A model generated the notes under the pieces. It was not told the origin of the DNA, did not search any database, and worked only from the letters and a program-made list of their open reading frames with translations. A DNA stretch of 64,000 nucleotides, taken from the NCBI GenBank assembly GCA_951812345.1, contig OX638295.1:1708965-1772964 (forward strand), given 5' to 3'. This DNA comes from Rhodothermales bacterium. GTDB taxonomy: Bacteria > Bacteroidota > Rhodothermia > Rhodothermales > VXPQ01. Each line of letters opens with the position of its first letter. Position 1 is the stretch's first letter. A program made the position numbers and the translations under genes. Below are positions 1 through 64,000 of this stretch, in pieces.

Positions 1-43
1 CCTGCATAAGTGCCCGATCCCCCAGTTCGTGTATGGACGCCAT
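1..43 (-). CDS. scpB: Start of ScpB (segregation and condensation protein B), partial
   Basis: An ATG at position 43 on the minus strand opens a frame that runs off the left edge and encodes MASIHELGDRALMQ. It starts 13 bases after the scpA stop codon. In most bacteria scpB directly follows scpA, and its product is the winged-helix partner of the SMC-kleisin complex. The identification rests on gene order only, because 14 residues are too few to recognise the family. Confidence 0.5.
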   Translation of the reverse strand, partial: MASIHELGDRALMQ

Positions 44-56
44 ACCGTTCGATGGT

Positions 57-851
57 CTACTTTCTGTTACTGTTTCGTTCGTCCGCAGCCTCCTCTACCC
101 GATCACCCGTATCGTCCGGGGGTTCAGAAACCGTCTTGCCTTCCTGGATATGAAGCTCAAGGTAAAAATCAATCGGATATCCTTCAGAAATATGTACACA
201 CACCTGCTGCGCCTGGACAAGTTCAAGCACCCCGAGAAATGTCGCAACGATAAACGGCTTTGACCGGTTTTCAACAAGCGCAGAGAAAGAGAGATTCTTG
301 TCCGCCGCGAGGCGATCGAGGAGAAACGCGCGCTGCTCTTCGATGGAATATTCTTCGCGCGCTACATCGTGCAGAACTTCCTCCGGAGCCTCCGCAAGAA
401 TTCGCTTAAGCGCCGAGACAAGATCGAAAACAGACGCATCCAGGACCGGCGCCTGCTCCCATGCGTCCCGTTCGGAAACGGCATGACTGCGCGTAAAACG
501 TTCCGCTCGTTCGCTTTCGAGCGACACTAAATGCGCAGACGCTTCCTTGTACCGGACGTATTCCAGGAGCCGCTCCACCAACTCCCGACGAGGATCGATC
601 GGATCCCCATCTTCGTCGACCTCCTGCCCCGGCAAAAGCATACGGGCCTTTATGCCGATCAGGATAGCAGCCATGTACAAAAATTCGCCTGCACTATCGA
701 GGTCGATCTGTTCGAGCAGGCGAACATGCTCAAGGTACTCGTCAGCAATGCGGGCTACAGGAATGTCGAAAATATCCAACTCGTCCCTCCTGATAAAAAA
801 GAGGAGCAAGTCCAGCGGTCCCTCAAAATCTTCAAGGTTTATCTGGTACAT
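57..851 (-). CDS. scpA: ScpA, SMC-associated kleisin (segregation and condensation protein A)
   Basis: A 264-residue protein with the ScpA N-terminal signature (FEGPLDLLLFFIRRDELDI, roughly residues 9-27) followed by the helical kleisin region (IPVARIADEYL). ScpA is the kleisin that bridges the SMC dimer and, with ScpB, forms bacterial condensin for chromosome compaction and segregation in the cytoplasm. Length and start match the family. It lies 29 bases downstream of a sugar epimerase gene on the same strand and 13 bases upstream of the probable scpB start, so the two are probably co-transcribed. The acidic C-terminal end (EPPDDTGDRVEEAADERN) is low complexity. Confidence 0.93.
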   Translation of the reverse strand: MYQINLEDFEGPLDLLLFFIRRDELDIFDIPVARIADEYLEHVRLLEQIDLDSAGEFLYMAAILIGIKARMLLPGQEVDEDGDPIDPRRELVERLLEYVRYKEASAHLVSLESERAERFTRSHAVSERDAWEQAPVLDASVFDLVSALKRILAEAPEEVLHDVAREEYSIEEQRAFLLDRLAADKNLSFSALVENRSKPFIVATFLGVLELVQAQQVCVHISEGYPIDFYLELHIQEGKTVSEPPDDTGDRVEEAADERNSNRK

Positions 852-880
852 TTAATTCCTTGTTTTGCAAGAAAAAAAGA

Positions 881-1807
881 TTAACTATTAAAGTGTTTTT
901 TGAACCATTTTACTGTTTCTTCAAGACCGTGTACAATACTTGTACGGGGAACCCAGCCCAATTCGCGTCGGGCGAGATCAAAAGCCAGTACGCTCCTGCG
1001 CTGTTCACCAGGCCGCCCTGCCTCATGACGCCGCTCCATGCCCGGAGCAATCCAGTCCCGCAAGATATCGAAAAGATCATTCACGCTGGTCTCTACTGCC
1101 GTTCCGACATTGAACGTGCCCGACCCGGCGTACGCCAACGCACTCAGATTCGCCTGCACTACATCGCCCACGTACACATAGTCCCGTGTTTGCAAACCAT
1201 CCCCGTAAATAACGGGCTGTTCGCCTCGTAACATCCGTTGGGCAAAGATAGCTACGACGCCAGCCTCTCCGTGTGGATTCTGCCTTGGTCCGTATACGTT
1301 TCCGTAGCGGAGCGCGACAAAGGGAATGCCATACTGATTTCGATAATAATCAAGGTATCGTTCCGCACACAGTTTGGTTACGCCGTATGGAGAAAGGGGT
1401 CTTGTCGTATGACGTTCATCCTGTGGGGCATATTCCGGTTCTCCGTAAATGGCCCCTCCTGTCGAGGCGAAAACAACCTTTTTCAGTCCTGCCCGGCGTC
1501 CGGCCTCCATGAGATTCAGCAGTCCGAGAATATTCACCGTAGCGTCAAATCGTGGATCCGCAACGGATTTGCGCACATCCATTTGGGCTGCATGGTGCAC
1601 AAGCACCTCGAAACCATGCTCCAGCATGCATGCCGAGGCCTCCTCGGACCGGATGTCCAGTTCGTGAAAAACAGCCCCTTCCGGGATATTTTCCCGCCGT
1701 CCTCCAGACAGGTCATCGAGGATATGCACTTCGTGGCCCGCCTTGAGCAGGGCGTCGGATACATGAGAAGCTATAAAGCCGGCGCCACCGGAAACCAGTA
1801 TCTTCAT
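881..1807 (-). CDS. NAD-dependent epimerase/dehydratase (UDP-glucose 4-epimerase-like)
   Basis: An extended short-chain dehydrogenase of 308 residues. It has the N-terminal Rossmann motif GGAGFIAS (residues 7-14), the ASTGGAIYGEP strand after residue 113 and the catalytic pair Tyr141/Lys145 (YGVTK). The RYGNVYGPRQ and GDGLQTRDYVYVGDV segments are typical of UDP-glucose 4-epimerase and related nucleotide-sugar epimerases. These enzymes act in the cytoplasm and supply activated sugars for polysaccharide synthesis. The exact substrate cannot be read from the sequence. Its start overlaps the stop of the upstream M16 peptidase gene by 4 bases, which implies translational coupling. Confidence 0.85.
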   Translation of the reverse strand: MKILVSGGAGFIASHVSDALLKAGHEVHILDDLSGGRRENIPEGAVFHELDIRSEEASACMLEHGFEVLVHHAAQMDVRKSVADPRFDATVNILGLLNLMEAGRRAGLKKVVFASTGGAIYGEPEYAPQDERHTTRPLSPYGVTKLCAERYLDYYRNQYGIPFVALRYGNVYGPRQNPHGEAGVVAIFAQRMLRGEQPVIYGDGLQTRDYVYVGDVVQANLSALAYAGSGTFNVGTAVETSVNDLFDILRDWIAPGMERRHEAGRPGEQRRSVLAFDLARRELGWVPRTSIVHGLEETVKWFKKHFNS

Positions 1808-3066
1808 GGGCGCCCCTCCGGTACAAGAGCAGCGGTCGAGAGCTGCTCTTCCCTGAACAACATCGAGGCTACTCGCTGTACATCTTCGACGGTAACCTTC
1901 TCTATCGCTTCGTTGATCTCGTCAAGCGTCAGATACCGTCCAAAATAAAGCTCCTGCCGCCCGATGCCCATCATCCGGTTGCTCATGCCTTCAAGGCCAA
2001 GCATGAGAGCACCCCGCACCTGGTTTTTAGCCTCGTTGAGCGTACGGCTTCCGATCAGAACGTCGACAAAACATCGTAACTCCTTTCGAATCAATTCCTT
2101 CACGCGCTCCATCTTGCGTACATCCGAGGCGGCATATACCCCGAAATCGCCCGAGTCCGAGTGCATATTTGCAAAGGATCCAATGCTATAGCAAAAACCG
2201 TATTTCTCCCGCACATTCTGGTTGAGTCGGCTCGACATCCCGCCACCCAATAACGTATTCAACACGCTGAACGCTACCCGGTCTTCGTTGCAAACGCTCA
2301 TCCCTCGCGCACCCATCACGAAATGGGCCTGTTGAATGGGTCGGGGTTCCGCAAAGTCACGGGGGGCATAGCCGTTCACAGGCATGCGCCGGATCGGGCG
2401 CTCAGCCACCGGCATATCCGCCAGCATACCCTGAGCTATACGCACGACATCGTCGTGATCCGCGTTCCCGGCTACGACAAGCACCACGCGATTCGGCGCA
2501 TAGTGGCCGTTCATATAATCGCATAACATCGTCCGGTCGAACGCCTGCACCGTCTCCGGATACCCTAGGACGGGAGCGCCGAGCGCGTGCCCATCATATA
2601 CGACGGATTCGAACCGGTCAAACACGAGATCTTCCGGAGCGTCCTCATACATCTTCATCTCTTCGAGAATCACCCCTTTCTCCTTCGCAATCTCTTTCTC
2701 GGGAAATGTCGGAAAGAGAATAAGATCGCAAACCGTATCTATCGCCCTGGCAAGGTGTTCGTCCAGTGCACGAGCGTAGTAACAGGTATACTCCTTGGCC
2801 GTAAACGCATTCAGATACCCGCCCACGGACTCCATGCGGCGGGCAATATGATGCATGCGCCGCTTCCGCGTGCCCTTGAACACCATGTGTTCAATGAAAT
2901 GACTGATGCCACGCTCTGCAGCGCATTCGTCCCGGCTGCCCGTTGCGACCCATACACCCACCGAAACGGATCGAACCGACGGAATGCGCTCCGAAAGAAC
3001 CCGAACGCCGTTCTCCAGCGTGGTCTTCCGGAAGTACGGCAATATGCCGTTCTCCGCTGTCTTCAT
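1804..3066 (-). CDS. M16 family zinc metallopeptidase (pitrilysin-like, PqqL/YmxG type)
   Basis: A 420-residue protein with the inverted zinc motif HxxEH (HFIEH, residues 56-60) in the N-terminal M16 domain. A second, inactive M16-like half contains the usual GGGMSSRL-type segment (LLGGGMSSRLNQNVRE). Length fits the single-chain bacterial processing-peptidase-like group that forms a clamshell around short substrates. It has no clear signal peptide and is likely cytoplasmic. As in many bacteria, it sits immediately downstream of pnp (24 bases), and it overlaps the following epimerase gene by 4 bases, so the run pnp-M16-epimerase-scpA looks like one transcript. Confidence 0.92.
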   Translation of the reverse strand: MKTAENGILPYFRKTTLENGVRVLSERIPSVRSVSVGVWVATGSRDECAAERGISHFIEHMVFKGTRKRRMHHIARRMESVGGYLNAFTAKEYTCYYARALDEHLARAIDTVCDLILFPTFPEKEIAKEKGVILEEMKMYEDAPEDLVFDRFESVVYDGHALGAPVLGYPETVQAFDRTMLCDYMNGHYAPNRVVLVVAGNADHDDVVRIAQGMLADMPVAERPIRRMPVNGYAPRDFAEPRPIQQAHFVMGARGMSVCNEDRVAFSVLNTLLGGGMSSRLNQNVREKYGFCYSIGSFANMHSDSGDFGVYAASDVRKMERVKELIRKELRCFVDVLIGSRTLNEAKNQVRGALMLGLEGMSNRMMGIGRQELYFGRYLTLDEINEAIEKVTVEDVQRVASMLFREEQLSTAALVPEGRP

Positions 3067-3090
3067 GATGTACTGGAACAGGAACGATCC

Positions 3091-5400
3091 TTAACGCGGC
3101 CTGCGACTCCGTTGTCCGCCCCCGCTTCGGCCGCCGCCATCACGGCCTCCACGTTCCCGGTAAGACCCTCCTCCTCCTCGACCATCCCGGCGGGGACCCC
3201 CTCCGTGACCATCCCGGCGGGGACCCCCTCCGTGCTGGTTCTGAGGCCGCCGGGGCCTTTCTTCCTGACCGTCTTCTCTCGGCGGCAGGAATGGCTTCCG
3301 GCTTAGACGGAGTTTACCGTCATCGCGAATTTCAATGAGTTCTACCTTGACCTTGTCGCCAACCTGGAAATACTCTTCCACGTTTTCGACATATCCGTGA
3401 TCAAGTTCGGAGATATGGAGCAGACCCTCCTTGCCGGGAAGAATCTCGATAATAGCTCCAAAAGCAAGAATGCTCTTTACCGTGCCCTCATACACATCTC
3501 CGGGCTCCGGAACGGACACAATACCCTTGATCAGGTCAATGGCCGCCTGCCCATCCTCCTGGTTGGTAGCAGAGATCGTTACAATACCCTTCCCGTCCTT
3601 GTCCTCAATCTCGATAGATGTATTCGTATCGCGCTGCATGCCCTGGATGACCTTCCCGCCCGGCCCGATAATAGCACCGATAAACTCTGCATCGACGGCG
3701 ATCTGCGTAAGCCGGGGCGCATAAGGAGACAGATCGTCCCGCGCTTCGGCGATCGTTTCGTCCATGATGTCGAGAATGTGATGCCGCGCGTCCCGCGCCT
3801 GCTCCAGCGCCTGCCGAAGCACATCTCTGGAAAGGCCTGCAATCTTGATGTCCATCTGACAGGCCGTCACGCCGTCGCGCGTACCTGTCAGCTTGAAGTC
3901 CATATCCCCAAGATGATCTTCCGTGCCGAGGATATCGGTGAGCACCGCCGTTTGACCATTTTCCCCAATAAGCCCCATCGCAATGCCTGCCACCGGCTTG
4001 CGAACAGGAACGCCCGCATCCATCAAGGCCATGGAACCCGAACATACGGATGCCATTGAGGACGAGCCGTTCGACTCGAGTACATCGGCATTGACGCGAA
4101 TCGTGTAGGGAAACTCTTCCTCCGAGGGAAGCATGTACTGCAACGCCCGCTCGGCAAGCATACCGTGGCCTATTTCCCGGCGGCTGGTGCCGCGAATGAA
4201 TTTCGCTTCCCCTGTACAAAACGGGGGGAAGTTGTAATGGAGATAAAACCGCTTGTCATCTGTGGAAAATATCTGATCCACAGCCTGCACGTCCCGTCCC
4301 GTCCCCAGCGTGATAGAGGCAAGCACCTGGGTTTCCCCTCGCGTAAAGACCGCCGAGCCGTGTACGCGCGGCAAATAGCCCGTTTCCGTCCATATGTCGC
4401 GGACCTCGTTGAGTGCACGCCCGTCGATACGGCGGCCCTCGTTCAGCGTCATTGCCCGCATAGCCTGACGCTCGACTGCACGAACCGCCTCACGTATATG
4501 TGCCGCCGTGTATCCTTCGGTCGTGGCCTCTGCCCCATCTTCTCCAAGAAGCTCGGACACCACCTGATCCCTGATGTCACGCAACCCGCCGTAGAAAGCA
4601 CTCTTTTCGTACGGTTTATGGAGGTGTTCCTCAATCCGCTTACCGACTGTATCGGTGACTTTCTCCAGAACACCGTCCGGCAGAGTCACCAAATTCGGCT
4701 GAAACGGCTCAACCTCTCCTGTCTCGGCCACCAGTTCATGCTGGGCAGCGCACAATTTCCGGATCGCTTCGTGCGCCACATCCATCGCCTCGAGCAGATC
4801 CTCTTCGCCAACTTCCTGCATCTCGCCTTCCACCATCACAATAGCATCCTCCTTACCCGCAACCACGAGATCCATGTCACTTTCCGCTGTCTCCTCGATC
4901 GTCGGGTTGACGATAAAGGCCCCGTCGACCCGCGCAACGCGGACTTCCGCGATGGGGCCATCGAACGGGGCCCCTGCAAGCATCAGCGCCGCTGACGCGC
5001 CCGCACCTGCAAGAACGTCCGCATTATACTGGTCGTCGGCAGAAATCACGTACGCGATAATCTGCGTCTCGTGCAAAAATCCATCCGGGAAAAGGGGGCG
5101 AAGCGCCCGGTCCACCAGGCGCGACGACAGCACTTCCTTGTCTGTCGGACGCCCTTCCCGTTTTATGAACCCGCCGGGGATTTTTCCTCCTGCGGAAAAT
5201 TTTTCGCGATACTCAACTGTGAGTGGGAAAAAACTCTGCCCGGCGCGCACCTCTTGCGAGATGACCGCGGTGCACAATACCATTGTATCTCCCAATCGGA
5301 CAACGACCGCGCCACCTGCCTGCTTGGCGAGGCGACCTGTCTCTAACGAGATGACCTTACCCGGTGCAATCTCGATTTCTTTACGTACAAATGTTGTCAT
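3091..5400 (-). CDS. pnp: Polyribonucleotide nucleotidyltransferase (PNPase) with Gly/Arg-rich tail
   Basis: PNPase of 769 residues. Two RNase PH-like halves are present (the first begins VISLETGRLAKQAGGAVVVR; the second contains GTSRREIGHGMLAERAL and NGSSSMASVCSGSMALMDAG). A KH domain follows (IIGPGGKVIQGMQ), then an S1 domain (GDVYEGTVKSILAFGAIIEI). The enzyme degrades RNA 3' to 5' with phosphate as a degradosome-type exonuclease. The last 50-60 residues are an unusual Gly/Arg/Asp-rich tail built of GGGPRRDG-type units, encoded by a short DNA tandem repeat near 3180-3240. Ordinary PNPases end soon after S1. It is separated from rpsO by about 190 bases. Confidence 0.97.
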   Translation of the reverse strand: MTTFVRKEIEIAPGKVISLETGRLAKQAGGAVVVRLGDTMVLCTAVISQEVRAGQSFFPLTVEYREKFSAGGKIPGGFIKREGRPTDKEVLSSRLVDRALRPLFPDGFLHETQIIAYVISADDQYNADVLAGAGASAALMLAGAPFDGPIAEVRVARVDGAFIVNPTIEETAESDMDLVVAGKEDAIVMVEGEMQEVGEEDLLEAMDVAHEAIRKLCAAQHELVAETGEVEPFQPNLVTLPDGVLEKVTDTVGKRIEEHLHKPYEKSAFYGGLRDIRDQVVSELLGEDGAEATTEGYTAAHIREAVRAVERQAMRAMTLNEGRRIDGRALNEVRDIWTETGYLPRVHGSAVFTRGETQVLASITLGTGRDVQAVDQIFSTDDKRFYLHYNFPPFCTGEAKFIRGTSRREIGHGMLAERALQYMLPSEEEFPYTIRVNADVLESNGSSSMASVCSGSMALMDAGVPVRKPVAGIAMGLIGENGQTAVLTDILGTEDHLGDMDFKLTGTRDGVTACQMDIKIAGLSRDVLRQALEQARDARHHILDIMDETIAEARDDLSPYAPRLTQIAVDAEFIGAIIGPGGKVIQGMQRDTNTSIEIEDKDGKGIVTISATNQEDGQAAIDLIKGIVSVPEPGDVYEGTVKSILAFGAIIEILPGKEGLLHISELDHGYVENVEEYFQVGDKVKVELIEIRDDGKLRLSRKPFLPPREDGQEERPRRPQNQHGGGPRRDGHGGGPRRDGRGGGGSYRERGGRDGGGRSGGGQRSRRPR

Positions 5401-5590
5401 TTTTCTACTCGTCTCCGTCTTCGTTTTTTTGCAATGTCCTGCGTTTCGTTCGCCTGCGCAGGGATTCGGTTTCTTTCGTACTCAGCCTCTCTAACCTCCG
5501 GTGCAAATAGGGCCGCATACGTACGAACAACGCACGCGGCATATATGGCTCATGCCCTTTGGGGAAATGCAGTTGACCGGGCGTTAAACG

Positions 5591-5857
5591 TTACTTGCGA
5601 ATGCCCAATTCCTTGATGATAGAACGATAACGTTCGATATCCCGGTCCATCAGATAATTGAGCAAACGGCGCCGTTTCCCTACGAGTTTAAGCAATCCGC
5701 GCCGCGTAGAGTGGTCTCCCGGATGACGCTTCAGGTGTCCGTTCAGTTCGTTGATACGATGCGAAAAGATCGCAATCTGAACTTCCGGGGCGCCGGTATC
5801 GTCAGCCGATTTTCCATAGGTATCGACCAACGTTTGTTTCTGCTCTGTAGTAATCAT
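5591..5857 (-). CDS. rpsO: 30S ribosomal protein S15
   Basis: An 88-residue protein with the full S15 pattern: [22 protein letters not shown], then [24 protein letters not shown]15 binds 16S rRNA early in 30S assembly and bridges to the 50S subunit. The ATG is preceded by a good ribosome-binding site (GAGGAG about 9 bases upstream). rpsO-pnp adjacency is widely conserved, and in Escherichia coli S15 represses its own mRNA through a leader structure. A hairpin lies just upstream here too. Confidence 0.98.
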
Positions 5858-5891
5858 GGCGTATTATCTCCTCTTTAGATTATGCCATCGT

Positions 5892-5923
5892 AAAGAAGAA
5901 CGCCTACCCAAAACGGGAAGGCG
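5892..5923 (-). terminator. Hairpin with T-rich tail in the ribF-rpsO gap (terminator or S15 leader)
   Basis: On the minus strand a stem CGCCT...AGGCG, extended by CCC/GGG inside, is followed by TTCTTCTTT and then, about 35 bases on, the rpsO start. It could end the ribF transcript or act as a leader structure controlling rpsO. The sequence alone does not distinguish these. Confidence 0.45.
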
Positions 5924-5943
5924 CACAAGCGGCAAGTGCAGCC

Positions 5944-6906
5944 TTAGCACCCGCCGAGTATCTCCCTGTTACGCACCCGGTCTTGCGAAAGTTGCCTCAT
6001 CAGCTCTTTTTTGGATGCAAAACGGCGCTCATCGCGTGTTCTGGAAACGAATTCCACGCGAAGAAGCTCTCCATACATATCTTCTTCGGTGTCAAGGAGA
6101 TGCACCTCGATCATGCGTTGCCCACCTCCAAACGTAGGACGAATTCCGATATTCATCATACCAGGCAGCGAACGATTTTTCGGAGATCCATCCGCATGTC
6201 CGGACAATCTGTACACCCGCACGGCGTACACCCCATCGGCGGGTATCACCTTGCGCGGATGCTCCACAGCAATGTTTGCCGTCGGGAACCCCATTTCCCG
6301 TCCACGCCCCTCGCCGCGAACGACCCGGCCCGTAAGGCAATACGGGCGCCCCAGCATGTCAGCAGCAGCCTGAACGTCCCCGTGCTCTTCCAGACTCCGT
6401 CTGATCTTGCGGGAGGACACCGCTTGTTCCTGTATGATCCGGGCAGGCACAATGTCTACCGTAAAGCCATGCTTCTTTCCCAGTGTACGTAACAGGTCTG
6501 CATTACCCCGCCGATCGCGCCCAAAGGCATGGTCGTAGCCAATGACGATTTCCCGCAGTCCGATTCCCCGAACCAGAATGTCTTCAACGAACGTTTCGGC
6601 GGAAAGCCGGGAAAACTCTTTCGTAAAAGGAAGTATGGCAAGCCGATCCAGGCCGATTTCTTCCATAATATCCGCACGTTCCTCGATAGTCGTCAGCAGG
6701 GACAATGGCGTCCCTTCCACGATTTCGCGCGGATGCGGGTGGAAGCTCAACACGGTGCTGGTTCCGCCAAGCGCCCCGGCACGCTCCAGTAAATATCGCA
6801 AAATGGCCTGGTGCCCCAAATGCACTCCATCGAACGTTCCTACGGTTAGCACCGAGGCCATATCCTTTCGGATCTGATCGAGCCCATGTAATCGTTTCAT
6901 GCGCAC
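5944..6906 (-). CDS. ribF: Bifunctional riboflavin kinase / FAD synthetase
   Basis: A 320-residue RibF. The N-terminal FAD synthetase (nucleotidyltransferase) domain carries GTFDGVHLGHQAIL and FHPHPREI. The C-terminal riboflavin kinase domain carries GRGREMGFPTANI and PADGVYAVRV. The enzyme phosphorylates riboflavin to FMN and adenylates FMN to FAD. An alternative ATG two codons in (MKRLHGLDQ) is possible. The gene overlaps the end of truB by 10 bases, and the order truB-ribF-rpsO is the common bacterial arrangement. Confidence 0.95.
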   Translation of the reverse strand: MRMKRLHGLDQIRKDMASVLTVGTFDGVHLGHQAILRYLLERAGALGGTSTVLSFHPHPREIVEGTPLSLLTTIEERADIMEEIGLDRLAILPFTKEFSRLSAETFVEDILVRGIGLREIVIGYDHAFGRDRRGNADLLRTLGKKHGFTVDIVPARIIQEQAVSSRKIRRSLEEHGDVQAAADMLGRPYCLTGRVVRGEGRGREMGFPTANIAVEHPRKVIPADGVYAVRVYRLSGHADGSPKNRSLPGMMNIGIRPTFGGGQRMIEVHLLDTEEDMYGELLRVEFVSRTRDERRFASKKELMRQLSQDRVRNREILGGC

Positions 6907-7631
6907 CGCTCCCGGATGACTTCCTGAAGAGCATCCACGGTCCAGGCTTCGTTCACCGAGAAGTCGCCGATACTCGTGCGCCGGAGTCGGACGATATGCG
7001 CACCTACGCCCAGGGCCTGCCCAAATTCATGGGCAAGACTGCGAATGTATGTACCCTTGGAACACTCGACCACAAAAGAAACATCCGTGTTCTTTCTCTC
7101 GAGTATTTCAAAAGACCGAATGGTAACGATGCGCTTCGAGGGAGCTACCTCCTCACCCCGGCGCATCTTGCGATAGAGGCGCTCGCCTCCTCTCTTGACA
7201 GCGGACCAGGCGGGCGTTATCTGTTCAATGACGCCAACGAAGCGGTCACGTGCCCGCAGAAGGTCTTCATCTCTGATTCCCGAAGGATCAAGGCGTTCGG
7301 TCACCTTTCCATCGGCGTCGTAGGTATCGGTGACTTCACCAAGCCGCAACGTTGCTTCGTATGTCTTGGGCAGATTCATAAACTGCTCCATGAGCCGGGT
7401 CGCCCGTCCCATCAGTATAATCAGCAACCCGGTAGCCAGTGGATCGAGCGTGCCGGCATGCCCCATTTTGCGCACGTCAAGGGTGGGCCTCAGCCTGCGA
7501 ATCACATCGAACGATGACCATCCTCCAGGCTTGTCCACAGGCAGTACGGTCGTGTCAAATGTCTCCGGCAATGTCGGAGCCGGATAATAGACTTCTCTAA
7601 TATCTACATCCCGAATAAAGGGCTGTGTCAT
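6897..7631 (-). CDS. truB: tRNA pseudouridine(55) synthase TruB
   Basis: A 244-residue TruB with VDKPGGWSSFDVI near the N-terminus and the catalytic motif HAGTLDPLATGLL, whose Asp attacks uridine. It converts U55 in the T-loop of elongator tRNAs to pseudouridine and also acts as a tRNA chaperone. The C-terminal PUA part is short. The start overlaps the rbfA stop by 4 bases and the end overlaps ribF by 10 bases, indicating a tightly coupled operon. Confidence 0.95.
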   Translation of the reverse strand: MTQPFIRDVDIREVYYPAPTLPETFDTTVLPVDKPGGWSSFDVIRRLRPTLDVRKMGHAGTLDPLATGLLIILMGRATRLMEQFMNLPKTYEATLRLGEVTDTYDADGKVTERLDPSGIRDEDLLRARDRFVGVIEQITPAWSAVKRGGERLYRKMRRGEEVAPSKRIVTIRSFEILERKNTDVSFVVECSKGTYIRSLAHEFGQALGVGAHIVRLRRTSIGDFSVNEAWTVDALQEVIRERCA

Positions 7632-8005
7632 TGCAAACCAGCTTCCCGGTGTTCCCGCTCGGTCCGGATCTGCTCAAAAATCTCGTCCATGTGTTTCGAG
7701 GCATGCATGCCCTCGTCAAGAAAGAACCGAATGTCCGGAACCGCCCGCAACTGATGGCGAATGCGCCGGGCCAACTCCGATCGGACTTCCGTTGTCAGAT
7801 CGGTAAAATGCTGGAAAGCGGCACAGCGCTCCTCGATATCCTGTTCGTAGATACTTACGTCGACATACGCAATGCCCATATCCTTTGTCACGCGAACATT
7901 CGTTACAGCGTACATACACGGTATGCGTTCCGAAAACGCCGTTTGCAGCACACTGGCAATTTCCCGCTGCAACAATCGGGCTACACGTTCGGTGCGGATA
8001 CTCAT
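7628..8005 (-). CDS. rbfA: Ribosome-binding factor A
   Basis: RbfA is a KH-like cold-shock and ribosome maturation factor that binds the 30S subunit near 16S helix 1. The start was set at the ATG at 8005 (MSIRTERVARLLQREIASVL), which gives 125 residues, the normal family size. An upstream in-frame extension is possible but would run into the end of infB and resembles no RbfA. Family segments seen include TNVRVTKDMGIAYVDVSIY and the C-terminal RRIRHQLRAVPDIRFFLDEG. It lies between infB and truB in conserved order. Confidence 0.93.
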   Translation of the reverse strand: MSIRTERVARLLQREIASVLQTAFSERIPCMYAVTNVRVTKDMGIAYVDVSIYEQDIEERCAAFQHFTDLTTEVRSELARRIRHQLRAVPDIRFFLDEGMHASKHMDEIFEQIRTEREHREAGLQ

Positions 8006-8060
8006 GGCGGAGCAAGAAATGGATGGAAGAGAATCCTTATCAACGCGTACCGGACCGACA

Positions 8061-10952
8061 TCAGGCCGGTGATCCCACCTGAAGCGTACGTTTTTCTTCG
8101 ATGATCTCATAGCCTTCGACCTGATCTCCGACCTTGATATCGTTGTACCCCTTGATAGAGATACCGCATTCGAACCCGCTTTGCACCTCACGTACGTCGT
8201 CCTTGAAGCGCTTGAGCGAATCGATTTCCCCCTCGTAGATCACGACCCCTTCGCGAATCACCCGCATATGATCGTTCCGGCGAATTTTGCCCTCGATCAC
8301 ATAGCAGCCGGCTACCGTGCCGGCTTTGGGCACCTTGAACAGTTCCCGCACTTCCACGGTGCCCTTCGTAACTTCCTTTTCTTCGGGCGACAACAGGCCT
8401 TCAAGCGCGTCACGGATATCCTCTATGGCATCGTAGATGACCGAATACGTGCGAATATCGATTTCCTCCCGTTCGGCCAGCAACCGGGCGCCGGGCGACG
8501 GGCGCACCTGAAATCCGATAATCACCGCATCGGATGCCGAAGCCAGCATCACATCGCTTTCGGTAATCGCGCCGACGCCGCTATGAATAATGTTGAGCGC
8601 TACCTCTTCGGTGCTCAGTTTAAGCAGCGAATCCTCCAGCGCTTCGACAGAGCCACCCACGTCGGCCTTGATAATCAGGTTCAACTCCCTGAAATCGCCG
8701 AGCGCCAAACGGCGGCCTATCTCATCCAGCGTAATATGCTTCTTCTGTCGTAAGGACTGCTCCCGGTGAATCTGTTGGCGGCGTTGTGAAATATCCCGGG
8801 CCTCCTTCTCTTCATCCAGCCCGACAAACTGATCTCCCGCCTCCGGCGAACCGCTTAACCCCAGCACAAGCGCAGGTTGTGACGGACCGGCTTGCTCTAT
8901 CCGGTGATCCCGTTCATCAAACATGGCTCGTACACGCCCATTGTACAGCCCGGCAATGAAATAGTCGCCCACCTGCAGGGTGCCGTTGCGAACAAGCACA
9001 GTAGCCACGTTACCCCGTCCTTTCTCAAGACGCGATTCAATCACTACACCGTCCGCATTCCGATCCGGGTTGGCTTTGAGCTCCATCACTTCCGACTCGA
9101 GCAGAATCTTTTCCATCAGATCGCTCACCCCTTCCCCCGTATGGGCGGAAACAGGCGCACACTGCACTTTGCCGCCGTATTGCTCGACCAGCACGTTATG
9201 GTCGGCGAGCTGCTGCATGACTCTTTCCGAATTCGCCTCTTCCCGGTCGATCTTGTTGATTGCGACAACGACCGGCACCTCGGCAGCCTTGGCATGGTTA
9301 ATGGCTTCAAGGGTCTGGGGCATCACGGCGTCGTCGGCAGCTACCACAAGCACCACCACATCCGTAACCGAAGCGCCCCGAGCACGCATTGCCGTAAATG
9401 CCTCGTGGCCCGGTGTATCGAGAAATGTGATATCCCGGCCATTCGAAAGACGCACCTTGTGGGCGCCGATATGCTGCGTAATACCTCCCGCTTCGCCTGC
9501 CACCACGTTCGCACTGCGAATGTAGTCCAGCAAAGAGGTTTTCCCATGATCTACATGGCCCATGACCGTCACGATGGGCGCCCGTACTTTCAGAAACGCC
9601 GGATCATCTTCCTCCAGCGTGATATCTTCCGTGCCGAATTCCGTAATGAACTCGACATCGTATTCGTACTCGTCGGCTACAAAAGAAATGGTGTCGGCAT
9701 CGAGGCGCTGATTGATCGATACGATCATCCCCGACTCAAAGAGCTTCTGAATAACCTCATTCACGGGAATATCCATCAGCCCGGCGAGGTCTCCTGTCGA
9801 AACAAATTCAGGCACTCGAAGAATCTGTTCCTGTTCGCGCTGCTCTTCGATTTCCTGCTCTCGCTGCTCCGCATGACGTTCCCGCCGACGCCGGCGCCGC
9901 TGGCGACGGGCGCCACCCGTTCCCTTCTCGATCTCGCGAAGCGTCTTCTGGAGCGTTTCTTCTATGTCCTCTTCGTCAGCAGCTGCCCCTTTGCGACGAC
10001 GTTTGCGTTTCGCCGGCTGGCGGCTATCTCCTTCCTGAACAATGGATTCCTCCTCTTCACCAGGGGTGGCGGTCTTCCGCTTGCGCTTTCTTTTGCGTTT
10101 GCGCTTGGCAGGAGCGTCATCCTCCACCTCGGAAAGATCCATTTTTCCGAGCACCGTGGTCCCGGCAAGTTTGTAGCGCTTTGCCGAAAGCGTTTCGGAA
10201 TCCTCATCGCCCACCTCTTCCCCATCAACGTCCATTATTTCCGCATCCGTATCGGCTATAACGCCTTCCGGAGAAATCTCCACCTCTTCGCTTTCATGTT
10301 CCACAACCTCCTGCACCGGCGCCTCTTCGACGGACACCTCTGCTTCAGGCGCTTCCTCGGCAGATTCTTCTGCTATGGCCGATTCCTCCTCTGCAACGGG
10401 CGGTTCTACCTCGGCAATCTCCTCGGACGGCAGCGCCGGCTCTTCCTCCGCCTCCGCAGGCGCTTCCTCTGAAACAACGTCCGCACTATCCTCATCCGAT
10501 TCCCCAACTTCTTCCGCAGCAATAGCCTCTTCGGCAACAACATCTTCTTCCGGGGCCTTCTCTTGTTCGACCTCTGCAGATTCTGTGAGCAAGGGCTCCG
10601 TTTCCACAGTTGGCGCCCCGGCTCCATCGCCCGCCACTACCGCTTCGCGCGTTCCCTCCAAGGAGTCCCCGGCTTCGGGTTGAGGAGGAGCAGGTTGTTC
10701 TTCCGAAGCAGTCTGGCGAGCCCGCTTCTTGTGCACGCGTTCCGCCGTTTCCTTGTCGTCAGCAAAAGCGCTCAACAACTCGTTATAAGCCGCTTCGTCC
10801 TGAATGGCCGCATTGATCCCCGACCCGGTCAACGCTTCTGCGTGCCCGGCCTCTTCAAGATGCTCCTTCAGTGTTTCCAGAGAGACGTTGAGCTCCCTGA
10901 CTAACTTGAACAGCCGTACTTTTTTGAACTTGGTTGTCGTCATCTGCAACAA
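8061..10952 (-). CDS. infB: Translation initiation factor IF-2 with long acidic N-terminal region
   Basis: A 963-residue IF-2. The N-terminal IF2_N helix ([20 protein letters not shown]) is followed by about 300 residues of Glu/Ala-rich sequence and Lys/Arg-rich blocks ([20 protein letters not shown]). The GTPase domain then carries [12 protein letters not shown] (G1), DTPGHEA (G3) and NKID (G4), followed by domains II-IV. IF-2 delivers fMet-tRNA to the 30S P site and promotes subunit joining. A start three codons in (MTTTKFKKV, position 10943) is equally plausible. It sits in the universal rimP-nusA-infB-rbfA-truB order. Confidence 0.96.
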
Positions 10953-11038
10953 GTACCGATCCGCATGCGATCATTCCGGAGTGGGGAAAGAATCTTTCGA
11001 CTATTCCCGAACCGGAGCACCGGGATACTTTCCCGGCA

Positions 11039-12676
11039 TTATCCTCCTTCAACCTCCTGTTCCGTTTCCGGGACCGGGGCGGTCTCCGGGGCTTCATTCG
11101 GCTCCGGGACCCCATCCGTCTCCAGGGCTTTTTTCGCCTCCGAAACTTCATCCGTTTCCGAGGCCGGGGCAATCTCCGGAGCTTCATCCGGCTCCGGGAC
11201 CCCATCCGTCTCCAAGGCTTTTTTCGCCTCCGAAACTTCATCCGTTTCCAAGGCCGGGGCAATCTCCGGGGCTTCATTCGGCTCCGGGACCCCATCCGTC
11301 TCCAAGGCTTTTTTCGCCTCCGAAACTTCATCCGTTTCCGAGGCCGGGGCGGTCTCCGGAGCTTCATCCGGCTCCGTAGCTGGGGCTGCCTCCGTAGCTG
11401 GAGCAGATCGAGGAGCAAGCGTCGCTTCTTCCTCTTCCTCAAACTCGAGGCGAATCGTCTCCAGCACATGCTGCGCCGTTTCCTGTTCCAGACCGGAGCG
11501 ACGCATCAATTCATCCACGGAAAGCTCTACGACCTGCTTCGCAGTATCGCAACCGATATTACGCAGTTTCTCCAGCGTATCGGGGCTGAAAGCGTCCGCG
11601 AACTCGTCGATCTCCACATCCTCCTCGTCCTCTGCAATTTCCCGGTATACGTCTATTTCGTACCCGGTCAGGCGCGAAGCCAGTCGGATATTGATACCAC
11701 CCCGTCCGATCGCCTGACTGACCTCTTCGGACTTCACCACCACTTTTGCACGCGGCGGATTCAACTCTTCGTTGATCGTCACGCTAACGGGGCTTGCCGG
11801 TGAAAGCGCCCGCTCGATCAGTCTATAGGGATCGCTCGAGTATTCCAGCACATCTATATTTTCGTTGCCCAGTTCGCGAACAACCGCATGAATACGAACT
11901 CCCTTGACGCCTACACAGGCCCCCACCGGGTCAATTCGCTCATCGTTGCTCAGCACAGCCACCTTGGCCCGCTCGCCGGGCTCACGAACGATGCGTTTGA
12001 TTTCCACGATACCCTCGTATATCTCGGGTACCTCCAATTCGAATAGCCGCTCCATAAAAACGGGATCGGCCCGACTGATAATGACCTGCGGGTTGTTGCC
12101 AATATCCCGTTTCACCTCTTGCACAACAGCCCGGAGCATGTCCCCTTTACGATACCGATCCTTGAATATCTGCTCCGTACGGGGAAGCACCAGTTCCACC
12201 TTGTTGTGAATCACAAGCACCTCGCGCCGCCGCGTCTGGTAGATCTCGCCCACCACCACTTCGCCGATCAGGTCAGAGTAATCCTGGTATATCTTTTCTT
12301 TCTCGATATCCCGGATCCGCTGGCTGAAAGCCTGACGGGCCGCCATGACCGCCCGGCGGCCAAACCCCGTGATATTGATCTCGCTGGCTACTTCCTCTCC
12401 TATCTCGAAATCCTCATCCACCTCTCTCGCAGCATCCAGTTCGATTTCCGTGACCGGATCCTTCAGGTTCCAGTTCTCCACAATATCCTGGACATGGATG
12501 ATCTGAATATCCCCGTTATCCGGATTGAAAATGATGTCGAAATTGTCGTCTGCGCCGTACCGCTTTCGGATCATGGCACGAAAAACATCCTCGACGATCA
12601 GCGTGAGGGAGTCACGATCGATATCCTTTTCGCGCGCAATCTCTGCAAACGACGATATAAGTGTCGTGCTCTGCAT
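11039..12676 (-). CDS. nusA: Transcription termination/antitermination factor NusA with 30-residue tandem repeats
   Basis: A 545-residue NusA: N-terminal RNA polymerase-binding domain, S1 domain (GEIYQTRRREVLVIHNKVEL), two KH domains (DPVGACVGVKGVRIHAVV; SQAIGRGGINIRLASRLTG) and a helix-hairpin-helix segment (DTLEKLRNIGCDTAKQVVEL). NusA controls pausing, termination and rRNA antitermination. The last 130 or so residues are an acidic Pro/Glu/Ala tail containing about three copies of a 30-residue repeat (ETDEVSEAKKALETDGVPEP core). It lies downstream of rimP and upstream of infB. Confidence 0.96.
   Translation of the reverse strand: MQSTTLISSFAEIAREKDIDRDSLTLIVEDVFRAMIRKRYGADDNFDIIFNPDNGDIQIIHVQDIVENWNLKDPVTEIELDAAREVDEDFEIGEEVASEINITGFGRRAVMAARQAFSQRIRDIEKEKIYQDYSDLIGEVVVGEIYQTRRREVLVIHNKVELVLPRTEQIFKDRYRKGDMLRAVVQEVKRDIGNNPQVIISRADPVFMERLFELEVPEIYEGIVEIKRIVREPGERAKVAVLSNDERIDPVGACVGVKGVRIHAVVRELGNENIDVLEYSSDPYRLIERALSPASPVSVTINEELNPPRAKVVVKSEEVSQAIGRGGINIRLASRLTGYEIDVYREIAEDEEDVEIDEFADAFSPDTLEKLRNIGCDTAKQVVELSVDELMRRSGLEQETAQHVLETIRLEFEEEEEATLAPRSAPATEAAPATEPDEAPETAPASETDEVSEAKKALETDGVPEPNEAPEIAPALETDEVSEAKKALETDGVPEPDEAPEIAPASETDEVSEAKKALETDGVPEPNEAPETAPVPETEQEVEGG
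11071..11380. repeat. 90-bp tandem repeat encoding the NusA C-terminal tail
   Basis: The block gctccgggaccccatccgtc recurs at 11101, 11191 and 11281, an exact 90-base period, with half-units on both sides. Copies differ at only a few positions. The period is in frame (30 codons), so copy number can change without breaking nusA. Confidence 0.95.
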
Positions 12677-12736
12677 GTCTCGGTATCTCTTGCCGGTTAA
12701 TTCTGGTTTATGTCTGCGGAGGTATGCTTGCCGGTT

Positions 12737-13225
12737 TTACCATGGAAGCTGCACATGGGCCCGTACCACGTCATCAAGGCGGATACGGCGCACATCCGAA
12801 CCTGACACAGCCACTTCGATGGTATCGTCGGCGGCCGCCAGCAATCTGCCGGTCACCTCTGCATCCCCAGGGTCGTCTTCAACTGCGTAGCGAACGCGTA
12901 CGTCCCGACCCACATTTTTGCGGTATTGCCGTAACAACGCCAACGGACGATCAAGGCCGGGCGTAGACACATTCAATGTATACCGACCCGCAACGATATC
13001 CTCCATGTCAAGCAGGAATCCAACCTCGCGGCTGATATGCGTCAACTCGTCGGCGCCAAACGCCTCATCGCTGTCCACAAATGCTTCGACCACGCGGGAC
13101 CCCTTTGCGCCACGCACTTTGACCTCGACGAGAAACACTGCCGAATCGGCAATAACTTCCTCGACAAGTGCCGCTATGCGCGTACAAAGGTCGTCGTGTT
13201 CCTGCACCTGTGACGGCCGAATCAT
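12737..13225 (-). CDS. rimP: Ribosome maturation factor RimP
   Basis: A 162-residue RimP with the typical N-terminal half (VVEAFVDSDEAFGADELTHISREVGFLLD) and the NVSTPGLDRPL motif that joins the two domains. RimP is a cytoplasmic 30S assembly factor. It starts the rimP-nusA-infB-rbfA-truB cluster and ends 60 bases before nusA. Two terminator-like hairpins lie immediately upstream of its start codon, the nearer one about 25 bases away, which suggests attenuation of the operon. Confidence 0.93.
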   Translation of the reverse strand: MIRPSQVQEHDDLCTRIAALVEEVIADSAVFLVEVKVRGAKGSRVVEAFVDSDEAFGADELTHISREVGFLLDMEDIVAGRYTLNVSTPGLDRPLALLRQYRKNVGRDVRVRYAVEDDPGDAEVTGRLLAAADDTIEVAVSGSDVRRIRLDDVVRAHVQLPW

Positions 13226-13251
13226 GGATCGCTTCGCGTCTCCCGTGTTAC

Positions 13252-13283
13252 AAAAAAAGCCCGAACCCGATACCGGGGCGGGC
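13252..13283 (-). terminator. Terminator/attenuator hairpin immediately upstream of rimP
   Basis: On the minus strand GCCCG pairs with CGGGC around an inner CCCG/CGGG stem, followed by seven Ts. The T-tract ends about 26 bases before the rimP ATG, so transcription entering from upstream must pass it to reach rimP-nusA-infB. Confidence 0.8.
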
Positions 13284-13306
13284 GCTAACGTACATACGCC
13301 AACGAC

Positions 13307-13335
13307 AAAAAAAGGCGGCTTCCGGAGAAGCCTCC
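13307..13335 (-). terminator. Second terminator hairpin upstream of rimP
   Basis: On the minus strand GGAGGCTTC, loop TCCG, GAAGCCGCC and seven Ts: a textbook intrinsic terminator. It lies between the nadB terminator and the rimP-proximal hairpin, so some RNA must start in the roughly 140 bases upstream of it. Confidence 0.8.
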
Positions 13336-13474
13336 TTACGTATTATGTCAACCAGAGGCAAAACAACACAATCTGTGCCGAGTGCCTGGTCGGACACTGC
13401 TCCGCAGCAACGTAAAACACGACTCTATAGGGGTTGTTCCAATATTCCGGCGTATGCCTGCGAGTAATCGGCAC

Positions 13475-13499
13475 AAAAAAACGACCCGGAGAAGCGGGT
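13475..13499 (-). terminator. Terminator downstream of nadB
   Basis: On the minus strand ACCCG, loop CTTCTC, CGGGT and then CG and seven Ts, starting 14 bases after the nadB stop codon. It probably ends the prfB-nadB transcript. Confidence 0.8.
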
Positions 13500-13512
13500 A
13501 TACGAGAACCGC

Positions 13513-15096
13513 TCACATGAGCGTTGGGCGTTTCTCTTCTTCGACCGGTCCAGGGTAGTCAAGCATGTAATGGAGTCCCCGGCTCTCGCGGCGCATTTGA
13601 GCGCTCCGGATGATCAGATAGGCTACTGCAATCATATTGCGCAATTCACATAACTCGACGGAAACACGCGTCCGGCGGTAGAAACCTTCGGTCTCTTCAT
13701 ATAAAAATCTAGTGCGGCGAAACGCGCGATCGAGCCTCAACGAGGAACGCACCACTCCTACATAGTCCCACATCACGCGTCTCAGTTCGTCCCGATTGTG
13801 TGAAGCAAGCACCCATTCGTGCGGGCGTTCGGTGCCGCTTGCATCCCATTCCGGGATATCCTCTCTGAACGAATGTTCGCGCACATAATCGATCGCTGCA
13901 CTTGTCGCCCGCCGGCTGAAAACCAGCGCTTCAAGCATCGAATTGCTCGCCAGGCGATTGGCGCCGTGTAATCCCGTGCACGCAACCTCCCCGCAAGCGA
14001 AAAGCCCTGCAATCGAGGTGCGTCCCACATGATCGGTGAGCACACCGCCGCATTGATAATGCGCTGCCGGAACGACCGGGATCGGCTGCCGGGTGATATC
14101 GATCCCGAAGCCGAGGCACGTGGCATGTATGTACGGGAATCGCTCCTTGATCATAGCAGCGGGCCGGTGAGAAATATCGAGCAGAACATACTGTTCGCCG
14201 TGCTGCTTGAGCTGATCGTCGATCGCGCGGGCAACGATATCGCGGGGGGCCAGCTCTTCCCGCTCGTCATAGGAAGGCATGAAGCGTTCGCCCTTCATAT
14301 TGTACAACCGGCCTCCCTCCCCGCGCACAGCCTCCGAGATCAGAAAGGAATCCGCATCCGGATGATACAGGGACGTCGGATGGAATTGCACGAATTCCAT
14401 GTTGGCAATCCGGCCCTTGGCCCGGTATACCATGGCCACCCCGTCGCCTGTGGCCACGCTCGGGTTGGTGGTATGGAGATAGATTTCCCCGGAGCCCCCG
14501 CTGGCCAGCAACGTCGATTTGGCAAGGAAGACTTCAACGCGATCTTCTTTGGAGTCGTATACGTAGGCTCCAAAGCAGCGAATGTCCGGTCGCAACTTCG
14601 TGACATGCTGCCCCAGATGATGTTCTGTAATAAGTTCGACGGCAAAGTGGTATTCGAAGGTTGTGATATTCGGATGTCTCCGTACCGAAGCAAGGAGAGC
14701 GCCCTCCACCTCCCTTCCTGTCGTATCCGCCGCATGCACAATGCGGTCTGCGGAATGCCCCCCTTCGCGCCCAAGGTGCAGCGCTCCGTCACGGCGCGTA
14801 AAATCAGCACCCAGTTCAATGAGTTCGCGCACCCGTTCGGGCCCCTCTTCCACGACGAAACGGACTACCTCCGGATCGCAAAGCCCCGCTCCGGCAATCA
14901 CGGTATCCTCGATATGACTCCGGTACGAATCGGCCGGCGCCATGACCGCAGCAATCCCGCCCTGCGCATAATTCGTATTCGATTCGGCTGTCTCTTTCTT
15001 TGTAACGATGGCCACGGAACCGTGCTCGGCAACCTTCAGCGCATACGAAAGCCCGGCCACCCCGCTGCCAATTACCAGAAAGTCCACCTTGACCAT
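13513..15096 (-). CDS. nadB: L-aspartate oxidase
   Basis: A 527-residue flavoprotein with the N-terminal FAD-binding motif GSGVAGLSYALKVAEHG, the NYAQGGIAAVM segment and the active-site region HPTSLYHPDADSFLISEAVR. The conserved GLFACGEVACTGLHGANRLA segment near the C-terminal part of the FAD domain is also present. It oxidises L-aspartate to iminoaspartate, the first step of de novo NAD synthesis; nadA and nadC are not in this window. The gene starts 12 bases after prfB ends and is followed by its own terminator. Confidence 0.95.
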   Translation of the reverse strand: MVKVDFLVIGSGVAGLSYALKVAEHGSVAIVTKKETAESNTNYAQGGIAAVMAPADSYRSHIEDTVIAGAGLCDPEVVRFVVEEGPERVRELIELGADFTRRDGALHLGREGGHSADRIVHAADTTGREVEGALLASVRRHPNITTFEYHFAVELITEHHLGQHVTKLRPDIRCFGAYVYDSKEDRVEVFLAKSTLLASGGSGEIYLHTTNPSVATGDGVAMVYRAKGRIANMEFVQFHPTSLYHPDADSFLISEAVRGEGGRLYNMKGERFMPSYDEREELAPRDIVARAIDDQLKQHGEQYVLLDISHRPAAMIKERFPYIHATCLGFGIDITRQPIPVVPAAHYQCGGVLTDHVGRTSIAGLFACGEVACTGLHGANRLASNSMLEALVFSRRATSAAIDYVREHSFREDIPEWDASGTERPHEWVLASHNRDELRRVMWDYVGVVRSSLRLDRAFRRTRFLYEETEGFYRRTRVSVELCELRNMIAVAYLIIRSAQMRRESRGLHYMLDYPGPVEEEKRPTLM

Positions 15097-15108
15097 CGCG
15101 CTGTCCGT

Positions 15109-16225
15109 CTATGCATCTGTTCGCTGCATCAAAAACGCCTTCACAAACGGTTCGATGTCCCCATTCATGACCGCCTGTACATCCGTCACCTTGATATCCG
15201 TACGGTGATCGTTGACCATCGTGTAGGGCTGAAATACGTACGATCGGATCTGGCTGCCCCATTCGATTTTCTTCTTCGAACCCTCGAGCCGGTTCTTTTC
15301 CGCTTCCTGGATATCCTGCTCCAGTTGATAAATACGGCTTTTGAGCATCGTTTCGGCGCGATCCCGATTCTGCAGTTGGCTGCGCTCCTCGGTGCATTCC
15401 GCCACGACGCGCGCCGCTTCGCCGTTCGATAACTTTCCGGTCCAGATCAGCCGGACGCCGGTTTCCACCTTGTTCACGTTCTGACCGCCCTTGCCCCCGG
15501 AGCGAAAGGTCTGCAGCTCGACATCGTCCGGATTCAGAACAATGTCTATGGTGTCGTCGATCTCCGGATACGCAAACACGCTGGCAAAAGACGTATGCCG
15601 CCTGCCGCTGGAGTCGAAAGGGGATATCCGTACGAGCCGATGCACGCCCGTCTCGGACTTCAGGTAGCCATAGGCATACGGCCCGACCACACGCAGGCTG
15701 GCGCTCTTGATCCCCGCCACGTCTCCGACCTGGTGCTCGACAAGCTCGGCCTTGTATCCGTTGCTATCGGCCCAGCGAGTATACATCCGCAAAAGCATTT
15801 CCGCCCAGTCCTGGCTTTCCGTGCCGCCGGCCCCGGGATGGATCGTGAGGATGGCATGGCGCTCGTCGTCCGGCTCCCCCAGCATGTTTTTGAATTCGAG
15901 CTTCTCCAGCGCCTTTTCCATGCGGGCGGTTTCCGCCTGAATCTCGTCAACAAGATCGGCGCCCTCCTCGTCGGCAAGCAGGAGCAGCGTTTCGATGTCG
16001 TCCGCTTGTCTCGCAAGGGCCTCCCACTCGTCGAGCCAACCCTGTTCGGCCGACAACTGCATTTCGACCTTGCGCGCTTCGTCCGCATGATTCCAGAAAT
16101 CCGGATCCATGCGCTTGCTGTTCAACGCCTCGATAATACCCTTTCGGCGATCGACGTCAAAGATAGCCTCCGAGCACACACACGCGCTCCAGAAGAGAAT
16201 GGATATGATCCTGGGAATATGACAT
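15109..16225 (-). CDS. prfB: Peptide chain release factor 2, expressed by programmed +1 frameshifting
   Basis: RF2 recognises UAA/UGA. The main frame contains the SPF anticodon-mimic (VRISPFDSSGR) and the catalytic GGQ loop (SGGKGGQNVNK). The gene starts at ATG 16225 with a 22-codon first frame (MSYSQDHIHSLLERVCVLGG then YL) that ends in an in-frame TGA at 16157-16159. A +1 shift on CTT-TGA-C continues as DVDRRKGIIEAL, giving about 371 residues, the normal RF2 length. A Shine-Dalgarno-like GGAGG sits just upstream of the slip site, as in Escherichia coli. Annotation pipelines tend to miss the first 22 residues or extend the second frame wrongly. Confidence 0.95.
16156..16171 (-). promoter_or_regulatory. 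RF2 programmed frameshift site
   Basis: On the minus strand the sequence GGAGGCTATCTTTGAC combines an internal Shine-Dalgarno (GGAGG), the slippery CTT codon, the TGA stop and a following C. This matches the canonical prfB autoregulatory site: when RF2 is scarce, termination at TGA is slow and ribosomes shift +1. Confidence 0.95.
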
Positions 16226-16377
16226 GCGCAGTATGAAGACAGTAGAACGAATGTCTGCGAACGATCAGGAACGATATCCGCATGACGGGTGCTCGTACGA
16301 CGCTGCGCGCCCATCGTTTCATGGCAGAGCCGCCGCAGGTGTTCCCAAGAAGCCGATCTCCCTGTAGCGCCGGAGCT

Positions 16378-17577
16378 TTACGCCCGGCGCCGCTCGGCAA
16401 ACCGCGTAATGCGCCGCACCGCTTCTTCGAGTTTATCCATGGCCGTGGCGTACGAGCAGCGCACATAGCCTGCACCGCTTGGCCCGAAGGCGTCTCCCGG
16501 AACGCAAGCCACCTGTTCCTCCGTCAGCAATCGTTCCACAAACGCCTCGGACGACAAACCGGTGGAGGTAATATCGGGAAAACAGTAAAAGGCTCCCTCC
16601 GGCTCGAAGGTCGGCAACCCGGCAGCCCGCAAACCGTCCACGATAAACCGGCGCCGCTCGTCATAGGAACGGCGCATCCGCTCCACATCCTCATCGCACG
16701 TTTCAAGCGCCGCCACAGCGCCTACCTGCCCCATCGTGGACGAACACATCACCACATACTGGTGCATCTTGTACATGGCGTCGCTGAGGGCCTCGGGGGC
16801 ACAGGAATAGCCGACCCGCCAGCCGGTCATTGCATGGTTCTTGGAAAATCCTCCCGTCAGGATCGTGCGCTCGTAGAGCCCATCCAGGGACGGCAGACTC
16901 ACATGCCCCTCTTCGGCTGCTCGGCCATACACCAGCCGGTCGTATATCTCGTCGGACAACACCACCAGATCATTTTCGATCACCACTTTCGCAATATCCT
17001 CGAGCGTTTCGCGCCGGAGTACCGCTCCGGTAGGATTGTTAGGATATCCGATGAAAAGCATCTTCGAACGAGGCGTGATCCGGGCAGCAATATCCTCCGC
17101 AGTCACCTGAAACCCGGTTTCCACCCTCGTGGGTATGTAGACCACCCTGGCGCCGGCAAACTCCGCAAGCGGACCGTACGAAACAAAGCAGGGTTCGGGG
17201 ATAAGCACCTCGTCCCCGGGGTCGATCGTCGCCAGCATAGCAAGCAGCATGGCTTCGCTGCCTCCCACCGTGACGATGATCTGATTCTGCGGAGAATAGG
17301 AAATGCCATAGCGCCGCTCCAGGCTTTCCGAGATCAATCGGCGCAGGCGCAGCAGCCCCGCATTGGACGTATAGCCGGTCTGCCCCTTGTGCAGGGAAGC
17401 GATAGCCGCATCAATGACCGGCTGCGGCGATACGAAATCCGGTTCGCCGATGCCCAGGGAGATGACATCCTCCATCGTAGCGGCTATCTCGAAAAACCGG
17501 CGGATGCCGCTGGGCTTTGTGTTGTTGGCCCGTTTACTGATAAAGCCGGCGGTATGCGTCGTAACAGATTCGGACAT
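16378..17577 (-). CDS. Pyridoxal-phosphate class I/II aminotransferase (AspC/DapX-like)
   Basis: The start was set at ATG 17577 (MSESVTTHTAGFISKRAN), giving 399 residues; a longer in-frame extension lacks aminotransferase similarity. Fold-type I signatures are present: ISLGIGEPDF near the N-terminus, GGSEAMLLAML, FIGYPNNPTGAVL (the cofactor-binding Asn-Pro) and the Schiff-base lysine in GGFSKNHAMTGWRVGY. The ALARKARE-like group of aspartate/methionine/aromatic aminotransferases fits, but the substrate cannot be determined. It is transcribed divergently from the aldehyde dehydrogenase, with about 100 bases between start codons. Confidence 0.9.
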   Translation of the reverse strand: MSESVTTHTAGFISKRANNTKPSGIRRFFEIAATMEDVISLGIGEPDFVSPQPVIDAAIASLHKGQTGYTSNAGLLRLRRLISESLERRYGISYSPQNQIIVTVGGSEAMLLAMLATIDPGDEVLIPEPCFVSYGPLAEFAGARVVYIPTRVETGFQVTAEDIAARITPRSKMLFIGYPNNPTGAVLRRETLEDIAKVVIENDLVVLSDEIYDRLVYGRAAEEGHVSLPSLDGLYERTILTGGFSKNHAMTGWRVGYSCAPEALSDAMYKMHQYVVMCSSTMGQVGAVAALETCDEDVERMRRSYDERRRFIVDGLRAAGLPTFEPEGAFYCFPDITSTGLSSEAFVERLLTEEQVACVPGDAFGPSGAGYVRCSYATAMDKLEEAVRRITRFAERRRA

Positions 17578-17675
17578 GGTGAAAGGTATAGAAAACCGGA
17601 TCCGTAGATACTGGAAGATAGTACGGAATTCAGGCAGATTAAATCCTTGAAATCCAAAAACAAAAGAACAATACG

Positions 17676-19166
17676 ATGCCCGACCCATTCCGGAATTTCG
17701 TGGACGGTTCCTGGCTTGACACCGCCAGCGGCGCAACGTTCGAAAAGCCCAACCCGGCTCGCACCCAGGATCTTATTGGACATTTTCCCGAATCCGGGCA
17801 AGAGGACATCGACGCGGCGGTGACCGCTGCGCGCAAGGCCCTCCCTGCCTGGTCGGATACGCCGGCGCCGCAACGAGGAGAGATTCTCCGGCGCATCGGG
17901 GATCTGCTGACGGAACGGAAACAGGAACTCGCCTTCGAAGAAACCCGCGAAATGGGCAAGCCATTCGCCGAAACCTGCGGAGATGTTCAGGAAGCCATAG
18001 ACACCGCGTACTATGCGGCCTCGGAGACGCGGCGGCTCTTCGGACGCACAGTCCCCAGCGAACTACCGGACAAGTTCAACATGAGCATCCGGCGTCCCGT
18101 GGGCGCCGTCGGCATTATTACAGCGTGGAATTTTCCGATCGCCGTACCTACCTGGAAGATATTTCCGGCGCTGGCCTGCGGGAACACCATTGTCTTCAAA
18201 CCCAGCGAAGACGCACCGCACAGCGGTATGCTGCTTACGCGCCTTTTCGCAGACGCCGGCGTGCCTGCCGGCGTGTTCAACCTTGTGCAGGGAGGCGCCG
18301 TCAGCGGCGCAGCGCTCGTAAAACACCCCGGCATAGACGCTGTCTCGTTTACCGGATCGAACGACGCCGGCTCGAATATCGGCGAGGTGTGCGGAAGACT
18401 GAATAAACGTCTCTCTCTCGAAATGGGAGGCAAAAATGCGCAAATCGTGATGTCGGACGCCGACCTGGATCTCGCGCTCGAGGGTGTATTGTGGGGCGCC
18501 TTCGGAACCACCGGCCAGCGCTGCACGGCAACAAGCCGGCTTATTCTGCACGAAGCCATCCACGACGTGCTGGTCGAGCGCCTCATTGAACAGGTGCAGA
18601 AACTTGTCCTGGGATACGGCAACGACGAGGGCGTGAACGTCGGACCGCTCATCAACGAGAAAGCTCTGGAGAAGGTAACCCGCTATGTCGAGATCGGACG
18701 CACCGAAGGCGCAACCCTCCGTATCGGGGGGCGGCGGGCCACGCAGGGAGCGCTTGGAGATGGCTTCTTCTTCGAACCCACCCTGTTTACCGGGGTCACG
18801 CCACAGATGCGCATTGCGCGCGAGGAAATCTTCGGCCCGGTGCTTTCAGTACTCAGGGCCACGTCCTACGAAGAAGCGGTACGCATGGCGAATGCTACGC
18901 GCTATGGGCTATCCTCCAGTATCTATACCCGGGACGTACGCCTTGCGTACCGCGCCATGAAGGATATAGAGGCGGGCATTACGTACATCAACGGACCGAC
19001 CATCGGCGCCGAGGCGCACATGCCTTTCGGAGGGGTCAAACAAACCGGCAACGGCCACCGCGACGGCGGCTGGGAGGTGTTCGACTTCTACACGGAAACG
19101 AAAACCGTGTACGTGGACTACAGCGGACGTTTGCAAAAAGCTCAGATGGATAATGTAGCTTCGTAA
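17676..19166 (+). CDS. NAD(P)-dependent aldehyde dehydrogenase family protein
   Basis: A 496-residue ALDH with the cofactor-binding core (ITAWNFPIAVPTWKIFPALA, FKPSEDAP), FTGSNDAG, the general-base Glu in LEMGGKNA and the catalytic Cys in TTGQRCTATSRL. A PFGGVKQTGNG-type C-terminal segment completes the fold. These enzymes oxidise aldehydes to carboxylates. Among relatives are alpha-ketoglutaric semialdehyde and succinic semialdehyde dehydrogenases, but the substrate is not evident here. It is the only plus-strand gene between 1 and 24.3 kb, and it converges on meaB. Confidence 0.92.
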   Translation: MPDPFRNFVDGSWLDTASGATFEKPNPARTQDLIGHFPESGQEDIDAAVTAARKALPAWSDTPAPQRGEILRRIGDLLTERKQELAFEETREMGKPFAETCGDVQEAIDTAYYAASETRRLFGRTVPSELPDKFNMSIRRPVGAVGIITAWNFPIAVPTWKIFPALACGNTIVFKPSEDAPHSGMLLTRLFADAGVPAGVFNLVQGGAVSGAALVKHPGIDAVSFTGSNDAGSNIGEVCGRLNKRLSLEMGGKNAQIVMSDADLDLALEGVLWGAFGTTGQRCTATSRLILHEAIHDVLVERLIEQVQKLVLGYGNDEGVNVGPLINEKALEKVTRYVEIGRTEGATLRIGGRRATQGALGDGFFFEPTLFTGVTPQMRIAREEIFGPVLSVLRATSYEEAVRMANATRYGLSSSIYTRDVRLAYRAMKDIEAGITYINGPTIGAEAHMPFGGVKQTGNGHRDGGWEVFDFYTETKTVYVDYSGRLQKAQMDNVAS

Positions 19167-19273
19167 GGCGCCGCGCACCCCGGGTTCTCTTGCCAACCGC
19201 TCCGTTCTCTTATTACGCTTTCGCAGGTAAACAGCTTATTGCCATGCCCCGCAACGAATTGTCCCCTTTTCAC

Positions 19274-20272
19274 TTATTGCCTTTCGCTCCCTTCCCGGAA
19301 CGCCTTCAGTAAAAGGTCCGCTGCTTCAGTAACACCTATTTCGTGCCGGGCAGCTTGCTCCTCGTACTCCGCCAGCAAACTGGAGACCCTGGGATCGGCT
19401 CGCACGGCGTCAAGCAGGTGCGCATCGAGCGTTTCGCGCAGCCAGCAGCCGATCTGCCTGCGCCGGCGCTTCTCAAGATAACCTGACGTTTTGACAAGCT
19501 GTTCGTAGTCGCCCAAGTCTTTGCTGATGATATCCAACCCGGATTCCTCCTGTGCAGAGCAGGTATAAACAGACGGCGTCCAGTCGGATTCCCTGGCCGG
19601 AAAAAGACGGAGGGCCGCTTTCATGCGCCGGGCCTCCAGGCGTATGGCCTTCGGGGAATGTGCGTCTTCTTTCGTGAGGACGACCATGTCCGCCTCCTCC
19701 ATGACGCCGCGTTTCACGCCCTGCAACTCATCCCCCGACCCCGGGAGGGTCAGAAGCATCAGGAAATCAACCATGTCGGAAACCTTTGTTTCCGCCTGGC
19801 CGGAGCCCACGGTCTCCACGAAAATCGTATCGTACCCGGCAGCTTCGCACAGTACGATGCTCTGGCGTGTTGCCCCCCCGACCCCTCCGGAACGCCGCTT
19901 ACCCGGAGTGGGCCGTACAAAGGCATTCGGGTGCCTGGCGAGACGTGTCATACGCGTCTTGTCTCCGAGAATACTCCCTCCGGTTCGTTCGCTTGCCGGG
20001 TCGTAGGCAAGCACCGCCACGCGCCGATTTTCGGAAGAAACCAGCCGGGTTCCGAAGGCTTCGATGAAGGTGCTTTTTCCCACACCCGGCGCCCCGGAGA
20101 TCCCAACGCGGATCGCCTTCCCCGACAGAGGCAGGCAGGCATCGAGCAGGGTTTGGGCAAGCTCCCGGCGACCGGTCTGAGCGCTTTCCACGAGCGTAAT
20201 GCCCCTCGCCAGCATGGCTCGATTCCCGACCCTGATGCCTTCGAACAGTTCTTCTAAGGGCGGAAAAGTCAC
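19274..20272 (-). CDS. meaB: Methylmalonyl-CoA mutase-associated GTPase MeaB
   Basis: A 332-residue G3E-family GTPase with P-loop GAPGVGKS (residues 60-67), [21 protein letters not shown] and [11 protein letters not shown], and a base-recognition-type segment (VVLTKED). MeaB protects and gates cobalamin loading of methylmalonyl-CoA mutase. It overlaps the mutase stop by 4 bases, so the two are translated together, which makes the functional assignment firm. The protein is also called ArgK in older annotation. Confidence 0.95.
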
Positions 20273-23200
20273 GGCGGGTCGATCTCCTCGATCATCCCGA
20301 TAAGAATCCGGGACGCCGCGTCGGTTACCGGTGTGCCGGGGCCGAAAATCCCGGACACGCCTGCTTTGTGCAAAAATGCATAGTCCTTCCGGGGAATGAC
20401 TCCTCCGACCACCACGCGAATATCTTCCCGCCCCATCTTGCGCAGCGTGGCGATCAACTCGGGCAGAAAGGCCTTATGACCTCCCGCAAGCGTGGAAACG
20501 CCCAAAACATGTACGTCATTCTCGACCGCTTGCAAAGCCACCTCGGCGGGCGTCTGGAATAAAGGCCCGATATCCACATCGAATCCCATATCTGCAAAGG
20601 CCGTTGCGATCACTTTTGCCCCCCGGTCGTGCCCGTCCTGCCCTATTTTCGCCACGAGAATACGCGGCCGCCGCCCCTGCATTTCGGCGAACAGGCCGGT
20701 GAGCCGGAGGATTTCGTCCGAGCTCTCTCCGAACTCGCGGGCGCGGACATACGCCCCCCCGGCGATGCTGCGACTGGCGAGATGTCTTCCGAATTCTTTT
20801 TCCATGGCGGCGGATATTTCTCCAAGGGTGGCCCGCTGCCGGGCGGCCTCCACGGCGCATGCCAGTAGGTTTCCTTCCCCTGTACGGGCGCATACGGTCA
20901 ACGCGTCGAGCGCCTGCCGCACAGCTTCGTCATCGCGAGCCGCCCGAACGGCGCGCAGCCGCGCTATTTGCGCCTCGCGTACGGCGGTATGGTCTATTTC
21001 CAGCACATCGATCGGTTCTTCTTCCGGCAGTTCGAACCGGTTGACGCCAACAATAACGTCTTCCCCGCTATCGATGCGCGCCTGTTTACGGGCCGCGGCT
21101 TCTTCGATGCGGGCCATAGGAATACCCGCCTCGATAGCTCGAGTCATGCCGCCGGCCTCTTCGATTTCTTCTATGAGCGCCCAGGCGCGACGCGCAAGCC
21201 GATCAGTCAGCGTTTCCACATAATACGATCCGCCCAGCGGGTCGACTGCCTGGACAATATCCGTTTCCTGCTGCAGATAAACCTGCGTATTGCGCGCAAT
21301 GCGGGCGGAAGCCTCGGTGGGAAGCGCCATGGCTTCGTCGAGCGCATTCGTATGCAGCGACTGCGTGTGCCCCAGCACCGCAGACAGCGCCTCCAGACAA
21401 GTTCGGGCCACGTTATTGTACGGATCCTGTTCAGTCAGACTCCAGCCGGAGGTCTGGCAATGCGCACGCAGCGCCATGGACTTCGGATTTTTGGGGGAGA
21501 ACTTCCTGACGATCTTTGCCCATAGCAAGCGCCCGGCCCGCATTTTAGCGATTTCCATGAAATGGTGCATCCCTATCCCCCAGAAAAAAGAAACACGGGG
21601 CGCAAAGTCGTCGATCTGCAGTCCGGCCTCGACGCCTGTACGGAGATATTCCAGCCCGTCGGCAAGCGTATAAGCCAATTCGAGGTCCGCTGTCGCGCCT
21701 GCCTCCTGCATATGGTAACCGCTCACCGAGATGGAATTGAATCGGGGCATGTTGCTTGCGGCGTACCGGAATACGTCAGCCACGATACGCATGGACGACT
21801 CAGGGGGATATATGTACGTATTGCGCACCATGAACTCCTTCAGAATGTCGTTCTGAATGGTGCCGGAAAGCATCTCGGCGGGCACGCCTTGCTCCTCTGC
21901 AGCCACGATGTAAAAGGCCATTACAGGCAACACGGCGCCGTTCATGGTCATCGACACGGATATCCCGTCGAGGGGGATTCCTTCGAAAAGTCTTTTCATA
22001 TCCTCGACCGTATCGACGGCGACGCCTGCCTTGCCGACATCCCCTGCGACCCGTTCGTGATCGGAGTCGTACCCCCGGTGCGTGGGCAGATCGAATGCGA
22101 TGGAGAGGCCCTTTTGTCCGGCGGCCAATGCGTTGCGATAAAATGCGTTCGATGCCTCGGCTGTCGAAAAACCCGCATACTGCCGGATGGTCCAGGGGCG
22201 CACAAGGTACATCGTAGCATACGGGCCACGAAGGAAAGGGGGCACGCCCGCAGCGTATTCAAGGTGTTCAAGGCCCTTGAGCGCCTCGGGGCCGTACGCC
22301 GAATGCTCCTCGATCTCTTCGGCTGTACGCCAGGGCCCGCCGCGCCGGTCAGGTCTGAGCACAGGAGGATGGTATGCCGCCAGGAACTCCGGATGCGACT
22401 CCGCCCATCCTTTCGAGCGGGCAATGTGCCCGAACGCCTCCCATACCGAGCGGGCGATCCGGTCCGTAAGCGCTTCTATGGAGTAGCTGCCGGCCGCCGG
22501 GTCATTGACCCTGTCCAGCCAGGCCTCGTGGCGAAGAATATGCTGAAGATTCCGGGCCAGACGCAGCGCAACATCCGACGGCTCGCCGCCCGCAGCATCG
22601 AAGGGGTGCACCGTCAGTACGTCGCAGCCCCCCACCACCGCGCTGACCGCTTGCGTGGCGGCATGCAGCAGGTTGGCGTGCGGATCGTCCGTTACGGGGT
22701 TGCGACCGGCTACGGTGGCATGGATCTCGACGGGCTCGTTCCATGCAGGATCGAAAGCGCGCGCCACTTGCGGAATAAGCAGCCGCAAGGCGCGAAGCCG
22801 GGCTATTTCCGGAATAAAAGACGGGCCCACAGGAACCGAGACGTACACATGCCCGAGTATGCGGTCCGGAGCATACCCCCGGTCGGTAAGATGCGCAAGA
22901 TACCCGGCAATGGTGCAGAGCAGCCGGGTGGTTTCCCCAACGAGTCCGGCGTCCCGATCCGGCCCGGCTCCCGCACACAGAAATCTGTGAGAAGCGGCGG
23001 TCTGGTCGTTTGAGGACGATGGATCACCGGCCAGTGCGTCCATGATGCGGGCGGCATCGTCCAGCCAGCCCTTGGGAAAATGTCCTGTCCTGGCATGGAT
23101 ATCGAACGGGTCGAAGGCCGCCGAGAAAGGGGCTGGCGCCACATTACTCTGGCGGGCATGCGCAAGCAGATCTTCGAAGACGGAAAGACTTTCCGCGCCA

Positions 23201-23682
23201 GCCTCGATATGCATCGCCGTGGTTTCTATATCGATACCGTCGATCAGAGCGCCGACGCCTCCGGCCTGCGCTGCAACAGAGACGCCTTCCGGACCCGATA
23301 TCTCCAGTCCAAGCCGCTGCACGCCGCCGCTGACGGCTTCCTGCATACGCCGCCGGGCGACCTTGTACGAGGCCGGATCGTGCAGAGGGACATGCTGGCA
23401 TATCTGCCAGGAAGAAGAAATGGCGGCGGTACGTTCGTCGTCCGATAGGCGGCCCCCGGAAGCAAGATGCGGGATCCCGACAAGGTCCTCCGCGCGGAGC
23501 CAGGGCCGCATGGCCACCCCCTTGCAGGGTTCCCAGAGAGGGATTTCTTCGGAATCCTTTTTCTTCAGCGCTTTCCGGGCAAGGGCTTCCCAGGCTTCGC
23601 TCGAAACGGGAGGAAAAGCGTCGAAAAGCCGGTCCGGGCCAGAGGTTGCTTGAGTGTTCTTATCCATGCCGTGCTTCCTCAA
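20269..23682 (-). CDS. Methylmalonyl-CoA mutase, small-subunit-like and large-subunit domains fused in one chain
   Basis: A 1137-residue protein (or 1132 from the internal ATG at 23667). Residues ~20-440 resemble the non-catalytic small subunit MutA (TIM-barrel only). Residues ~480-900 are the catalytic barrel of MutB ([29 protein letters not shown] with the active-site His). Residues ~1003-1137 form the cobalamin-binding domain with DGHDRG (His1018 as the lower cobalt ligand). It interconverts succinyl-CoA and (R)-methylmalonyl-CoA. Usually mutA and mutB are separate genes. The C-terminal end overlaps meaB by 4 bases. No methylmalonyl-CoA epimerase is present in the window. Confidence 0.9.
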
Positions 23683-24250
23683 AGCCTGCTACATCGGGCA
23701 GCGAATGACCGCCGAGACCGGCATACCGGCGGTAGCCGCGCACAATATCGAAGATAGCGATACCGTAGGCTACGGCCACGTTCAGCGACTGTTTCGCCCC
23801 GAATTGCGGTATTTCGAAGGCCACATCCGCTTCGGCGACGAGCTGTTCGCGCACGCCGTACAATTCGTTACCGACGATGAGGCAGAGCGGAAAGGAGGAT
23901 TCCTCGATATCCGTCGTAGGCGTGGGGCAGTCCGTTATTTCAAGCACCCCGATCGTATATCCGTCGCGTTTGAGCGCCTGCGCCACAGGAAGAGGATCCC
24001 GGTGATATTCCCACCGGACCGTGTCCTGTGCCCCGAGGGCCGTTTTGTGCAGAGCGCGGTTTTCGGGGGTTCCGGTAATGCCCGTCAAATACAGCTTTTC
24101 GATGAGTGCAGCATCCGAAGTACGGAACATCGCCCCGACATTGTAGATAGATCGTACATTGTCGAGGAGCACGGAAACAGGATGCCCGGAGAGCGAATGC
24201 GCCGTTTTCGGATCCGGACGCGGTATTTCCTCGTGTCTGAGTTTGCGCAT
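23660..24250 (-). CDS. SpoU/TrmH-family RNA 2'-O-methyltransferase
   Basis: Start chosen at ATG 24250 ([14 protein letters not shown]), 196 residues; eleven further upstream codons are possible. The three SPOUT motifs are visible: [28 protein letters not shown] and [22 protein letters not shown]. The knotted domain binds SAM and 2'-O-methylates tRNA or rRNA; target unknown. It overlaps the start of the mutase gene by 8-23 bases on the same strand, so the two are co-transcribed although functionally unrelated. Divergent from cmk. Confidence 0.9.
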
Positions 24251-24309
24251 AGGTAATCTGTCTGCGCCGCATCGGACGCGCACGTAGCACGGATAGAGTT
24301 GAAAAGTAC

Positions 24310-25017
24310 GTGATTATTGCCATAGATGGACCGGCCGGGTCGGGAAAATCCACCACGGCCCGCGCTGTTGCCGAGCAACTCGGCTATGTATATGTGGACA
24401 CCGGGGCCATGTACCGTACGGTCGCGCTTGCCTTTATCCGCAACGGAGTATCGGCGGAATCGCCGTCTGCCGGGAAGGTTCGCGGATTGCTCGCAAATCT
24501 CCGCCTGGACATGCGTTTCGGGCCGGACGGCATGCGGATATTTCTGGACGACCAGGATGTGACCGGGGATATCCGCACCCGTCAGGTTACGGAGGTGGCC
24601 AGCCGGGTGGCCGCGATCCCGCAAGTGCGCGAGAGGATGGTCCAGGAGCAGCGGCGCCTTGCCGGCATACAGGAAAAAGAAAGGGGCGGCGTGGTCCTCG
24701 AGGGGCGCGACATCGGCACGATCGTGTTTCCCGACGCCGATGTAAAAGTATTCATGGACGCCAGCGAGGAAATGCGCGCGCGGCGCCGATATGAAGAATT
24801 GCAGGGAAAAGACAAGGAAAAAGACTCCAATGTATCGTTCCAGGATGTGCTGTCCGATATTCGCGCCCGGGACGAGCGGGATGTGTCTCGCCGGCTGTCC
24901 CCCCTGCGCAAAGCCGAAGGCACTATTGAAATAGACACCTCGAATATAAATCTCCACGAGCAAGTAGCTATGGTAATTCGGGCCGTTCGGGAACGCGCAA
25001 ATCGACCTATTGTATAA
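24310..25017 (+). CDS. cmk: Cytidylate kinase
   Basis: A 235-residue CMP/dCMP kinase with P-loop DGPAGSGKSTTA at the N-terminus, YVDTGAMYRTVAL, EGRDIGTIVFPDADVKVFMDA and the LID-region RRRYEELQGK. It phosphorylates CMP to CDP. The apparent start is GTG at 24310. cmk followed by rpsA is a widely conserved pair, but here a MITE-like repeat and a long leader separate the two. Confidence 0.95.
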   Translation: MIIAIDGPAGSGKSTTARAVAEQLGYVYVDTGAMYRTVALAFIRNGVSAESPSAGKVRGLLANLRLDMRFGPDGMRIFLDDQDVTGDIRTRQVTEVASRVAAIPQVRERMVQEQRRLAGIQEKERGGVVLEGRDIGTIVFPDADVKVFMDASEEMRARRRYEELQGKDKEKDSNVSFQDVLSDIRARDERDVSRRLSPLRKAEGTIEIDTSNINLHEQVAMVIRAVRERANRPIV

Positions 25018-25020
25018 GGT

Positions 25021-25209
25021 AGGATATTCTGATCAAGTCCACTTCGATCAGCGCTTCGCGTTTGTGCGTGAAGCGCCCTTCGGGAGACTACGAGAAGCAC
25101 GCTGGTTGTGTCATTCCTCATTATGTGGGGCCTGCCATATTGCTTCGTCATTCCTTGCCAGCGCACTTCTCGCAGCCTCTGAACTTTGCGGGCTTAATCA
25201 GAGTATCCT
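25021..25209 (+). repeat. MITE-like dispersed repeat, copy A
   Basis: A 189-base element bounded by imperfect terminal inverted repeats (left AGGATATTCTGATCAAGTCC; right, read inward, AGGATACTCTGATTAAGCCC; 17 of 20 match). The core (for example cattatgtggggcctgcca) recurs in inverted orientation at 54764-55021. It begins 4 bases after the cmk stop codon. It encodes no protein; it is probably a non-autonomous mobile or intergenic repeat. Confidence 0.85.
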
Positions 25210-25439
25210 AAGTTTGCACAAAATAATCGCCATGTAGCCAGTGCAGTGTGCGTTTAGCGGCGTACTTGCTTGGTAGACAACCCTTTTCCTGGCGATTATT
25301 CAATAAAAACTTAAATAAAAATAAAGGGTCGGTACGGCACAGGAAGGGTTGTCGGGCGACGCTTTGCAACGCAAGGAGAGTGACCGAAGCTAAAGGGTGC
25401 TCCTGAAGTTTTCGTCGGTTTCTCCGATAAACCAACCAT
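25210..25439 (+). promoter_or_regulatory. rpsA leader with inverted repeat
   Basis: This gap upstream of rpsA holds an inverted repeat: acaacccttttcctg (25277-25291) against caggaagggttgt (25340-25352), enclosing a very AT-rich loop (ataaaaacttaaataaaaat). It could be an operator with the promoter in the loop, or an mRNA structure used for S1 autocontrol. The rest shows no gene. Confidence 0.45.
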
Positions 25440-28091
25440 ATGGCTGAAAAGCAGCAAGAAACGTCACAAGATCAAGCAACTCAAAGCAAAGATATTCAAT
25501 CAGGCAATGACGCCGTGACCGCCGAGGCTCCTGTAGAAGGTGCAAAGACAGATACGGTGGATACGGCGGCCGAGAACAGCGAGAGCGGTCCGGAGACCGC
25601 CGCTGTCGCCTCGAAAGAGGAAGAGGCAAAGCCTGAAGACGCCGCAGCCGAAGAAAAGGCGGAAGCAAAAGAGGAAGCGCCGGCGGCCGCAGTGGAAGAA
25701 AAAGCAGAAGCCGCCGCAGAGGAGGACATCCCCCCTGCCCCGGCTCCCGAGGCGAAAGAAGAGGAAGCGCCGGCGGCCGCAGTGGAAGAGCAGGCAGAAG
25801 ACGCCAAGGAGGAGGACATCCCCCCTGCCCCGGCTCCCGAGGCGAAAGAGGAGGAAGCTGCCGACATTCCGAATATTATCGGCTATACCGGGGAGCTTAT
25901 CGGCCCGGTCGTAACCCTCGAGGAAATAGAAGCAGGAGACGAGGAGGAGAAACAGACGGCGCAGACCTACGAGGAACTCGAAAAGATGGTCAATGTGTCG
26001 TTTACGACCGTCCATGAGCAGGAAATCGTGCATGGACGGGTGGTAAGCGTCGGAGAAAAAGATGTTGTTATAGATATAGGGTTCAAGAGCGATGGCATTG
26101 TATCTCTGAACGAGTTCGACACCACGCTTTCATCCGGCGACGAGGTGGAAGTGCTGGTCGAGCGCCTCGAGGATTACCACGGTCAGCTCGTGCTTTCCAA
26201 GGTGAAAGCCGACCAGCTTCGCCGCTGGCAGCTTATCGAGGAAGCGCATGAAAAAGGCACCATCGTGGAAGGCACCATCGTGCGCCGTATCAAGGGCGGC
26301 ATGATCGTCGACCTCGATATTGGCGGCATGGAAGCCTTCCTCCCCGGATCTCAGATAGATGTCCGTCCGGTGCGCGATTTCGATACCTATCTCGAAAAGC
26401 GCATGGAGTTCAAGATTGTCAAGCTGAATCCGGCCAACGACAACATTGTCATTTCACACAAGGCTCTTATCGAAAAAGAGCTCGGGGCGCAGCGCGAGAA
26501 GATTCTTGCGACCATGGAATCGGGACAGATTCTCGAAGGCACGGCCAAGAACATTACCGACTTCGGCATTTTCGTCGATCTGGGCGGTGTAGACGGGCTG
26601 CTCCATATTACGGATCTCTCCTGGGGCCGGGTCTCCCACCCCTCCGAGTTGGTGGAGCTCGACCAGAAACTCACGGTGGTCGTGCTGGACTACGACAAGG
26701 ACCGCCAGCGCATTTCGCTGGGTCTGAAGCAACTCCAGCCGCATCCGTGGGAAAGCATCGACGAGAAATACATCGAAGCCAATTCGGTCGAGGGCAAGGT
26801 CGTTTCCATTACGGATTACGGCGCCTTCGTGGAACTGGAGAAAGGCATCGAAGGCCTCGTGCATATCTCCGAAATGAGCTGGACGGAGCACATCCGCCAC
26901 CCGAGCCAGGTGGTCTCGCTGGGCCAGTTGGTGCAGGTCCGGATTCTCAAGATCGACAAGCAAGGGAAGAAGATTTCCCTCGGCATGAAGCAGCTCGATC
27001 CGGATCCGTGGGATGGTATCTCGGAACGCTATCCTCCGGGAACGGTCATGTCGGGCAAGGTGCGCAACATCACCAATTTCGGGGTGTTCGTGGGGATCGA
27101 GCCGGGCATCGACGGGCTGGTGCATATTTCCGACCTGTCCTGGACGAAGAAGGTCCGTCACCCGAACGAGATGGTTCGCAAGGGGCAGCCTCTCGATGTC
27201 GTTATCCTGAACATCGACGAGGTTTCGCGGCGTATTTCGCTGGGCCACAAGCAGGTGGAAACGAATCCGTGGAATCAGTTCGCCCAGGCGTACGCCGAAG
27301 GAACCGATACGGAAGCGACCGTGGTGCGCGCCAACGAGGGTGGGCTCGTGATCGAGCTGCCTCTTGCCGTAGAGGCCTTTGTGCCCGCGAGCGAGCTCCA
27401 GAACGGGCCGCACAACTTTCAGGACTTTTACCCGGCCGGGCAGGAACTGCAGCTTCAGGTCATCAAGTTCGACCCGAATCAGAAGGAGATCGTGCTTAGC
27501 GAGGTGGCGAAAGAACGCGCCGCCGAGCGATCGGAGAAGGTCCAGGAGGATCGTGCGCGCCGGGAAACCAAGAAGCGGGAATCGCGGGAAGTCAAGAAAT
27601 ATAAGAAGGCAGCGGGAGCGGCAGGCCGGACCACGCTCGGAGATATTTCCGGACTGGCGGATCTGAAGGCGCAGATCGAGGAAGCGGAGCAGGAGGCTCC
27701 GAAGGAAGAGGCGGAAGCGCCGAAGAAGGAGGAGGCGCCGAAGAAGGCGACGGCCAAGAAGGCTCCTGCGGCGAAGAAGGGAACGGCGGCGAAGGCTTCT
27801 GCGGCGAAGAAGGAGACGGCGGCTAAGGCCCCTGCTGCAAAGAAGGAAACAGCGGCCAAGGCTGAAAAGGCTCCGGCGGAGAAGAAGGAGACGGCGGCTA
27901 AGGCTGAAAAGGCTCCGGCAGAGAAGAAGGAGACGGCGGCGAAGGCGGAGAAGGCTCCGGCGGAGAAGAAGACTACGACGGCCAAGGCGTCCACGACGAA
28001 GAAGGCAACGGCTGCCAAGACCGCAACGGCTGCGAAGAAGACTGCGGCGAAGAAGAAGGAAGAGGTGGAGGTGGAGGCTGTGGAGGAGTGA
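25440..28091 (+). CDS. rpsA: 30S ribosomal protein S1 with acidic N-terminal and histone-H1-like C-terminal tails
   Basis: An 883-residue S1. Residues 1-~150 are Glu/Ala/Pro-rich and low complexity. The centre holds successive S1 OB-folds (for example GQILEGTAKNITDFGIFVDL, GLVHISEMSW, VMSGKVRNITNFGVFVGI). The last ~160 residues are Ala/Lys-rich repeats (AEKAPAEKKETAAK units) ending in EEVEVEAVEE. S1 binds mRNA on the 30S platform. Typical S1 proteins have 550-650 residues. The Lys/Ala tail resembles bacterial histone-H1-like proteins and would be expected to bind nucleic acid; this is inference. Follows cmk as in most bacteria. Confidence 0.95.
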   Translation: MAEKQQETSQDQATQSKDIQSGNDAVTAEAPVEGAKTDTVDTAAENSESGPETAAVASKEEEAKPEDAAAEEKAEAKEEAPAAAVEEKAEAAAEEDIPPAPAPEAKEEEAPAAAVEEQAEDAKEEDIPPAPAPEAKEEEAADIPNIIGYTGELIGPVVTLEEIEAGDEEEKQTAQTYEELEKMVNVSFTTVHEQEIVHGRVVSVGEKDVVIDIGFKSDGIVSLNEFDTTLSSGDEVEVLVERLEDYHGQLVLSKVKADQLRRWQLIEEAHEKGTIVEGTIVRRIKGGMIVDLDIGGMEAFLPGSQIDVRPVRDFDTYLEKRMEFKIVKLNPANDNIVISHKALIEKELGAQREKILATMESGQILEGTAKNITDFGIFVDLGGVDGLLHITDLSWGRVSHPSELVELDQKLTVVVLDYDKDRQRISLGLKQLQPHPWESIDEKYIEANSVEGKVVSITDYGAFVELEKGIEGLVHISEMSWTEHIRHPSQVVSLGQLVQVRILKIDKQGKKISLGMKQLDPDPWDGISERYPPGTVMSGKVRNITNFGVFVGIEPGIDGLVHISDLSWTKKVRHPNEMVRKGQPLDVVILNIDEVSRRISLGHKQVETNPWNQFAQAYAEGTDTEATVVRANEGGLVIELPLAVEAFVPASELQNGPHNFQDFYPAGQELQLQVIKFDPNQKEIVLSEVAKERAAERSEKVQEDRARRETKKRESREVKKYKKAAGAAGRTTLGDISGLADLKAQIEEAEQEAPKEEAEAPKKEEAPKKATAKKAPAAKKGTAAKASAAKKETAAKAPAAKKETAAKAEKAPAEKKETAAKAEKAPAEKKETAAKAEKAPAEKKTTTAKASTTKKATAAKTATAAKKTAAKKKEEVEVEAVEE
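25671..25850. repeat. 90-bp tandem duplication in the rpsA 5' region
   Basis: Two adjacent near-identical 90-base units (starts 25671 and 25761, each beginning gaggaagcgccggcggccgc) encode a 30-residue acidic block, with a third copy started at 25851. The period equals that of the NusA tail repeat, although the sequences differ. Confidence 0.9.
27858..27985. repeat. 42-bp tandem repeat in the rpsA 3' region
   Basis: About three copies of a 42-base unit (gctgaaaagg at 27861 and 27903, the degenerate gcggagaagg at 27945) encode the 14-residue unit AEKAPAEKKETAAK of the basic S1 tail. Confidence 0.9.
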
Positions 28092-28658
28092 GGTGGGGGT
28101 CTGAAAGGTAGCGCGCTGAACCAGTGATTGGGAGGACGCCGAAAGGGTCCACCCTATCGGCTTCATTAACGCGATAGGCCGCGAGCACGCTCGCAAAGAA
28201 GCGGAGCTGATCAGAAATACCCGCCTCGATCCGAGAGAGGTGAGGATTGGGGATAATTGAGTAGGGACCACACGGCATCACTTTTATTGATAACGAATAG
28301 GCCGTAAGCTATGCATAGAATGCGAATTGAAGTGATAGCAGCCATTTCCACTTTGCTCGGTACGATTGGAAGCACCTTGACTGCTACGTAACAGAGCTTG
28401 CAGGACGGCATAACCTCCGTTGCCTTGATACAATGGGGCAAATGGCCTACATTGCGGCAGGCATAGACACCCAACGACCTTCGCCTGATTGCAGCATGAC
28501 AGACAAGAAGAAAGCAGGATCGGTTCGTGAGAAGGGCCGGAACGCGTCGTAAGGATACGGGACCCCGAAGGTAGAGTGGCCTACCCCCGAAGAACTGGCA
28601 AGGACCATTTGTATGGTCACTGACAAAAAGGCAAGGATTCTTAGGCAGAAAAAGTAAC
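28092..28658. other. Island boundary region without a recognised gene
   Basis: These 567 bases after rpsA carry no gene I can name. They hold one 23-codon hydrophobic open frame (28320-28391, listed separately) and a small hairpin (GACCAT/ATGGTC, 28603-28618). G+C falls towards the right end, where the AT-rich orphan gene starts, so this looks like the left edge of the accessory island. Frame-broken coding remnants are possible. Confidence 0.5.
28320..28391 (+). CDS. Possible small hydrophobic peptide (23 residues)
   Basis: An ATG opens a 23-codon frame encoding MRIEVIAAISTLLGTIGSTL and three further residues, then TAA. The central 15 residues could just span or lie on a membrane. It has no convincing ribosome-binding site and no known partner. 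It could be a chance frame, the decayed start of a longer gene, or a toxin-like peptide of the island. Confidence 0.2.
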   Translation: MRIEVIAAISTLLGTIGSTLTAT

Positions 28659-29693
28659 ATGGAACCGACAGTCATAGCAGGATCAGGAATTGCTTTGCAA
28701 GTAATCGAAAAAGGACTTCAAACCTTCCAGGGAAAAAACGTAAAGGATATAGACTTTAACGAGAGTTATACATATAGGCCACAATATCCAGCACAAGAAC
28801 CGCTAACGGCGTTTCAACTCCCGACAAGATTTATAGAGAGAAATTTTCGAAAGATTTCAATACATAAGTGTGATTGCGAAGAACTAAACAATTGTTTGAA
28901 ATATTTGGTGTCCTTTAGGACATTCTGTTTATCAATATTGCACAAAAAGATAGAATTGGCAGGATTTGATTCGGAAAGCGTTAATGATAGATACTATAAG
29001 GGATCTGATATAAATAGGACTTTGGATGTTTTAGAAAAAGTTCAAGAAAAATATATACAATTGTTTCCTGAGGATCCAGAAAAGGATATGACTTTAGAGC
29101 AGACATATGATAAAATAAGAAAAAAAGCTGAAGCAAGAGTATTGTCGAGACAAACTCATCTGATCATGACTCGTGTGTATGGACAAGCCAGAGAGTTGTA
29201 TGAATATATACAAAAAACATATGAATGTCATAGTAATCAATTAAACTATATGTTCGGAGATATTAATATTGAAAATGTCAAGAATTTATCAGGTTATGGA
29301 GAAATTTTAGTTTATATGAAATATATGCTTTTACCCAGAATAAACGATTTATATCAACAATATAGCACCTGTGTTAAAAATGTTCAAATAGGCCACCAAA
29401 TTCGATGGGATAGCTATAAAGCATCACTTAAGACAGGTAGTGGACCGGATTATTGGGAGCCAATAGACACTGCTTATGATGCACTGTTGAATGATATAAT
29501 TAAGAGCTTTTGTGTCATAGATAATTTGGGAAGTTTGGCTAATTTGTTAATAGAATTGGAAAGTGTATTCACAAGTTTGCTAAAGGAAACTAAAATCGAA
29601 GTTTCTAAATGTAAAAAAAGAATTTTAGTGGACTTATTTACTTTCCCGGAAAATTTATCACTCAAATGGACTAATTTTAAGTTAGAGATGTAA
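28659..29693 (+). CDS. AT-rich hypothetical protein (344 residues), accessory island
   Basis: A single long frame (starting MEPTVIAGSGIALQVIEKGL, ending NLSLKWTNFKLEM) in DNA that is by eye about one-third G+C, against well over half in the flanking core. Codon use is also different (many aaa, ata, tta), which points to horizontal acquisition. The protein looks soluble and largely helical, with Cys in HKCDCEELNNC and a possible coiled segment around residues 120-180. I recognise no family. It is transcribed towards the CBASS operon and ends 260 bases before the E2-like gene, on the opposite strand. A defence role is possible from context only. Confidence 0.7.
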   Translation: MEPTVIAGSGIALQVIEKGLQTFQGKNVKDIDFNESYTYRPQYPAQEPLTAFQLPTRFIERNFRKISIHKCDCEELNNCLKYLVSFRTFCLSILHKKIELAGFDSESVNDRYYKGSDINRTLDVLEKVQEKYIQLFPEDPEKDMTLEQTYDKIRKKAEARVLSRQTHLIMTRVYGQARELYEYIQKTYECHSNQLNYMFGDINIENVKNLSGYGEILVYMKYMLLPRINDLYQQYSTCVKNVQIGHQIRWDSYKASLKTGSGPDYWEPIDTAYDALLNDIIKSFCVIDNLGSLANLLIELESVFTSLLKETKIEVSKCKKRILVDLFTFPENLSLKWTNFKLEM

Positions 29694-29952
29694 ATATTCA
29701 AAAATAAAGAAAATTATATAGAATGGGACTTAAATATCTTTAATTATGTAAAGAACAAATGACAATTTCCGCCAGCAAGCCAACAAAAGGATCCCTGCAC
29801 GGAGGATGGGCCCCGGAGGACAGCGCATTAGCGCAGTGCTCATAGCCTTGTTACGATTTAGGCGGGGTGAATTGGAAGATCAATATCCGAAAGGACAGGC
29901 AAAGGGGTAGAAAGCAACAACTCACCATAGCTCCCAAGACCAAATCACCGCT

Positions 29953-30633
29953 TCATAAAGCACCATAGTTGGCTGGTTTGCGCCCTGACATTCGAATCAG
30001 CATTTGATAGTCAGTGCGTGCATGCGCCGGATCAATGGTGCGTCTTAATTCTAAGAATAGCTCTCTATGGCATTTTTGTAGACGCATTCCGCTCCCACAT
30101 GGACATTTCTCATTGTATTCTGGATATTCTGGTCGAGCCAATAGAGACATGAAGCGCTTGATTGTCTCAATGTCTGGCGATCCAAGCAATGCCAAAAATT
30201 CCTCGTAGGACTCTACGATGCCTCGTTCATCATGTGATCGTCCCCATCCGGGTGGCCAGTGACCGTGAGCCTGAAAGTAAGCTTGACCCACAAAGAATGG
30301 CTTTACCAACCACTCAAGGAAATCCGTTAGATCGGATCCGTATGGCCAGTGCTTCCTGTATTCAGAACGTACACATAAACAAGCTATTCCATGCTCACGG
30401 GAAGGCACATGCCTTTCAATGTCTCCCCAAGATATTTCATGCCTGTTACAGATTAGATATGGGATGCCTTCTGGATAATTGTTAGGGATAACCAGTTCAA
30501 CGCTATACCCTGTTTGGGGATCAAGCCACATGGTTCCAGTAACCTTGGCCGGACTGATAGATGCATCCAAAGTGAGATCTGGGAATGCACTGGCAAGACG
30601 CTCTTGCTCCTTGTTGATCAAGTCTTGCTTCAT
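29953..30633 (-). CDS. CBASS E2-like conjugating protein with C-terminal SEC-C zinc motif
   Basis: A 226-residue protein. Residues ~20-115 follow an E2 ubiquitin-conjugating fold: YPEGIP stands where E2s have YPFKPP, and His75 followed by Cys85 (HVPSREHGIACL) matches the HPN...ICL active-site spacing. Residues 177-189 are a SEC-C zinc motif (CPCGSGMRLQKCH). The start codon overlaps the stop of the CD-NTase gene by 4 bases. In E2-only (short type II) CBASS, such proteins are known to join or prime the nucleotidyltransferase. No E1 or JAB-peptidase gene accompanies it here. The SEC-C tail may hold a partner or zinc; that is inference. Confidence 0.85.
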   Translation of the reverse strand: MKQDLINKEQERLASAFPDLTLDASISPAKVTGTMWLDPQTGYSVELVIPNNYPEGIPYLICNRHEISWGDIERHVPSREHGIACLCVRSEYRKHWPYGSDLTDFLEWLVKPFFVGQAYFQAHGHWPPGWGRSHDERGIVESYEEFLALLGSPDIETIKRFMSLLARPEYPEYNEKCPCGSGMRLQKCHRELFLELRRTIDPAHARTDYQMLIRMSGRKPANYGAL

Positions 30634-31619
30634 TTATTGCTGTATTGTCTGGGATTATAGGATGATGCCGCCGCAACCATTTCGATGGTTTTCTTTTTTT
30701 CCTTTTCCTCAACTTCGGCGATCTTGTCTTGGAAATAGTCGGTACACAGCACTTCCTTCCAAGCCTTCAGTGCTTGTGAACGAGTGCAGTTTATTTGGTC
30801 AAGACACTTGAGCGTTTTGGTGGCATCGCCCAATATCTCTCTAAGTTTTTTGGTCTTGTGCTCCTTGTCACCATCTATAAGCCATTCACCCACAACAGGA
30901 TGTGGTACACGCAGATTTGCACAGAGTCGTTCATGAAGCGATTTAATGACTTTGTACAAGTCGATGTCCAGCCGATCATTTCCGACAGTGTAACGTTCAT
31001 TTACAAGAACTGTAATGACGAAGCCACTCGGCAGGGAATACGATGGTCTGTTCTTGCACATGCTCTTTATCAAGCGAATCAATTCCCGAAAATGTTTCAT
31101 TCCCTGGGCATTTTTACGATTAACACACTCGCTGAACCAAGAATTGACACCCTCTGGATCAGACTCTTTCCAATCCGAACTTGCAAGTTCATAACCGGTA
31201 TTATTAGAGCGGTAGACAGGAATATCTACATGTGGCCCCTCGTTGTAGAATACCCGAACGCAGTTCGTTTTTATCTCGGGTTGACGACTAAACCTTTCAT
31301 CCTGTACTGCATCACGAACCATTTTCCGGGCCTCACGTGCTGTCTTTTCCGCACCACGTGGGCCTTGTAGATCTTCCTGTTTGAAAACAACCCCATCGTC
31401 AATGTCATATTTATCTCCCGGTTCTTGAATCGTTGTACGCATTGCGTGGGACCCTTGGGAAACTGATTTCTTCGGACTTGGGTCGTTATTATTTTCAAGA
31501 CCACTTCGCAGACGATCTCGGTTGGCATCACGCCAGTAGATGAGTTGTTTTCTCTGGCTCCCCGTTAGTTTCACCCGTTCAGAGTGGTATCCCTTGATGT
31601 CGCTGTTGCAATCTGTCAT
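30630..31619 (-). CDS. CD-NTase, DncV/cGAS-like cyclic (oligo)nucleotide synthase of CBASS
   Basis: A 329-residue nucleotidyltransferase. The QGSHAMRTTI segment (GS motif, residues 55-64) and the metal-binding pair in YDIDDGVVF (Asp72, Asp74) are followed by a third carboxylate in HVDIPVY (Asp132). The layout and the QGS...T...KYDIDDG pattern match DncV-type synthases, which make cyclic dinucleotides such as cGAMP on phage infection. It lies between the CapV-like effector (26 bases upstream) and the E2-like gene (4-base overlap). The product nucleotide cannot be read off. The C-terminus ends SSYNPRQYSNK and is where type II enzymes are usually modified. Confidence 0.9.
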   Translation of the reverse strand: MTDCNSDIKGYHSERVKLTGSQRKQLIYWRDANRDRLRSGLENNNDPSPKKSVSQGSHAMRTTIQEPGDKYDIDDGVVFKQEDLQGPRGAEKTAREARKMVRDAVQDERFSRQPEIKTNCVRVFYNEGPHVDIPVYRSNNTGYELASSDWKESDPEGVNSWFSECVNRKNAQGMKHFRELIRLIKSMCKNRPSYSLPSGFVITVLVNERYTVGNDRLDIDLYKVIKSLHERLCANLRVPHPVVGEWLIDGDKEHKTKKLREILGDATKTLKCLDQINCTRSQALKAWKEVLCTDYFQDKIAEVEEKEKKKTIEMVAAASSYNPRQYSNK

Positions 31620-31645
31620 TGCTTTTCTCCTTGTTTGGTTTAAAT

Positions 31646-32761
31646 TTAACGTACTCCGTTCCCCGGCATACGCTTGAAGGTTTCAATGAACAACTTGCCC
31701 CGTTCATCAATGTCAGGTGGTTGACACCATCTGTAGATTTCCTGCCCATCGCGATTCCCAAGCTGCTCCATCAAATTGAGAGCTTTTTTCGAGGCAGAAT
31801 CAAGTTGCATAAGGTCAGCTTGGGCCGATGATGGTTTGTGTTCCTGGCAACGCACAATGTCCACATGTTTGCCAAGACGTTTCAGTTGCTCCACGAGAAG
31901 AGTTACAGCATAGCGGGCGGACTTTCCTTGAGAACTCATGGCGAGTTCCAAGACAGATATTCCACCACGCCAGTCTATAATTCCACGATCAAATTTTATT
32001 ACAGGCTGGTTGCCAACAGGTGGGGCACATGTTCCAACTGATATGATCACTATTGGCCGTTTTTCGCACGACATGGCCAGTCCTTCTATCAGTCCTAAAA
32101 GCACGGGATCGTTTGCCCACAGCCCCCCGTCAGTATATGCTTGTTCAGGTATGTCATCTTCTGTAATAGATGCCAGCGGAAGGTAGACTGGCGCCGCACT
32201 ACTTGCCAAACAAGCATCTGCCAATAAGAGACCATTGTCACGATCCTTTCCCTCAAGATGTGGCGTTTTGAATACCCTCGGCTGGTGCTGCAAAAATGCA
32301 GTGGCTGAAACACAGAGGCCAATATTGCGCTTTTCGTATAGCTTGCCGAATGTTTGATCGCCAAAAATCTCATTCAGTGCGGATTGTAATGCATGATTGG
32401 AGTTTCCGGCTCGACACAAGTGTCTGCGCACCCAACACCAGAATTGGATTTTATGTTGAAGTTTACGTGTTCTCTCGTATATCGGTACTGGATCCGTAAA
32501 TATGTCAGGCCCTGTTTTCTTGTACAGTTCTTTAATTCTTTCAAGAGAAATACCGGCAGCTATTGCTGTTGCCAGAATTGCACCGGTGCTGGTTCCCACG
32601 ACAAGATCGAAACACTTGCCGATGTCGATATCTTCTGTTTTGGCCTCCTTGGCGAAGCGTTTGGCAAGGGCGTGCAATACTGACACGGTGTATAATCCGC
32701 GCATGCCGCCGCCCTCAATGGTTAAAACCCGCAGGGGTTCTTCAGTATGTGTTGACATCAA
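31646..32761 (-). CDS. capV: CapV-like patatin phospholipase, CBASS effector
   Basis: A 371-residue patatin-family lipase. The oxyanion GGGMRG (residues 17-22), the nucleophile Ser58 in GTSTG and the Asp of DGG (Asp211) form the complete catalytic dyad. CapV enzymes are activated by the cyclic dinucleotide of a neighbouring DncV-type synthase and degrade the inner membrane, killing the infected cell. No signal peptide or membrane segment is visible, as expected for a cytoplasmic effector. Gene order CapV, CD-NTase, E2 on one strand is a classic CBASS layout. An ATG one codon in is an equally good start. Confidence 0.92.
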   Translation of the reverse strand: MMSTHTEEPLRVLTIEGGGMRGLYTVSVLHALAKRFAKEAKTEDIDIGKCFDLVVGTSTGAILATAIAAGISLERIKELYKKTGPDIFTDPVPIYERTRKLQHKIQFWCWVRRHLCRAGNSNHALQSALNEIFGDQTFGKLYEKRNIGLCVSATAFLQHQPRVFKTPHLEGKDRDNGLLLADACLASSAAPVYLPLASITEDDIPEQAYTDGGLWANDPVLLGLIEGLAMSCEKRPIVIISVGTCAPPVGNQPVIKFDRGIIDWRGGISVLELAMSSQGKSARYAVTLLVEQLKRLGKHVDIVRCQEHKPSSAQADLMQLDSASKKALNLMEQLGNRDGQEIYRWCQPPDIDERGKLFIETFKRMPGNGVR

Positions 32762-32856
32762 TTACTTCCTCCTTTATTGCTCTTGTGCTTTCGGTCCGGC
32801 GCAAAGCAAGGAACCCTTCCAGCAACAAGCCAGCACAAGGGTCCCTTCGCCAGTTC

Positions 32857-33063
32857 TCAGCTCGTATGACAAGCGTTGGAGCAGTAGTAGCAGCCATTCA
32901 CCTGACTATAGTAGTCTTTGGCCTTCTTAACGGCAGAAGCACAGGACGAATAGTCGCTGAGATAGATGCGGTTTTCAGGCTTTGGCAGCCAAGCACAGCT
33001 CTTCTTGTGGACTTCATGCTCCCCGTTGGTCTGCTGATTCTTGTTTACGTAATAATATGCCAT
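32857..33063 (-). CDS. Small Cys/His-rich protein upstream of the CBASS operon (68 residues)
   Basis: A short protein beginning MAYYYVNKNQQTNGEHEVH with Cys23, Cys41, Cys58, Cys61 and Cys65 and several His (16, 19, 66). The last part, GCYYCSNACH, looks like half of a zinc site. The start has a strong ribosome-binding site (GGAGG, 6 bases before ATG). It is transcribed in the same direction as capV and ends 95 bases before it, so it may be the first gene of the CBASS transcript. I recall similar small proteins with an HK.C...YL.D....A...A...Y....GC..C pattern as hypothetical proteins in many bacteria, but no function is known to me. Confidence 0.75.
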   Translation of the reverse strand: MAYYYVNKNQQTNGEHEVHKKSCAWLPKPENRIYLSDYSSCASAVKKAKDYYSQVNGCYYCSNACHTS

Positions 33064-33349
33064 TTTTAACCTCCATGGCTACTGGATTTATTTTACGAAC
33101 TGACAGCTGGCTTGGTTCCCTCAAAAACGGATTTAGGACCTTTGAAAATATTTTGGCAATAACGGAAATAAAAAGCTCCCCCATATCCCATGGAGGTTGT
33201 ATCGGACAACCCCTTCCTTCTATATTTTAATGCCGTTACCATTACTCGCAGGCAGGATTGGTCGGTCTCCTGCTGAATAAAATAGCGGATTCAGGGCGCA
33301 GAGTCTTGACCCGCCTAATCGAAAAGAGGCCGGAACACGGACGGTCGGC
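33064..33349 (-). promoter_or_regulatory. Presumed promoter region of the CBASS operon with a small palindrome
   Basis: This AT-rich stretch precedes the small Cys-rich gene and contains no gene. It holds the inverted repeat GGTTGT-5 bases-ACAACC (33195-33211) and several A/T-rich blocks that could serve as -10 regions. A regulator binding the palindrome is conjecture. The part beyond 33230 returns to higher G+C and is probably island debris. Confidence 0.3.
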
Positions 33350-33625
33350 ATCTGATCGATTGAGATATCCGCACCTTGACCGTTTCTCCGTAGGCAATAC
33401 TTGCGGGTGACGGGATCAGCTCCCTACCCGGTGTGAACCACGCCTTGCGCACTAACCGCATAGCTTCCTCGTCGCACCCGCCGCCAAGCGGTTGCTGACA
33501 ACCATATCTTCCACCCCACCTTGCCCATTGACCACAAACGATACCACTACTTTCCCCTCAATACCCTGTTCACCGGCCTCTCGGGGGTATCGAAACAACT
33601 GGCGGATAGTTTTTCTCCTCCGATC
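33350..33625 (-). pseudogene. Remnant of a TonB-family energy-transducer C-terminal domain
   Basis: Translated on the minus strand, one frame reads LFRYPREAGEQGIEGKVVVS and on through VVNGQGGVEDMVVSN. After a frame change it reads GGGCDEEAMRLVRKAWFTPG followed by GETVKVRISQSI. This is the TonB C-terminal pattern (YP..A...GI.G.V.V.F.V...G.V....V....GGG.D..A...V....F.PG). No start codon and no membrane anchor remain, so it is a broken fragment. It marks old rearrangement between the CBASS operon and the IS3 remnant. Confidence 0.75.
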
Positions 33626-33834
33626 AAGAGAGACGGTTCGGGTTGACTGAACAGATTTCCGCGGAACCTAAGGCGTAGTATTGCCCCCTGTTCCAACCCA
33701 GTCACCCCGAACCCATCTCAAGACGGACGCACAGAATCCACAGTCTTTCGTCCGAGGCGAAAGCCCCCCGCCACCATACACAGCGACAGCCCGCTGGCAA
33801 ACCTCGCCAGGTCCCAATGATCCGTTTTCCCCCT
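33626..33834. other. No gene seen; decayed sequence
   Basis: This stretch may contain the further upstream part of the broken TonB-type gene, since minus-strand frames show LEQGAILRLRFRG-like protein pieces interrupted by stops. Nothing intact can be supported. Confidence 0.4.
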
Positions 33835-33900
33835 TTTGAGTAATTTCTATACCTTTTTGGAGTAATTTCTACTCCTTTTCGGAGTAGTTTTTACTCAAAA
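33835..33900. repeat. AT-rich palindromic triple repeat (gagtaatttctactc)
   Basis: Three imperfect 21-22-base units follow one another: ttgagtaatttctatacc, tggagtaatttctactcc and cggagtagtttttactc. The middle one is a perfect hairpin (GGAGTA/TACTCC). The outer ends are inverted (CCTTTTGAGTAA against TTACTCAAAAAGG). It looks like an operator array or a small recombination site. It stands just upstream of the BrnT-like fragment. Confidence 0.6.
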
Positions 33901-33933
33901 AGGTGTATTAGGACACACTTAATCCCTTGGATT

Positions 33934-33984
33934 ATGCAATTCGAACTCGACCCCGAAGAAAGGGAGCGCAATCTCCTACGGTGA
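33934..33984 (+). pseudogene. Truncated BrnT-like toxin start
   Basis: The ATG at 33934 encodes MQFELDPEERERNLLR and then a stop. This resembles the conserved N-terminus of BrnT ribonuclease toxins (M.FEWDP.K...N..KHG). The rest of the gene is gone, apparently replaced by the IS3 remnant that starts about 20 bases downstream. Sixteen residues give only modest support. Confidence 0.4.
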
Positions 33985-34002
33985 CCCAAGATTTTCAACA
34001 CC

Positions 34003-34290
34003 GACACCGGGGAGCGTAGTTTGCCTCCGAGGCGTTCACGACTGTGCTGAAGGCACACGGCGTGCGCATCTCTATAGCCGGCAAGGGCTACTGGCTCGAC
34101 AACGTGTACGTGGGCACCTGTGGCGCGGCCTCAACCAGGAAGATGTCTACCGGGCGCCTACAAGACGGTTGCCAAGGCTAGAAAGGGCATTGCCGACTAC
34201 CTGCACTACTTCAACGAAGAATGCCCCCGCCAGGGGCTTGACAACCGCACCCCCCACTGCGTATCCTGCGAACGAATATTTCCTACTTGG
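34003..34290 (+). pseudogene. IS3-family transposase (orfB) remnant
   Basis: The frame-shifted translation reads FASEAFTTVLKAHGVRISIA, then GKGYWLDNVYV, then (shifted) LWRGLNQEDVYR, then (shifted) GIADYLHYFNEECPRQGL and DNRTP. This is the C-terminal part of an IS3-type DDE transposase (DNVF.ERLWR.LK.EDVY ... YN..RPHQ.L...TP). The 5' portion and the ends of the element are missing. It abuts the start of the methyltransferase/nuclease gene. Confidence 0.85.
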
Positions 34291-37271
34291 ATCGAGGTGC
34301 CCCAGACTTTCCTGTGCCCAGAACCAGCGAAATCGCCTTCAACGTTCCGTTACTGAACGTGCTGCGGAGCAAGCATCCGCGCTGGCGGACCGGCGTCGAG
34401 CAACAGGATGTCTTGCGTGGCGAGTCTGCCCTTCGTCCGGACATCGTCATACGCCCGCCCGGTGGCATCCCGGTTGTTCTGGAGACAGAGTTTGAACCGG
34501 CGCATACTGTGGAAGCAGATGCGCAAGCGCGCCTGGGCAAGTTCCTGTCGCAAACCGGAGATCGGATTGAGCAGACCATCGCTGTTCAAATCCCACTGAA
34601 ACTGAAAGAGGCGCCGCAGGCAGAATTGAAGCGGCATATCGAAGCCGCCGAGTTTCGCTATTGCACGTATTCGCTGCAAGAAGCGGGCGCTGCCACGCGC
34701 TGGCCCACCACAGGATGGTTTGCGGGCAGCGTCAACGATCTCGCGGGATGCATTGAAAATGTCTCGCTGTCCGAGCGGTTGCTCGCCGAGGGGACGAACA
34801 TTCTGGAGCAGAGCATCGGCGAGGCGGCCGGCAAACTACGAGAAACGGCTGGCGCTCGCACTCTGGAGAAAATGGCGCAGTCCCTCCACCAGGAGGACGG
34901 CGAGCAAACCTCGCGCATGGCCATGGCCATCGTCGCCAATGCGCTCGTTTTTCATACCGCTATCGTTGAGGCGCACGGTATCCCGACAGTCGATGAACTA
35001 CGCAGTCCAGGGACCAACGATGTAAACAAGGGCCGCTTGCTTGCCTGCTGGCAACATATTCTCACAAACATCAACTACTACCCAATCTTCCATATCGCCT
35101 CAGACCTGCTCAGACCGATTCCCGCCGGTACAGCGAATGCGGTGCTCAACCGTCTTGCTCAGGCAGCCAGCGATCTGGCAGGTCTTGGGGCTACGACCTT
35201 GCATGACCTCTCTGGGCGCATGTTTCAGCAGCTTATTGCTGATCGGAAGTTTCTTGCCACGTTTTATACCCTGCCCACATCGGCGGCCCTGCTCGCCGAG
35301 TTAGCGGCGTCTCGTCTCGATGCGGCAACGGATTGGTCCGATCCGAACGCTCTTGTTTCTCTCAGGATCGCCGACCTTGCTTGTGGTACCGGTACCCTGC
35401 TCTCGGCCGCATACCGCGCTCTGGCCGTACGATATCGGCAAACAGGCGGCGATGATCAGACGCTGCACACACAGATGATGGAGCACGTTCTCGTTGCCGC
35501 CGATATTATGCCCGCTGCAACACATCTTACCGCGTCTATGCTGTCGAGCACCCATCCGGGTACGACTTTTGGTCGCACCCGTGTCTACACGTTGCCCTAC
35601 GGACAGCAAAGCAAGGAAAAGCGGCAGGCCATGGCGTTGGGAGCCCTTGATCTGATTGAGTATGACGATGCACCGTCGCTGTTCGGGACCGGCGTTCGGA
35701 GGGCGCAGGGAACGGGTGCGGATGTGGAAACCGATTGGAGTCAGGACATGGTTCTTCCTCAGGGAGCGGCTGATCTGGTGATTATGAACCCTCCGTTTAC
35801 CCGGCCAACCAACCACGAGAAGGCCGATGTACCGGTGCCTTCGTTTGCGGGATTGAGCACAACCGAAGACGAACAACAGGCCATGGCCAAGCGGCTGGCT
35901 GAGATACGTCGGAGGCTACCCAATCCGGTCGGCCATGGCAATGCAGGCTTGGCATCCAATTTCATAGATCTCGCCCATATCAAGATCAAACCAGGGGGCG
36001 TGTTGGCGATAGTGCTTCCGGCTTCTTGCGTAAGCGGTAGTTCCTGGGGAGATGCCCGTCGCTTGCTGGAGCGTGAGTACAAAGACCTGACCGTGCTGAC
36101 CATTGCGGCACACGGCCAGACAGATCGGGCCTTTTCAGCCGATACCGGCATGGCGGAGGTCCTCGTATTAGGCACCAAATGCAGTGTCGGGCAAGAGGGA
36201 TGCGACGAAACGCTGTTCGTTAATCTCTACTACAGGCCGCGCACGCTTGCGGAAGCCTTCGAAATAGCGCGGGCAGTGCGTCGGCTGACGCCTCAAGACC
36301 GACAAGGGCATCTTCGCATGGGTGACCGCGAGATCATCGGTACGTATATCCGTGCGCCTTTGAGCCAGGGCGGCTGCGCGTCTCTTCGCGAAACCACGCT
36401 TGCCGACGCTGCGCTCGGGCTGGAGGAAGGTATACTTCGGCTACCCCAGGGATATGTCGCGCCTCTTGTAACGATTCCCCTTGAGACCGTTGGCGAGCGG
36501 GGGCGCGTCCATCGTGACATCTCTGGGAAGACCAGCGACGGAGCCCCTCGAGGACCGTTCGACATCATTCCCATTCAGGGAGTGCCGCAATATCCGGCGT
36601 TGTGGAGTCACGATGCCGAGCGCGAACGGGGTTTGATTGTCTCGCCCGATAGTGAAGGGGTCGTGCGTTCCGGTTGCGACGCACTTGCAGTCAAGGTCTG
36701 GAACGAAACGGCCTCGCGGTTGCATTTTAATCTCGATTTCCAAATCAATTCGCAAAGCCTAACGGCCTGTCTCACGCCAGCCAAAGCGATTGGTGGGACT
36801 GCGTGGCCTAACTTTATTGCAGAACGAGACGAGTGGACGCTACCTCTCGTTTTATGGGCTAACACCACGCTGGGCCTCATTGCCTTCTGGTGGATCGGAA
36901 CCCGGCAGCAGCAAGGCCGCGCACGGCTTACAATCACACAGCTGCCCCGCCTGACCGTTCTGGATCCGCGCACCCTCACCAAGGAGCAGATCGCTCAATT
37001 CGAAGACATCTTTGAGCGGTTCAGGGAAAAGACGTTTCTGCCGGCCAACGAGGCCTATCGGGACGACACCCGGAAGGCGCTGGACCGTGCAGTTCTGGTG
37101 GAACTGTTGCAGCTTCCTGAAGCAGTGCTCGAACCCCTTTCCATTTTACGCAATCAGTGGTGCGCTGAACCCAGTGTTCACGGCGGCAAGAAAACGCGGA
37201 TTATCCCGCTCCATGAGGAATCCATGGTGCATCTTAAAGCCGCCGGATTGCGAGGGGCGCCAGAGGATTAG
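34287..37271 (+). CDS. Type IIG-like restriction-modification protein: N-terminal nuclease-like domain plus N6-adenine methyltransferase
   Basis: A 994-residue protein. Residues ~50-70 (RPDIVIRPPGGIPVVLETEFE) have the PD...ExE spacing of a PD-(D/E)xK nuclease. A helical linker leads to the methyltransferase core: FLATFYTLP (~323-330), SAM-binding DLACGTGTLLSAA (363-375) and the catalytic NPPF (501-504). The C-terminal ~350 residues probably recognise DNA. No ATG lies near the front; TTG 34287 or GTG 34314 (then MPRTSEIAFNVPLL) are the possible starts, and they abut an IS3 remnant, so a few N-terminal residues could have been lost or the promoter replaced. It probably acts as a single-chain DNA defence protein; substrate site unknown. 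Confidence 0.8.
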   Translation: MDRGAPDFPVPRTSEIAFNVPLLNVLRSKHPRWRTGVEQQDVLRGESALRPDIVIRPPGGIPVVLETEFEPAHTVEADAQARLGKFLSQTGDRIEQTIAVQIPLKLKEAPQAELKRHIEAAEFRYCTYSLQEAGAATRWPTTGWFAGSVNDLAGCIENVSLSERLLAEGTNILEQSIGEAAGKLRETAGARTLEKMAQSLHQEDGEQTSRMAMAIVANALVFHTAIVEAHGIPTVDELRSPGTNDVNKGRLLACWQHILTNINYYPIFHIASDLLRPIPAGTANAVLNRLAQAASDLAGLGATTLHDLSGRMFQQLIADRKFLATFYTLPTSAALLAELAASRLDAATDWSDPNALVSLRIADLACGTGTLLSAAYRALAVRYRQTGGDDQTLHTQMMEHVLVAADIMPAATHLTASMLSSTHPGTTFGRTRVYTLPYGQQSKEKRQAMALGALDLIEYDDAPSLFGTGVRRAQGTGADVETDWSQDMVLPQGAADLVIMNPPFTRPTNHEKADVPVPSFAGLSTTEDEQQAMAKRLAEIRRRLPNPVGHGNAGLASNFIDLAHIKIKPGGVLAIVLPASCVSGSSWGDARRLLEREYKDLTVLTIAAHGQTDRAFSADTGMAEVLVLGTKCSVGQEGCDETLFVNLYYRPRTLAEAFEIARAVRRLTPQDRQGHLRMGDREIIGTYIRAPLSQGGCASLRETTLADAALGLEEGILRLPQGYVAPLVTIPLETVGERGRVHRDISGKTSDGAPRGPFDIIPIQGVPQYPALWSHDAERERGLIVSPDSEGVVRSGCDALAVKVWNETASRLHFNLDFQINSQSLTACLTPAKAIGGTAWPNFIAERDEWTLPLVLWANTTLGLIAFWWIGTRQQQGRARLTITQLPRLTVLDPRTLTKEQIAQFEDIFERFREKTFLPANEAYRDDTRKALDRAVLVELLQLPEAVLEPLSILRNQWCAEPSVHGGKKTRIIPLHEESMVHLKAAGLRGAPED

Positions 37272-37318
37272 GGTATTCGAACGAAAATGGTTGGCCCAAG
37301 GCGGATAGACCCAACATA

Positions 37319-37345
37319 GCTGGACACGTAAAGCAGTGTCCAATC
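37319..37345 (+). terminator. Weak hairpin after the restriction-modification gene
   Basis: GGACAC (37322-37327) pairs with GTGTCC (37336-37341) across an 8-base loop, followed by aatcttta. It may end the preceding transcript; the tail is a poor T-tract. Confidence 0.35.
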
Positions 37346-37367
37346 TTTACGGACCATTTTTGAACCC

Positions 37368-38306
37368 ATGGATGAAAAAATAAGCAATGCTGCATTCTGG
37401 CTTGCTCTGTTGGATATGGGGCAAGGCATTGACCAACGGGCACGGTTGTGGAACGGCTATCTTGGCTGGAAGCTGCCGCAAGACGTCAAGGGAAAGTGTG
37501 AGCCACATAATCGTTGGACACAATTAATCGTTACTCCCCCATATGGAGGTTGGCCCGTACTTACTGAAGAAGAAAAAAAGACCATAGATAGCCTAGCTGC
37601 ACAGCATGGAGGACATCCGGAATTTGGGCCTCAGTACATGAATTTTTCAGCCCACACCTTTTGCCACGAGGTTGACTTTTCGGGATTTATCTTGGTCCAT
37701 GCCAATTTTGACCAGGCCAAGTTTGAGGGAGAAGTAAATTTTTCTAAAGGAACGATATTTTATGGCGAGTCTATCTTTAGTGAGGCTCTATTTAAGAGCG
37801 ATTTTTTTTGTCTTGAGGCGAGATTTGAGGGGGAAGTTTATTTTTCCGAATCATGTTTCAAAAGGGATACTTTGTTCTGTGGTGTGGAATTCATGGGCGG
37901 GGCTTTTTTTGCCAATGTTGTATTCGAGCGCGGTGCTAAGTTCGATTATTCAAGATTCGAGCAGGGAGTCCAGTTCGATCATTCAAGATTCGAACAAGGA
38001 GGTGTCATCAGAGGTATCGAACCTCAGTCCATTGTTAGTTTCAAGAATGTCAGATTTATAGGATGGACAACCTTTCTAGAAGTACTCTTTGCAAGTGGTG
38101 ACACTGCAGATTCCAGGGTCTTTGTAGATTCTAGGGCGGTTTCATGGTCTGAGCGAAAAGTCGATTTCTCCGATGCGGTGTTTGAGACTACAACTAGTTT
38201 CCGTGGGGCAATTTTTGAAGGTGTTCCAGCATTTTTTAATACTACTCTTCATGAAGATACAGACTTTAGTGATGGGAATTACCGGGTTAACTTGACGGGT
38301 CCTTGA
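37368..38306 (+). pseudogene. Pentapeptide-repeat membrane protein, 5' part, split by an IS1595-family insertion
   Basis: An intact reading frame covers residues 1-302, with a degenerate pentapeptide repeat from ~90 to 300 (A.F.., F..A.F units such as ANFDQAKFEGEVNFSKGTIF). The last eleven codons (from 38274) are IS sequence. Removing the IS and one target copy joins codon 302 in frame to 39519, giving a 481-residue protein whose C-terminal part has several membrane helices. The repeat forms a right-handed quadrilateral beta-helix; its role here is unknown. G+C and codon use are lower than in the core, suggesting acquisition with the island. Confidence 0.85.
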
Positions 38307-38342
38307 TCCAGCCCGTATGTTCAGCCTATGGAATCTACCTGA

Positions 38343-38489
38343 CCAAATCATGCGCTGTTCCAAGGCGACAACCTCGCATTCATGCGAGCAATGAACTCCG
38401 AACAGGTAGACCTCATCGCTACCGATCCCCCATTCAATAAGGGACGGGATGTTCACGCCGCACCGGACGGCTCGATGGCCCGGCAATGA
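38343..38489 (+). pseudogene. DNA methyltransferase fragment carried inside the IS
   Basis: An open stretch with no start codon encodes ALFQGDNLAFMRAMNSEQVD and then LIATDPPFNKGRDVHAAPDG before TGA. This is the N-terminal region of a beta-type N4/N6 DNA methyltransferase, including the catalytic TDPPFN. IS1595-family elements are known to carry passenger genes; this appears to be the residue of one after internal deletion. Confidence 0.75.
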
Positions 38490-38493
38490 GGTT

Positions 38494-39426
38494 TTATGCG
38501 ATCAGGTCCGCGTACCGGAGCCGTTTGCCGGTCATGCTCCGGGCAACTTCGGCCATTTGCTCCAGCGTGTCGTAATCGCGCAGGTCGTGGCGACCAACGA
38601 AGTCCTGCACGTAGCGATGCAGGTGCTTTTTGCTGAACTTGTGATATACGCCTTTATGCGCCCGCTTCAGCGTGGCCCAGAACGATTCGATCCCGTTCGT
38701 GTGCACCATGCCCCGCACGTATTCGCCCACGGAGTGCTTCACGGTGTCGAGGTCGTAGATGTACCGCAGGCCGGTATACGCCCGGTTGTCGTCGGTGTAC
38801 AGGGGGGTGCCGAACAGGACATGATCCAGCACGAAATCATGCAGCGTCGCGGCGGTCGTATCTTCGACGACCTCGGCCTTGATCTTGCCGGTCGCCCGAT
38901 CTTTTGCGCCAACGACCGCCGTCTTGCCTACGACGCCCCTGCCTGCGTGCAGCTTCTTCGACTCGTGCTTGTTCGCTTCTTTGCCGCCGACGAACGTCTC
39001 GTCCACCTCTACCGGGCCGCCGAAGAGATTGTCTTCTCCGGCGTCGAACGCCTTGCGAATCCGTTGGAGCAGATGCCACGCGCTGCTCTGGTGAATATCT
39101 ATGTCCCGTGCAATCTTCGTGCTCGATACGCCTTTAAGGCTCGTCATATGCAGGTAGATGGCGTATACCCACTTGCGCAGCGGAAGCCGGGAGGCTTCCA
39201 TGACCGTGCCAACCCTGACGCTGAAATACTTCCGGCAATCGGTGCACCAGTAGGGCATAGGCTTTGCAGCCTTCACCTCGCGGGTGCGGGTGCTCTTGCA
39301 GCGCGGGCAATGGCGCCCGTCGGGCCAGATGCGGGATTCGAACCACCGCCGGGCCGCTTCCTCGTCGGGAAACATCTCGGCCAACTGCATTACGGATATG
39401 CCGTTTCGATGTGTTCTGTGAGCCAT
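38494..39426 (-). CDS. IS1595-family (ISXO2-like) transposase
   Basis: A 310-residue transposase. An N-terminal zinc ribbon (Cys40, Cys43, Cys61, Cys64: CPRC and CTDCRKYFS) precedes the ISXO2-like DDE domain with VEVDETFVGGKE (Asp142), YTDDNRAY (Asp212) and HTNGIESFWATLKR (Glu247). No frameshift or stop is present, so the protein should be active. It is the only gene of the element that remains whole. Confidence 0.95.
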   Translation of the reverse strand: MAHRTHRNGISVMQLAEMFPDEEAARRWFESRIWPDGRHCPRCKSTRTREVKAAKPMPYWCTDCRKYFSVRVGTVMEASRLPLRKWVYAIYLHMTSLKGVSSTKIARDIDIHQSSAWHLLQRIRKAFDAGEDNLFGGPVEVDETFVGGKEANKHESKKLHAGRGVVGKTAVVGAKDRATGKIKAEVVEDTTAATLHDFVLDHVLFGTPLYTDDNRAYTGLRYIYDLDTVKHSVGEYVRGMVHTNGIESFWATLKRAHKGVYHKFSKKHLHRYVQDFVGRHDLRDYDTLEQMAEVARSMTGKRLRYADLIA

Positions 39427-39518
39427 GTTTTTGACCTCTCGATGTTCGTTCTAACTATCTGTAAATATAGGAACTTACATCGAAAATGTCAAGTTAAACC
39501 GGTAATTCCCTTAGTGAT

Positions 39519-40058
39519 ATAGACTGGGGAAAGGCTGAAACTGATGATTTTACGATCCGTAAAGCCAATTACGCCATTCGGGCTTGGGAGCGGTTGGAAC
39601 TCATCATGAGCAAGCTCGAGAAGCCGCTGGATCGGCACCGGTTTTTTCGGTACAAGATGCGCGTAAGACGGCGTGTAGATAGTCCTCTACTAAGGATTAT
39701 AAATTGGTTGTTTGAGAAGACGGCCGATTATGGCTGGGGAGTGGGTAGGGCCTGTGCATGGTGGTTCGGCCACTGGGTGCTTTCTGCCGTGATCCTGTTC
39801 GTGAACGCGTGGCCTTCGGTAAGCAGAGCCAATCTTGGGAAGTTCGTATTGGCTTCGATCGGAACCGGCTTTGCCAATGCGCACGCTTTCCTGTTTCTCG
39901 CGGCGTCCGGAGGTTATCTCGAAGAAAGCCGAAAACTGCTGGCAAGCAACGATGCCTGGGGCTTGGTGAAAGGGATAGGGGTAGCCGAGGCTATCCTTGG
40001 GCCGATTTTTCTGTTTCTTGTATTGCTGACTCTTCAAAAGCGGTTCCGTCTCGCATAA
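39519..40058 (+). pseudogene. Pentapeptide-repeat membrane protein, 3' part after the IS
   Basis: This continues in frame from 38273 once the IS is removed: IDWGKAETDDFTIRKANYAI, then RLELIMSKLEKPLDRHRFFR, then three or four hydrophobic segments (for example CAWWFGHWVLSAVILFV and GPIFLFLVLLTL). The C-terminal half resembles the membrane part of other pentapeptide-repeat proteins. A secondary start at 39594 or 39606 might still express a membrane fragment, but there is no evidence of a promoter. Confidence 0.8.
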
Positions 40059-40145
40059 TTCTTTGCCGGGGCATTCCAATCCCTACACCTGCGCGCAGCG
40101 TTCCTCCCGAGCACATCGACGCTCAGGGGATTATATTCCCGGCTC

Positions 40146-40880
40146 TCAGTCACGGTTCAAAAGACGCTCGCACCGATCGCCGTTGCGGCAAATGATCCAG
40201 AAACAGTGTCGCTTTCGCGCATGGTGCGCGGTTTTCCATTTGTTGGAAACCATAGGGCCACGCCGGATTTTTACGATAAGGTCGCACACGGTGAACCCCG
40301 CTTCGTCGGCCATGCGCATAAAATCACAATGTGCCCATCGTGACCGGTGGCTGTTCACCATGTCAGTTATCTTGGCAAGCAGCAACCCTTCCGGCTTCAG
40401 TACCCGTTTGGCCTCCTTCAAAAACGGCGGATACAGATAGCTTAGTGTCCAGTTCTCGTTTGCTCCGCAAGGCATCGTTGCGCCGAAATCGACATCGAAA
40501 CGCTTTCGGCTTTTATCCCTGCCCTGCGGTCCCACATGAGGCGGATCGTATACGACCACCCCAAACGAAGAGGATTCCACGCCAACCATGTCCCGATTGT
40601 CTCCGACTATCATCGGTTTGTAACGAGGATCTATATCCATAGAAACGACCTGGCGCGTCGATCCGCGCCAGAACCTTCCGACGTTATGCGTGGCGTCAAG
40701 AATCGGCTCCACGGGAATGGAAGGATAGAACCGGAACATTGCTTCCAGCAAGTCGCCATCGCTTCCCTCCCACACACTGCTCAGTGGAGCGTATTGAGAA
40801 AGACCTAAATCCAGGCTCCTTTGCTCCACGACCATATCCAAGGGCATCTTACCATCTCCCTCCGTAACGCTCTTCGGCAT
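40146..40880 (-). CDS. SAM-dependent (DNA) methyltransferase-like protein
   Basis: A 244-residue protein from ATG 40880 (MPKSVTEGDGKMPLDMVVEQ); longer in-frame starts overlap the regulator gene and are unlikely. It has DATHNVGRFW (motif I position), MDIDPRYKP after strand 2 and the catalytic-type DPPH (112-115), with a C-terminal FLKEAKRVLKPEGLLLAKIT strand. DPPH rather than DPPY/NPPF is seen in some phage-type and mobile-element DNA methyltransferases. It lies 17 bases downstream of the orphan regulator on the same strand. Substrate is unknown; DNA is favoured from the motif and island context. Confidence 0.7.
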   Translation of the reverse strand: MPKSVTEGDGKMPLDMVVEQRSLDLGLSQYAPLSSVWEGSDGDLLEAMFRFYPSIPVEPILDATHNVGRFWRGSTRQVVSMDIDPRYKPMIVGDNRDMVGVESSSFGVVVYDPPHVGPQGRDKSRKRFDVDFGATMPCGANENWTLSYLYPPFLKEAKRVLKPEGLLLAKITDMVNSHRSRWAHCDFMRMADEAGFTVCDLIVKIRRGPMVSNKWKTAHHARKRHCFWIICRNGDRCERLLNRD

Positions 40881-40897
40881 GGAATGCAAACATAGGT

Positions 40898-41215
40898 TCA
40901 CGCGATCGCCTGGAGCCCCTTTTCGGCAACAAGAGTCAACTGTTTCAGGGAAGCGCCTTGAGGATGTTTTTTTCCACGCTCCCACTGACTGACAAGCCCT
41001 GTAGATACATTCAGGTAGCAAGCGAAGACCGCCTGACTCGCCCGTTCTTTCTGACGAATTGCACGGATATCTTCCCGCGTCAATTCCTTGACAGGAGTCA
41101 AGCACAGCTCATCGAACGTCTTCATCGTCTCCTTGGCGATCGCGTTCGCCTCGTGCATGCCCAGAGCCGTCTCGTGTATCGCCGCCATCGCAGCGGTTTT
41201 GTATTGCTTCCTCAT
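40898..41215 (-). CDS. XRE-family regulator, orphan HigA/NadS-like antitoxin
   Basis: A 105-residue protein. Its C-terminal half is a Cro/C1 helix-turn-helix (EDIRAIRQKERASQAVFACY, then LNVSTGLVSQWERGKKHPQG) and its N-terminal half is a helical HigA/NadS-type region. Such proteins normally follow a HigB/RelE toxin gene. Here the upstream neighbour is gltX, 4 bases away, so no toxin is present. It may regulate the adjoining methyltransferase gene or be a solitary anti-addiction relic. It is likely read from the gltX promoter. Confidence 0.8.
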   Translation of the reverse strand: MRKQYKTAAMAAIHETALGMHEANAIAKETMKTFDELCLTPVKELTREDIRAIRQKERASQAVFACYLNVSTGLVSQWERGKKHPQGASLKQLTLVAEKGLQAIA

Positions 41216-41219
41216 CGTA

Positions 41220-42734
41220 CTACCCCAACACCTCCACCGCCTTCCGGATCCTCCGTACGCAGACCTCTCTCCCCAGCACTTCCATCATATCGAAAAGACT
41301 CGGCCCGCCGGGCACGCCGCTCACCGCAAGGCGGACCGGATGAATAATGCGCCCCGCCCCCGCGCCCCGCTCCTCGGCAAGCGCCCGCAGCATCGCTTCC
41401 GCCTGGGCTGCATCGAAATCGGAGGCCGCCCCCAGCCGGTCCGCATAGGCACTCAAAAGCTCCGCCGAACCTTCCTTCCACCGTTTCTTGACAGCCGCCT
41501 CGTCATACGTGGTCGGGTCTTCGAAGAAATACCCCCCTGTTTCCGAAAGGTCCTTCGAAAAAGTGATCCGGGGCTGCATGAGCGCCGCTATCTGACGCCG
41601 GCGTTCTTCGCCCTTAAAGAAACCGGCCGCCCAGGCACTGGCATTTTTCCGAACATGGGGTTCCGCCCGCTCCAGCAACTGATCCACAGAAAATCCCCGA
41701 ACGTACTGCTGGTTGAACCAGTTGATCTTGTTCACATCGAATTGCACGCCGCCGCCGTTGACCCGATCGAGCGAAAAAAGCTCCGCCATCTCATCGAGCG
41801 AAAAAATCTCCTTGTCATCGCCGGGATTCCACCCGAGAAGCGCCAGAAAATTGATCACCGCCTCCGGTTCGTATCCGGCCAACTGACATTGCTCGACCGT
41901 TACGGGCAGGCCCTGCGTTTCGGCATGCCGCTTGGACAACTTCCCCTTGCCGCCCGGGTTCATAATGAGCGGCATATGCGCCATTTCGGGCGGTTCCCAA
42001 CCGAGGGCCTGGTACAGCAAGATGTGCTTCGGCGTCGAGGAGAGCCATTCCTCCCCGCGAATCACGTGCGTAATCCCCATCGCGTGATCGTCCACGACAT
42101 TGGCCAGGTGATACGTCGGCATGCCGTCGGACTTGATCAGAACCTGATCGTCGATCCCGCCGGTCGAAAAGGAAACCCTCCCCCGAATGTGATCCTGGAA
42201 CGTGATGCGCCCTCCGGGATCTACCTTCAGCCGTATGACATGCGCATCCCCCCGCTCGATGCGCTCGCGCACCTCTTCGCCGGACAGCCCAAGCGAATTC
42301 GTCATCTCTCCTCTTGTGGTCGCATCGTATTTGGGCGAAGGATTCTCCTCCGTGGCGAACCGCTCCCGCATGGCCTCGATTTCTTCCGGCGTATCGAAGG
42401 CGTAATAGGCATGCCCCTCATCGATAAGTTGCTGCGCATACAAGGCATACATAGCTTGCCGCTCCGACTGGCGGTAGGGACCGAAGTCCCCCCCCTGTTG
42501 CGGCCCCTCGTCCGGCTCGATACCGGCCCACTTGAGCCCCGACAGGATGTCCCATTCGGCTTCTCGCACGAAACGCGCCTGATCGGTATCCTCTATACGC
42601 AGAACGAATGCGCCGCTGTGCCTGCGGGCAAAGAAGTAATTGAAAAGCGCCGTACGGAGTCCGCCAATGTGCAGAGACCCCGTAGGGCTGGGCGCAAAAC
42701 GGACGCGGACTTTCGACAGAGAAGATTTGGTCAT
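41220..42734 (-). CDS. gltX: Glutamyl-tRNA synthetase
   Basis: A 504-residue class I synthetase from ATG 42734 ([20 protein letters not shown]). The HIGH-like motif HIGG follows in [18 protein letters not shown], and the KMSKS-like KLSKRHA occurs in [15 protein letters not shown]. It charges tRNA-Glu (and possibly tRNA-Gln if Gat amidotransferase exists). The ATG overlaps the stop codon of a small upstream open frame. gltX marks the right border of the accessory island. Confidence 0.95.
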
Positions 42735-42955
42735 TTCAGAACGTGCAGGACATATAGGAAGACAACGGGCGGCAAACAATAATTGGGGGAGAATATCGTT
42801 TGCACCGAGGCTTTGGTCAAGTACGGAAAGGAACCGTATCCGCCTGTGCGCGTCCACATCGGTTCGAATCCGAATTGCCAGGCAAAACGGATAAAACGAA
42901 TCGGGCTCGTATGTTGCAAGACCGCAAGGATAAAACCAGCGAGAATAAAGCGCAT
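42731..42955 (-). CDS. Possible small hydrophobic protein coupled to gltX
   Basis: From ATG 42955 a 74-residue frame reads [20 protein letters not shown] through to FLYVLHVLK, with its TGA overlapping the gltX ATG (ATGA). Two hydrophobic stretches are visible. The arrangement suggests translational coupling, but the frame has no recognised relative, and the region must also contain the divergent promoters for gltX and the foldase gene. It may be chance. Confidence 0.3.
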
Positions 42956-43006
42956 AGCCCCTGCCCGTATACGAAAGCAAACGAAAAAAGATACGCACGC
43001 CACAGC

Positions 43007-45079
43007 ATGTTCAGTCGATCAAGATCAATTTTTTGGGCTGCTCCGGTCGCATTATTCATTGGACTTTCTCTTGTCGCAGGTTGCGGATCGCTATCCCGCA
43101 CGATGCCGGTTCCGGGCGCAGACAACCCGGAGGTCGTAGCCTCTTTTCATGGAGAATTGCTTACGATCGAGGATTTCGAGGCAAACTACGCTCCTCATTC
43201 AGGCAGTGACGCCGACCCTGCTGCCGATTCACTGGCCTCCTACCGCGATTTTCTCGAGCGGTATGTGGATTTCCGCTTGAAAGTGGCCGCCGCCAGAGAA
43301 GCAGGTATGGATACACGGCCTGACATTCTCGATGAAATCCAATCCTACCGGGTGCGGCTTGCCCGCCCTTTCATGATGGAAAAGGAAGTAATCGATCCGA
43401 TTATTCGCACCCTGTACGAACGACGGCAGGAACTGGTGGACGTAAGTCATATTCTGTTTGCCGTACCGGAAAACGCCTCCCCGGAAGATACGCTCGCAGC
43501 ATACCTCCACATGCAGGCCCTGCGCGATTCGGTGCTCCAGGGAGTGGATTTTGGAGACCTGGCGTTTCGCCATTCGCAGGATCCCTCTGCACAAGGTCCT
43601 CCGGACGGCCGGGGTGCACAAGGCCGGCTCGGATTTTTCACGGGTGGGGACCTTGTCGAACCCTTCGAATCGTTCACGTACGACATACCCGTGGGGGGGC
43701 TTTCTCCGGTATTCCGGACCCGCTTCGGATACCACATGCTGACGGTGCACGACCGCAAGCCCGCCGTCCCGGATATCCATGTATCGCACATCATGATTCG
43801 CCATGCGGGACCGCCCGGAGATTCCACAAACGCCCATACGCGAGCGGAAGCGCTTAAAGAACAACTCGACGAAGGCGCCGATTTCGCGGAGCTCGCAAGA
43901 GAACACTCCGAAGATCTGATCTCCGCCGGCCGAGGAGGAGACCTCGGGACCATCGCCTATTCGGCGCCAGTCCCTGAAACCTTCAAGGAAGCCGCCTTCG
44001 CACTTATGGAACCCGGTGATATCGCCGGCCCGGTCGAAACCTCTTTCGGGGTTCACCTCATCCGGTTGACGGAACGCGGGGAATTGCCTTCTTTCGAAGA
44101 AGCGTACGCGGACCTGAAAAATCTGGCAAGCCAGTTGCCGCGCATGGGCCTGGCCGAAGAAGCGCTCGCGCACGACATTATCCAAACGAGACAGGGACGT
44201 GTCGACACCGCGCTCGTCCTAAGCGCCTTCGAAGGCATTTCCCCTGACTCGATCCTGATTCTGCCCAACAGCGGCCTCGACGAATCGGCGCTCGCCGATA
44301 CCTTCTTCGTACTGGGCGACTCGACCTGGACGCTTGGGCAGCTTGTCGAGACGATAGGCAGCCTGGGCGATCGTTCCAGATACGATACCGAGAGTACCGC
44401 GCGCGCCCTCGTTTCGTCGTTCGTCATCGAGGTAACGCTGGATACGGAAGCGTATCGGCTCGAGGAACGCGATCCTGAATTCGGCAAGATCATGCAGGAG
44501 TTTCGCGACGGCCTCGTTCTGTTTGCGCTGATGGAAGATTCTGTATGGACCGCCGCCGATCAGGATTCAGCCGCCCTGCGCGACCATTATGCCATGCAAC
44601 CGGAAGCATACCAGTGGCCGGACCGCATCCGGGCCATCTCCCTGCAAAGCGCTTCGGATTCCCTTCTGCAGGATGCCGCAGCGCGTTTCGACGCAGGCGC
44701 CTCGATAGCGGAAATTCATGCACTCTACGCTGCCGATACGCTGCACATAATGCACGCTGATACGACGCTGATCGCCGATTCGTCCGGTTCCGTCTATGAC
44801 CGTATACTGGATCTGAACGAAGGCGAACGCACGGAAGTCCTTGCCATGCGAAACATGCGTATAATCCTTGTGCATGACGGGATAGAGGCGGCGCGCCCGA
44901 AAACCTTCGAGGAAGCCCGAACCGAGGTCGTAACCGAGCACCAGAAGGTACTGGAGGAACGCCTGCTTGCACGCCTCAGGAAGCGCTACAATGCACATAC
45001 CTTTCCTGATCGACTCGTACAGGCCTTCAGGGAAGAAACGCCGCCCATGGAGCATTCCGACACGCCCACGGCCCCCTAA
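43007..45079 (+). CDS. PpiC-type peptidyl-prolyl isomerase lipoprotein (SurA/PrsA-like)
   Basis: A 690-residue lipoprotein from ATG 43007. The signal peptide ends in the lipobox LVAGC ([11 protein letters not shown]). The N-terminal SurA-like chaperone region is followed by two parvulin domains ([11 protein letters not shown]...[16 protein letters not shown] and [14 protein letters not shown]...[13 protein letters not shown]). It would act in the periplasm on outer-membrane proteins. It is the first of three consecutive foldase genes; the next gene starts 3 bases after its stop. An earlier TTG start is much less likely, because the signal peptide begins at 43007. Confidence 0.9.
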
Positions 45080-45082
45080 AGC

Positions 45083-45979
45083 ATGGCAAATCGTTCCCTA
45101 TACAAACGCTGGCTGTTCCTCGCCGTGTTATGTACAGGAATAGGGATACCGTTTCTTCCCGGCTGTGCGGAAGAAACGGAGTCACAGGACTATGTGGCCC
45201 GTGTTGAGGATCGATATCTCTTCGAGGAAGATATCGAGCGCATCATGGCAAACATTGCCGTGACCGGGAACCCCTCGGAAATGCGGAGGCATATCGTTAA
45301 CCAGTGGCTCACCACGGAAGTACTGTACCAGGAAGCGCTCCGGCGGGGACTTGCGGAAAACGCGGAAGTGCAACGCCGCCTTGACGAAAGCGAGCGATCC
45401 GTACTCGTGAACTCGTTCATCGAATCCTTCTACAGGGAAAATTCCCCGTCCCCCTCCGTGGGGGAAACACGAACGTACTTCGAACAGCACAAGGAACAAC
45501 TCCGGTTGCGCGAACCCTTTGTGCGGGTTCGGTACCTTCGCGCCGGGACATTCGAGGAGGCCGCCCAAGCCCAACTCGCTCTCCTAAACGCCGGCGTAGC
45601 GGAACGGGATTCGGTATGGACCCTTTGGGCAGGCACGCTTGAAATAAACTCGTCTGCCCTGGACACGTTGTTTAGCCCTCGCATTTCCGCATACGATCAC
45701 TACCCCGAAAGCCGCCTTTTCGGAAACCAGCCCCTGCTCCGGCAAACGCTGGCCGGCCTGCAAGACGAACGAACCGCAGCAGTCATCGAAAGCGATTCCT
45801 CGTACCATGTCCTCCAACTGGCGCAGCGCATACCGACAGGGAGTATGCCGCAACAGGAGTGGATCCAACCCGAACTGGTACGACAACTCGTCATCCAGAA
45901 CCGGAAACAGTTGTATGCGCGTTTGGTTCAACGGTTGACGAATGAGGCCCTCGCACGCGAAGCACTCGACAGTCCATAA
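45083..45979 (+). CDS. SurA N-terminal-like chaperone lipoprotein without an evident parvulin domain
   Basis: A 298-residue lipoprotein: signal peptide and lipobox (FLPGCAEE), then a SurA-like helical region (VARVEDRYLFEEDIERIM and the QWLTTEVLYQEALRRGL helix). The C-terminal half lacks the GG/HLL motifs of parvulins, so it is probably a chaperone-only paralogue. It sits 3 bases after the first foldase gene and just before surA, so the three are co-transcribed and probably share outer-membrane clients. Confidence 0.8.
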   Translation: MANRSLYKRWLFLAVLCTGIGIPFLPGCAEETESQDYVARVEDRYLFEEDIERIMANIAVTGNPSEMRRHIVNQWLTTEVLYQEALRRGLAENAEVQRRLDESERSVLVNSFIESFYRENSPSPSVGETRTYFEQHKEQLRLREPFVRVRYLRAGTFEEAAQAQLALLNAGVAERDSVWTLWAGTLEINSSALDTLFSPRISAYDHYPESRLFGNQPLLRQTLAGLQDERTAAVIESDSSYHVLQLAQRIPTGSMPQQEWIQPELVRQLVIQNRKQLYARLVQRLTNEALAREALDSP

Positions 45980-46034
45980 TATTTTGTACAGCGTGGCGTT
46001 TCTTCGTTGTCTCTGTTTCCTGCCTGGCGCATTC

Positions 46035-47414
46035 ATGTCTTTGCACCCGATGAAATCCGCCGCGTACGCATGCGCGGCTTTTTTTCTTGTATGTACGGCG
46101 CTGATCCCCTCCGTGGTTGCGCCGGCCTGTGCACAGGAGGGCGAAGTCATCGACGAGATCGTCGCTGTCGTCAGTGACCAGATCGTGCTTAAATCCGAGG
46201 TAGACGCCATAGTGTCTAACTACCTCCAGCAACAGCGCGTCCCCTACTCGGAAGCACTGTGGATGGACGCCCTGAACGAACTGATCGGGCAGGAAATTCT
46301 GAAGGTGGCTGCCCGCCGCGACACTAACATCACTGTGCAGGAAGAGCAGGTCGATCAGGCGCTCAACCAGCGCATCGAATACATGTCGGCCCAGGTGGGC
46401 GGCGAAGAGATGCTGGAAGAATTGTATGGCCGCAGCATCGTACGTATCCGGGCGGACCTGCGGGACGAATTACGCGATCAATTACTGGCGGATCAACTTC
46501 GTCAGAGCAAAATCCAGAACGTTCGCATTACGCCCACGGAAGCAGAGGAATGGTTCCAGCAGTTTCCTGCCGATTCTCTGCCGGTCATTCCCCATGTGGT
46601 CCGGCTCAACCACATTGTGCGCTTTCCCGACCTGACAGAAGAGGCCCGCGAAGAAGCCCGGGAAATCATCAGTGCGATTCGTGATTCCATCGTAACGGGC
46701 GGCGGATCGTTCGAAGAAATGGCGCAGCAGTTTTCGGAAGACCCCGGCTCGGCAGAACTGGGTGGACGCATAGAAAACACGAGTCTGGGCGATCTTGTGC
46801 CGGAGTTCGGTGCGGTCGCCTCGCGGATTCCGATTGAAGAAGTGTCGCAAGTCTTCGAGTCCCCGTTCGGATACCATATCGTGCGTGTGAACGACCGGCG
46901 GGGTGAAATCGTCGATTTCAACCACATCCTGATCCGCATCGACGACAGCGAGATCGATCCCTCGGAAACCATTGCGTTTCTGACGGCGGCGCGCGATTCG
47001 GCGCTGCACCTTGACGTTCCCTTCGAACGCCTCGCCAAACTGCATTCGCAGGAAGAATCGTCGGCGCAGTTGGGAGGGCGAGTGGTCGATCCGCGAAGCG
47101 GGGAACGCGACCTTGTTCTGGAAAATCTCGGGCCGCGCTGGCTGGCCACGCTGGACACCCTGGAGATTGGAGAAATAAGCCATCCCGTCCCCGTACAACT
47201 GGAAAATCCCCGGCAGGCCTACCATATTGTACAACTTGTCCTTTCCCAAGAGGAACATACCGTCAATCTGGAAACGGACTACGACCGCATCGAACAGTTT
47301 GCGCTTCAGGAAAAACGCGCGTTATGGATGCAGGACTACATCGACACCCTGCGCAAGGAGATCTATGTAGACCTGCGTGGCAAAGCCAGATCGGTCCAGA
47401 TGGCTGAGCGTTAG
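46035..47414 (+). CDS. surA: Periplasmic chaperone/peptidyl-prolyl isomerase SurA
   Basis: About 459 residues from ATG 46035 (or 46050, MKSAAYACAAF), with a cleavable signal peptide ending APACAQEG. The SurA N-terminal domain (IVAVVSDQIVLKSEVDAIV, GQEILKVAARRDTNI) precedes two parvulin domains (FPDLTEEAREEAREIISAI...LGGRIENTSLGDLVPEF; VDFNHILIRIDDSE...LGGRVVDPRSGERD). SurA folds outer-membrane beta-barrels in the periplasm. An in-frame upstream extension overlaps the previous gene and is not needed. Last of the three foldases. Confidence 0.9.
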   Translation: MSLHPMKSAAYACAAFFLVCTALIPSVVAPACAQEGEVIDEIVAVVSDQIVLKSEVDAIVSNYLQQQRVPYSEALWMDALNELIGQEILKVAARRDTNITVQEEQVDQALNQRIEYMSAQVGGEEMLEELYGRSIVRIRADLRDELRDQLLADQLRQSKIQNVRITPTEAEEWFQQFPADSLPVIPHVVRLNHIVRFPDLTEEAREEAREIISAIRDSIVTGGGSFEEMAQQFSEDPGSAELGGRIENTSLGDLVPEFGAVASRIPIEEVSQVFESPFGYHIVRVNDRRGEIVDFNHILIRIDDSEIDPSETIAFLTAARDSALHLDVPFERLAKLHSQEESSAQLGGRVVDPRSGERDLVLENLGPRWLATLDTLEIGEISHPVPVQLENPRQAYHIVQLVLSQEEHTVNLETDYDRIEQFALQEKRALWMQDYIDTLRKEIYVDLRGKARSVQMAER

Positions 47415-47470
47415 CGCTGCCGTCGGAGAAGCGACTTTCGGTGTTCTCTCCCCAATCTTGACACTTTTTC

Positions 47471-48481
47471 ATGCCGCAGATTCAGCAGGATACGCAGGTT
47501 CCCGACGTCCTCGAAGCGCTTCACGCCTCCTACGATCGTCTCCGCTCAGAGATCGAAAAGGTCATTGTGGGGCAGGAAGAGATCATCCGCCACCTGTTCG
47601 TGGGCTTTCTGGCACAGGGGCATGTGCTGCTGATTGGCGTTCCGGGCCTGGCAAAGACGCTGCTTATCCGGACGATTGCCCAGGCCACGAGCCTGAAATT
47701 CAGCCGCATCCAGTTTACGCCGGACCTCATGCCCGGCGACATCACCGGTACGGAAATCATTGAAGAAGATGTCTCCACGGGCCGGCGGTCGTTCAAATTT
47801 GTACGGGGACCCATCTTCGCCAATGTCGTGCTGGCGGACGAGATCAACAGAACGCCCCCTAAAACACAGGCGGCCTTGCTGGAAGCCATGCAGGAACACC
47901 ACGTCACCGCCGCCGGGGAAACGTACATACTCGACGAACCTTTCTTTGTGCTGGCCACGCAGAATCCGATCGAGCAGGAAGGCACCTACCCCCTGCCGGA
48001 AGCCCAACTGGATCGATTCATGCTTAATCTATGGCTCGACTACCCGGCTTTCGACGAAGAAGTTGCCGTGGTCCGCAGTACGACAAGTGCACATGTCACC
48101 GAGATAGAACCGGTTATGCATGCCCGGGAAATCCAGGAGTTTCAGCACTTCATACGGCAGATCCCCGTAGCCGACAATGTGATTGAATATGCGGTCCGCC
48201 TCACAGGGCGTACACGGCCCGGAAGAGAAGGCGCCCCCGACTTCGTCACGAAGTACCTGAACTACGGTGCGGGGCCGCGGGCGTCGCAGTATCTCATCCT
48301 CGGCGCCAAGGCGCTTGCCGCCCTCGACGGACGCCTTTCGCCGCTCATGGACGACGTTCGCCGCATGGCCGTGCCGGTCCTGCGGCACCGGATCGTCCCG
48401 AATTTCAATGCGGAAGCGGACGAAATCACGCCCGTGGACATTATAGAGCGGCTACTCGACAGCGCAGACGACGGGTCGTAA
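47471..48481 (+). CDS. MoxR-family AAA+ ATPase
   Basis: A 336-residue MoxR ATPase with Walker A GVPGLAKT, Walker B VLADEINRTPPKTQAALLEAMQE, and sensor 1 (VLATQNPIEQEGTYPLPEAQ), followed by the C-terminal lid. MoxR ATPases work with von Willebrand A-domain partners (BatA-type), but no such gene follows here; the next gene is convergent. Length and motifs are complete. Confidence 0.92.
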   Translation: MPQIQQDTQVPDVLEALHASYDRLRSEIEKVIVGQEEIIRHLFVGFLAQGHVLLIGVPGLAKTLLIRTIAQATSLKFSRIQFTPDLMPGDITGTEIIEEDVSTGRRSFKFVRGPIFANVVLADEINRTPPKTQAALLEAMQEHHVTAAGETYILDEPFFVLATQNPIEQEGTYPLPEAQLDRFMLNLWLDYPAFDEEVAVVRSTTSAHVTEIEPVMHAREIQEFQHFIRQIPVADNVIEYAVRLTGRTRPGREGAPDFVTKYLNYGAGPRASQYLILGAKALAALDGRLSPLMDDVRRMAVPVLRHRIVPNFNAEADEITPVDIIERLLDSADDGS

Positions 48482-48538
48482 GGCAACGGGAAAGCAGGTC
48501 GTCCGGTAAAAACAGGCGCCTGCATATCTCGGTACCCC

Positions 48539-50944
48539 CTATCCTCCATCCGGTAGTATAGGCTCCTCTGCGGTGTGGGCGGCATCCCCGGACATGCTTT
48601 CTTCTTCCACGACGGCGCCCACATCTTCCTCCTCCTCCTGGCCCGGATACCGGATGCGTATGTGGTAAATACCGAGCAATATGGACAAAAAGGTTCGCTT
48701 TATTTGCGTCAGATCACGGAACGTCAAATCCGTATCGTCGAGTTGCCCGTCTGCAAGACGGCCCGAAACGATGTCTTCAATGAGCGTTTCAAGACGCCGG
48801 TGCGTAGGACCGGCAAGACTGCGGCTTGCCGCCTCCACGGAATCGGCAAGCATCAGGATACCCGTCTCTTTCGTGTTCGGACGCGGGCCATCGTACCGGA
48901 ACTCGGATTCGAGAATCTCCGGCTCGCCTTTCTTGCGTTGATCGATTGCCTGCCGGTAGAAAAATTCGATCCGGGATGTGCCGTGATGCATGGAAATGAA
49001 ATCCAGCACGCGCTCCGGCACATTGTGTTCTCTGCCGTACTCCAGCCCCTCCTTCACGTGCGACGCGATAATCAGGGCGCTCATCTTCGGCTTCAAATCG
49101 TCGTGCGGATTGACGCCCGAGCGCTGGTTTTCCACGAAGTAGTTCGGCTTGGCCATCTTGCCTATATCGTGGTAAAGCGCTCCGACACGCACCAGCAGGG
49201 TATTGGCTCCGATCGCATCCGCAGCGGCTTCAGAAAGATTTGCAACTTGCAGGGTATGATTGAACGTACCGGACGCCTCCAGCGACAATCGCTTGAGAAG
49301 CGGATTGTTCATGTCGGAAAGTTCGACCAGCGTCAGGTCGGTGGTAATACCGAATCCGCGCTCGGCAATCCACAGCAACGGATAGGCGAGCAGAAGCAGA
49401 AATGCGCTGATGCTTGCGGGCAGCATATCGGCGAAAAACACATGGAAGGGTTTTCCGAAAAAAGTGGCCGATGCCGCAAGGACCACCAGATATCCGAGAA
49501 AAACCATGCCGGCGCTGATGAAAAATTGCCGCCGGTTCCGGATGTCCCGCACGCTGAACACACCGAAGGCAGACGCCAGGAAGGTAGCAAAGGTAAACTC
49601 GAAATTATAATACAATAACTGGCCGCCCAGCAGGGCAAGGGTCAATGCCGCGAAAATGCCAACGCGGGAATCGAAGATCACTGTGATCAGCACCGGGGCA
49701 ATGGCTACCGGCACGATGTACATGCGCAAAGACTCCGTATGAAGCGGAATGGCGAAAAACCCGACCACAATGGCGAACAGAATGGCCAGCAGCAACATGC
49801 TCCGTTTGTTGGCGAAAATGGGCCGGCGCAGCAGATACAAATACAGGAAGAAGAGAAAATAGGCCGCAAGGACGACGAGAAACTGTCCGAGGAGCACTCT
49901 CCAGAGAATGTTTTCACCGCCCCGCTCCTGCCATGCGCGTTCGAACGAGGTAAGATGCGCATACACATCCTCCGTAACCCGTACCCCATCCTCGATAATC
50001 GTATCGCCCTCCGCCACCCGACCCCGCACCGGAGAAATGCGCTGTTCGAGGCGTTGGAGCTCGCGTATGGTTTCCGCGCGCAGATAGCTGAGTGAAGGGG
50101 TGAAAATGGCCTGGAAGAAGGCTCCTCCCAGTTCGACGGAAAGGCTGTCTTCGCTCTGCTGGAATTGTCGTTCGGCGAAGGCGTACGCCTCATCCAGGCC
50201 GTAGGTATTGTCCCTGGCCCGGATCGTTTCGGTTCGATTCACGTCGTCCCGGACCACGATCCGGTCAGACAGGACACTATCCTGCGGCACATCCAGCACG
50301 CCTACGATCAGAAGCTGGGACGCAATGCTCCAGGCCTGCAGCAAGCGTTCGTCCGGGCGGGACGGATCGGATTGAGGTTCCACACCTGACAGTTCGGGCA
50401 TGCGCATCGCATAGGCATCGGCCAGCAACCGCCATTGTTCAGAGGTGATCTTAAGACGAGCCGCTCGGCGCAGATCAAGGTATCGGAGCGAATCGGCCTC
50501 TCCTTCCTCCATCTCACCGCGCAGGCGATGTATGCGATACGCGGCCCAGGCATTAAAAACCTCGTCAAGTTGCTGGATCAGCGTGTCCCGATTCGCCTCC
50601 ATGACCCCTTGCGCATTGTCCGACACCCGAAAATAAGGGGGCGTATTTTCCCGAAGCGCGGTCCGCTCTGCTTCCAGTTCCGCCTCCGACTTGTAGATGG
50701 AGAAGTCAAAAGGAGCCACCAGCGATTCCCCATGCCATTCGTCCCCGACCTCCACGGTGTACTGGTACACATTACCCCTTGGAAAAGCGGCCAGTGTCAG
50801 TAATACGAGCGCGAGAAAAACACCGCCGCTGTATAACCAGTGGATTTGCCCGGACTTATCCGCAGGAACAAGGCCCTTTTCGAGTTTGGTCCCAACGGGG
50901 CGGGATTTCTTCTTCCAGAGGCCGACGTTTCTCAATACGTTCAT
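48539..50944 (-). CDS. 7TM receptor-type HD phosphodiesterase (PgpH/YqfF family)
   Basis: An 801-residue membrane protein from ATG 50944 (MNVLRNVGLWKKKSRPVG). A first TM helix precedes an extracellular 7TMR-HDED domain, then seven TM helices and a cytosolic HD domain with the phosphohydrolase signature HTLQVANLSEAA...GALYHDIGKMAKPNYF. PgpH proteins hydrolyse cyclic di-AMP. That activity is expected here from family knowledge. It converges on moxR and is followed by the symporter genes on the same strand. Confidence 0.9.
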   Translation of the reverse strand: MNVLRNVGLWKKKSRPVGTKLEKGLVPADKSGQIHWLYSGGVFLALVLLTLAAFPRGNVYQYTVEVGDEWHGESLVAPFDFSIYKSEAELEAERTALRENTPPYFRVSDNAQGVMEANRDTLIQQLDEVFNAWAAYRIHRLRGEMEEGEADSLRYLDLRRAARLKITSEQWRLLADAYAMRMPELSGVEPQSDPSRPDERLLQAWSIASQLLIVGVLDVPQDSVLSDRIVVRDDVNRTETIRARDNTYGLDEAYAFAERQFQQSEDSLSVELGGAFFQAIFTPSLSYLRAETIRELQRLEQRISPVRGRVAEGDTIIEDGVRVTEDVYAHLTSFERAWQERGGENILWRVLLGQFLVVLAAYFLFFLYLYLLRRPIFANKRSMLLLAILFAIVVGFFAIPLHTESLRMYIVPVAIAPVLITVIFDSRVGIFAALTLALLGGQLLYYNFEFTFATFLASAFGVFSVRDIRNRRQFFISAGMVFLGYLVVLAASATFFGKPFHVFFADMLPASISAFLLLLAYPLLWIAERGFGITTDLTLVELSDMNNPLLKRLSLEASGTFNHTLQVANLSEAAADAIGANTLLVRVGALYHDIGKMAKPNYFVENQRSGVNPHDDLKPKMSALIIASHVKEGLEYGREHNVPERVLDFISMHHGTSRIEFFYRQAIDQRKKGEPEILESEFRYDGPRPNTKETGILMLADSVEAASRSLAGPTHRRLETLIEDIVSGRLADGQLDDTDLTFRDLTQIKRTFLSILLGIYHIRIRYPGQEEEEDVGAVVEEESMSGDAAHTAEEPILPDGG

Positions 50945-51060
50945 AGGAGGACCGTCCGGAAACGAAACGCGATATGGGTTCGCAGCAAGGGCGTCTCCCG
51001 AGCAAAGCAGGACCTGACAGCGCAATGCGGCGCATCTCCGGCTCGGGCATGCAAGAATGC

Positions 51061-52608
51061 TTATCTATGCCGCAGGGCAAGCAGGGATCCCAAAACAAGA
51101 TGAAGAGCCGCCCCGATAGCCGTATACCAGGGCCAGGCTATGGCGCGGAGCCCCTCCCGGGCCACGACATCGTCCCCAGGCATAAACGCAACAATCCATC
51201 CCTCCTGAGGATGATGCCAGACGGAAAAAATCACCCAGACCATGACAATAACCGTAGCCGCAAACGAAAGCACGGCATCCGTCTGGTTCGTGGCTTTATT
51301 GATAAGCCCCAGCAGGAAAACCCCCAACAGCCCGCCGTACGTGAACGAGGCGATGGCGAGCCCCAGTTCGACCACCGGGTTGTCGCGATTCTCGAAAAGC
51401 GTGGCGAAGAAAATAAATACGATGCCCCAGAACACGGTAAACAGGCGGGATACAAACAGGGAACGTGCTGCCGGCATCGCCTTGCCCCGGATATGCCCGA
51501 ACAGCGGGATACGCTCGAACAGGTCAAACACGGAAGACGAGGCCAGTGAATTGAGCGACGACGATAACGTACTCATTGCCGCCGCCACAATGCCGGCCAG
51601 CAGCAGGCCGGATACGCCCGGCGGCAGCCCCTCGATGATGAATCTGGGAAAAATTTCGTCGCCTCGGGCAAGGCCCAGATCGGCTATGGAGGCTCCTCCA
51701 TAGTAGCTCCAGAGCAGCAATCCCACCAACAGAAACAGGGCGAACTGGAATATGACCACCACGGCGGAACCGATGAGCGCCTTTTTGCTATCCTGCCCAT
51801 CCCGGCAGGTGAGCAGGCGCTGCACAATGAGTTGATCCGTACCGTGGGAGGCCATGGAAAACACGGCCCCACCCACCACGGCGGTCACAAAAGCGTACGG
51901 AGACGTTATCCATGTCGAGAGGGATTCGTTCGACGCCAGATACAGCACCTGGGTTTTGCCGGCTTCCGCTGCCTGTGCCCACCAGTCACCGGGCACTTGC
52001 CCGAGCAATACAATCACCGCCACCACGGCGCCGCCAAGGTACACGGCCATCTGGACGACATCCATCCATACGACAGCCTTGATACCCCCTATCAGCGTGT
52101 AGACGATGGTAAAGAGTGCGATAACGGCAATAATAAATGCATAGGATATATCCAGTCCCGCCAGGTCCGCAATAACCTTCAGAGGGATGGCCGTAGCGAA
52201 GAGGCGCACCCCGTCGGCGAGCAGGCGGGTGATAAGAAACGTCACCGAAGCCGTGCTCCGCATTACGTCCCCGTAACGATTGCCAAGCAAGGCATAGGCA
52301 GTGACCAGTTCTCCCTGAAAGTATTTGGGGAGAAAAAATATCGATACGGCAATTCTGCCCAGCAGGTAGCCGAAGGTCAGTTGCAGGAACGTCAGACTGC
52401 CGCCGTAGGCCACGGCCGGAATGCCGATCACCGTCAGCGTACTCGTTTCCGTCGCCACCACGGAAAAACAGACCGCCCACCAGGGCAAATCCCTGTTGCC
52501 GAGAAAATAATCCGCAGTGGTTTTTTGCCGCCCCCCGGCTTTTATGCCGAAGGCAGCCACGCCCGCCAGATACAGGACAATAACGACGTAATCGAGGGTG
52601 GTCAGCAT
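51061..52608 (-). CDS. Sodium:solute symporter (SSS family)
   Basis: A 515-residue integral membrane protein with about 13 hydrophobic segments. SSS hallmarks include the N-terminal YFLGNRDLPWWAVCFSVVAT segment followed by ETSTLTVIGIPA, and the GGIKAVVWMDVVQ stretch. Such carriers take up sugars, amino acids, nucleosides or inositol with Na+; no substrate is evident. It lies between the HD phosphodiesterase and ligA, same strand. Confidence 0.92.
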   Translation of the reverse strand: MLTTLDYVVIVLYLAGVAAFGIKAGGRQKTTADYFLGNRDLPWWAVCFSVVATETSTLTVIGIPAVAYGGSLTFLQLTFGYLLGRIAVSIFFLPKYFQGELVTAYALLGNRYGDVMRSTASVTFLITRLLADGVRLFATAIPLKVIADLAGLDISYAFIIAVIALFTIVYTLIGGIKAVVWMDVVQMAVYLGGAVVAVIVLLGQVPGDWWAQAAEAGKTQVLYLASNESLSTWITSPYAFVTAVVGGAVFSMASHGTDQLIVQRLLTCRDGQDSKKALIGSAVVVIFQFALFLLVGLLLWSYYGGASIADLGLARGDEIFPRFIIEGLPPGVSGLLLAGIVAAAMSTLSSSLNSLASSSVFDLFERIPLFGHIRGKAMPAARSLFVSRLFTVFWGIVFIFFATLFENRDNPVVELGLAIASFTYGGLLGVFLLGLINKATNQTDAVLSFAATVIVMVWVIFSVWHHPQEGWIVAFMPGDDVVAREGLRAIAWPWYTAIGAALHLVLGSLLALRHR

Positions 52609-52620
52609 GGCGGTGGCGGG

Positions 52621-55021
<2,401 letters not shown>

Positions 55022-55052
55022 TAAAATAAAGAGGCGGCGCCAGTGCTGGCCG

Positions 55053-56243
55053 CTATGGTTGGATGGAAGAGAACCAGGAGCGAACCGCGTCACGAGTCAG
55101 GGTCACCATGTCTTCGCCGGCCGGTCGGGATACCGGGTAGGTCATGCCTTCGACCTGTACTGTAACGCTATCAAGCTGCTGCTCCAGTATAATGCGATCC
55201 ACCATACGAAACGTCATCGCATTGCCGCGATCGATCCAGTACGGGCGCCGCAGATCGTTATCCACCGTCACGCGGATCGGCGCCACACCACCCTTGTCCG
55301 CCACGATCACGATATTCAGCGTGTCGGGAAGGGATTGGGGGGGAATAGTGGACGCCGGGGCGGCTGCATCGGCCATATCGTTCGCCGGCTCAATACGTTC
55401 GGAAGAAAGAGACGCTTGCTGGGCCAACTCATCCGGACCGGATATCGCCCTCGTCAGGCCCCAGATTCCCAATCCGACCACTACGACGAACAAGCCAAGA
55501 AATATCCACCGGGGATCCGTCCCGCTGCCACTGTCCGATCCGGCAGACGACCGCGCGCCAAGAAATATCCACCGGGGATCCGTCCCGCTGCCGCTGTCCG
55601 ATCCGGCAGACGACCGTACGCCTGCAGCTTTTGAGGGGCTGGCCTTGGAGGACGACCTGGAAGAAGCGCTTCGGTCGGCAACTCCCTTGGGCGATGAGAT
55701 TTTCTGGGCAACAGGCTGTTCAGTAGGCGAAGTTTTTGGAGCAGTCGCTCCGAGATCAGTCGCCGCGGAATCACTCTGTGGAGTCGATCCTTCGGATTTT
55801 TCATGTGGGATTTCGGAGGACTTCTTTTCGGCCTGCACCGACGAAGTCTCCTCTGTGACCTGATCCGATTCGGGAGCGGCAGGTTCCTCGCGACCTGTTT
55901 TTTCCCCTTTCTTCGAACTCTCTTTCTGGCCCTCTTCCCCGGACTCGCCCAGATACGCTTTGGCCAGCGAATCGGTATATCGGCCCTTCATCGCCAGTTC
56001 GAGCGCTTCCAGCGTCATCTCCACATCCATGCCCAGATGTTCTGCGTACCCACGCACGAAGAGCCGGAGATATACCCTGTTGAACTGAGGATGACCGATA
56101 AGCGCGTTGTGCTCGAAGAGCTTGATCAGATCGTACGCCATCTTGGTGGCGTCGTGTATGTCGGTCAAAGAGACGCCGCGGGCCCTGCGGATACGGCGCA
56201 GATCCCGGGCGAATCGTGTTCCGCGTTCGGCTTCGCCAGACAT
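55053..56243 (-). CDS. RodZ-like protein: N-terminal helix-turn-helix, one membrane helix, periplasmic domain
   Basis: A 396-residue protein. The N-terminal HTH_25-type domain (FARDLRRIRRARGVSLTDIH...GHPQFNRVYLRLFVRGYAEHLG) is followed by a Ser/Lys/Pro-rich linker, a single TM helix (FLGLFVVVVGLGIWGLTRAI) and a DUF4115-like domain. RodZ links MreB to the cell-wall machinery. Between linker and TM a 63-base tandem duplication repeats 21 residues (ARSSAGSDSGSGTDPRWIFL plus one). No mreB is in the window, so the role is from the family. Confidence 0.85.
   Translation of the reverse strand: MSGEAERGTRFARDLRRIRRARGVSLTDIHDATKMAYDLIKLFEHNALIGHPQFNRVYLRLFVRGYAEHLGMDVEMTLEALELAMKGRYTDSLAKAYLGESGEEGQKESSKKGEKTGREEPAAPESDQVTEETSSVQAEKKSSEIPHEKSEGSTPQSDSAATDLGATAPKTSPTEQPVAQKISSPKGVADRSASSRSSSKASPSKAAGVRSSAGSDSGSGTDPRWIFLGARSSAGSDSGSGTDPRWIFLGLFVVVVGLGIWGLTRAISGPDELAQQASLSSERIEPANDMADAAAPASTIPPQSLPDTLNIVIVADKGGVAPIRVTVDNDLRRPYWIDRGNAMTFRMVDRIILEQQLDSVTVQVEGMTYPVSRPAGEDMVTLTRDAVRSWFSSIQP
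55497..55622. repeat. 63-bp tandem duplication in the RodZ-like gene
   Basis: Units 55497-55559 and 55560-55622 both begin aagaaatatccaccgggg and differ at only a few bases. The frame is kept (21 codons). It duplicates the linker just before the transmembrane helix. Confidence 0.97.
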
Positions 56244-56588
56244 GTATGAACTACTCTCTACTTGAGTGCGCTGTTAATATCTGCCGGAAACCCCGCAGAC
56301 CAACCCCTGAGATTGAAGAAGTGGCAATTCCTGCCGGGAGGATCCTAACCACCCATGAAGGGCAAAGATAAAAAAACCGGGATGCATGGAAAAGCGAAAC
56401 CGGCACGAAGACGCGAAATTATTTGAGGGGCCGGGGATATAAACTGTAATTTTGGCAAGCTCATCCTCAGAGTGAGGAGTGGTGCTGCACGCGCTTACGA
56501 ACACCGCCATTCCTGCTGAACCAACCCCTCCCCTGTGCGTATAGGTGCGTCTTGGGCGGCTTACGGAAGTGCAACGCAAGCCGCACTT
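56244..56588. promoter_or_regulatory. Upstream region of the RodZ-like gene with a Bacteroidota-type promoter motif
   Basis: No gene is seen in these 345 bases. On the minus strand TATCTTTG (56363-56370) fits the -7 element TAnnTTTG known from Bacteroidota, at a distance suited to transcribing the RodZ-like gene. A clear -33 TTTG is not present. The region nearer the tRNA has no identifiable function. Confidence 0.35.
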
Positions 56589-56662
56589 AGGCCCGTAGCT
56601 CAATTTGGCAGAGCAACTGACTCTTAATCAGTGGGTTGGGGGTTCGAGTCCCCCCGGGCCTA
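56589..56662 (+). tRNA. tRNA-Lys (anticodon CTT)
   Basis: A 74-base cloverleaf: acceptor AGGCCCG/CGGGCCT, D-stem GCTC/GAGC, anticodon stem ACTGA/TCAGT with loop CTCTTAA (anticodon CTT, reading AAG), T-arm GGGGG-TTCGAGT-CCCCC and discriminator A. CCA is not encoded. All stems pair without mismatch. Confidence 0.96.
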
Positions 56663-56728
56663 CACGATTCCTCTCCGGCACATCTTTCCCTGTGCCTCCT
56701 CGTCTTTTCAGGACGCCACCCGACCGTT

Positions 56729-57622
56729 TTATCCGCTCTCCCCGAAATTCTTCGTCTGCAGCGGTTGCCCGCAGAAACCGCAATAGGAAACGTTGGGCGT
56801 CCCGCTACCCCGCCCACAGGCCCCGCACACTTTCCACGCGGGCTGGCCTCCTCCATAAAACCGCCCCACCTCCACCCCGACAATGCCTGTCGGGACGGCG
56901 ATAATGGCGTATCCGGTGAACATCAGCAGCACCGCCAGCATCTGGCCGAGGGGCGTCAAGGGCGCAATATCCCCGTACCCGACCGTGGTTACCGTCACGA
57001 TGGCCCAGTATACCCCGCGCGGAATGCTCGTAAAACCCGCATCGACTCCTTCAATGACATACATGAGCGACCCTACAATCACGACGATCGTGGACACGGC
57101 CAGCATAAAAACCACGATCTTGCGTCGGCCCGCCCTGAGCGCCGTGAAAAGCACATCTTCCGCTCCAAGGAACCGCACCAGTTTGAGCACGCGAAAGACC
57201 CGCAAGACACGCAGCACGCGGATCGTAAGGAGAAATCGACCCGGTGGGAACAGGATACTGATAAACGTCGGCAAAATGGCGAGAAGGTCCACCATACCAA
57301 AGAAACTTCTTGCATAGCCTATGGTGCTCCGGGCGCTGTAGAGCCGCAGCACGTATTCCACCGTAAAGAGGATCGTGAATATCCATTCGAGGATAGCCAA
57401 TTCGGCGCCCCACTGTTCGGATATGGCAACCACACTGTCCAGCATGACCGCCACGATGCTCAACAGAATCGCTATAATGAGCACCACGTCGAAAAAATGC
57501 CCCGCCGGGGTGTCGTTCCCGAAAATGATGGTTTCCACGCGATCCCGGAGCGGCGAACGCCGGGATGCAGCGGATGAGTCGGAAGTATCGGGCATATCGG
57601 TTGCGTTGCTTGTATCGGACAT
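56729..57622 (-). CDS. Voltage-gated-type potassium channel with C-terminal zinc ribbon
   Basis: A 297-residue membrane protein from ATG 57622 (MSDTSNATDMPDTSDSSAAS). It has six TM helices, an arginine-rich S4 (FLLTIRVLRVLRVFRVLKLV) and the selectivity filter VTTVGYGDIAPLT, as in Kv/KvAP-like channels. After the last helix, two CxxC pairs (VCGACGRG...YCGFCGQPL) form a probable zinc ribbon that may bind intracellularly. An earlier start is possible. The gene is 55 bases downstream of the exchanger gene on the same strand. Confidence 0.85.
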   Translation of the reverse strand: MSDTSNATDMPDTSDSSAASRRSPLRDRVETIIFGNDTPAGHFFDVVLIIAILLSIVAVMLDSVVAISEQWGAELAILEWIFTILFTVEYVLRLYSARSTIGYARSFFGMVDLLAILPTFISILFPPGRFLLTIRVLRVLRVFRVLKLVRFLGAEDVLFTALRAGRRKIVVFMLAVSTIVVIVGSLMYVIEGVDAGFTSIPRGVYWAIVTVTTVGYGDIAPLTPLGQMLAVLLMFTGYAIIAVPTGIVGVEVGRFYGGGQPAWKVCGACGRGSGTPNVSYCGFCGQPLQTKNFGESG

Positions 57623-57677
57623 GTCGGATGGAGAAATGGGAAAGTGAACCGGTAATACCGGAAGACCGCGACGGCAA

Positions 57678-58790
57678 CTACGTCTCCCCATCTGGCACAG
57701 TCCCTTTCCGCTGACGACCGGAAAAAGCGTAAAACGCGACCGTACCGAGAGCGACCAGCACCAGCGGTGCTACAAAATACAATGTAGCCCCCCAGTTTTT
57801 CACGAAGGAAATGCCTGTGCCTGCATCGGCGCCCGCGGCAAGCAGGAGACAAATCGTATACACCGCATAATACGCCACCAGCATCCCTCCTTCCCAGCGG
57901 GATATTTTCCTGCCCGTGCGGAAAAGCAGCAAACAGCCAAGCGCCACGAACGCCATAATGGGCAGGTCGAATCGAATGACCTCGGCAGAAAGCGCAATGC
58001 CCCCGGCAGATAGCGCGCCTGCCGACCCAAGCACCCCCAAGAGATTGAAAAGGTTGCTCCCGACCACGTTACCTACGGCGATCTCGCGTTCGCCCCGCAG
58101 CGTGGCTACGACAGATGTCGCCACCTCCGGCAAAGAGGTTCCCGCAGCCACTACGGTTAGGCCAATAATCAGGTCGCTCACGCCGAGGGTCGCCGCAATG
58201 GTCGTGGCCCCGCTCACGATCCATTGCGAGGCCGGAATGAGAAGAAGGAAGCCCATCGTCAGGAAAACCGTGTCCCGGAAACGCAAGGCGGGTCTGGTTC
58301 CGGCGTCTGCCGCAATGTCTCCCCCGGAAATGCCCTTTGCCGTTTCCTGCCGCCGTCCTCGCCATATCTTCCAGGCGATATATGCTACGAGGACAAGGAA
58401 AAGGGCAGTTCCCTCGAGCCTGCCGAGACGGTGATCCATTCCCAGTCCCAGGACCGCCGCCGATACCACAACCATAAAAAGCAGATCGGTGCGCAGCATC
58501 CGCTGCGTAGCGACAAGCGGCGCCGCCAGCGCGGAAACGCCCAGAACGAAAAGCGTATTGAAAATATTGCTGCCCACGACATTGCCGACGGCTATGCCGG
58601 TCTCGCCAGACAGCGCGGCCTGGAGCACCACGGCGAATTCAGGAGCGCTGGTGCCCAACGCCACGACGGTCAGGCCCACTACCAGCGGAGCCATACCTAA
58701 GGCTCTTGCCAGCCGTGAGGCCCCCCGCACAAACAAATCGGCCCCGCCAGCCAGCAACACCAGCCCGGCAATACATTGCAGATAGGCCAT
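57678..58790 (-). CDS. Calcium/sodium antiporter (CaCA family, YrbG/CaxA-like)
   Basis: A 370-residue transporter from ATG 58790 (MAYLQCIAGLVLLAGGADLF). Two homologous halves each hold the alpha-repeat motif: GLTVVALGTSAPEFAVVLQA and GLTVVAAGTSLPEVATSVVA, followed by GNVVGSNIFN and GNVVGSNLFN. The family exchanges Ca2+ for Na+ or K+ across the inner membrane. It is followed by the ion-channel gene, suggesting a small ion-homeostasis pair. Confidence 0.93.
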   Translation of the reverse strand: MAYLQCIAGLVLLAGGADLFVRGASRLARALGMAPLVVGLTVVALGTSAPEFAVVLQAALSGETGIAVGNVVGSNIFNTLFVLGVSALAAPLVATQRMLRTDLLFMVVVSAAVLGLGMDHRLGRLEGTALFLVLVAYIAWKIWRGRRQETAKGISGGDIAADAGTRPALRFRDTVFLTMGFLLLIPASQWIVSGATTIAATLGVSDLIIGLTVVAAGTSLPEVATSVVATLRGEREIAVGNVVGSNLFNLLGVLGSAGALSAGGIALSAEVIRFDLPIMAFVALGCLLLFRTGRKISRWEGGMLVAYYAVYTICLLLAAGADAGTGISFVKNWGATLYFVAPLVLVALGTVAFYAFSGRQRKGTVPDGET

Positions 58791-58944
58791 ACGCTCGGGT
58801 CTATTCTCAGTCCGGAATGGTTGCAAACATACAGAAAAGCACGCGTTCGTTCTAAACTTCCCGAAACAATTTGCAGAGAGCATACGGGCGTGGTAACTTG
58901 CCCAGCATGTCTATCGCAGGGAAACTTCACAGCCTCCCTTCTCC

Positions 58945-60009
58945 ATGAACCGTTTCTCGTTCCGCAGGAAACAGCCCGGAGCGCGTCTTGTACGCACCGT
59001 ATCGACGATCGTCGCCGCTGCCGCTCTTTCCGTCCCCGTACTGGCCCAAAACGTTCATAAGCAGCACTCCACTGCCGAGCGTATGGCCCGCGCAGCCAAC
59101 CGATTCATCGAAACGCTGGACGCCGATCAGCGAGCCAGGGCCGTGCTGCCGTTCGACGACGAGGAACGGTACAATTTTCACTTTGTCCCGCGCACACGCA
59201 ACGGACTGCCGCTCAAGCAGATGGCGAACTCACAGCGCATCGCTGCACACGATTTGCTGCGAAGCGCCCTGAGTTCGCAGGGATACCTCAAGGCCACCAG
59301 CGTCATACAACTGGAGCGCGTACTTGAAATTCTTGAGCGCAGCGCGCACCGAGACCGCGAATTATACTTCGTGACCGTGTTCGGCGAACCCGGCGGAGAC
59401 GCCCCCTGGGGCTGGCGGTTCGAGGGGCACCACCTGTCGCTCAATTACACGTCCGTCACGGGCGTCACCGTCACCACGCCCACATTCTTCGGGGCCAATC
59501 CGGCAGAAGTGCGCTCCGGTCCCGGGACCGGCCTTCGCGTGCTGGCTGCCGAAGAAGACCTGGGCAGGCAACTGATACGCATGCTCCCCTCCAACCGGCG
59601 CGAACGGGCCATCATCGCCTCTACCGCGCCTGCCGAAATCATCACAGGCGCCGACCGGGAAGCGCGTCTGGAGCGCTTCGAAGGACTTCCCGTCGCGGAT
59701 ATGACCACAGCGGAACGCGGCGTCATGCAGCGGCTGATCCTCGAATACCTGCATAATATGCCGGAGGATATAGCCAGAGAACAATTCGCAAAAATACAGG
59801 AGACATTCGACGCCCTGTGGTTCGCCTGGGCCGGCCCGCTGGAACCCGGTGCGGACCACTATTATCGCATTCACGGCCCGACTGTGCTTTTCGAATACGA
59901 CAATACGCAGAACAGGGCCAACCATGTACACAGCATATGGCGGGATCTCAAAAACGATTTCGGGGGGGATCTCCTGCGGCGGCACTACGACAAGCACGCC
60001 CACGACTGA
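58945..60009 (+). CDS. Exported DUF3500 family protein
   Basis: A 354-residue protein with a cleavable signal peptide (ending VLAQN). The DUF3500 pattern is recognisable: FDDEERYNFHFVPRTRNGLP...WGWRFEGHHLSLNYT and the C-terminal YYRIHGPTVLFEYDN...NHVHSIWRDLKNDFGGDLL. Function is unknown; many members are periplasmic, and bound metal or cofactor has not been established. It starts an upstream run of two exported-protein genes on the plus strand. Confidence 0.85.
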   Translation: MNRFSFRRKQPGARLVRTVSTIVAAAALSVPVLAQNVHKQHSTAERMARAANRFIETLDADQRARAVLPFDDEERYNFHFVPRTRNGLPLKQMANSQRIAAHDLLRSALSSQGYLKATSVIQLERVLEILERSAHRDRELYFVTVFGEPGGDAPWGWRFEGHHLSLNYTSVTGVTVTTPTFFGANPAEVRSGPGTGLRVLAAEEDLGRQLIRMLPSNRRERAIIASTAPAEIITGADREARLERFEGLPVADMTTAERGVMQRLILEYLHNMPEDIAREQFAKIQETFDALWFAWAGPLEPGADHYYRIHGPTVLFEYDNTQNRANHVHSIWRDLKNDFGGDLLRRHYDKHAHD

Positions 60010-60143
60010 TACAGCGCCCCGCAATCTATTAATCTGTACCTGCGAATTCCTCACCTAACTGCTCATGCCGTATCTTCAACAGTTGCCCTGCTTCAAGGAA
60101 TAGCACAACGACAAGGCGCCAGCCGTTCAGCGTACATCTTCTC

Positions 60144-61862
60144 ATGAAACCTGTTTGTAAGCTCTCCAACATCCTCTTGGGGGTGTTTCTCCTGATCCCA
60201 GGAATCTTTGGCGCAGAGGAGGTTTCAGGGCAGATACCGGAGCAATATCCCGCCAACGCCACGGTATCGGATCGGGGCGATGTTCTGGCGGAGCCCGCAG
60301 ACTATTGGATCTTTCTGGACGGAAAACCGGATACGTCCCCCGTCGAAATAAGCGAGCGGGCGCGGGTGCGCCGGGCGCGCCGCGGGCAGCCGCACGCTGT
60401 CGAAATGGACCGGAATGTCTCCCCGACATATATCCGCAGACTCGAGGAACTCGGCGTACGAATCCGGGTGGAAAGCCGCTGGCTCAATGCGGTGAGCGCC
60501 GCATTGCCCGAGGAGTTGCTTGCCCGGGTCCGGGAGATGGAGTTTGTGCGGGAGGTGCGCCCGCTGGCCCGGCGTAATGCCACGCTTCCCGAACCGATTC
60601 CGGAGGCGGCGCCCCTGGCAAAAACGGCAGACGACCACTACGGGCCGTCCCGGACGCAGCTTGCCCTGATGAACGCGATCGCACCGCTCGAGCGAGGCAT
60701 CAATGGCGAAGGAGTGCGTATCGGGTTTCTCGACACGCCGTTCTCCGAATTCAACCACTCCGTCTTCGATTCCCTCAAAAGCGACGGCCGCCTCATTGAA
60801 ATAAGGAATTTCACAGGGAAAACGGACGACCCCAGCAGGCACGGCATGAACGTGGCTTCCACGGCCGTAGGGTATCAGGAAGGCGAACTGATAGGCCCGG
60901 CGCATAAAGCCGAAGTGCTTGCAGGCGTCACGGAGTATACACGCTTCAACTCCGAGACAAATCAGGAGGAAGACAACCTTGTAGCCGGCCTCGAATGGCT
61001 GGAAAGCGAGGGCGTGGATGTGGTTAATATCTCCCTTGGTTATACGGAGTTCGAACCGGGGCAAAACAGCTACACCGTGGAGGATCTCGACGGCGATACG
61101 GGGATCACGACGATTGCCGTGGACCGGGCGGCGGCGCTCGGCGTGGTCGTGGTGTCAAGCGCGGGGAATTCGGGTGATAAGAACTGGTACTTTATCTCCA
61201 CGCCCGCCGATGCGGATTCCGTGATTGCGGTAGGAGCCGTTCGCCGGGATTCGTCCCGCGCTGCGTTCAGTTCGTTCGGCCCCACGGCCGACGGCCGCAT
61301 CAAACCGGACGTTTCCGCTCTGGGCGTCTCCGTGTATATTGCCCTTCCCGGCGCCCGGTTCGGATACTCGGACGGCACCTCGTTCTCCAGCCCGCTCACA
61401 GCAGCGGTCGTCGCGCAAATGTTACAGGTCAATCCGGACCTTGCTCCCATGGATGTGCTCGACATTTTGCGCATGACGGCCCATCAAGCGGCAGCGCCGG
61501 ACAATTCGCTGGGCTGGGGCATTATAAACGCCGACGAGGCGGTCAAAATGGCGGAAAGCCTGGCCGGCCCGCTGTCCTCGTCCGCCACAGAACTTCCGAC
61601 CGAGACAGCGCTTTGGGGCAACTATCCGAATCCGTTCAATCCGGAAACCACCATACGGTATACGTTGCCGCAGGCAGGCAAGGTGCATCTTGCGGTATAC
61701 AACCTGCTCGGCCACGAAGTAGCGGTGCTTGTGGACGAAGCGAAGCCCGCAGGCCATCACGCCACACGCTTCGATGCGGGCAATCTGCCCAGCGGGGCGT
61801 ACCTCTACCGGTTGCAGACGCAAGACCGGATCATGGCAAAAACCATGATCCTCGTCAAGTAA
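60144..61862 (+). CDS. Exported subtilisin-like serine protease (S8) with T9SS type A sorting domain
   Basis: A 572-residue secreted protease. It has an N-terminal signal peptide, a propeptide-like region to about residue 160, and the S8 catalytic triad Asp197 (IGFLDTPF), His233 (SRHGMNVAS) and Ser413 (GTSFSSP), with oxyanion Asn342 (SSAGNSGD). The C-terminal 75 residues (NYPNPFNPETTIRYTLP...GHEVAVLVDEAKPAG...PSGAYLYRLQ...KTMILVK) are a type IX secretion type A sorting domain, directing the enzyme to the cell surface or medium. This domain is a good indicator of the Bacteroidota/Rhodothermota lineage. Confidence 0.93.
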   Translation: MKPVCKLSNILLGVFLLIPGIFGAEEVSGQIPEQYPANATVSDRGDVLAEPADYWIFLDGKPDTSPVEISERARVRRARRGQPHAVEMDRNVSPTYIRRLEELGVRIRVESRWLNAVSAALPEELLARVREMEFVREVRPLARRNATLPEPIPEAAPLAKTADDHYGPSRTQLALMNAIAPLERGINGEGVRIGFLDTPFSEFNHSVFDSLKSDGRLIEIRNFTGKTDDPSRHGMNVASTAVGYQEGELIGPAHKAEVLAGVTEYTRFNSETNQEEDNLVAGLEWLESEGVDVVNISLGYTEFEPGQNSYTVEDLDGDTGITTIAVDRAAALGVVVVSSAGNSGDKNWYFISTPADADSVIAVGAVRRDSSRAAFSSFGPTADGRIKPDVSALGVSVYIALPGARFGYSDGTSFSSPLTAAVVAQMLQVNPDLAPMDVLDILRMTAHQAAAPDNSLGWGIINADEAVKMAESLAGPLSSSATELPTETALWGNYPNPFNPETTIRYTLPQAGKVHLAVYNLLGHEVAVLVDEAKPAGHHATRFDAGNLPSGAYLYRLQTQDRIMAKTMILVK

Positions 61863-61893
61863 GAACGCAAACAACGGATACGACGCTCCGTAT

Positions 61894-62685
61894 CTACACC
61901 TGCGAATAGCCCGTCGGGCGAAGCATGTAGCTGCTGATAGCCGATACGGTTTCGGCGTAATACGGATCGGCGCTGAGCGTCTTCCAATCCGGATGGGCAA
62001 TGAACTTCGCCCACGCCTCGTCTTTGGCGGCCATGTTCTCGAAAACGAGCATGTATGTCAGGTTCGGAAGCTGCTCCCCAACGAGCGCCTCTCCAAAAAA
62101 GACGGGGTGCAAACCCACTTCGCGGAAAATCGGAATCTCGCCGTTGTTGAACATCTCGATCTTGCGAATGCCCGCCTCGTCGCTTTGGCTTTCGTAGACG
62201 CGCAGTTCGAACACCCGCCCGCCTGAAGAAATCGGCGTCTCCATCACCGGCATATCATCGAACGCCTTGAAAAGCGAACTCTCGTACCGGGCATAGGACG
62301 GATCGGCCATGGAACGCTTCAGAAAGCCCTCGCCGGCCTGCATGTACGCCTCGTCCTCCGCCAGACGCCGGCGTACGCTCGTTGCCGATTCAAGGTCCGC
62401 ATGGGGCAGCAGCACATAGACCGAAGGACCATTCGGGCCGTGCATGACCGTGAATGCGCCTACCGGCTCGACTCCAAGACGGTTCAGCGCGGGTGTGGCC
62501 ACATCTCCCCAGAAAGTATGGAAAGCGCGCTGCTGGGACACGTTGCGCAAGCGGTACCGGCGCAGTTCGTAGTACTGCGATGCAGGAGCGGCGCCACGCG
62601 TTATGGCGCCCAGAGCGGTCTGCGGCGCCACCAAAGGCGCAAGAGCCGCCGGAACGGCAGAGGCAAGTAAAGTACGTCTGTTCAT
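61894..62685 (-). CDS. NIPSNAP-family protein with twin-arginine-like signal
   Basis: A 263-residue protein beginning MNRRTLLASAVPAALAPLVA, a twin-arginine-type signal ending before AITRGAAP. The body has two ferredoxin-like NIPSNAP repeats (YYELRRYRLRNVSQQRAFHT; VFELRVYESQSDEAG), typical of dimeric alpha+beta barrel proteins. NIPSNAP proteins have no settled enzymatic role in bacteria. It converges on the protease gene. Confidence 0.85.
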   Translation of the reverse strand: MNRRTLLASAVPAALAPLVAPQTALGAITRGAAPASQYYELRRYRLRNVSQQRAFHTFWGDVATPALNRLGVEPVGAFTVMHGPNGPSVYVLLPHADLESATSVRRRLAEDEAYMQAGEGFLKRSMADPSYARYESSLFKAFDDMPVMETPISSGGRVFELRVYESQSDEAGIRKIEMFNNGEIPIFREVGLHPVFFGEALVGEQLPNLTYMLVFENMAAKDEAWAKFIAHPDWKTLSADPYYAETVSAISSYMLRPTGYSQV

Positions 62686-62800
62686 CGTCTTGGGGAAGGT
62701 TTCGGGTATTCTTATGGGGTATCCATATACAGGACGAACGACCCCGCGATCGGAACCGGCCGTCCGGCGGCGGCATAGCGCCGCAACAATCGCTCCACGG

Positions 62801-63724
62801 CTACATGGAGACTTTCAGGGCAAGAAGCTGGTCGGACATCATCACGGGCACATACAACATCTGCGTATCGGTCACGAATTCCACATCGGCGGTGCCCTGT
62901 CCCGGAGTACGTAACAGGGTCAATCCTTCTCCGTCGCGGAAGTGCAGCAAGCGGCCGCCGCCCCAGTCCGACACGAACAGACCGCCCATGCCGTCCGGCT
63001 CGACCGCATCGAGCGCGCCCTCCGGCTCGGTTCCATGCAAGGCGCGCACACTCATATCCGCAAACGAGATTGCTTGCAGGTACCGGGCCTGACCCGGCTC
63101 TTCCGCCGTGGAATCGGCGGCGGCGATGTACAACTCGTCTCCTATCACATGCACCCCATTCGGCACCAGCACATTCCCGTGTTCGAGCCAGACGTCAAAA
63201 GAACCGTCCTGTAGCGCATACACCTTGCTGAAACGCGAATCGGATACGTAGACCGCGCCGTCCTCGCCCACGGTCACATCGTTCAGGTAGACCTCGTCCC
63301 CTTCCACGACATGCTCGGCCAAAATCTCTCCGGAATCGAGATCGATTTCAAGCAGCGTGTTTTCGTCCGCCACATACAGGATATCCCCGCCAAGCTCAAT
63401 GCCCTTCGGGGCGCTCAGATCGCTCACCCACATGGAATCTACCATCATCCCGTCCGTAGACACTTTGGCTATGGAGCCCGGTCCGTCGAAATTGATATTC
63501 GACACGTACAGCACGTCTCGGGCCGCATCGTAGACGGCCGATTCCGGCCGGTTAAGCCCCTCCTCAAGGACCCATACGTCCGTGAGGACGACCGGCGCCG
63601 GCGCTTCCTCGACAGGCATTTCCTCTTCGGCGGCCGGCTGGCACCCGATGGAGAACACGGCCAACAGCATAAAGGCAAGGGCGAAAGAAACGCCCCGTAA
63701 AGCAAGATTTCGATGCAATACCAT
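62801..63724 (-). CDS. SMP-30/gluconolactonase-like beta-propeller lipoprotein
   Basis: A 307-residue lipoprotein from ATG 63724 (MVLHRNLALRGVSFALAFML). The lipobox is FSIGCQP. The remainder is a six-bladed beta-propeller of the SMP-30/NHL type, with repeated strands like YDAARDVLYVSNINFDGPGS, GDILYVADENTLLEIDLDSG and NGVHVIGDELYIAAAD. It would face the periplasm. Catalytic lactonase activity is possible but the metal ligands are not clear. Confidence 0.85.
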   Translation of the reverse strand: MVLHRNLALRGVSFALAFMLLAVFSIGCQPAAEEEMPVEEAPAPVVLTDVWVLEEGLNRPESAVYDAARDVLYVSNINFDGPGSIAKVSTDGMMVDSMWVSDLSAPKGIELGGDILYVADENTLLEIDLDSGEILAEHVVEGDEVYLNDVTVGEDGAVYVSDSRFSKVYALQDGSFDVWLEHGNVLVPNGVHVIGDELYIAAADSTAEEPGQARYLQAISFADMSVRALHGTEPEGALDAVEPDGMGGLFVSDWGGGRLLHFRDGEGLTLLRTPGQGTADVEFVTDTQMLYVPVMMSDQLLALKVSM

Positions 63725-63894
63725 GGAATTTGCCGCAAACGCGACGGTTTGGCGGGAATGGGAGTGTACGGACAGGAACGTGTTCAATAAGACGCGCGAC
63801 AACACGGTCACCGGAACTCCGGAAACGCGCCGGACGGAAAACCGCCCCCCAAAGATACGGCAAGGGCGGGAATACGACCGCATGCGCTCCGGAA

Positions 63895-63999
63895 TCACTC
63901 CGTGATGTCCTGCTGCGCTTCCAGATACCAGTCCGGCGTGCCGAACCAGTCGTGCATTTCCTGCTCGAACGGCGCCACGACGTACTCCGGCTCGGGATA
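63895..63999 (-). CDS. C-terminal end of an unidentified gene (partial)
   Basis: A minus-strand frame enters from the right edge and ends at TGA 63895-63897: YPEPEYVVAPFEQEMHDWFG, then TPDWYLEAQQDITE. It ends about 170 bases before the SMP-30-like gene on the same strand. Codon use fits a real gene. I cannot identify the family. Confidence 0.55.
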   Translation of the reverse strand, partial: YPEPEYVVAPFEQEMHDWFGTPDWYLEAQQDITE

Positions 64000-64000
64000 G

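What the first reader, a model, noticed from the sequence alone, without database searches (positions are those of the whole stretch)
32857..33063. 68-residue Cys/His-rich protein as a possible fifth component of the CBASS locus
The gene lies directly upstream of capV in the same orientation with a strong ribosome-binding site, so it is probably first in the operon. It has five Cys and a GC..C...CH tail, which suggests zinc binding or redox sensing. Such a protein is not a standard CBASS gene; it could be a regulator, an inhibitor, or an unrelated island passenger.
Basis: partly seen in the sequence, partly recalled or inferred. Interest (0 to 1): 0.6.

Follow-up and report, generated by a model that had tools for sequence, protein, structure and literature searches.

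The report
Mobile mini-protein of bacterial defence islands
The small cysteine-rich gene beside this bacterial anti-phage (CBASS) operon is real, but it belongs to a widespread, strongly conserved, mobile protein family of unknown function that sits beside many kinds of defence genes, phage genes or nothing in particular, so it is a neighbour of CBASS rather than a fifth part of it.

Summary
The 68-aa ORF (32857-33063, minus strand; "T") is real: good ribosome-binding site, relatives in 56 bacterial genome loci plus phages and plasmids, dN/dS 0.03-0.18. It matches phrog_4298 (unknown function) and no Pfam, NCBIfam or PADLOC family. Its five Cys plus His19 and His66 are invariant. AlphaFold gives a confident compact fold (pLDDT 95) with no PDB match.

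The CBASS-component reading is not supported. Window CapV, CD-NTase and E2 have no homologue in the 56 T loci (up to 6 kb each side). In 394 phylum genomes T occurs in 25 and the CD-NTase in 5; only the window has them adjacent. Two other T-CBASS proximities exist, arranged differently: an E. coli ICE with the TW11681-type operon (T convergent, 223 bp past cap3, unannotated) and a gammaproteobacterial MAG. The published four-gene TW11681 operon protects MG1655, which was not among the T-positive E. coli genomes.

T favours defence neighbourhoods: type I HsdS within 10 kb in 6 of 53 loci (0.3-0.6 expected); SIR2-HerA, Mrr, Old-like and toxin-antitoxin genes elsewhere. It also stands alone between housekeeping genes and in prophages. 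Best reading: a mobile, probably zinc-stabilised, self-contained accessory gene; molecular role unresolved.

The parts
32857..33063 (-). Gene T: 68-aa protein, homologue of phrog_4298; invariant H19, C23, C41, C58, C61, C65, H66
   Evidence: ORF; phrog_4298 E 7.6e-24; 56 genome loci; conservation; AF2 pLDDT 95.4; dN/dS
33070..33074 (-). Shine-Dalgarno box GGAGG of gene T, 6 nt before the ATG
   Evidence: sequence
32808..32847 (-). Imperfect 11-bp hairpin in the T-capV gap; no U-tract, not an obvious terminator
   Evidence: fold, z -0.24 against shuffles; not listed by the terminator scan
31646..32761 (-). capV, CBASS cGAMP-activated patatin phospholipase (probable start ATG at 32758, SD 32768-32773)
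   Evidence: PF01734 E 1.7e-28; NF041079 CBASS_lipase 223 bits over cut-off 200; PDLC00758
30630..31619 (-). DncV-like CD-NTase
   Evidence: PF21654 E 1.6e-19; PDLC00783 E 6.5e-110
29953..30633 (-). E2-only conjugation protein with C-terminal SEC-C motif; the CBASS is an E2-only type II system
   Evidence: PDLC00865 E 1.5e-36; PF02810

Best explanation
T is a member of a horizontally mobile family of about 70-residue single-domain proteins (phrog_4298) that travels as a self-contained gene in variable, defence-rich islands, integrative elements, plasmids and temperate phages. In the window it came to lie 98 nt upstream of capV in an E2-only type II CBASS island. It is not a structural or signalling part of CBASS. 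Shown: the gene is real and under purifying selection, it is sporadic and moves across phyla, its context is variable, it is enriched near type I restriction, and CBASS linkage is rare. Inferred: it has its own promoter in most places; the protein is a metal-stabilised mini-domain (H19, C23, C58, C61 in an Ada-like HxxxC...CxxC arrangement, with C41, C65 and H66 as a second cluster or disulphide). Also inferred, as a guess: it acts alone by binding nucleic acid or a host or phage protein, giving its carrier (island, prophage, plasmid) an accessory benefit such as defence modulation.
For: 56 T loci hold no homologue of window CapV, CD-NTase or E2. T in 25/394 phylum genomes and the CD-NTase in 5/394, adjacent only in the window. 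Of the 49 T-bearing genomes only one (G094) has a DncV-like or SMODS cyclase within 10 kb of T. T was found in none of the Agrobacterium or Klebsiella plasmids that dominate the 187 plasmid records with related CD-NTases. HsdS within 10 kb of T in 6/53 loci against 0.32-0.64 expected, p about 1e-6 to 5e-5. Other HMM-confirmed neighbours: SIR2-HerA (L146), Mrr/PDC-S02 (L148), PDC-S06 (L152), RmrA-type HTH-M78 (L155), Old/GajA-like (L051), HsdS (L099), type II REase (L026), MTase (L060). T in temperate Streptococcus, Staphylococcus and Erysipelothrix phages and a Vibrio inovirus. Mobility: best match to window T is 75% in an alphaproteobacterial MAG but only 62% in a congener; absent from 4 of 5 congeners. 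No same-strand ORF of at least 85 aa ends within 100 bp upstream of T in about 50 of 56 loci (my reading).
Against: In the window T does lie close to and in line with capV, and its GC (47.8%) matches CBASS (45.5-48%), not the host (58.8%), so the two may have arrived together. T-CBASS proximity recurs: 18/18 E. coli genomes with this cap2-cap3 locus carry T 223 bp away, though they are one near-identical ICE lineage, and a MAG has a type II short CBASS between two T genes. No metal site was measured, and Foldseek found no Ada-like structure.
Confidence: 0.8

Rival explanations
1. T is a CBASS-associated regulator or inhibitor encoded first in the operon, comparable in position to CapW, CapH-CapP or CapK-CapS, sensing metal or redox state and setting capV expression or activity.
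For: Same strand, 98 nt upstream of capV, no called terminator between them; GC like the CBASS genes; three independent T-CBASS proximities (window).
Against: Arrangement differs in each case: upstream same strand; downstream convergent past cap3; downstream same strand beyond a 407-aa gene. No HTH or STAS domain. The four related CBASS loci of the phylum sample have no adjacent T: three of those genomes lack T and in G275 it is on another contig. The four-gene TW11681 operon protects MG1655 (PMC10097602), which was not among the 19 T-positive E. coli genomes.
Confidence: 0.1
2. T is a stand-alone anti-phage or prophage-exclusion protein in its own right, which is why it accumulates in defence islands and temperate phages.
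For: Enrichment near HsdS and other defence genes; in Streptococcus Javan231, Staphylococcus 187, Erysipelothrix SE-1 and the Vibrio inovirus T runs against the neighbouring early or structural genes, as lysogenic-conversion genes often do.
Against: Many T genes sit alone between housekeeping genes; in the phage contigs L065-L078 T runs with the neighbouring genes; no PADLOC model covers it; no functional test.
Confidence: 0.25
3. T is a counter-defence protein (for example anti-restriction) of phages, ICEs and plasmids, left behind in defence islands where such elements integrate.
For: Carried by phages, plasmids and an ICE; neighbours are often restriction systems; small single-domain proteins are common among anti-restriction factors (general knowledge).
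Against: Chromosomal T genes are intact and under strong purifying selection; some lie immediately beside an intact type I system they would have to inhibit (L033, L099).
Confidence: 0.2

Closest known systems
phrog_4298 (PHROGs v4, unknown function)
   Same: Full-length match: residues 1-67 on profile positions 1-69 of 70, E 7.6e-24
   Different: No difference established; the family has no described function, and the bacterial, defence-island side is added here
Ada_Zn_binding-like mini-domain (PF02805, small HxxxC...CxxC members L182-L192)
   Same: HxxxC then N-R-x-x-F/L strand, helix, CxxC; strand-strand-strand-helix order in the AF2 model; hhalign score 20.3 exceeds all 150 column-permuted controls
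   Different: hhalign probability only 16%; no PF02805 hit; no Ada structure among Foldseek hits; longer helix segment; three extra invariant ligands C41, C65, H66; no catalytic domain
CBASS transcription controllers CapW, CapH-CapP, CapK-CapS
   Same: Encoded upstream of immune operons (PMC13373217, PMC11153139)
   Different: Those are HTH, WYL, protease, kinase or STAS-wHTH proteins; T has none of these domains and is not consistently upstream of CBASS
E. coli TW11681 CBASS locus (capV-dncV-cap2-cap3)
   Same: A T gene lies 223 bp beyond cap3 in the ICE copies examined; TW11681 is among the T-positive genomes
   Different: T is convergent, not in the operon, and absent from the protective four-gene construct (PMC10097602); window CBASS is E2-only

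Membership tests
CBASS component | Gene recurrently encoded in CBASS operons of independent origin | tested here: not met
   0/56 loci by BLAST with window CBASS proteins; cyclase within 10 kb in 1 of 49 T genomes; 1/394 phylum genomes, the window itself
CBASS component | Fixed place and orientation in the operon | tested here: not met
   Three different arrangements (window; L193; L195)
CBASS component | Needed for protection | not testable with these tools
   Literature only: four-gene TW11681 operon transferred to MG1655 protects (PMC10097602); window system untested
phrog_4298 | Full-length profile match | tested here: met
   E 7.6e-24, 1-67 to 1-69/70
Ada_Zn_binding (PF02805) | Match over the curated cut-off | tested here: not met
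   No Pfam hit up to E 1
Ada_Zn_binding (PF02805) | Four-ligand zinc site C/HxxxC...CxxC | tested here: inconclusive
   H19, C23, C58, C61 invariant; profile similarity weak; coordinates and metal not available
Ada_Zn_binding (PF02805) | Ada-like fold | tested here: inconclusive
   AF2 order of elements agrees but Foldseek returned no significant match
Defence-island gene | Enriched beside known defence genes | tested here: met
   HsdS within 10 kb 6/53 against 0.32-0.64 expected; SIR2-HerA, Mrr, Old-like and others
CapW / CapH-CapP / CapK-CapS type controller | DNA-binding domain (HTH, wHTH, WYL) | tested here: not met
   No such domain found; AF2 model has one 8-residue helix and no HTH

The most novel reading that the evidence does not exclude
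phrog_4298 proteins are an uncharacterised, cross-phylum, autonomous anti-phage or defence-modulating metal mini-protein, overlooked because it is small and often unannotated, including beside the much-studied TW11681-type CBASS locus.
Probability: 0.25. Interest if true: 0.65.

Novelty: new member of a known kind. Interest (0 to 1): 0.38.

Why it matters
It removes a false 'fifth CBASS gene' lead and points to a cross-phylum, strongly conserved small protein family that is often unannotated, has no assigned role, and clusters near restriction, CBASS, SIR2-HerA and toxin-antitoxin genes. Because a T gene lies beside the E. coli TW11681-type CBASS locus, whose four-gene construct is already in laboratory use, the question whether T modulates defence can be tested directly with existing strains.

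Tried and rejected
Fifth CBASS component: rejected on neighbourhood counts. Intrinsic terminator between T and capV: none called; the hairpin is not special. Solved-structure relatives by sequence: only chance matches to ferredoxin-type PsaC, E at least 4. Fold relatives: none with E below 0.1 in PDB or BFVD; the top PDB hit, an MbtH-like protein (E 0.74), was dismissed. Ada-domain homology: weak, kept only as a lead. Fixed partner gene: none; the Bacteroidota kinase/response-regulator neighbour is lineage-local. Literature on phrog_4298: none found.

Full report
Observation. The ORF at 32857-33063 (minus strand), here called T, is present as described: 68 aa, five Cys, a GC..C...CH tail and a GGAGG box 6 nt before the ATG. 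It lies 98 nt upstream of capV in the same orientation. The operon downstream is an E2-only type II CBASS: CapV phospholipase, DncV-like CD-NTase and an E2 with a SEC-C motif. T itself matches only phrog_4298, unknown function, E 7.6e-24, and nothing in Pfam, NCBIfam or PADLOC.

Is it a gene? Yes. Relatives were fetched from 56 genome loci, and tblastn found it in 21 plasmid and 13 phage records and a scan in 21 viral contigs. Pairs of T genes give dN/dS 0.03-0.18. Mean column identity over phyla is 56-58%, and V18, H19, C23, C41, A44, G57, C58, C61, C65 and H66 are invariant. Two of the 56 loci (L036, L040) are disrupted by stops.

Is it part of CBASS? BLAST with window CapV, CD-NTase and E2 found no homologue in any of the 56 loci, which reach up to 6 kb either side of T. 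In 49 T-bearing genomes, DncV-like cyclases occur in 9 and SMODS cyclases in a similar set. Only one genome, G094, has a cyclase within 10 kb of T (T positions). In 394 genomes of the window's phylum T occurs in 25 and the window CD-NTase (E up to 1e-20) in 5. Only two genomes have both, the window genome and G275, and in G275 they lie on different contigs. My estimate of the chance expectation for cyclase-T proximity in the 49 genomes is about 0.06, so one case is not compelling.

Two proximities outside the window are still notable. In contig C34 of G094 a CD-NTase, E2, membrane effector and 407-aa gene are followed 337 bp later by a divergent T, with a second T 10 kb on the other side. In E. 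coli, a DNA search with the plasmid T found 19 of 5,426 genomes: one plasmid without CBASS nearby, and 18 chromosomes. A search with cap2-cap3 of the ICE locus found the same 18 genomes. In the two I opened, T is convergent with cap3 at 223 bp in an integrative element and is not annotated. The sequences are nearly identical, so this is one evolutionary event. TW11681 is one of the 18. The four-gene operon of that strain, moved to MG1655, protects against T4, T6 and lambda (PMC10097602). MG1655 was not among the T-positive genomes listed. I infer, from the gene order and the description as a four-gene operon, that T was not in that construct.

What does T sit next to? Contexts are very mixed. 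Type I specificity subunits (PF01420) lie within 10 kb of T in 6 of 53 T loci, against 0.32-0.64 expected from their number and genome sizes. HMM scans confirm SIR2-HerA, Mrr/PDC-S02, PDC-S06, an HTH-M78 RmrA-type protein beside DUF4411, Old/GajA-like ATPase, HsdS, a type II restriction enzyme and a methyltransferase beside individual T genes. Panacea antitoxin-type genes lie beside T in Patescibacteria. Other T genes stand alone next to lepA, carB, sucC, hslV or clpB. I identified several of these neighbours by reading the sequence; LepA, carbamoyl-phosphate synthase, ATP-grasp and AAA_2 matches agree. In Bacteroidota, many T genes follow a kinase/response-regulator pair, a lineage-local arrangement.

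Phages. In Streptococcus Javan231, Staphylococcus 187, Erysipelothrix SE-1 and Vibrio inovirus vB_VipaK, T runs against most neighbouring genes. In a group of viral contigs it runs with its neighbours, upstream of large late-type genes. Carriage as an accessory gene fits both.

Mobility. Window T is closer to an alphaproteobacterial copy (75%) than to a congener's (62%). Four of five congeners lack T. T and CBASS share GC of 45-48% in a 59% GC neighbourhood, so they may have arrived together.

Structure. AlphaFold2 on 57 sequences gives pLDDT 95.4: three strands, a helix, a short strand and a Cys-rich tail. Foldseek gives no significant match in PDB or BFVD. The motif HxxxC...N-R...helix...CxxC resembles the small Ada-like zinc domain. 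hhalign against small PF02805 members gives only 16% probability, but its score (20.3) exceeds all 150 column-permuted controls (maximum 17.5). I treat zinc binding as likely and Ada kinship as a lead.

Conclusion. T is a mobile, autonomous small protein family that favours defence-rich islands but is not specific to CBASS. What it does is unknown; my first guess is a metal-stabilised binding protein that modulates or adds to defence of its carrier. Limits: loci were found with peptide patterns of the window protein and lean towards close relatives; ORF calls were mechanical; the enrichment test has no matched control for island genes; no transcript or biochemical data exist here.

Noticed in passing
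L195 and L196 at 7001-7219 (E. coli NZ_CP025859.1, NZ_CP145679.1): An intact 72-aa T gene 223 bp from cap3 is not annotated in RefSeq; in both records dncV of the same CBASS is interrupted by an IS3-family element.
   Followed up: partly
G000:C1:1078998-1089663 (own genome, outside the window): Three further CD-NTase-like genes cluster within about 11 kb elsewhere in the same genome.
   Followed up: no
window 28659-29693 (+): A 344-aa ORF convergent with the E2 gene, only 32% GC, with no Pfam, NCBIfam or PADLOC match.
   Followed up: no
L032, L037, L043, L045, L144 and others: In Bacteroidota a TPR-type histidine kinase and a 221-aa response regulator precede T, followed by variable genes (DUF1508/YegP-like, HSDR_N-like, TerB-like); looks like a conserved cargo site.
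   Followed up: partly
window 33100-34290: About 1.2 kb upstream of T has no intact gene; by eye it holds fragments resembling TonB and an IS3-type transposase.
   Followed up: no
L193 7410-12457: Type II short-like CBASS (CD-NTase, E2, membrane protein, 407-aa unknown) in a large defence island of a gammaproteobacterial MAG.
   Followed up: partly
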